Shown here one piece after another: positions 1-24,919 of a DNA stretch of 24,919 bases (position 1 is the first letter of the stretch; each line of letters opens with the position of its first letter). Below the pieces are notes generated by a model that was not told where the DNA came from, made no database searches, and worked only from the letters and a program-made list of their open reading frames with translations. The stretch comes from a virus. The stretch covers positions 1 through 24,919 of IMG/VR virus record IMGVR_UViG_3300031999_000180. One strand, written 5' to 3'. Position numbers and translations under genes: made by a program.

Positions 1-47
1 TCCAGGAAGGCTTCATTGAACTGGATCGCGGACAGGTCTCTCATCAT
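1..47 (-). CDS. Partial CDS, N-terminus only (possible major capsid protein)
   Basis: Only about 15 codons are present before the window edge (reads MMRDLSAIQFNEAFL). An SD sequence AAGGAG sits eight bases before the first of two adjacent ATG codons. The gene follows the protease-like, scaffold-like and three paralogous genes on the same strand. In many tailed phages the major capsid gene comes just after protease and scaffold, so that is the natural guess, but no capsid-specific residue is visible. The start call is good; the function is inference from gene order only. Confidence 0.5.
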   Translation of the reverse strand, partial: MMRDLSAIQFNEAFL

Positions 48-101
48 AACCCACACTCCTTGTAATTTGGTTTAGAAGAACTTTTTATCTTTCAGTTAAG
101 T

Positions 102-127
102 GGGGGCCAACCAAACGATCGACCCCC
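102..127 (-). other. Intergenic hairpin upstream of the edge gene
   Basis: A G5/C5 stem (102-106 with 123-127), extended by one wobble and one further pair on the minus strand, encloses a 12-base loop. It lies between the stop of the 145-858 gene and the SD of the gene at the left edge. No T-run follows on the minus strand, so it is not a convincing terminator. It may be an RNA-processing or stability element, or chance. Confidence 0.3.
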
Positions 128-144
128 GACCCCTCACACATCCG

Positions 145-858
145 CTATACGCTGGTTGACGCTGACGGACTCGTTGACGCTGACGGACTTACTGATGCCG
201 ACTCACTCGAAGACGGACTCTCAGAAGCTGATGGACTTGTTGAAGCCGACGGGCTTATAGAAGCCGATGTACTCGAGGACGGGCTTATAGACGCTGACGT
301 GCTCGATGACGGACTTATCGACGCCGATGCGCTCGAAGATGGGCTCCTTGAACCAGACGGGCTCCTTGAACCAGACGGGCTGATAGAAGCTGATGCGCTT
401 ACATCGTTAGAATCAGAATACGGAGAAAGTGTACGAATAACAATGTACCCATCAGAATTATGAATCTCTTCAGCTCTGGCCACAACCTCATAAGTTCCGA
501 TCGCAGACACCCGTATCGGAATCAAACGCCCTTCCGTTCCAGATGCGCTACTTACAACCATGAAATCACCTTGAACAGGTGTTCCGGTATAAAGTTCAGA
601 AGTAACTTTGCACCGAATACCAACACTTTCCATGGTCGTAATTCTTCCAACAGCTAATTCATTAGACTCATACGTGTTAGAAGATGCTCTGGTCATAACA
701 AGCTTATTAACAGGCTTATTAGTTCCGGTAATAATGTTCACGAGCGATTCGTCAGCAGCGACATATCCCCATATGCCAGGCTCAGACGAAAACGTATCCG
801 CGTTAATCTTGCGTGATACGCGATCGATCTTTGACATAGGGGTTAATATTTCAAGCAT
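145..858 (-). CDS. Paralogous structural-type protein with long Ser-rich repeat tail
   Basis: The protein starts MLEILTPMSKIDRVSRKIN; I chose the ATG at 858 because GAAAGGG lies just before it and because this start aligns with both neighbouring paralogs. Residues 1 to about 155 form a folded domain shared with the next two genes upstream in the operon (blocks ending in the pattern P-G-I-W, then S-S-N-x-Y-E-S, then G-T-Y-E-V-V-A-R-A-E-E). The remaining roughly 80 residues are almost only Ser, Ala, Pro, Thr and Glu in SxSxSPS-type repeats. A small head decoration or fibre-like surface protein would fit the position beside the presumed capsid gene, but I do not recognise the family. The tail could be glycosylated or act as a flexible spacer; that is inference. 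Confidence 0.75.
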   Translation of the reverse strand: MLEILTPMSKIDRVSRKINADTFSSEPGIWGYVAADESLVNIITGTNKPVNKLVMTRASSNTYESNELAVGRITTMESVGIRCKVTSELYTGTPVQGDFMVVSSASGTEGRLIPIRVSAIGTYEVVARAEEIHNSDGYIVIRTLSPYSDSNDVSASASISPSGSRSPSGSRSPSSSASASISPSSSTSASISPSSSTSASISPSASTSPSASESPSSSESASVSPSASTSPSASTSV

Positions 859-913
859 ATTATCCCTTTCAATAATCGTTGGTGACCTTTCGATCACCAA
901 CGACTAATCATTG

Positions 914-1456
914 TTAGGCTGACGCTGACGCTGACGGACTCGTTGAACCCGACGGGCTTGTTGACGGCGACGCTGACGAAGAAGCGCTGCTTGCATTCGT
1001 TACCATCACGGGCGACAATGTTTTGTATACGACGACGCTGGTTGCAAGCGTCCACCCCTCAACTCTTGCGACAACTTCATATGTTCCAGGAGTCGAAAGA
1101 CGAAGAGGAATAAGCTTTCCAAGCGTTGCCGCATTGGTACTCACGACCAATTGATCTCCGAGAACCGGAACTCCATGAGCGGTGGTAAAACCTTGAGAAT
1201 CAGTCTGGCACCGAATGCCAAAACTTTCCATCGTGGCAATGCGCCCAACCTCTACATCATGCGATTCGTAAACGTTGGAAGAAGCGCTGCCGATAACGAG
1301 TTTATTGATCAGGTTGTTGACAGTTGCAGCCACATTCCTGAGTGATCCATCCGTATACAGGAGGGCCCAGATACCCGGGGTGGCCACGAATGTTGTCGGG
1401 TTGATAGCGCGTGAAACACGTTCTACTTTTTCCATGGGTGTAAGAATTTCAAACAT
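914..1456 (-). CDS. Second paralog with short Ser-rich tail
   Basis: The protein starts MFEILTPMEKVERVSRAIN and aligns along most of its length with the products at 145-858 and 1480-1941, including the P-G-I-W, S-S-N-x-Y-E-S and G-T-Y-E-V-V-A-R blocks. AGGAGA lies six bases before the ATG. Its C-terminal Ser/Ala/Pro tail is only about 25 residues, against about 80 in the first paralog and none in the third. Tandem duplication followed by tail expansion is the simplest history. Function is unknown; a virion surface or decoration role is an inference from position. Confidence 0.75.
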   Translation of the reverse strand: MFEILTPMEKVERVSRAINPTTFVATPGIWALLYTDGSLRNVAATVNNLINKLVIGSASSNVYESHDVEVGRIATMESFGIRCQTDSQGFTTAHGVPVLGDQLVVSTNAATLGKLIPLRLSTPGTYEVVARVEGWTLATSVVVYKTLSPVMVTNASSASSSASPSTSPSGSTSPSASASA

Positions 1457-1479
1457 ATCTATTTCTCCTAATTTAATTG

Positions 1480-1941
1480 TTATCGACTAATAGTTATCAT
1501 CGTGGGTGAAATCGTGCGATAGATTATAATACCGCTTGACAAATAAACTTCTTCAGCTCGCGCAACGATTTCATATGTTCCGTTGACCGCACCGGCCGTA
1601 GAAATGAGTTTTCCAAGTTTCAGCGCTTCACTGCACACGACAAGCAAATCACCTTGGGCCGGCGTACCGGTAAATCCCGCGGTATCTACTTTTACACGGA
1701 TTCCATGAGAATCCATGCTGGTAACGCGTCCGACCTCAACATCATGCGATTCATAAATGTTGCTTGACGCACTACTAATAACGAGCTTATTGATTTTTGC
1801 ATTGACACCTGCCAATACATTAATCAGAGACCCGTCGGACTGAACTTGTGCCCAGATACCAGGCGCGGCCACAAAAGTGGCCGGATTGATGGATCTGGTA
1901 ACACGTTCCAGTTTTACCATCGGGGTGAGTAATTCAAGCAT
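1480..1941 (-). CDS. Third paralog, without Ser-rich tail
   Basis: A 153-residue protein starting MLELLTPMVKLERVTRSIN, with AAGGAG six bases upstream of its ATG. It contains the complete shared domain of the three-gene family and stops shortly after the common R-T-I-S-P segment where the Ser-rich tails of the other two begin. It is first of the three in transcription order and may represent the core form. The domain looks mostly beta (alternating hydrophobic residues, many Gly/Thr/Val). I do not recognise a named family; decoration or head-completion roles are possible from context. Confidence 0.75.
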   Translation of the reverse strand: MLELLTPMVKLERVTRSINPATFVAAPGIWAQVQSDGSLINVLAGVNAKINKLVISSASSNIYESHDVEVGRVTSMDSHGIRVKVDTAGFTGTPAQGDLLVVCSEALKLGKLISTAGAVNGTYEIVARAEEVYLSSGIIIYRTISPTMITISR

Positions 1942-1955
1942 TATCGTCTCCTTGG

Positions 1956-2456
1956 TTAAAAATTAATAACTGAATCAAATATACCGCGCTTCATACTTGC
2001 GGTCTTTGAAGTCGAAGGCTCATCGTTAAAAAAGATATTAGTACTCTTTCCACTTCCGGCCAGCTTAATAGCTTCTTTAACAATTTCAAGACGCTCTTTT
2101 GATTGGTTGATCAATTCAGCGACCTTCTCTTGAACTTCATGCTCACCAAGGAAACCCTGTAAAGCCATATCTTCCACTATCAAGCGGACTTCGGCTGCTT
2201 TTTCCAGTTGAGCTTGTTTTTCTAATGAGTTTTCAAAAGCTGATTTGAGATTACGAATACATGCTGAAGCCATCTTCATCATTTCCTGAACGTTCTGATA
2301 GACCTGTGCATTGTATTCGTACGATGAGACCTTCTCCAATCCGTCAGCTATTTTAGTGACTTCTTGGGAATCGATTTTGATTTTATTCCCGGCCGATTTC
2401 TCCATGGGAATACTCTCAAGGATCAACCGGCCGAGATTAGTTTCTTTGAAAAGCAT
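1956..2456 (-). CDS. Helical protein of unknown function
   Basis: A 166-residue, Lys/Glu/Ala-rich protein with predicted long helices. It contains several copies of a hydrophobic-x-Lys-x-Ala motif (MEKSAG, TKIAD, MKMAS, LEKQA, SKTAS) that recurs across this gene cluster. The ATG at 2456 has only a weak GGGAAG-type SD; a second ATG at 2405, which would make MEKSAG the N-terminus, is an alternative. It sits between the acidic Ala/Glu-rich gene and the three paralogs, so a head or scaffold-associated role is plausible. No enzymatic motif is visible. Confidence 0.65.
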   Translation of the reverse strand: MLFKETNLGRLILESIPMEKSAGNKIKIDSQEVTKIADGLEKVSSYEYNAQVYQNVQEMMKMASACIRNLKSAFENSLEKQAQLEKAAEVRLIVEDMALQGFLGEHEVQEKVAELINQSKERLEIVKEAIKLAGSGKSTNIFFNDEPSTSKTASMKRGIFDSVINF

Positions 2457-2480
2457 TTTGCTTCCCAGTTCCGTTAAGGA

Positions 2481-3350
2481 TTACAGGAGACCTTTTGCCT
2501 TCAAAACATTGACCGCATTGACCACATCCTGATCCTGCATCAACGATGCGACCTTCTCGTTTTCTCCACCCTCTTCAGCGGCGTTCTGCTGAATGGAGCT
2601 GACGAAATCAACGAAATTGTGAGCATCTTCACGGCCGGCGGCATCCGCAGCGGCGGCCTGTTTTTCCAGATCGAGATATTCAACAGCGGCAGAGATCACA
2701 TCCTCTTTCGAAAGCGGTTGTAGGTTTGCGATTTTGTCCAAACCACCAGCAACGATGGAAGCGGTCTTGTTGATGCCTTCATCTTTGATCTCATAACCTT
2801 CCAAAAGCTCAGCCGATTTCAGAATTTCAAGGGCTTCTGAATACTGTTCGTCTAGGGCCGATTTTTGCAAAGAATCCTGAAAAGACTGTGCGATCAGGCG
2901 ACCGATTTTTTCAGCCTCAGCGGCTTCTGGAGCCTCACCACCTACCCCGCGTTCGGCAGCAGCAACGGCAGCTGGGGTACGGTTAAGATTCTGAGCATCT
3001 GTAACAGTGGCTTCACCGGTTGCAATTGGCGGATTGGGTGCAATAGGAGCAACAACTGCCGGCATCATACCAGCAGCTTGACGTGCGGGATCTCCACCGG
3101 CAACAATCAACTGCGGATTGATAACACCATCAGTTGCCCCAGCAACTTCAGGGGATGTGGTGGACGGATTCTGACCAGGGAGTTCTTTCTCACCCTCGGC
3201 TACCGGCGCTGCACCTTCACCAAGCTCTTCAGCAAGTTTCTGAAGAAGAGAGGCGTCGGCTTTTCCACCGGCCTTTTTCGAAGCGGTCTTGTCGTGTCCA
3301 GCCTCAACCATTTTCAGATGATCCTCGAAACTACTTGTCTTGCGTTCCAT
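2481..3350 (-). CDS. Acidic Ala/Glu-rich protein, possible scaffold or prohead core
   Basis: A 289-residue protein rich in Ala, Glu, Asp and Gly, with a low-complexity Pro/Ala/Val middle (about residues 50-135) and helical ends. The start is well supported: GGAGG lies six bases before the ATG. It carries about eight hydrophobic/acidic-x-Lys-x-Ala motifs (for example HDKTAS, LQKLAE, INKTAS, LDKIAN, NEKVAS). It lies directly downstream of the protease-like gene and upstream of the presumed capsid region, the usual place for a scaffold. The low-complexity acidic composition also fits a scaffold. No sequence family is recognised, so scaffold is an inference. Confidence 0.65.
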   Translation of the reverse strand: MERKTSSFEDHLKMVEAGHDKTASKKAGGKADASLLQKLAEELGEGAAPVAEGEKELPGQNPSTTSPEVAGATDGVINPQLIVAGGDPARQAAGMMPAVVAPIAPNPPIATGEATVTDAQNLNRTPAAVAAAERGVGGEAPEAAEAEKIGRLIAQSFQDSLQKSALDEQYSEALEILKSAELLEGYEIKDEGINKTASIVAGGLDKIANLQPLSKEDVISAAVEYLDLEKQAAAADAAGREDAHNFVDFVSSIQQNAAEEGGENEKVASLMQDQDVVNAVNVLKAKGLL

Positions 3351-3392
3351 GAAAAACCTCCATATGATTTTGAATGATAATAGTCAATGATT

Positions 3393-3422
3393 AATATAAA
3401 TTACAAATTACCATATACACAA
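3393..3422 (-). promoter_or_regulatory. Sigma70-like promoter for the 3350 gene
   Basis: On the minus strand, TTGTGT (3422-3417) and TATATT (3398-3393) are separated by 18 bases. The SD and ATG of the 2481-3350 gene follow about 40 bases downstream. The 102-base gap after the protease gene is AT-rich and otherwise empty. Confidence 0.45.
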
Positions 3423-3452
3423 TTTTTCTAATATTATTATAAGTTATTAACA

Positions 3453-5363
3453 TTATTTTTTCAACATCTTTGTTATTTGGCCACGCATATTACCGATTAT
3501 TTTTGGCGCATAATGTATACCGCCGGCGGTTAATAACCCTCCACCAATAGCCGTTGCTTTTGGATGTTGGGTTATACCTGATAATGGTAGAGCCGGTCTT
3601 CCCGTTTGATATGTGGATTGTTGATTCCACACATTAGCAGCGTATGCTGCTGGCCATAAAATTGCTCCAGAAGCAATACCGGCACCCAGAACATTCTTAA
3701 CAGCATGGATATCACTGGCTTGTTTAACAAAGTGTCCTGAAAAATGTGTATCTGGTAAAACGCGATTGTACTCAGACGCCGAAATCAGCGGTATATTTGG
3801 ATTTGTTTTTTTGTTAATTTCATCATACAATTTCCAAACTATACTCCCACCTACAAGCGTCCTCAGCCATGGTTTATTAGCGAAAAAATCCGCCAACTCG
3901 CGTGGACCGTAACCCATAGCTTTCATTTTCAATCCGGCGAATAACGCCGCAAGCCCACTGAGGGCGACCAGTTTCGGATCAATTTTCATTTCTTTTTTTT
4001 CCGGTTCTGGCCATGGAATCGTAGCATTTTTTTGAGCAGTTTTTATCATAACAGCACGAATTCTTGGGCCGAGCATACTTGGGAAACAGCTTCTTTCCTG
4101 AAGAAACGGAGTCAGTGCCCTTCCAAGAGTATCGCTAAAATCGGAGTTTGAAAAGTTAATCGGTATGACATCTGAATCATCTTGATAATTAAAAATAGTA
4201 TTATTATTCTCTAGTTGTTCAGCGAGAGGTTTTTGATTGATCTTGACAAGTACAATTCTCTGAAATTCAACCGGTTTAGGATGTATTCCAAGACCAAGCA
4301 TTGTCGAGAATATCGCCTCTAAAGGCAATGATGAAGCCATCGAATCGAGTAAATCATTTGGAAGTTGAGGCTCATCGATAATTGTATTTTTCATTTTTTC
4401 ATCAAGGGCTTTTCTTACCACATCTGATTCGCCGACACTATACATCGATCCATCATTATCCTTTGGTGTAGCGACCACATCAACATCCTGTGGGCCTAGC
4501 GCCCCACCAATCTCTTTATCGATATCGCCTTCTTTTTTAACAGTGGCGAGTTTATCGATCATTGTATCGGTAACACCTTTTGCATCGGCGATATCGGCGG
4601 AATAAAAAATATGACCCTTTGATGCTGCCTTACCTAAGATATACGCGGTGCGATCGGCGCCGATATAAACCCTGGAGATATCGAAAAACCTTGGATAATC
4701 ATTGTATGTAAATACCTGTGTGCCTGGAAGAATTTTCTTTCCGGTTTCTTTTGACCATTGAGCTGCAAGATCTTTATCAATTATTTCTTTTAGATAATTT
4801 TTAAGATGTTTGCAATATTTTTCTCTTGTTGGTGATTTATTATCACAAATACTGCACCTATCATACTTTACCTTGCATCCCATCGATACTGCAACCTGCT
4901 CATTTTTTTCAAGAGCATCAATAATATCTTGAGCATTATCGGTATTAATAGCAACGATGAGTTCGACCCGTCTTATCATCGGGTTCCAATGAGAAAAAAT
5001 CATATCACCAAATGAATTCTTTGGATCTTTATTGACATGATGTTTATAAAGTTTTGCATAATATTCAAAAGTTTTGTACCCATAATCGTTTGGTGTACCC
5101 ATGTCGGTTCTCAATGATTTATGCATTAAACCGACTTCTGGAAACGCATCCGCATTTCTATTGCATCCCCAAATTTCATATGAACCAAGAGCGTTAATTA
5201 CGACATAATATTTATCCGACTGTCTTTTCATGTTCAATATAACCTTCATCAATTCAGGAGAATAAGATCCTGATGCCATCTTATTCATATGATAAAGGTC
5301 GTTTACCGGAATAATATGTTGACCATATTCATCGAAAGAATCATATTCAACATATTTAATCAT
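3453..5363 (-). CDS. Probable prohead (capsid maturation) protease with long C-terminal extension
   Basis: A 636-residue protein. Its N-terminal 190 residues resemble phage head-maturation proteases as I know them: a C-N-R-N-A-D block (67-72), a K-H-H-V-N-K-D block around 107-113 with candidate catalytic His, and a V-A-V-S-M-G-C block with candidate nucleophile Ser160. A Cys/His cluster follows (C163, C170, C173, C184, H186), consistent with a zinc-binding knuckle. The C-terminal 170 residues include hydrophobic, glycine-rich segments (about 465-485, 570-590 and 610-625) that look membrane-associated or glycine-zipper-like, unusual for a protease alone. The position just upstream of the scaffold-like gene supports the call. 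The protease assignment is from motif memory; the extension's role is unknown. Confidence 0.55.
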   Translation of the reverse strand: MIKYVEYDSFDEYGQHIIPVNDLYHMNKMASGSYSPELMKVILNMKRQSDKYYVVINALGSYEIWGCNRNADAFPEVGLMHKSLRTDMGTPNDYGYKTFEYYAKLYKHHVNKDPKNSFGDMIFSHWNPMIRRVELIVAINTDNAQDIIDALEKNEQVAVSMGCKVKYDRCSICDNKSPTREKYCKHLKNYLKEIIDKDLAAQWSKETGKKILPGTQVFTYNDYPRFFDISRVYIGADRTAYILGKAASKGHIFYSADIADAKGVTDTMIDKLATVKKEGDIDKEIGGALGPQDVDVVATPKDNDGSMYSVGESDVVRKALDEKMKNTIIDEPQLPNDLLDSMASSLPLEAIFSTMLGLGIHPKPVEFQRIVLVKINQKPLAEQLENNNTIFNYQDDSDVIPINFSNSDFSDTLGRALTPFLQERSCFPSMLGPRIRAVMIKTAQKNATIPWPEPEKKEMKIDPKLVALSGLAALFAGLKMKAMGYGPRELADFFANKPWLRTLVGGSIVWKLYDEINKKTNPNIPLISASEYNRVLPDTHFSGHFVKQASDIHAVKNVLGAGIASGAILWPAAYAANVWNQQSTYQTGRPALPLSGITQHPKATAIGGGLLTAGGIHYAPKIIGNMRGQITKMLKK

Positions 5364-5374
5364 AATTATTCTTT

Positions 5375-5701
5375 CTACGCCAACGGTTCAATTTTCATAC
5401 GCGGTTGTTCAGGTTTATCTGTCGATCTGGCAATATGATTTAATAATTGTATTTGTTGATCTTCAAGTTTTAATTGCGACATACTATTCTTTAATTGTCC
5501 ACGTTCCGCTTTTAATTGTTTTCCTTGTTGTATTGCCATATATGGGGTAATCAATTCTCCCGCAACACTAAGCGCTAATGGAACGCCAAGTAATGTTCCC
5601 GCAGCCATGATTTTATGTTTTTTTACAAAATTAATAAGAGGTCTGGGGTTTATAGCCCCAGACTTTTCCAATTCTTTTCTGATTTCACAAAGCGGTATCA
5701 T
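5375..5701 (-). CDS. Small tagged membrane-type protein
   Basis: I start this at the ATG at 5701 (MIPLCEIRKELEKSG), which avoids overlap with the upstream gene's stop at 5706 and places the ELEKSG motif at residues 10-15, as in its relatives. An upstream ATG at 5731, preceded by AAAAGG two bases away, would overlap by 26 bases and is the alternative. A hydrophobic, glycine-containing segment (about residues 30-55, around TLLGVPLALSVAGELI) looks like one membrane span, followed by a Gln/Lys-rich helix. Function is unknown; it belongs to a set of small proteins with this N-terminal motif and one glycine-rich hydrophobic segment. Confidence 0.6.
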   Translation of the reverse strand: MIPLCEIRKELEKSGAINPRPLINFVKKHKIMAAGTLLGVPLALSVAGELITPYMAIQQGKQLKAERGQLKNSMSQLKLEDQQIQLLNHIARSTDKPEQPRMKIEPLA

Positions 5702-5705
5702 AAGA

Positions 5706-6350
5706 TTAAAATCTTCTCTCAAAGGATACATCACCTTTTCTAAAACTAAATTTGTTTTTTAATTCTGGAGCGGGTGTAGGAGTTATCGCGGGTTGCCTCA
5801 TAGCTACAGATTCCGGATTCGCAAGGGTTTTGGCCCCGGCACCAATAAGAAGAGGTATCGCCATGGTTGGAACTTTAGATTGCATATCCATAAGATCCAT
5901 AATAAGTTTATGATCGACCCCTCCAAATTCTATCATTTTATTAATTAGGGCCCCGGCAACCATCGGATTAGAAGCAACTTTTGGAGAATATGATTTGATA
6001 ATATTGAAATAATCCTTTATAACCGCGGGGTCTTGTGATTGAAGTTGTGGTGTTTTTTCCATTAATTTCTTATATGAATTGTTTATCTGTATTGTGCTGA
6101 TCAATGGATCTGTAACCAATTCTTTTGCCATATACGCCGCTGACAAACCGGCAACCGCACCACCGCCAAAACCGATCACTTTGTTAGCGGTGCTTTCATA
6201 CCCTTTACCGAAATTTCCAAGAGCTTTTGATATAAAGGTTCTTACCGGTCCAGCCCCATCCTTTTCCATTTCAAAAGAATCATATTCCTCTTGGGTTATT
6301 TTATTTTTTTGAAGAAGAGAATCGGCAACTTCTTTTAATGTTTTTTCCAT
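5706..6350 (-). CDS. Tagged protein with glycine-rich hydrophobic segment
   Basis: A 214-residue protein with AAAAGGAG seven bases before its ATG. The N-terminal 30 residues are helical and end in FEMEKDGAG, matching the acidic-hydrophobic-x-Lys-x-Gly/Ala motif of neighbouring genes. A glycine-rich hydrophobic segment follows (about residues 58-75, VIGFGGGAVAGLSAAYMA) and another near 165-178 (AIPLLIGAGAKTLA). The C-terminus is Pro- and Lys-rich. No enzyme motif is visible. A membrane-active internal virion or ejection protein would fit, but that is inference. Confidence 0.65.
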   Translation of the reverse strand: MEKTLKEVADSLLQKNKITQEEYDSFEMEKDGAGPVRTFISKALGNFGKGYESTANKVIGFGGGAVAGLSAAYMAKELVTDPLISTIQINNSYKKLMEKTPQLQSQDPAVIKDYFNIIKSYSPKVASNPMVAGALINKMIEFGGVDHKLIMDLMDMQSKVPTMAIPLLIGAGAKTLANPESVAMRQPAITPTPAPELKNKFSFRKGDVSFERRF

Positions 6351-6363
6351 TTATAAACTCCTT

Positions 6364-6609
6364 TTAATACATTTCACTTGTTTGATTTGCGGTTGAATCA
6401 ATTCTCTTGCTTCCTTCAAATTGAAATGAATTTGATCCCGGCAATTGAAGAGCTTGCGCCTGTTGTCTTAACGGAGTAAGTTTAGCTTGTGATAGTCTTT
6501 CTTTCGATGTACTATTAAGATCCATTACGTTAAACGCAGTATTAACAATTGACCCAAATGGAATAGCTGTTTTTTCCATTTCTTTTCTAAAATATGGAAG
6601 CCAATTCAT
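6364..6609 (-). CDS. Small tagged protein, 81 residues
   Basis: The product begins MNWLPYFRKEMEKTAIPFG, carrying the shared motif (EMEKTA) at residues 10-15. Its ATG overlaps the stop codon of the upstream gene in a TAATG arrangement, implying coupled translation. The rest is polar and Gln/Ser-rich with no recognisable domain. It closely resembles the N-termini of the 8236-8835 product and the plus-strand products at 15073 and 15735. Function is unknown. Confidence 0.65.
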   Translation of the reverse strand: MNWLPYFRKEMEKTAIPFGSIVNTAFNVMDLNSTSKERLSQAKLTPLRQQAQALQLPGSNSFQFEGSKRIDSTANQTSEMY

Positions 6610-7361
6610 TATCTCATCCCCAATTCATTTACTGTTTTTGCATCACTTTCGGGAACTTCGTTTGGATTAATATTACCGGCTAAAATATTATTTCTTAAAA
6701 ATGTTTGGTAATTTCCAGACGATCTTGGAGCTGTAATATTTTTTGCCGCCACAGAGCCGCCAACCCCGACACCAGCCAATGCAAAACCTTTGGTTGTATA
6801 TCCAAAAATCTTTTCTCCCAATTTTGCATTTTTAGGTGTTGGTTTAAGTCCGGACCACGCTGCCCTTCCAAATGTTTTTAACCCCTTGCCAAGCATACCA
6901 ATTCCACCAGAAACAACTTTTCCTATATTTGCTTGTTTTTTCATTCCCCACGTTGAAGAGTTAGCTATATCGATAGTTTTATTTTTAACATTAGAGGCTG
7001 TAGAATTGACATCTTTAATTATTTTTTCAGCAGCTTTTCTTGATATCTCTCCATGTTTATAACGAATAACAGCATTGTTAAGATCTGGATAAAGATAACC
7101 ATACATTGCACTGGCAAGTGTTGATCCTATCATTAATTTTTTAGGAATAGGCCTTCGATTCATTTTTTTAAGAATATGTGATGTCGCCAACATTGACCCA
7201 AGCATCCCTATACCACCAAGAGACATGGGTAATATTCTACTTTTTACGGAAGTATCATGTAACTCTTCGTTAGATGGAGTTAAGAAATTTGCAACGGAGA
7301 GGTCTTTTTTAGCATTAAGATCTCTCACCTTATCAAGAATTTTTTCTTTAATAGGGTTCAT
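6609..7361 (-). CDS. Glycine-rich membrane-type protein, 250 residues
   Basis: Start and stop both overlap neighbours in TAATG arrangements. Hydrophobic glycine-rich segments appear around residues 45-65, 80-95 and 190-205 (GFALAGVGVGGSVAAK), with a basic glycine-rich stretch between (about 140-180, after MKKQANIG). The protein is Lys-rich and likely membrane-interacting. It resembles no enzyme I know. With its neighbours it could belong to a group of internal virion proteins delivered with the DNA; this is inference from composition and position. Confidence 0.6.
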   Translation of the reverse strand: MNPIKEKILDKVRDLNAKKDLSVANFLTPSNEELHDTSVKSRILPMSLGGIGMLGSMLATSHILKKMNRRPIPKKLMIGSTLASAMYGYLYPDLNNAVIRYKHGEISRKAAEKIIKDVNSTASNVKNKTIDIANSSTWGMKKQANIGKVVSGGIGMLGKGLKTFGRAAWSGLKPTPKNAKLGEKIFGYTTKGFALAGVGVGGSVAAKNITAPRSSGNYQTFLRNNILAGNINPNEVPESDAKTVNELGMR

Positions 7362-8236
7362 TATTTCTTAATCTCATCAGAAATTGTTTTATTGAAAGCA
7401 TTCAATATTTTAGACGCATTATCATGCATCTCTGAAAACGCCGCAATCTTCGATAATGCCAAATAAAATTCAACTGACGGTTGAAGAACTTCAGCTTCCG
7501 GATTTACCTTCATGGAAGACAATTTTGTAAATTCAGAATTTACATTGAACCCGTTATCAGACAATTCTTTTTGAATTTGTTCATAAGCCATGGCTATCTT
7601 TGTAAAATCACCACCCATGTCCTTTATATTTCTTGAAGCTAATTTCGCAAGATCGCCGATGGAATCACCCTTTGCGACAATGATTTTTGCATCATGTTTC
7701 ATTCTTTCAAAAGCTTCTTCAGCCAGTTTCTCTTCAGAACATTTCATCATCGCCAGCTTATCAACAAAGTTTTTCATCACATCCCTGTTTTGAATGAATT
7801 CATGAAGTTCGGCTTGTTTTTCAACTGATTTTGCCGAATTTAACATATCATCACCCTGCTCATCCGACGTTTCATTATAACGTTCCGGAATAGCAGCGTC
7901 TCTGATTAAACTTGAATTTTTACTTCTGAAATCAGTAGGCGGTATTTTTAGATCATTCATGGCTAACTCACTTTCCCTTATTATTGGGATTATTTGATTA
8001 AATTCAGCAAGATCAAAGGTAATATTTGCTTTATTAATAGAAGGGTCATTGAATAATCCAAGATAAACATTTTGATTTGCGTGCTCACAAATCCTTTTTA
8101 ATATCTCTTCATTTCCGATTTCACCACCAAGATAGGCCTCGACGATCGAGTTGTTCATATTTTTTCCGAATAATAGATAATCTTCGGAAACCCTATGAGC
8201 AACATTTTTAATCGACTGAATCAATTCGTCGGGCAT
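7361..8236 (-). CDS. Helical protein rich in the Lys-x-Ala motif, 291 residues
   Basis: The gene is coupled at both ends by TAATG overlaps. The protein is mainly helical and charged, with no membrane segment. It contains at least six copies of a hydrophobic/acidic-x-Lys-x-Ala pattern (VEKQAE, VDKLAM, EEKLAE, LAKLAS, FTKIAM, LSKIAA). Such density resembles the scaffold-like product at 2481-3350. A structural or core role is plausible; I do not recognise a family. Confidence 0.65.
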   Translation of the reverse strand: MPDELIQSIKNVAHRVSEDYLLFGKNMNNSIVEAYLGGEIGNEEILKRICEHANQNVYLGLFNDPSINKANITFDLAEFNQIIPIIRESELAMNDLKIPPTDFRSKNSSLIRDAAIPERYNETSDEQGDDMLNSAKSVEKQAELHEFIQNRDVMKNFVDKLAMMKCSEEKLAEEAFERMKHDAKIIVAKGDSIGDLAKLASRNIKDMGGDFTKIAMAYEQIQKELSDNGFNVNSEFTKLSSMKVNPEAEVLQPSVEFYLALSKIAAFSEMHDNASKILNAFNKTISDEIKK

Positions 8237-8835
8237 TAATACCTCTCATATGGGTCTGGTTGATCAGCCGGCGTCTTTGCGGCGCCATAAAGAACACCCC
8301 CGCCGGCTAAAACACCACCCGCCGCAAGACCTCCGGCACCCATTTTAGCGGCCCCACCCATTCTTGACCAAAAAGATTTTCGTTTTTCCGGGGTAACTGC
8401 GGCCTGTTGGTTTCCAGTAGGGATAACCGCGGCTTGTTGTGGTGTAACACTAGCCGGTTCTGCTTCCGGGGTAACCTTTCCTTCAGCACCTCTGACTTTT
8501 CCTTTTCTTAAATTTGCGTTAACCTCTTCTTGTGACATTGCTCCGACGGGGTCTTTTCCAGTTCCGTATTCGCGCATACCGGCTTTCCTTGATGCTTCCC
8601 CCGCAGCGCGTTCAGCTGCCATACGCTCTGATGTTTTTGCGGCCTGCGCTGTTCTATAAGCAGCTTGTCCTTTTGAAATTGTGTTGACATGTTCAGCTAA
8701 ATTTTCAGCACCAGCTGGCCTTACAAACAATCTACCAAAAGCTTTCCCGGCTCTTGTTACCACCCCTGGCATATGCAGCCTGAAGGCATTTTTTTCTAAT
8801 TCGACCCTAAACGCTGATAAATAATTTTGATTCAC
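8236..8835 (-). CDS. Tagged small protein with C-terminal glycine zipper
   Basis: The start is GTG at 8835 with GGAGG five bases upstream. The N-terminus (MNQNYLSAFRVELEKNAFR) carries the shared motif ELEKNA at residues 12-17. The middle is Ala/Arg/Lys-rich and helical, and the C-terminal 35 residues are a glycine/alanine-rich hydrophobic segment (GAGGLAAGGVLAGGGVLYGAA). The layout tag, basic helix, glycine zipper is the same as in the plus-strand proteins at 15073 and 15735, which points to a gene family dispersed over both strands. It is the first gene behind a good sigma70-like promoter. Function is unknown. Confidence 0.65.
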   Translation of the reverse strand: MNQNYLSAFRVELEKNAFRLHMPGVVTRAGKAFGRLFVRPAGAENLAEHVNTISKGQAAYRTAQAAKTSERMAAERAAGEASRKAGMREYGTGKDPVGAMSQEEVNANLRKGKVRGAEGKVTPEAEPASVTPQQAAVIPTGNQQAAVTPEKRKSFWSRMGGAAKMGAGGLAAGGVLAGGGVLYGAAKTPADQPDPYERY

Positions 8836-8873
8836 AATATCCTCCAGATTCGTACAGTACTATTTATAATAAA

Positions 8874-8902
8874 AATATAACATTATATCCATCAACTATC
8901 AA
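8874..8902 (-). promoter_or_regulatory. Sigma70-like promoter, minus strand
   Basis: On the minus strand TTGATA (8902-8897) and TATATT (8879-8874) are separated by 17 bases. It reads into the 8835 gene and so into the chain of small structural-type genes. It is head-to-head with the plus-strand promoter at 8911-8939. Confidence 0.6.
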
Positions 8903-8910
8903 CTTTTATG

Positions 8911-8939
8911 TTGAAACACTTTAATTTTAATTATATATT
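8911..8939 (+). promoter_or_regulatory. Sigma70-like promoter, plus strand
   Basis: TTGAAA (8911-8916), a 17-base spacer and TATATT (8934-8939). It precedes the single plus-strand gene 8964-9356 embedded in the minus-strand cassette. Confidence 0.6.
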
Positions 8940-8963
8940 ATTCCTATAAGAAGGGTGGTGTAC

Positions 8964-9356
8964 ATGGAATATAATTTCCAAAAAGAACTTGAGAACGCGA
9001 TCTTTAACGCCGACATCAAACTTGATCGTCGGGAATTATTGACTGATATTTTTAAATCGTATGTCGCCAAATTGTTTGAGAGGGTTATAGCTAACGGTAG
9101 GGTGCCGTTTGATTCACTTGTCGTCATCAAGAATAATCTTATCAACGAATTCAGAAGAGCCGACCTATCAGAGTATCAAAAGAGCGTCGAACAATACGAC
9201 GCATTGTTTGATACCGCAGTTAAAGAGATACTGAACCTGGCCGCTCTCAGACATCAAGGTATGAACCAGGTTCAAAACGGAATGCAGACCCTCCAAATCA
9301 ATCCTGAGATATACCTGAATGAGGGCGGATTGATAAAAAATGTGTCATCATTATAG
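8964..9356 (+). CDS. Hypothetical protein, single plus-strand gene in the late cassette
   Basis: I choose the ATG at 8964, eight bases after AAGGG, over an in-frame GTG at 8955. The 130-residue product is helical and charged, with no recognised motif. It has its own sigma70-like promoter, and its 3' end overlaps the 3' end of the oppositely oriented 9298-9507 gene by 59 bases. Opposite orientation and an own promoter suggest it is expressed at a different time from the flanking genes, perhaps early. A regulatory role is possible, but nothing in the sequence shows it. Confidence 0.65.
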   Translation: MEYNFQKELENAIFNADIKLDRRELLTDIFKSYVAKLFERVIANGRVPFDSLVVIKNNLINEFRRADLSEYQKSVEQYDALFDTAVKEILNLAALRHQGMNQVQNGMQTLQINPEIYLNEGGLIKNVSSL

Positions 9357-9507
9357 ACGCAATCTTTTCAAAACAATTTGATAAATCCGCTTTCTTGACA
9401 TGCTCCGGAAGATCTTTTATATCCGGAGTGTTTTTGGCCCATCGCTTGGCAATCTTGGGATGCTTGGCAAACATAAATTTTCTCTGAGAATTGCTGACAA
9501 AGGGCAT
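9298..9507 (-). CDS. Small conserved phage protein (PFVSNSQRKFM type)
   Basis: A 69-residue basic protein. The first 40 residues (MPFVSNSQRKFMFAKHPKIA, then a K-R-W and a P-E-H-V-K-K block) match a short family I recall from many phage genomes, with no firm function known to me. AGGAG lies about six bases before the ATG. The C-terminal third (containing CFEKIAS, the cluster's Lys-x-Ala motif) overlaps the convergent 8964-9356 gene and is less typical of the family. It lies just downstream of the ligase-fusion gene in the same transcript. Confidence 0.65.
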   Translation of the reverse strand: MPFVSNSQRKFMFAKHPKIAKRWAKNTPDIKDLPEHVKKADLSNCFEKIASIMMTHFLSIRPHSGISQD

Positions 9508-9516
9508 AGAATTCTC

Positions 9517-11394
9517 CTATTTTAAATTCTTCTCAATATCCATTGTATAAAAAGCGGGTGCCCTTAACGCACCGCTACCAAACTGTTGTTGTGATTTTAC
9601 TCTTGCCACCATTCCTAAATAATCATTCTGATGCTCAAGCATATCTTTTCTTTTAGCCTGCGTGAATCCGGTTCCAACATTTCCGACTATCTTTCCCTTC
9701 GGTGTCAGACTATACTCAAATCCGCCGGCTTCATCCTTTTCTTTTCCGGTTGCCTTACTGATCGCTGGGAATATTTTTCTGATATAAACATCGAAATTAT
9801 CACGATATTTGATCTTGGAAGGATCACCGGTAGGCTTTGACAAATCCCATTCTACCACGCCTTCCTTTGTTTCAGGATGCAAGCCTTTCTTGATACTATT
9901 GACCAATTTTCGTTTTTGTTCAGGGGTAAAAGCGGTCTCGGCAACACGCATCGACGGGATTCGTTTCTCAATCGATTGCATTAATTCCAGTTTTTTTCTA
10001 TACGGTTCATTAGAAACATCTTCACCTTTAAACTTGACAATATCAAAAATATACGGCTTTAATTTCCCATGTTCTTTTTGTTTTTCAAGACTTTTATGTA
10101 TACTGGCATTCAACATTCCACCGATAACTTCCGCAGCTACAGGTTTATTATTTTTGGTTGCATACAATTCACCACGTAAGACCGTATCGTCTAACTTCTT
10201 AGGAACCGCTACATATTTCAAATCAGGAACCTGATCTGAATGATCGATAGGTTCACCAGTGCGTTTGCTATTTCGATATGAATAGATGTGATTGTCTTGA
10301 TCTGATTTAAGATGGAATATGGCATGAGCCCCATCGACTTTCCCCTGTAATACTTTATTATTATCAGAATAATCGGTTGGTTCGGATAATGTTTTATATT
10401 TTGGTTTTGATGTAATAAACTCAGCGTGTTTTGCTACTCCGGATAGTTTCTTTACCAAATTGGTAATCTGCCGATCATGGTCAAATGTAAGTTTAGCCCC
10501 ATGTATAATTTCTTTTAAACCAGTTTTCAAACCACTAGGAGGCTCAACACCAGCACTTACACGGTCTTGAGATCTTTTAATCTGCCTAAGTAAAGATTTT
10601 AATTTTGAAGTTCTTTTTACAATTAAATTACCTTCATTTCCACCAAAATCCCCGTAAAATTTATGGACAGATACACCCTCAACTGTGGTTGGTTTATTTT
10701 CCAATATAGCTTCATTGATTTTATTTCGTGCATCCACATGTGACTTAAATTTATCAAGAGATAAAATATTTCTTCCAGAAACGCTTATATCTTTGGTATT
10801 CTTATATCCGATTATTGGATCGATTTTTTCTTCTAATGCCTGTGTTGTTTTTCCACTTCCCCTTAATCCGGTAATAAAATTAACATTACTGTTGGGGTTC
10901 CCTTTAATTATAAGATCTGGCTTAGAAAAAAATATAGGGATTACGCCTGATGTTTTTTCTATATCTTTCTTCTTAATCATCAACCAATGCTTATCACCCA
11001 TCGTCTTGGGTTTGATCATTACGAATTCGCCTTCAGGCATGGTCATTCTGATTTTTTCATTAGTCGCTTCGTGGACATGTACCGGCTTATCATAAACCTT
11101 TTTTACTTTACCGGCCCCGTATCCAGACCACAATGTTCCTTCAAAATCGGAATATTCAGCGCGATGGGTTGGTTGTCTGATGGCAAGTGTTTTTTGTTTC
11201 TCGCCAGGCAAAGTCCTGATAACCCAACTATGAGTTTTATCACTATCCTTAGCGTGCAGTCTCACATCGTAATGATATCCGCCCCTGCTTCGTTTTGTAG
11301 TGTGTTTCTGAATGACAAGACGTGCGGGGCCACTCTGATTTATATCATGGGTTTTTTCTTTTGATGGAAGGCCTGGTGCAAAGTCTTTAGGCAT
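9517..11394 (-). CDS. Three-part DNA repair enzyme: LigD-like 3'-phosphoesterase, P-loop domain, ATP-dependent DNA ligase
   Basis: A 625-residue protein. Residues 25-140 match the LigD 3'-phosphoesterase: H31 (QKH), H41-x-D43-x-R45 (YHYDVRL), H77 and Y81, equivalent to the family's metal- and phosphate-binding residues, then the D-F-E-G and G-Y-G-A-G-K blocks. Residues 171-184 contain a Walker A loop (GLRGSGKTT, K182). Residues 350-625 form an ATP-dependent ligase: motif I K352-V-D-G with the adenylylated Lys, motif III R-G-E-L-Y, motif IV Y-I-F-D, motif V E-G-V-V and K-I-K-Y, and a C-terminal OB-type end with G-A-L-R-A-P. The phosphoesterase would clean 3' ends and the ligase seal nicks; the P-loop domain could be a 5'-kinase, but that is unproven. 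A DIEKTSG motif sits at the first domain junction (144-150). This lies inside a packaging operon, so a virion-associated role is possible. Confidence 0.85.
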   Translation of the reverse strand: MPKDFAPGLPSKEKTHDINQSGPARLVIQKHTTKRSRGGYHYDVRLHAKDSDKTHSWVIRTLPGEKQKTLAIRQPTHRAEYSDFEGTLWSGYGAGKVKKVYDKPVHVHEATNEKIRMTMPEGEFVMIKPKTMGDKHWLMIKKKDIEKTSGVIPIFFSKPDLIIKGNPNSNVNFITGLRGSGKTTQALEEKIDPIIGYKNTKDISVSGRNILSLDKFKSHVDARNKINEAILENKPTTVEGVSVHKFYGDFGGNEGNLIVKRTSKLKSLLRQIKRSQDRVSAGVEPPSGLKTGLKEIIHGAKLTFDHDRQITNLVKKLSGVAKHAEFITSKPKYKTLSEPTDYSDNNKVLQGKVDGAHAIFHLKSDQDNHIYSYRNSKRTGEPIDHSDQVPDLKYVAVPKKLDDTVLRGELYATKNNKPVAAEVIGGMLNASIHKSLEKQKEHGKLKPYIFDIVKFKGEDVSNEPYRKKLELMQSIEKRIPSMRVAETAFTPEQKRKLVNSIKKGLHPETKEGVVEWDLSKPTGDPSKIKYRDNFDVYIRKIFPAISKATGKEKDEAGGFEYSLTPKGKIVGNVGTGFTQAKRKDMLEHQNDYLGMVARVKSQQQFGSGALRAPAFYTMDIEKNLK

Positions 11395-11405
11395 ATTATT
11401 CCCAT

Positions 11406-13052
11406 TTAATCCGGATCTTCATTGACTCCGCCGGATAAATATCTATTATACTCACCTCTTAATATACCTGCTGCAATTCGAGAAAACATCCATGAATGAA
11501 AACAGTCGTCAGGTACTATATGGTCGTACATCATAAGCCTCGTTCTCTCACTATACTCGCTATATATTCCTGTAAAATCCGGTTGATATTCTTTAAACTG
11601 TTCATAGTTAAAAAAAGCGACATCGGTACGTTTGATATTCATAATTACGTCCGTGATAACACGGGTCCTATTCATTATATAATGACCCTTTTCCTTATCC
11701 CAGCGTAATTTTTTTCTGATTGTTCCATGTTCGTATATTTCAGCAAAATGAAGGGCCCCGAGGGTTTCTACCATCATAGCATTGGATGTTCGTCCATCAC
11801 CAGTATCAGCTATGGTAAGTTTTGCATTAAATTGATGAATTATCCTCAGCATGTCTTTGATCTGAATGAGAGGATCTGACATCTTTCCGGTGTATTTTTT
11901 TACGAATACGGTCTTAAATTTATTCCGTATTACAGCGCTTATTGTTAATACGGAATACGATGTCCCCGATGCTGTATCACCCTTTCCCCAATCCACCCCA
12001 GCCGTAATAATGTCAACACCTTGCAACATATCATGATATTGACCTATATCCTCGGGAATCATCTCATAATTTTCACAGCACGCTATTAATTCCGGAACCG
12101 ATATCGGATGCCTTGCATTGGCATAAGGGAGCGCCAAAACCTCATTATAGAATCTCTCCGATGAATAAATTTGCCTTGTATTTGTGACACTTATCTTCCA
12201 AACTTCGGGATTATTAATATTATTTATCCATGGTAATACTATCTGTGGTAGCCGATACCCATCGATAAACCCACCCTTATTCATCGTAACCCATTGACCG
12301 TTCTCATAATAAATAGGCTTCTTACATTTATTACATACAAGGCATGTCGCGCCAACATTTTCTTCATTTATGCAATTGTATTTACCACATCCGACATTCT
12401 TACATTTAATAACCCACTCGTTCATCGTGCTCTTATCCCAATACCGCTCCATCGTATTTTCAATGGTTTTGGGTGTTCCTGCATATATTCTACAGTTGAA
12501 TAAATGCATGGGGAGGGTAGGGAAACGTTCTTTGAGATGCTCCCACTTCGCCAGACTATGACTCATGCATTGTTCGATGACCGGTATATGATCGCTGCAA
12601 ATATCCTGAATCTCATCAATGCAGGTCTGATCTCCCGATATACCGCGGATGGAATCGGCGGTATGGAAAGCCGATCTCAGATAAATCTTACTACCGTTAT
12701 TGAATTCTTTATACGATATCTGATCTTTGGTTTTCGTGTCAAAATAATTATCCTTGATAACCATTGATCCTTTAAGGGCACCATCAAGCTTATCGGTAGA
12801 AAATACCGATACTTGTCCACCAGTCGGGGCTACATAAATAGAATGATAGTTCTCGTATTTAAGGCACGGAAGAGCTGTTTTAAAACCCACCGTGGTTGAT
12901 TTGTGTGTCTGCCGGCCGAACTTTAATATGATAGCGTTAGATGGTCTATTATAGATCGGGTACAAATGCCGCATGGTATGGTATGGCATTGAGAGCGGAG
13001 CGCCATCCAAATAAAAGATATTGCTCGCGAATTGTACCGGTGTAACATTCAT
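11406..13052 (-). CDS. terL: Terminase large subunit (packaging ATPase and nuclease)
   Basis: A 548-residue protein. The ATPase part has a Walker A-like loop GRQTHKST (46-53, of the deviant terminase type), Walker B C-I-D-E-I-Q-D (144-150) and a coupling-motif-like A-G-T-P (191-194). A Cys-rich insertion (C217, C222, C227, C237, C240, C243) looks like a zinc ribbon between the ATPase and nuclease parts. The nuclease part shows the expected acidic residues: D354 (GVDWGKGD), D416 (IADTGDG) and D515/D516 (HIVPDDCFHSW). It would translocate DNA into proheads and cut the concatemer. The ATG overlaps the stop of the upstream gene in TAATG form. Confident as terminase; the zinc ribbon is the unusual part. 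Confidence 0.9.
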   Translation of the reverse strand: MNVTPVQFASNIFYLDGAPLSMPYHTMRHLYPIYNRPSNAIILKFGRQTHKSTTVGFKTALPCLKYENYHSIYVAPTGGQVSVFSTDKLDGALKGSMVIKDNYFDTKTKDQISYKEFNNGSKIYLRSAFHTADSIRGISGDQTCIDEIQDICSDHIPVIEQCMSHSLAKWEHLKERFPTLPMHLFNCRIYAGTPKTIENTMERYWDKSTMNEWVIKCKNVGCGKYNCINEENVGATCLVCNKCKKPIYYENGQWVTMNKGGFIDGYRLPQIVLPWINNINNPEVWKISVTNTRQIYSSERFYNEVLALPYANARHPISVPELIACCENYEMIPEDIGQYHDMLQGVDIITAGVDWGKGDTASGTSYSVLTISAVIRNKFKTVFVKKYTGKMSDPLIQIKDMLRIIHQFNAKLTIADTGDGRTSNAMMVETLGALHFAEIYEHGTIRKKLRWDKEKGHYIMNRTRVITDVIMNIKRTDVAFFNYEQFKEYQPDFTGIYSEYSERTRLMMYDHIVPDDCFHSWMFSRIAAGILRGEYNRYLSGGVNEDPD

Positions 13053-14095
13053 TATGACAAATCGCCTTTGACATCATTAAGCATACCATTAATGTCTTCG
13101 ATCCTGGCAATCTTTTCATCTTCAGGTTCACCAAAGTCGAGGCAAACCTGTTGCATTTTTTCAAAGAAATCTTTTGTTTCACCTTCACCAACGGGCATTG
13201 CATCATTGGCTTTCATATAAATTTCAATCCATGATTTAGCCAATTTTACCCGTTGTTCTTCGACATTTTTCCGCGTAGTTGATGATTTATTGAAAGCCCC
13301 AAACTCGTCGTTAGACCCTTCCTCTTCATACGTTTCAGCGTTTTGAACCATATTCATGGCTTCATAATATTTGAAGTAACTATCTCTTTTAATCTGTTCA
13401 ATAAAATCCTGGGATCGTGGGGCAACGATATTACGATAACCGATTTTCCACTTAATGTAATTAATATCATGAAACGTTATTGGAACGTCGGACCCACTAT
13501 CGCTATCGTCTCTAATCGCTGATATTTCAGATTCACCCGATCTTAATTTTCTGATGATAAGCGTGTTTTGTCGAAACGGTATGCAATAATACAAGGCCTC
13601 TTTTGCCGAAATGATATCCGTATCCCAAAACATTTTTTTATATAATAAAAGTGCATCCACACCTATTTTCTTTTTATATTTAAACATAACGATCTTCGAA
13701 ATTTCTTCGAGGGACTCGCTGTTGAAAAGAAGTATATTGATAAGGCACATGGCGTCTTTATATTTATGAGCCCAAAGACAATCATTACACCATTTGAAGT
13801 ATTCTGGGGCATCCTTCTCGGAATCCCTGCGTATAACAAAGTCATAAAACTCAAAGACCTCAAAATGTTTCAACCATTGAACGTGGGTTTCATTATTTAT
13901 GTCTAACGGGCTTTTGGCATCAACAAGCTGCAAAATAGAAGTCGGCAGCATATTCTTTAATTCCGTAAATATCCATACAGCTTCTTTTTCTTCAATAAAA
14001 TATCCAAACTCCTTGAGTCTTTCAATAATGAATGGTATACTCTTATTGAATAGCAAGAAGGTAATTATAAACTTTTTGAAAGGCGGACTGTTCAT
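13052..14095 (-). CDS. Unknown protein directly upstream of terL (possible small terminase subunit)
   Basis: A 347-residue, charged, mostly helical protein whose stop overlaps the terL start (TAATG), so the two are translationally coupled. The small terminase gene is often in this position. However, 347 residues is long for a small subunit and I see no clear helix-turn-helix DNA-binding motif by eye. The acidic segment around residues 200-210 and the C-terminal acidic helix are the only obvious features. The start has a weak AAGATA-type SD. The function is an inference from gene order only. Confidence 0.55.
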   Translation of the reverse strand: MNSPPFKKFIITFLLFNKSIPFIIERLKEFGYFIEEKEAVWIFTELKNMLPTSILQLVDAKSPLDINNETHVQWLKHFEVFEFYDFVIRRDSEKDAPEYFKWCNDCLWAHKYKDAMCLINILLFNSESLEEISKIVMFKYKKKIGVDALLLYKKMFWDTDIISAKEALYYCIPFRQNTLIIRKLRSGESEISAIRDDSDSGSDVPITFHDINYIKWKIGYRNIVAPRSQDFIEQIKRDSYFKYYEAMNMVQNAETYEEEGSNDEFGAFNKSSTTRKNVEEQRVKLAKSWIEIYMKANDAMPVGEGETKDFFEKMQQVCLDFGEPEDEKIARIEDINGMLNDVKGDLS

Positions 14096-14125
14096 ATTTT
14101 TATCTTGGCTTTCTATAACATAAAA

Positions 14126-14154
14126 TATATAATATTTTTTATATGATCTTGTAA
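14126..14154 (-). promoter_or_regulatory. Promoter for the terminase operon
   Basis: On the minus strand TTACAA (14154-14149) and TATATA (14131-14126) are separated by 17 bases, about 30 bases before the ATG of the 14095 gene. The 154-base region between the divergent operons is AT-rich and holds this and the plus-strand promoter. Confidence 0.45.
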
Positions 14155-14184
14155 TATATTGGATTTGTTCATAGTTATTAACCG

Positions 14185-14214
14185 GATGTATATTATTTCT
14201 ATATAGATTATAAC
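14185..14214 (+). promoter_or_regulatory. TATAAC-type promoter for the plus-strand operon
   Basis: TATAAC at 14209-14214 lies 36 bases before the 14250 ATG. At the position where the other TATAAC promoters have TTGTTA or ATGTTA, this one has the weaker GATGTA (14185-14190, spacer 18). An alternative is TTGTTC (14165-14170), an 18-base spacer and TATATT (14189-14194). Confidence 0.4.
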
Positions 14215-14249
14215 ACTGATCAGAGAATAAAGCAAAGAAAGGATGGTAT

Positions 14250-15008
14250 ATGCCACCTAACCCAAAACAAACTTCAGAACTTGGAAAAAAGCTTGTTGCA
14301 CTTGCAAAAAAAGTTGCACCTTACGCTGCAACAATAGGGGCAGGAACAGTAGGTGGAGTCGGCGGTTACCATCTTGGAAAAGCTGTTGAAAGACGTAATG
14401 ATACCAATGAAGATAGGCAAATAGCTGAACAATTTTACAATTTAGGTGAAAGGGACGCTTTTATGAAAACTTCGGAGTTGATTAACACAATTTATGAACA
14501 GGCGTTTACGGATGAGATGGAAAAGGTCGGGGCTGGTAAATCAGCAAAAGGAATTCTTTCCTTTGCGCGTCCTATTCTCGAAAAACTTCGTATCATGAAA
14601 CCAAAGCAAACACATTTTGAACGAATAAAAGGTAAAACCAAAGAGGTTGCCGAGAAGGCTTGGGGTGCTACAAGGGGTGGAGCCGAGAAAGCCTGGGGTG
14701 CTACAAGGGGTGGAGCCGAGAAAGCCTGGGGCGCTACAAAGGGTGGGGCTGAGAAAGCCTGGGGTGCCACGCGTGGTGGTGCCGAAGAAGCTTTTAATGC
14801 AACCAAGGGTTTTGGTGTTGATGTTGGCAAAGAATATGCCGCTGCCGGCAAAGCGATCGCGACAACTCCTACAAAATCGTTTGGTCTTGCCGGACAACAT
14901 CTTTTGAATATCATCAGAACAAATCCCAAAGCTTCTGCTATTACAGGGGGAGCTGCTGTAGCCGCTGGAACAACTGGTGTTGCCCTTGGAATGAGAAAGA
15001 AAAGCTAA
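14250..15008 (+). CDS. Glycine-zipper protein with five 11-residue repeats
   Basis: A 252-residue protein; AAGGA lies six bases before the ATG. A glycine-rich hydrophobic segment occurs near the N-terminus (about residues 24-43, YAATIGAGTVGGVGGYHLG) and another at the C-terminus (about 225-247, AITGGAAVAAGTTGVALGM). Residues 73-98 contain the same tag-like segment as the N-termini of the two following proteins (SELINTIYEQAFTDEMEKVG). Residues 134-188 are five tandem 11-residue repeats, four of them AEKAWGATRGG-like, forming an amphipathic helix of the kind seen in LEA and apolipoprotein-like membrane binders. A membrane-active virion or ejection protein is a reasonable guess; the family is not recognised. 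Confidence 0.7.
   Translation: MPPNPKQTSELGKKLVALAKKVAPYAATIGAGTVGGVGGYHLGKAVERRNDTNEDRQIAEQFYNLGERDAFMKTSELINTIYEQAFTDEMEKVGAGKSAKGILSFARPILEKLRIMKPKQTHFERIKGKTKEVAEKAWGATRGGAEKAWGATRGGAEKAWGATKGGAEKAWGATRGGAEEAFNATKGFGVDVGKEYAAAGKAIATTPTKSFGLAGQHLLNIIRTNPKASAITGGAAVAAGTTGVALGMRKKS
14649..14813 (+). repeat. Five tandem 33-base coding repeats
   Basis: Units begin at 14649, 14682, 14715, 14748 and 14781. The first three are nearly identical, the fourth is more diverged and the fifth is degenerate (AEEAFNATKGF). Each unit encodes 11 residues, so copy-number changes would keep the frame. The open opposite-strand frames here are an artefact of the repeat. Confidence 0.85.
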
Positions 15009-15020
15009 TAGTTATAAATA

Positions 15021-15055
15021 ATCTTGGGCTGTACAATCAGCCCAAGATATTTTAT
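15021..15055 (+). terminator. Intergenic hairpin, attenuator or terminator
   Basis: A perfect 11-base-pair stem (15021-15031 with 15038-15048) with a six-base loop is followed by ATTTTATAATAA. The T-run is imperfect, so it may only partly terminate transcription between the 14250 and 15073 genes, or stabilise the 3' end of the first message. Confidence 0.6.
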
Positions 15056-15072
15056 AATAAACAGAGGATTTT

Positions 15073-15726
15073 ATGAATCAACAAGAGTTGTTGGAAAATG
15101 TTTATACCAAAGCGTTTGATGACGAATTATCTAAAATTGCAGCTGGAGGCAAGGTATTAAAAGGCACCTTTGGCGCTGTAAAAAGGGGTGTTAAGGCAAC
15201 TAAAGAATTCGTACAAAATGTCGCTAAACCAGAATCAAATGAATACACAAAACTCTTTCGTGGACCTGGAGAAGCGGCGACTTCAAATGCTGGTGCTGCT
15301 GGGGCAAATCTTGGGAAGAAAATACGAGCAACTACCGCAAATGTAAAACAAAAAGTAAAGCCTAAAGTACAAAAAGCACAAAGGGCGGCGAAAGGTTTTG
15401 TTGAAACATTTAAGCCGGAAATAAATCAGGCTAAAGGATATATTAAAAAACAACTTGATGAATTTGGAAGAAGTGCTGCGCAAGGGGCTCAAACAAGGGC
15501 TGGCGAATTTGCTGGAAAACAAGCCGGTAAATTAGAAAAAGTCAAGGAAACAATGAGGGCTGGATTCAGAGAACCTCCCCCTCCTCCGCCAGCACCCGCA
15601 CTCGCTGCACCTGCCACACAGCCAAGACGAATGAATCCTATGCATATAGCCGCAGGTGTTGGTGGTGCCGGTTTTGGTATGGCTGGTGGAGCTTATGCGG
15701 CATCAAAGATGACCCAAAGGAGATAA
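15073..15726 (+). CDS. Tagged basic protein with C-terminal glycine zipper
   Basis: A 217-residue protein starting MNQQELLENVYTKAFDDELS and continuing K-I-A-A-G-G, with AGAGGA upstream. The N-terminal motif matches the 15735 product (MNKTELLQNIYNQAFDEEVE) and an internal segment of the 14250 product. The middle is Lys/Ala/Gln-rich and helical (about residues 30-170), then a Pro-rich linker with six consecutive Pro, then a glycine/alanine hydrophobic segment (about 190-212). It is a paralog-type sibling of its neighbours and of the minus-strand 8236-8835 product. Function is unknown; DNA- or membrane-binding fits the composition. Confidence 0.7.
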   Translation: MNQQELLENVYTKAFDDELSKIAAGGKVLKGTFGAVKRGVKATKEFVQNVAKPESNEYTKLFRGPGEAATSNAGAAGANLGKKIRATTANVKQKVKPKVQKAQRAAKGFVETFKPEINQAKGYIKKQLDEFGRSAAQGAQTRAGEFAGKQAGKLEKVKETMRAGFREPPPPPPAPALAAPATQPRRMNPMHIAAGVGGAGFGMAGGAYAASKMTQRR

Positions 15727-15734
15727 TCCAAATT

Positions 15735-16061
15735 ATGAATAAAACAGAATTACTTCAAAATATTTATAACCAAGCATTCGATGAAGAGGTTGAAAAAAAT
15801 GCCGGTTGGATGGGGGCTGCTTGGAAAGGTGTGTCTGGTCTTGCTAAAGGTTTGGGTGGAGCTGCTAAAAGTTTCGGACAATCTTTTGGAAAAGATCTTG
15901 GTGATAAAACACGTGGGAAGATGCTTAGACAAGCCGGTGAACAATTTAAATCTACCATCAAAGCGCATCCTGTTACGGCTGGTGTCGTTGGCGGTGTTGG
16001 AGCGCTTGGGACCGGAGCCGGAGCTATTTCGGCAATAAGAGGCCCGAAAGAAAAATACTAA
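15735..16061 (+). CDS. Tagged small protein with C-terminal glycine zipper, 108 residues
   Basis: The SD AAGGAG overlaps the end of the previous gene, nine bases before the ATG. The N-terminal 25 residues closely match the 15073 product and carry EVEKNAG at residues 18-24. A glycine/lysine-rich middle leads to a hydrophobic glycine-rich segment (about residues 78-100, TAGVVGGVGALGTGAGAISA). Its stop overlaps the next start (TAATG). It looks like a shortened paralog of the previous gene. Function is unknown. Confidence 0.7.
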   Translation: MNKTELLQNIYNQAFDEEVEKNAGWMGAAWKGVSGLAKGLGGAAKSFGQSFGKDLGDKTRGKMLRQAGEQFKSTIKAHPVTAGVVGGVGALGTGAGAISAIRGPKEKY

Positions 16062-16402
16062 TGAATTTTTATTTAGGCCATCTCGTCAATCTGGATATTG
16101 AAAAGATGGCCTCTGCTTTATCTTCAATTGAATCAAACCTTCTTGGATCAGCAAAGCCGGCAAGCAATAAATTATTAGGATCAGTAAATGAGGGTTTTCA
16201 AAATTTAACAAAGAAAACCAATCTTCAGAGTACAATCCCCAAAGCAATGGAAAAGGCTGATGTTCAACCATTGCACGTTAGATCGGGTGATATGAATGCC
16301 CCTAAAGATATAACTACATCGTTAGCATTTTCAGGAAAAAATAAAAATCTTTCTCACATTAAAGATCCTCGTTTGATTAATTCACGAACAAAATTACGAT
16401 AG
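16061..16402 (+). CDS. Small tagged protein, 113 residues
   Basis: The ATG overlaps the preceding stop codon (TAATG), so the gene is translationally coupled. The N-terminus MNFYLGHLVNLDIEKMASA carries the motif DIEKMA at residues 12-17. The rest is Ser/Asn/Lys-rich without a hydrophobic segment. A 9-base-pair inverted repeat (16075-16083 with 16104-16112) sits inside the first codons and might affect translation. It is the last gene before the DHH-RT-RNase H cassette, which has its own promoter. Function is unknown. Confidence 0.65.
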   Translation: MNFYLGHLVNLDIEKMASALSSIESNLLGSAKPASNKLLGSVNEGFQNLTKKTNLQSTIPKAMEKADVQPLHVRSGDMNAPKDITTSLAFSGKNKNLSHIKDPRLINSRTKLR

Positions 16403-16432
16403 TGTTATTTTATATTTGTTTTGTGTAATAAC
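16402..16432 (+). promoter_or_regulatory. Promoter for the DHH-RT-RNase H cassette
   Basis: GTGTTA (16402-16407), a 19-base spacer and AATAAC (16427-16432). The 13-mer ATAACAATATTGA at 16428-16440 recurs exactly at 24796-24808, where an ATGTTA box lies at nearly the same distance upstream. This marks a phage promoter type. Confidence 0.5.
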
Positions 16433-16472
16433 AATATTGAGTAGAGTTTTTAACTACCAATAAAGGAGTGTT

Positions 16473-17573
16473 ATGGGTGGCGCATATCATCTTTTTTTTC
16501 ATGATGATGTTGATGGAATAATAGGAGCATCCCTATTTCTTAAAAATCATATTAAGGAAAAATATCGCCTCTATCCGGTATCATCGTCATGGAGGGGTGA
16601 TAAATTTAATGAATTAATCTCAAGTTTGTTTATAAAACCGGGCGATAAAAAGGTAATCATAGATTACCAATACCATCCCAAATGCGATATTTGGATCGAT
16701 CATCATTTTAATGAAACATTCGGCGAATGTGAAATTAAAAATTCTAAAATGATTTATAACCCCAAAAGTCAATCTGCTACACGATTGGTTTTTGATTATG
16801 GATTAATGGTTAACGGTGTTGATCGCGTCGATTATGATACATCATTTCTTTATCAAGTCGACATTATCGATTCAGGATCTTATAAAAGTGTTGAGCAAAT
16901 ATTCAAGGATAAAAATCCTACAATGATTCTAAGGGCATTCCTTGAAAGGATGTTTCCCGCCGATATGACTTATTGTAGAATAGTTGAATTAATAGCCAAA
17001 AACAATATGAGCATTAAAGACGCTTTGTGGATTTTGCGAATAAGCGCATATCATGTAAAAGAACTTGAACAAGAGGCTATGAAAATTAAGGATGCCGCCA
17101 TTATTTCGAATAAAATATCTATTGTCAATCAAAGACGGAAAAATCAATTTCCAAGATATGCGGAATATTTAGCGTTGCCTGAAATAAAATATTCAATCAG
17201 ATTAACGAATGTAGGAAATAATAATATTTATTTTCAGCTTGGTTTTAATGATTGGCAAAAGGAAGCTAATGATATCAACATCGGGAAAAAAATATCTGAG
17301 CTTCAAGGGTCGATTATAACATCCGGTGGAGGTCATTATAACGTGGCGGCCGGAATGATGAAAAGCGAAATGGAGAACACATTCATCGATGAGATTACAA
17401 AAATATTAAACCATGAGGAGGTTGACATGGAAAAGTATGCTGTTGATTCAACAGACCCGATCGAAAAGAAAGCTAAGGAAATGATCAAGACCGGATCCGC
17501 CGCTACCATTGCGGATGCGAGAGAAAAAGCGTCCAAAACGGAGGAAAAAAATGACGGATCAGCCGAACAGTAA
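16473..17573 (+). CDS. DHH/DHHA1-family phosphoesterase (RecJ- or nanoRNase-like)
   Basis: A 366-residue protein; AAAGGAG lies four bases before the ATG. Metal-binding motifs of the DHH family are all visible: H10-x-D12-x-D14-G, D64 (IIDYQ), D76-H77-H78 and D130/D133 (VDIIDSG). The DHHA1 substrate-binding motif G285-G-G-H288 is intact. Members are 5'-3' single-strand exonucleases (RecJ), nanoRNases (NrnA) or cyclic dinucleotide phosphodiesterases; the size favours NrnA-like over full RecJ. About 48 residues after the DHHA1 domain form a Lys/Glu/Ala tail that may also be made separately. The gene overlaps the RT gene by 23 bases, so they are likely co-expressed; trimming RNA or DNA made by the RT is a possible role (inference). 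Confidence 0.85.
   Translation: MGGAYHLFFHDDVDGIIGASLFLKNHIKEKYRLYPVSSSWRGDKFNELISSLFIKPGDKKVIIDYQYHPKCDIWIDHHFNETFGECEIKNSKMIYNPKSQSATRLVFDYGLMVNGVDRVDYDTSFLYQVDIIDSGSYKSVEQIFKDKNPTMILRAFLERMFPADMTYCRIVELIAKNNMSIKDALWILRISAYHVKELEQEAMKIKDAAIISNKISIVNQRRKNQFPRYAEYLALPEIKYSIRLTNVGNNNIYFQLGFNDWQKEANDINIGKKISELQGSIITSGGGHYNVAAGMMKSEMENTFIDEITKILNHEEVDMEKYAVDSTDPIEKKAKEMIKTGSAATIADAREKASKTEEKNDGSAEQ
17427..17573 (+). CDS. Possible in-frame internal translation product of the DHH gene
   Basis: Inside the DHH gene, in frame, GAGGAGG ends five bases before an ATG at 17427 (Met319), a stronger SD than that of many genes here. Initiation would give a free 48-residue charged peptide beginning MEKYAVDSTDPIEKKAKEMI. 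The segment lies outside the DHH and DHHA1 domains and carries the cluster's Lys-x-Ala motifs. Whether it is used cannot be told from sequence alone; it could also be a former separate gene fused by loss of a stop. Confidence 0.35.
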   Translation: MEKYAVDSTDPIEKKAKEMIKTGSAATIADAREKASKTEEKNDGSAEQ

Positions 17574-18609
17574 TTTCAACTTCAAAAGAATTTTTGGAAT
17601 GACGTTGGATGAAATAGATTGTGTTTTATCCGATAAAGAAAAATTTATCAAGCATTTTGAAATTCCAAAAAAAGACGGAACGAAACGCACTATCATAGCG
17701 CCGATATCGAAATTAAAACATATTCAAAAACTGATTTATTTCAAATTTCTGAAAAAATACAGATGCCATCCGGCCGTGCATGGTTTTGTTCCCAAGAGAG
17801 GGATAGTAACAAATGCCGCAATGCATATTGGGGCAAGATCTCTTGGAAAAATCGATGTCAGTAAATTTTTCGATTCAGTATCGGTTAATCATTTAAAGAA
17901 TTGCCTGTTCGGTAATAAGAATATTTGCCGATATTGTAAAAATTATGAACGTATGATGGATGGAAAGTGCAATCCATCGCTATACAAAAATAAATTACAA
18001 AAATTTGATTATCGTTGTGAAGAAATTAAGGCGGTATTTATTCCTGATTATTGTGAAAAGACAGGATATAAATCACTATTTTTGAGAGTAATGGATGCAT
18101 CAACTTATAATGGATTTGCGGCGCAGGGATTCCCGACATCACCAATGCTCGCAAATTTATCCATGAGGGGTTTTGATAAAATAATGAGTGAACACTGTGA
18201 AAGTCTTGGTATAACATATACCCGATACGCGGACGATCTCACATTCAGCAGTAAGACAATGACATCTTCTGAATTAATGGGAAGTGTTAAACAAAAAGCC
18301 TATCGGCTATTGTGGGCTTTTAATTTTCAACCCAAAAGGGAAAAGACTAAATTTAGAGGCAAGGGGGCAAGATTAAAAACTTGCGGGGTTGTCGTAAATG
18401 TCAAAACAAATATTGAAAGAAAAGCATTGATGCTGTTCAGAGCAAAGGTGCATCATGCTATTAATAAATATCCTGATAGAACCACCAAATCCAGAATCAG
18501 ATCGTTAAAAGGATTTGCGTCGTTTGTGATGTCGATTAATGAAGAGCAAGGTAAAAAATATATGAATCAACTGGTCGAATTTGAAAAACAAAAATTCGGA
18601 TCAGAATGA
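17551..18609 (+). CDS. Retron-like reverse transcriptase
   Basis: The start at 17551 is supported by GGAGG six to seven bases upstream. The 352-residue protein has RT motifs in order: I-P-K-K-D-G-T-K-R (38-46), the retron-type NAxxH box N88-A-A-M-H92, catalytic D102 (KIDVSKFF), Q192-G-F-P-T-S-P, the active site Y226-A-D-D229, and a thumb K-T-C-G-V-V-V-N (276-283) where retrons have the VTG motif. QGxPTSP rather than the SQ form excludes a diversity-generating retroelement RT; there is no maturase or endonuclease domain. Between motifs 3 and 4 a Cys-rich stretch (C126, C129, C140, C156, C168) looks like a zinc-binding insertion. The gene overlaps the DHH gene upstream and RNase H downstream, leaving no upstream space for an msr-msd RNA. 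Confidence 0.88.
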   Translation: MTDQPNSNFNFKRIFGMTLDEIDCVLSDKEKFIKHFEIPKKDGTKRTIIAPISKLKHIQKLIYFKFLKKYRCHPAVHGFVPKRGIVTNAAMHIGARSLGKIDVSKFFDSVSVNHLKNCLFGNKNICRYCKNYERMMDGKCNPSLYKNKLQKFDYRCEEIKAVFIPDYCEKTGYKSLFLRVMDASTYNGFAAQGFPTSPMLANLSMRGFDKIMSEHCESLGITYTRYADDLTFSSKTMTSSELMGSVKQKAYRLLWAFNFQPKREKTKFRGKGARLKTCGVVVNVKTNIERKALMLFRAKVHHAINKYPDRTTKSRIRSLKGFASFVMSINEEQGKKYMNQLVEFEKQKFGSE

Positions 18610-19076
18610 TGGAATATACGATATATACCGATGGTGGATGCAGTGGAAATAAAAGAGATTCCGGATGTAAAGGTGCTTGGGCATATGTTATCTTGGATCC
18701 CGCTAAAAATATGGTTTATCAAGACGTGAGTGGAGAAGAAAATACCACTAATAACAGAATGGAATTGATGGCTGTAATACGCGGGCTTGGCACATGTTGC
18801 TGTTTTGACCGGACAATAAAACACGAATGTATTGTATTAACTGATTCTAAATATGTTGCAGATAATTATAATGATTATTTGCAAGAATGGAAAAAAAATG
18901 GTTGGAGAAAATCAAATGGAGGACAGGTTTTAAATTTTGATCTTTGGAAAGAACTGAACTTGTTAATCCCCGAGTTCAAGTCAGTTAAGATCAAATGGGT
19001 CAAGGGGCACGCTATTAATGTATACAATCAAATAGCTGACTCCCTGGTGAGATCCGTCCTTTATCCAACTAAATGA
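18606..19076 (+). CDS. rnhA: RNase HI
   Basis: A 156-residue protein whose ATG overlaps the RT stop (ATGA); a second ATG at 18609 is equally possible. All type I RNase H residues are visible: D9 (YTDGG), E53 (TNNRMEL), D80 (LTDSKYV), H135 (VKGHA) and D145 (NQIADSL), plus the W-x-K-N-G-W-R block of the substrate-binding handle. It degrades the RNA strand of RNA-DNA hybrids. Coupling to the RT implies they act on the same hybrid: retrons normally borrow the host RNase H, whereas here the phage supplies its own. A replication role (primer removal) is the alternative. Confidence 0.93.
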   Translation: MMEYTIYTDGGCSGNKRDSGCKGAWAYVILDPAKNMVYQDVSGEENTTNNRMELMAVIRGLGTCCCFDRTIKHECIVLTDSKYVADNYNDYLQEWKKNGWRKSNGGQVLNFDLWKELNLLIPEFKSVKIKWVKGHAINVYNQIADSLVRSVLYPTK

Positions 19077-19088
19077 AAGGGGTTTGTT

Positions 19089-19211
19089 ATGAATCAACAA
19101 CCACCAGTATCAGAAACAATCGGCCCGATTATCGACGCCGTATCAAATTTTGTGAAAATAATAATTTCACAAACTGAAATTTTAATAAATAAAATTGTGT
19201 CAGGAAAATAG
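19089..19211 (+). CDS. Small ORF, 40 residues
   Basis: AAAGGGG lies six bases before the ATG, 13 bases after the RNase H stop, so it is probably co-transcribed. The peptide (begins MNQQPPVSETIGPIIDAVSN) has a Pro/polar start and an amphipathic helix with I-I-I-S-Q-T-E-I-L-I-N. It could be a small accessory or membrane-associated peptide; no family is recognised. The folded GC-rich region begins about 10 bases after the stop. Confidence 0.55.
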   Translation: MNQQPPVSETIGPIIDAVSNFVKIIISQTEILINKIVSGK

Positions 19212-19292
19212 ATAAAGCAGAAGGAGAGATTATTATCTCAACCGTCGTGTTTCGCGACGGATGATCCAAAAGTCGGTAGGCGCTCGCCTTTC

Positions 19293-19333
19293 CCTTTCTG
19301 AGGCTTCGCGCATCAATCTACCGCTTGGTCCAT
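19293..19333 (+). repeat. 41-base direct repeat, copy 1
   Basis: Identical to 20686-20726 across 41 bases (starts CCTTTCTGAGGCTTCGCGCA). In this copy the repeat continues into the long hairpin at 19323-19365. Further on, a block around GATTCGACC (19435-19457) also has a counterpart after copy 2. Confidence 0.9.
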
Positions 19334-19426
19334 AACCCGCATCCGCGGGTTATGGCGGACCAAGCTGGGGTGAGCCCCGCTTGGCCCCCGACCCCAATCG
19401 GGATCTGTCTGTTTTATCTAACCATG

Positions 19427-19457
19427 ATCTCCCTGATTCGACCAGGGAGATTTTGTT
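19427..19457 (+). terminator. Terminator-like hairpin at the end of the folded region
   Basis: A perfect 9-base-pair stem (19427-19435 with 19443-19451), a seven-base loop ATTCGAC and TTTTGTT after it. It could end the RT-cassette transcript. The T-run is short. Confidence 0.55.
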
Positions 19458-19482
19458 AAACATTTATTAATAAGGAATTTAT

Positions 19483-20343
19483 ATGAAAAATATTTTTAAT
19501 AAAAATTGTTGTGATGGTATTTATAATTCATTCGACGTTCATTTTACAAGTTTATGTGATAATAAATGCAAACATTGCATTGATTTGAAATATAAAGGAT
19601 TAGGGGTTAATAAACCAAATGTTTCAGCGATAATAAATACTATTATTAAAAATCAAGACGGTTATGATGATATTTTATTTCTAGGTGGGGAGCCTTGTAT
19701 TTATCTTGATGAATTAATTCATTGTATACAAGAAATTAAACATCAAACAAATCTTAAAGTGTTTATAACAACATCTGTTCCAAAAATATGCAATGATAAG
19801 TATGATTTATTTATATGTTTATTAAATTTATGTGATGGAATCAATTTATCAGTTCAACATTATAAAGAAAAAATTGCTGATAAAATTCGAGAGACTTCTT
19901 CAAAATATGATAGACAAAAATTTTATAATTCTTTACCGTATAAAGAAAAAATTAGAATTAATTTAAATGTATTAAAACCATATTTGTATATAAAAGAAGA
20001 TATTATAAATTGTTTAATACATTATGATAATATGAAATTTAATGAAATAAAAGTTTCAGAAATACAACATGGAAAAGATAATTTTATTTCTTTTGAAAAA
20101 ATATTTAATATTAAACTTAAATCTCCATTTTTTTATGGATGCCAAACATATTTAAATATGAATAAAATAATTACAAATTTTAAAACACCGTTATTATTAA
20201 AAAGATCGTGTTTTTTATGTGAAAGAACACTGAGGGCTTCTTATATTGATGGTGTTAAAGTATTTTATAAATTATTAAAACCAAGTATAAATAAATATGG
20301 TGTAATTTACGAAGATGGTCGTTTAGAAAAAGGATGGATATAA
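19483..20343 (+). CDS. Radical SAM enzyme
   Basis: A 286-residue protein; AAGGAA lies five bases before the ATG. The [4Fe-4S] motif C25-x3-C29-x2-C32 and the SAM-binding G68-G-E-P71 are both present and correctly spaced. A C-terminal Cys pair (SCFLCE, about residue 240) and a lone Cys before it could bind a second cluster, as in SPASM/twitch-type peptide-modifying enzymes, but the match is loose. The gene is far more AT-rich than the RT cassette, suggesting separate acquisition. A 27-codon His/Cys peptide gene starts three bases after its stop. Substrate unknown: a small peptide is attractive, a nucleobase or host protein equally open. Confidence 0.75.
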   Translation: MKNIFNKNCCDGIYNSFDVHFTSLCDNKCKHCIDLKYKGLGVNKPNVSAIINTIIKNQDGYDDILFLGGEPCIYLDELIHCIQEIKHQTNLKVFITTSVPKICNDKYDLFICLLNLCDGINLSVQHYKEKIADKIRETSSKYDRQKFYNSLPYKEKIRINLNVLKPYLYIKEDIINCLIHYDNMKFNEIKVSEIQHGKDNFISFEKIFNIKLKSPFFYGCQTYLNMNKIITNFKTPLLLKRSCFLCERTLRASYIDGVKVFYKLLKPSINKYGVIYEDGRLEKGWI

Positions 20344-20346
20344 AAT

Positions 20347-20430
20347 ATGTTTACAAAAATATTAAGAATTCTTATTAAAATATGTAATAATAAAAAAGGT
20401 CATTGTGTGCACGGTCATTGTTCTGAATAG
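20347..20430 (+). CDS. 27-residue His/Cys peptide, possible radical SAM substrate
   Basis: Begins three bases after the radical SAM stop, so translation could be coupled; there is no separate strong SD. The N-terminal half is hydrophobic and basic (MFTKILRILIKI), the C-terminal half ends G-H-C-V-H-G-H-C-S-E with a repeated G-H-C. A short leader-like helix plus a Cys/His core next to a radical SAM gene resembles RiPP precursor layouts. At this length it could be a chance ORF. Confidence 0.35.
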   Translation: MFTKILRILIKICNNKKGHCVHGHCSE

Positions 20431-20438
20431 TATTTATA

Positions 20439-20468
20439 TTGTTATAAATCATAAAAATACGATATAAC
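20439..20468 (+). promoter_or_regulatory. TATAAC-type promoter with 5' hairpin
   Basis: TTGTTA (20439-20444), an 18-base spacer and TATAAC (20463-20468). A 7-base-pair stem (20474-20480 with 20489-20495) lies right at the expected transcript start, as in messages stabilised by a 5' hairpin. It drives the 20513 gene. Confidence 0.55.
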
Positions 20469-20512
20469 TATATGTAATGGAAATTAATCCATTACAAATA
20501 ATAGGAGGTTTT

Positions 20513-20641
20513 ATGGAAAAAGATGATAATGGTCAAAAAAAACTCGATGATTTAAATTTATCGTCTGATGATAAATTTAAACAAGGTTTTATTGAGGAGA
20601 TGGATAAACAATGGGATGAAATGGATATGGAAAACATTTAA
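20513..20641 (+). CDS. Small acidic protein, 42 residues
   Basis: AGGAGG lies a few bases before the ATG. The peptide is very acidic and contains no Cys (begins MEKDDNGQKKLDDLNLSSDD; ends in a Glu/Met/Asp-rich helix). It has its own promoter, 5' hairpin and terminator, making a self-contained unit of about 220 bases. Small acidic phage proteins are often inhibitors or DNA mimics, but nothing specific shows that here. Confidence 0.65.
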   Translation: MEKDDNGQKKLDDLNLSSDDKFKQGFIEEMDKQWDEMDMENI

Positions 20642-20654
20642 CCCAATATCCATT

Positions 20655-20684
20655 ATGGCGAATCAAAAGATCCGCCATTTTTTT
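20655..20684 (+). terminator. Rho-independent terminator after the 20513 gene
   Basis: ATGGCG (20655-20660) pairs with CGCCAT (20673-20678), and inside it ATC with GAT across one mismatch, with an AAAA loop; six T follow (20679-20684). The second copy of the 41-base repeat begins two bases later. Confidence 0.85.
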
Positions 20685-20685
20685 A

Positions 20686-20726
20686 CCTTTCTGAGGCTTC
20701 GCGCATCAATCTACCGCTTGGTCCAT
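20686..20726 (+). repeat. 41-base direct repeat, copy 2
   Basis: Exact copy of 19293-19333. The roughly 95 bases of hairpins that follow copy 1 are missing here; the sequence jumps to a GATTCGACC block with a T-rich end (20728-20752), a diverged version of the block at 19435-19457. It lies between the terminator of the 20513 gene and the SD of the 20777 gene. Confidence 0.9.
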
Positions 20727-20776
20727 CCGATTCGACCGGGGGGATTTTATTATTATAATTTATTTTAGGAGAATGT

Positions 20777-21004
20777 ATGATACTCTTTAATTGGAAAATA
20801 ACTAAAAATTTTGCATTAGATATTAGTTGTTTTTATTTTTGTAGACACATTAAAGATGGCATAGACTGGATTTCATTTGAAATAGATTCTTCTTGGTTTG
20901 AGGGTGATCATAACCCACAATTCTCAATTATTTTTATAATATTAAATTTTATAATTTTTGAATTTAATATTTATAATAAACATCATCTTGTTATAAAAAA
21001 TTAA
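20777..21004 (+). CDS. Small conserved-type phage protein, 75 residues
   Basis: TTAGGAG lies a few bases upstream of two near-adjacent ATGs; the one at 20777 is in frame. The sequence has an aromatic middle (FYFCRHIKDGIDW) and a D-H-N-P-Q-F-S-I block followed by a hydrophobic strand-rich segment and N-I-Y-N-K-H-H. This D-H-x-P-x-F-S ... I/F-Y-x-x-x-H pattern resembles a short protein I recall from phage genomes, of unknown function. Its message has no promoter of its own visible and may read from copy 2 of the repeat or from upstream. Confidence 0.65.
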   Translation: MILFNWKITKNFALDISCFYFCRHIKDGIDWISFEIDSSWFEGDHNPQFSIIFIILNFIIFEFNIYNKHHLVIKN

Positions 21005-21017
21005 AATCTGGTATAAC
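20988..21017 (+). promoter_or_regulatory. TATAAC-type promoter for a short transcript
   Basis: TTGTTA (20988-20993), an 18-base spacer and TATAAC (21012-21017), nearly identical to the promoter at 20439-20468, including TATA after the hexamer. It overlaps the 3' end of the 20777 gene. Confidence 0.55.
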
Positions 21018-21023
21018 TATAAT

Positions 21024-21108
21024 GTTACAATATCTTAGGAGGTTCGGTGTTGTAATAAATTAGTAATCTCCAATTAAGTGGTGGGTCTTTTGACCCACCC
21101 TTTTTTTT
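21024..21108 (+). ncRNA. Candidate short RNA of about 85 bases with an SD and a two-codon frame
   Basis: Between the promoter at 20988-21017 and the terminator at 21080-21108 there is no gene. It contains a perfect AGGAGG (about 21036-21041) followed by GTG TTG TAA, which would encode only two residues. GGAG at the SD could pair with CTCC at about 21068-21071, hiding the SD. It may be a small regulatory RNA, an SD decoy or a decayed gene. Confidence 0.35.
21080..21108 (+). terminator. Strong rho-independent terminator ending the plus-strand region
   Basis: A perfect 8-base-pair stem GGTGGGTC/GACCCACC with a TTTT loop (21080-21099), then C and eight T (21101-21108). Confidence 0.92.
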
Positions 21109-21126
21109 ACCCATCACATAAAGCAA

Positions 21127-21151
21127 GCGCCGTCCATGTTTTGAACGGCGC
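21127..21151 (-). terminator. Hairpin after the convergent minus operon
   Basis: A perfect 7-base-pair GC-rich stem (21127-21133 with 21145-21151). On the minus strand it follows the stop of the 21184 gene and is followed by TTGCTTTATG, a weak T-rich tail. A smaller stem (CCTAC/GTAGG, about 21164-21178) lies between it and the stop. Confidence 0.5.
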
Positions 21152-21183
21152 CCATACTCCTCCTACTCGTGGTAGGTGAGCTA

Positions 21184-21633
21184 TTACATTCGTTCCACCA
21201 GCGCCCATTTTTGTTCTTTTTCATTCCATTCATATTCTTCTCTATCATCAGGACGCGGTTCCGGAGCTACCCAGTTATAATCCTTATCAAGTTTCCAAGA
21301 CGGATACGGCTGTGGTTCAATAAAAACATCCGACTCACGATCGTATGTATAACCTCTACCAGCAAAACGACGACGAATATTATCATTATATGAGGTTTGA
21401 ATCCAATTTCCGCCTAAAAGATTTCTACAAAATTCAATACCTTTTTGTTCATCTTCCCATTCAACATCCGTATTATTAATCTTTAATATTGTACCCGTAA
21501 TCACCTTCAATGATTCTTTGGATGTTAAAATTGGATATTGAATCTTAACCGAATCTTTAACGGTATCAAAATTATCAACAACGATTACTCTTAAAACAAC
21601 ATTATCTCTATCCAGTTCTGCAAAATGAGACAC
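21184..21633 (-). CDS. Conserved phage protein of unknown function (HFAELD type)
   Basis: A 149-residue protein with a GTG start and GGAGG five bases upstream. The N-terminal block H-F-A-E-L-D-x-D-N-V-V-L-R-V-I-V-V-D-N, the middle Q-T-S-Y-N-D-N-I-R-R-R-F-A-G-R-G-Y-T-Y-D and the P-Q-P-Y-P-S-W block match a small protein I recall from many aquatic phage genomes, usually beside structural genes and without an assigned function. The end is acidic and Trp-rich. It is last in the four-gene minus operon. Confidence 0.75.
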   Translation of the reverse strand: MSHFAELDRDNVVLRVIVVDNFDTVKDSVKIQYPILTSKESLKVITGTILKINNTDVEWEDEQKGIEFCRNLLGGNWIQTSYNDNIRRRFAGRGYTYDRESDVFIEPQPYPSWKLDKDYNWVAPEPRPDDREEYEWNEKEQKWALVERM

Positions 21634-21650
21634 CCTAACCTCCGATATTT

Positions 21651-22208
21651 TTAATAAGCCTTGCGCATGTCGATGTTTTTAAATTCAGGTTTTTTCTTTA
21701 ATTGATCTCGATACAATTTATCCTGAGACCTTATAACCTGTCGCATGTTAGCCGCCGTGTTACCGCCGGCATAAACCGCTTGAGGGTTCTTACTGATAGC
21801 TTTTAAAGCCGGAACCGGGTTCTGGCTTGTCTCAATCGCCTTAGCAAGAGCGGGGCTTGTTTCATTAGTTTGTGCGGTTAATTGTGTAAGTTTTTTCTTT
21901 GGAAGATTAACTGATTTTCTCGTTTTCATAAGATTCAAAGCACCGAATTTAAACATCGCTTTACCTTTTCGTCTCTTATGAAATGGGTCTTTTACAACCA
22001 CCATTTTTATAGGCGGGGTATAAAAAATATTTCCACCACCGGATTCAAACGAATCACTATCGATGGTTTTTGCTACAACATCAAATATTTCTCTTGCATC
22101 TTCCGATTTAATACGCTTACTGATAGGTGCGGCTAATATCCCCATAAGATTAGCCGCACCCTCAGACATGGCAAACTTTTCAAACGCAGAAGATTGGATA
22201 CCTGTCAT
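21651..22208 (-). CDS. Basic protein of unknown function, 185 residues
   Basis: AAGG precedes the ATG, and the gene starts three bases after the stop of the large upstream gene, so the two are likely coupled. The N-terminus contains SAFEKFAMSEGAANLMG, a version of the shared Lys-x-Ala motif at residues 8-13. The middle and C-terminus are Lys/Arg/Gln-rich (about residues 80-185), suggesting nucleic-acid contact. No domain is recognised. It travels with the 737-residue gene and may be its partner in the virion. Confidence 0.65.
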   Translation of the reverse strand: MTGIQSSAFEKFAMSEGAANLMGILAAPISKRIKSEDAREIFDVVAKTIDSDSFESGGGNIFYTPPIKMVVVKDPFHKRRKGKAMFKFGALNLMKTRKSVNLPKKKLTQLTAQTNETSPALAKAIETSQNPVPALKAISKNPQAVYAGGNTAANMRQVIRSQDKLYRDQLKKKPEFKNIDMRKAY

Positions 22209-22211
22209 TTT

Positions 22212-24425
22212 TTACCTTATCGACATTTTAACGTTCTCTAAACCACTTATCACCCCATCCAAACCTTTCATGGCGTTCTTTACCGCCGTCTCATCAATAT
22301 CCGACAAACCCATTCTTGCGGCTACAAGAAGGCTGGCAAGATCTGACAAGACTTTTTTCATCTCCGGGAGATTATCGATATATCCACCAAGGCTTTCATC
22401 ATTGATAAAGTTCAATGAAAGAACCACATCGGCGGCGTTTGGATCAGTCAATGTGCTCGCTTCTTTGATAAGATCTACACGTAGATCTTTCGTTATCCCT
22501 TTCAAAATCTCTTTAACGCGAGCAACTTTTTCCATGCTGTCAAAAATATGTGGATTAATATAATCACCATCAACACCATAGATAAAAACCGATTTGTTTG
22601 ATTTGTCGGAGAATCTTTGAATGGCAATACCCATTGCGCGATCACTAGCGGTTTTATCCATACCAAGGATTCTCAGGGCGGCTTTTGTTTCCAAAGTCGT
22701 AAGCGGTTTGTTACCGATATTTGCTATCTTCTTCAATGGTTCAAACGGCTTTCCATCAATCCTGTATCCGATCGAATGACCATCGGAAACCACACTCAAG
22801 GCGACTTTGGTAATATTCGCTTCCTCATAAGTTTTCTGTACAGACAGGTCGGGGCGCATGAAATCCTCACGATTAAGTGATTTCATAAACGCCTTATTGA
22901 CTATCAAAGACGATTCCGGAATAAGATAAATATGCGCTGCTTTTCCCACAATCATCTTATAAACCGGATCTTTTACCGACGACACTTTCTGAACAGAAGC
23001 AATGTTTGCCGGGATAATCACGATATCTTTTGAAACATAGACATGTGATTGATTGACAATGTATTTGCGGAAATTACCTTCAAGTTTAATGCATTCATAT
23101 GCGTTGCCGGCGCCATAAATCACGAACAAACCCTTTCCATAACTTCCACCATAGTAACTATTTTCCAGATACTTGCCACCCTCATTACGGTCCTTACCTT
23201 GCTCCATGATATTGAAACCGGCAAAGAGTTTATCAGACCCATCATTCTGATTATTCGGGTTAATATTAATGAAATCATCAGTCGTCGCGATTGAGAATAT
23301 TTTCATTGTTTTTTCGATAGCGTCAGGCATATTAAGAGCATTGGTTCCATAAAAACCAATACCGGTTTTATTATAATCATCATATGTGCAATAAAAACGA
23401 CCGTCCATGGAAAAGAATACTTGATCACGCTTTGTACGGATCGCTTTCTCTTTTTGAAGATCGTCATCCGATACTACCGCAGGGGTTATCACACAGTCAT
23501 TACCATAACGATCCTGATCAACCATATCCAGAATAATCCCAACGATCGGTTTTCCGATTTTTGAAGCTACAAATCTTTCGGAAGCCGAATCCCCACTCGA
23601 TATGAAATCTTCCATTGAGGGATACTCGTAGAGCCTCAATTCCGCTACGCATGGTGGCATCAGAGGGATTAGCTTCGACGTATCGATCATATCTGAGTCC
23701 AAAGCCGTCAGTGTCCTCTTAGCCTTTATAACACCGTTCAGATCGATCACACCACGCTGTTGTGTTCTCGGGACATCCTCTTCACGCTGATATTTTTTTA
23801 GCTGTACGATACCGTGGACAAGATCACCGGTATTATCATGAAATGCCGCTCCGACATCGGGATTAGTAATCAACGTCTCAGCAAGTTTTTCAATATCTTC
23901 TTTGTCGGCAAGCTGCCGCCATCCGGACATTTTTGCAAATGGAGGATAAAGCGATTCTTCCGGTGCATCATAAAGGCTGATTGATTGTTTCGGCATAACC
24001 CCACCCGGGGTCTTCAAAAGCTGGAATCCGCGGGTTTGGTCCCAACGGTTCTCGAGAGTTGCGATCTGGTCAGCCATCAAAATCTTTTTTACACCTTCTT
24101 CAGACGCGGGGTAATAACAATCCTTATCTTTTTCTTTATACACGAAAACATCAAATGGACTGAGCTTATAATCTTTTACAATAATGGGGAAATTGATCTG
24201 CTTCCCATTGAAGAAAACAACAATGCTTCCTTTTGCATAACCTTTATTTTCGTCAACGTTTTTTATGATAACATTGACGCCCACTTCCTTTGGAAGATAG
24301 TTGACTTGTTCATAAAATTGTTTGAGAATATCTTCATTCCAGTCAGCAACGTCATGCGACAATTCGAAATCAGCAAGCTTCACGAATGACGGCTTCTCGA
24401 TTACAGCATCATTAAGTTTAATCAT
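22212..24425 (-). CDS. Large structural-type protein of unknown function, 737 residues
   Basis: AAAGGAT lies six bases before the ATG. It is a soluble-looking, mixed protein without membrane segments or an enzyme signature that I can recognise. The Lys-x-Ala motif of the head cassette recurs in it (IEKLAE, KKIANI, MDKTAS, MEKVAR, TKVALS), chiefly in the last 250 residues, linking it to that set. The C-terminal 110 residues are helical. Size and context suggest a virion component (baseplate, tail or internal protein); no closer statement can be supported. It is second in an operon starting at the promoter near 24740. Confidence 0.65.
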   Translation of the reverse strand: MIKLNDAVIEKPSFVKLADFELSHDVADWNEDILKQFYEQVNYLPKEVGVNVIIKNVDENKGYAKGSIVVFFNGKQINFPIIVKDYKLSPFDVFVYKEKDKDCYYPASEEGVKKILMADQIATLENRWDQTRGFQLLKTPGGVMPKQSISLYDAPEESLYPPFAKMSGWRQLADKEDIEKLAETLITNPDVGAAFHDNTGDLVHGIVQLKKYQREEDVPRTQQRGVIDLNGVIKAKRTLTALDSDMIDTSKLIPLMPPCVAELRLYEYPSMEDFISSGDSASERFVASKIGKPIVGIILDMVDQDRYGNDCVITPAVVSDDDLQKEKAIRTKRDQVFFSMDGRFYCTYDDYNKTGIGFYGTNALNMPDAIEKTMKIFSIATTDDFININPNNQNDGSDKLFAGFNIMEQGKDRNEGGKYLENSYYGGSYGKGLFVIYGAGNAYECIKLEGNFRKYIVNQSHVYVSKDIVIIPANIASVQKVSSVKDPVYKMIVGKAAHIYLIPESSLIVNKAFMKSLNREDFMRPDLSVQKTYEEANITKVALSVVSDGHSIGYRIDGKPFEPLKKIANIGNKPLTTLETKAALRILGMDKTASDRAMGIAIQRFSDKSNKSVFIYGVDGDYINPHIFDSMEKVARVKEILKGITKDLRVDLIKEASTLTDPNAADVVLSLNFINDESLGGYIDNLPEMKKVLSDLASLLVAARMGLSDIDETAVKNAMKGLDGVISGLENVKMSIR

Positions 24426-24438
24426 AATTTATCCTTTA

Positions 24439-24711
24439 TTAAAGTTCTATTACAGATGGTGCCAATGTTGAATTGATAAGCGGACCAGCCGTTGCCGGCC
24501 CAAGTCCGGCGTTTAAAGCCGCGACAAATGACGGTGAAGCCATCGCTTTCGATATCGCATAACATATTGCATTTGCTAACATTTCAGTACCTTGAGTAGG
24601 AGTAACCGACGCGTCATCTTCAATAGCGTTAGCGTTATCTAACAAAAATTGTTTAACGCTATTAACAATTGATAAACCCAAAATTGAAGTCGTATACTTC
24701 ACTTGAGGCAC
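24439..24711 (-). CDS. Small hydrophobic-helix protein, 90 residues
   Basis: The start is GTG with AGGAGG seven bases upstream. The product is Ala/Ser/Thr-rich with two helices, a GTEMLANAICYAISKAMAS segment (about residues 40-60) and a Gly/Pro/Ala-rich end. It is first in the minus operon and followed after 13 bases by the 737-residue gene. No family is recognised; small proteins of this composition often occur among virion genes. Confidence 0.6.
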   Translation of the reverse strand: MPQVKYTTSILGLSIVNSVKQFLLDNANAIEDDASVTPTQGTEMLANAICYAISKAMASPSFVAALNAGLGPATAGPLINSTLAPSVIEL

Positions 24712-24732
24712 AGCGGATCCTCCTATCTATAT

Positions 24733-24759
24733 AGTATAATATAATTTAATAGATTTCAA
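24733..24759 (-). promoter_or_regulatory. Promoter for the minus operon ending at 21184
   Basis: On the minus strand TTGAAA (24759-24754) and TATACT (24738-24733), 15 bases apart; TACTAT two bases further on gives a 17-base spacer. The GTG start of the 24711 gene follows after about 20 bases. Confidence 0.5.
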
Positions 24760-24770
24760 TGAACAAAACC

Positions 24771-24800
24771 ATGTTATTAATATTAGATTTATGATATAAC
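24771..24800 (+). promoter_or_regulatory. TATAAC-type promoter, plus strand
   Basis: ATGTTA (24771-24776), an 18-base spacer and TATAAC (24795-24800). It shares the exact 13-mer ATAACAATATTGA with the promoter of the DHH-RT cassette. It is divergent from the 24733-24759 promoter. Confidence 0.5.
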
Positions 24801-24806
24801 AATATT

Positions 24807-24919
24807 GAAGAAAACTTACAAAATTTTTGGCCCGGCGCCTCCTAAAAACAATACCGGGCCCATGGGTGGTGATGCCCCTCCTTCCCCATTAGGGGAGGGG
24901 GGTCATCACTCATTTTTTT
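24807..24919 (+). ncRNA. Candidate small RNA with an anti-Shine-Dalgarno loop
   Basis: From the expected start of the promoter above to the T-run at the window edge there are about 110 bases without a gene. They hold a GGCCCGG/CCGGGCC hairpin (24829-24860) with an 18-base loop containing CCTCCTAAAAA (24838-24848), then a long GC-rich hairpin (24869-24909) and seven T. The loop sequence is complementary to TTTTAGGAG-type ribosome-binding sites present in this phage (for example before 20777). Confidence 0.45.
24869..24919 (+). terminator. Strong GC-rich terminator at the right edge
   Basis: GTGATG pairs with CATCAC, then, across a one-base bulge, a C/T-rich arm pairs with a G-run, closing on CCCC-ATTA-GGGG. 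TCA and seven T (24913-24919) follow, running to the window edge. Confidence 0.75.

Follow-up and report, generated by a model that had tools for sequence, protein, structure and literature searches.

A four-gene cassette and the structured RNA that follows it probably constitute a retron variant that one lineage of large tailed phages has fixed in its genome and that would make and process its own reverse-transcribed DNA (RT-DNA). The DNA analyzed, hereafter the window, is IMG/VR record IMGVR_UViG_3300031999_000180 at its full length (24,919 bp, positions 1–24,919), and carries on its plus strand, at 16473–19211, four consecutive or overlapping genes for a DHH-family protein, a reverse transcriptase (RT), a ribonuclease HI (RNase HI) and a small protein. 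A 212-nt RNA closed by a 13-bp stem, and then a terminator, lie 3′ of this run. The initial annotation had described the first three genes and a 40-residue ORF, all confirmed here, together with about 235 bases of folded sequence behind them; the strong fold stands, but its extent had to be corrected, as the RNA already starts at 19209 and the terminator is a separate element. Retrons defend bacteria against phages and depend on RNase H from the host; a copy fixed in a phage lineage together with processing enzymes of its own would show retrons serving a virus. The features of the locus are as follows.

16405–16434, plus strand: promoter-like motif of the operon, TTATTTT-N-TGTAATAACAA, found 5′ of the DHH gene in 10 of 16 loci
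16473–17573, plus strand: DHH/DHHA1 phosphoesterase of the nanoRNase/RecJ superfamily
17551–18609, plus strand: retron-type reverse transcriptase with a clade-specific Cys insert
18606–19076, plus strand: ribonuclease HI, from its profile match and the residues kept in relatives
19089–19211, plus strand: small conserved, fast-evolving protein of 40 aa
19209–19420, plus strand: structured RNA, proposed msr-msd, from folding, alignment, covariation and a covariance model
19209–19221, plus strand: a1 arm of the 13-bp closing stem
19223/19224, plus strand: candidate branching G just after a1, placed by the retron layout
19226–19239, plus strand: stem-loop 1 of the proposed msr
19242–19260, plus strand: stem-loop 2, an 8-bp stem with a UUU triloop, CCGUCGUG-UUU-CGCGACGG
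19262–19407, plus strand: proposed msd (cDNA template), the extent of the cDNA being putative
19408–19420, plus strand: a2 arm of the closing stem
19427–19458, plus strand: intrinsic terminator with a stem of about 10 bp and a loop containing CGACC, then TTTTGTT

The promoter-like motif is rare elsewhere in the 16 loci and does not occur between the RNase H gene and the RNA, so a single transcript carrying the RNA at its 3′ end is likely. The a1 arm of the RNA overlaps the stop codon of the 40-aa ORF. A radical SAM gene further downstream (19483–20343) was rejected as a cassette member, the relatives examined having no homologue at this place; it is confined to the window and its near copies, and weakly resembles prokaryotic viperins (PADLOC pVip, 6e-8; NCBIfam viperin, 8e-6, well under the cut-off). 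A tRNA search found none.

The RT belongs to the retron clade, and tree, profile and fold agree on this placement. It matches RVT_1 at 7e-19 and retron models at 1e-55 to 2e-64; the best PADLOC profile is that of retron type XIII (RT_XIII, 2e-64, 216 bits), although no other PADLOC retron component was found among the five window proteins scanned. Among NCBIfam models, retron St85 scores 1e-55 against 1e-12 for Drt2, and the best profile does not fall in the DRT, UG or Abi families. The closest PDB sequence is Ec86 (5e-43), the 15 best fold matches to the AlphaFold model are retron RTs (Z 16–21) with group II intron RTs next, and the RTs of the cassette form a monophyletic group (support 98/93). 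Both boxes on which the initial annotation had based its retron-like assignment, NAxxH (N88-A89-xx-H92) and YADD, are invariant across 15 aligned RTs. The cassette shares RT family, fold and NAxxH box with Retron-Eco1 (Ec86) and the St85, Ec78 and Ec67 families, but differs from them in having its own RNase HI and DHH enzyme, a Cys-rich RT insert, and xCG in place of VTG. The VTG box is a retron hallmark; at this position C278 is invariant and G279 nearly so in the 15 sequences. The insert, specific to the clade, lies between palm motifs, and its four invariant cysteines (Cys126, Cys129, Cys140 and Cys156) suggest a zinc site.

Downstream of the operon is a retron-like RNA with an a1/a2 inverted repeat. 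Its folding energy is −123 kcal/mol, compared with −75 ± 5 in shuffled sequences (z = −9.6), and the DNA complement of the msd folds strongly too (z −6.3). The RNA of Ec86 consists of an a1/a2 closing stem, a stem-loop, a UUU-triloop stem-loop and then the msd, and the cassette RNA follows the same order. RNAalifold, applied to a sequence-only alignment of 12 RNAs, recovered the closing stem, stem-loop 1 and stem-loop 2, with compensatory changes at 14 of 19 pairs and 48 compensatory cells, against 15.5 ± 3.2 in shuffled alignments and no more than 18 in slid controls. Stem-loop 2 shows compensatory changes in six of its eight pairs and is 94.8% paired; its triloop is most often UUU among relatives, the kind of loop recognized by Ec86-type RTs. 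Covariation was read from alignment A5, as the automatic a1/a2 finder takes terminator T-runs in some loci. A covariance model returned one RNA match per locus in 13 cassette loci and none in 44 control retron loci; 12 of the 13 make up its training set, and the independent one (L104) matches at E 2e-12. The full-length model misses the shorter RNAs of three loci (L035, L038 and L120), where only the plan of a1, stem and triloop persists. Within the msd, a near-invariant CCCCGACC core lies at about 19386–19393 and the rest varies in sequence, such that the MAFFT alignment is poor outside the core and no helix is claimed there. Rfam gave zero matches, even at E 1. The RNAs of the window and of a near-identical phage contig, L020, are separated by a single substitution and a few gap positions in the alignment.

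In the usual retron arrangement, the msr-msd lies upstream of the RT (PMC6868368). That layout is the common one but stands outside the strict definition of a retron. Here the ATG of the RT and its GGAGG site fall inside the last part of the DHH gene, which leaves no space for the RNA upstream. As a position control, the DNA within 400 nt of RT genes was searched for hairpins with a G-NNN-C triloop and a stem of 8 bp or more. At 126 other retron-type RT loci such a hairpin is found upstream in 67 and downstream in 9 (background, 5% of windows), whereas in the cassette clade it is downstream in 14 of 16 loci and upstream in one. A signature that is upstream elsewhere is thus downstream here, and the RNA is therefore the same kind of retron msr, relocated behind the operon. 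The proposal in the initial annotation of a phage retroelement with no room for its RNA upstream and the RNA downstream instead is supported on both counts, the retron-like msr being backed by the covariation and position controls. The cassette is retron-like in all computable features except the VTG box and the position of the RNA, which in the Ec86, St85, Ec78 and Ec67 families precedes the RT. The nearest other viral RTs also often carry the triloop stem upstream, unlike those of the cassette. Viral contigs of up to 210 kb (L039–L053) hold a second group of retron RTs, several with a triloop stem upstream. In the literature compared, outside which the main retron classification paper falls, neither a downstream retron RNA nor an RT-RNase H-DHH cassette was found. 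If the assignment is correct, retron RNAs can lie downstream and so escape tools that look for them upstream of RTs.

Some 22 further viral contigs contain the cassette, with RT identities of 37–99%. A scan with the single sequence found only two near-identical contigs, while one that used an alignment of phage RTs as its query delineated a distinct set at 38–66% identity, the next matches being at 31% or less. When 84,980 bacterial and archaeal genomes were scanned, the matches listed included no clade member (best 32%), and in INPHARED neither the RT (best about 25%) nor the DHH protein had a near relative. The order DHH-RT-RNase H is common to the relatives, with DHH present at every locus and RNase H at nearly every one, and the three genes and the downstream folded RNA recur together in related phages, the comparison that the initial annotation had proposed. 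At 141 other viral and bacterial RT loci, the RT never has a DHH or an RNase H gene beside it. RNase H was not found in two members (L035 and L036) and has lost catalytic residues in another (L033), while L037 has a degenerate DHH gene and no recognizable RNA; these parts are therefore dispensable in a few members, and the RT is the constant part. The family contigs are metagenomic and mostly incomplete. Retron-type RTs are likewise present in other phage and prophage genomes (P2-like, Pf and Staphylococcus jumbo phages), but these are only about 25% identical to the cassette RT, and those of P2-like and Pf phages adjoin a known retron effector gene.

Relatives were also sampled by their terminase, encoded in the window on the minus strand (11406–13052), to avoid choosing contigs by the RT. 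Members of the terminase family share at least 54% identity and all others at most 36%, a clean gap. Every one of the 21 family contigs long enough to include the locus has the DHH and RT genes, and 19 have RNase H; two further contigs stop inside the DHH gene. The cassette is absent from all 22 outgroup contigs with at least 7 kb upstream of the terminase, some of which are near-identical to each other. Gene order is shared: the terminase and a 347-aa gene lie on one strand, the other strand carries small genes followed by the cassette and RNA, and a conserved 737-aa gene comes next, again on the strand of the terminase. The cassette occupies a fixed place between the terminase genes and the 737-aa gene. 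In comparison with L020, the DHH, RT and RNase H genes have dN/dS ratios of about 0.02–0.12 (RT, dN 0.002 and dS 0.091; DHH, dN 0.001 and dS 0.068), which indicates strong purifying selection. Universal presence at one place and purifying selection together point to a vertically inherited function: the cassette is a core locus of the phage lineage, unlike the Ec86, St85, Ec78 and Ec67 retrons, and no passing defence island.

The assignment of the first protein is weak from its single sequence (DHHA1, 0.001), but the initial view of it as a DHH phosphoesterase gains support from domain matches in seven of 14 family members and from a predicted DHH/DHHA1 fold. This fold resembles PggH (Foldseek E 8e-16), NrnA and RecJ, from which the protein differs in its low identity (about 15%) and in being tied to an RT operon. 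Members of this superfamily act on short oligonucleotides or single-stranded DNA ends. The conserved C-terminal tail, from residue 320 or so, starts at an internal MEK (MEKYxVD) after a ribosome-binding-like GAGG, and may possibly also be made as a separate small protein. The RNase HI gene, likewise named at the outset, has a profile match of 2e-31 and the D-E-D-D residues in most relatives. The 40-aa protein has a hydrophobic/basic helix and is kept in most relatives, in most with its own ribosome-binding site. Its ORF (19089–19211) and the L020 counterpart (7539–7685) are diverged alleles with 61% identity between flanks of 98–99.5%, a swap between near-identical phages that may hint at a recombining or fast-evolving gene in conflict. 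A PADLOC scan of the cassette found no recognized retron effector; the DHH and small proteins are candidates for this role.

In known retrons, it is the RNase H1 of the host that clears away the template and determines the ends and length of the RT-DNA (PMC8989520). In the phage variant proposed here, one operon would run from a dedicated promoter to the terminator and carry the DHH, RT, RNase HI and small-protein genes and the 3′ msr-msd RNA. The RT would bind the msr stem-loops and prime from the G just after a1. Copying of the msd would begin at the a2 side and yield a single-stranded DNA, rich in hairpins and no longer than about 140 nt. Stripping of the template and setting of the end point would fall to the RNase HI of the phage, and the DHH enzyme could trim or recycle the RT-DNA product or the oligonucleotide remnants. 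The product would serve the phage's own cycle, in host take-over, counter-defence or replication, as opposed to an optional defence. Points against this reading are the xCG in place of VTG, the shorter RNAs that the full-length model misses, the loss of RNase H, of DHH integrity or of the RNA in a few members, and the lack of a recognized effector in the cassette. With moderate confidence we favor such an own-cycle function over accessory defence because of the fixed synteny in all informative family members. An RT-based system directed against host defence, the alternative of the initial annotation, is a further candidate. The fuller account, in which the retron belongs to the core genome of the whole large-phage lineage and its RT copies the 3′ RNA of the operon into a single-stranded DNA needed for host take-over, counter-defence, replication or packaging, with processing by the phage RNase H and DHH enzymes, is put forward tentatively. 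If it holds, the cassette would be a self-contained system for making RT-DNA, of use in basic research and in genome editing.

A weapon against other phages is a less likely reading, though one to be taken seriously: known retrons are tripartite defence systems, and in superinfection exclusion the RT-DNA would hold back the small protein or the DHH enzyme, which would become active upon infection by a competitor. The rapid evolution of the small ORF (61% between alleles whose flanks are 98–99% identical) and its hydrophobic/basic helix speak for this reading. Against it, defence genes are usually patchy, whereas all informative family members have this locus, at a single place; nor did the PADLOC scan find a known effector domain.

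Less probable still is a downstream RNA that is regulatory, serves packaging or forms the 3′-end structure of the mRNA, with the RT acting on something else. The RNA does sit at the 3′ end of the operon, adjoining the terminator and beside packaging genes, but it has the retron msr plan, with a triloop stem of the sort that other retron RTs typically have in the DNA before them, and it co-occurs with the cassette RT while being absent from control loci. A diversity-generating or mobile retroelement is very improbable and was rejected: 45 bp of the RNA are repeated at 20682–20726 and this second site varies among three near-identical phages, but the sole repeat of the RNA region in the window is noncoding, identical at 44 of 45 bases with no adenine-specific variable pattern, and followed by terminator sequence from beyond a2 (20729–20752), and the RT is retron-type, not DGR-type.

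In the window, 20682–20752 holds the 45-bp copy of 19289–19333 and a diverged copy of the terminator, behind another downstream terminator. The corresponding copy in L003 (8146–8225) is longer, has a different internal deletion and lies at the contig end, where an assembly error is possible, and L002 has an empty site at about 8150–8165 (TTTACCTTTC/TTAGGAGAATG). The second site is a polymorphic insertion that possibly arose by microhomology. A different situation is seen in IMGVR_UViG_3300027896_000001 (G004), which carries a single RT and has a second RNA on the minus strand at about 75.9–76.3 kb (L330), 25 kb from the cassette. It has the same stem-loop plan, a UUU triloop and a 21-bp hairpin (z −13.6; covariance model E 4e-4), and is a possible template in trans, such that in this one phage the same RT may serve a second RNA. 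Weak matches in four other genomes (G010, G016, G013 and G021; E 0.6 or worse) were discarded, having ordinary folding energies and lying mostly in protein-coding DNA, as was one in G014 that overlaps a tRNA-like gene.

Between the terminase and the cassette, several small plus-strand ORFs (14250, 15073 and 15735; window 14250–16061) share an LLxNIYxQAFDxEVEKxA-like motif, which might target virion proteins to the head or mark them for cleavage. Tandem 33-nt repeats at 14649–14789 encode repeated KAWGATRGGAE units within a 252-aa ORF.
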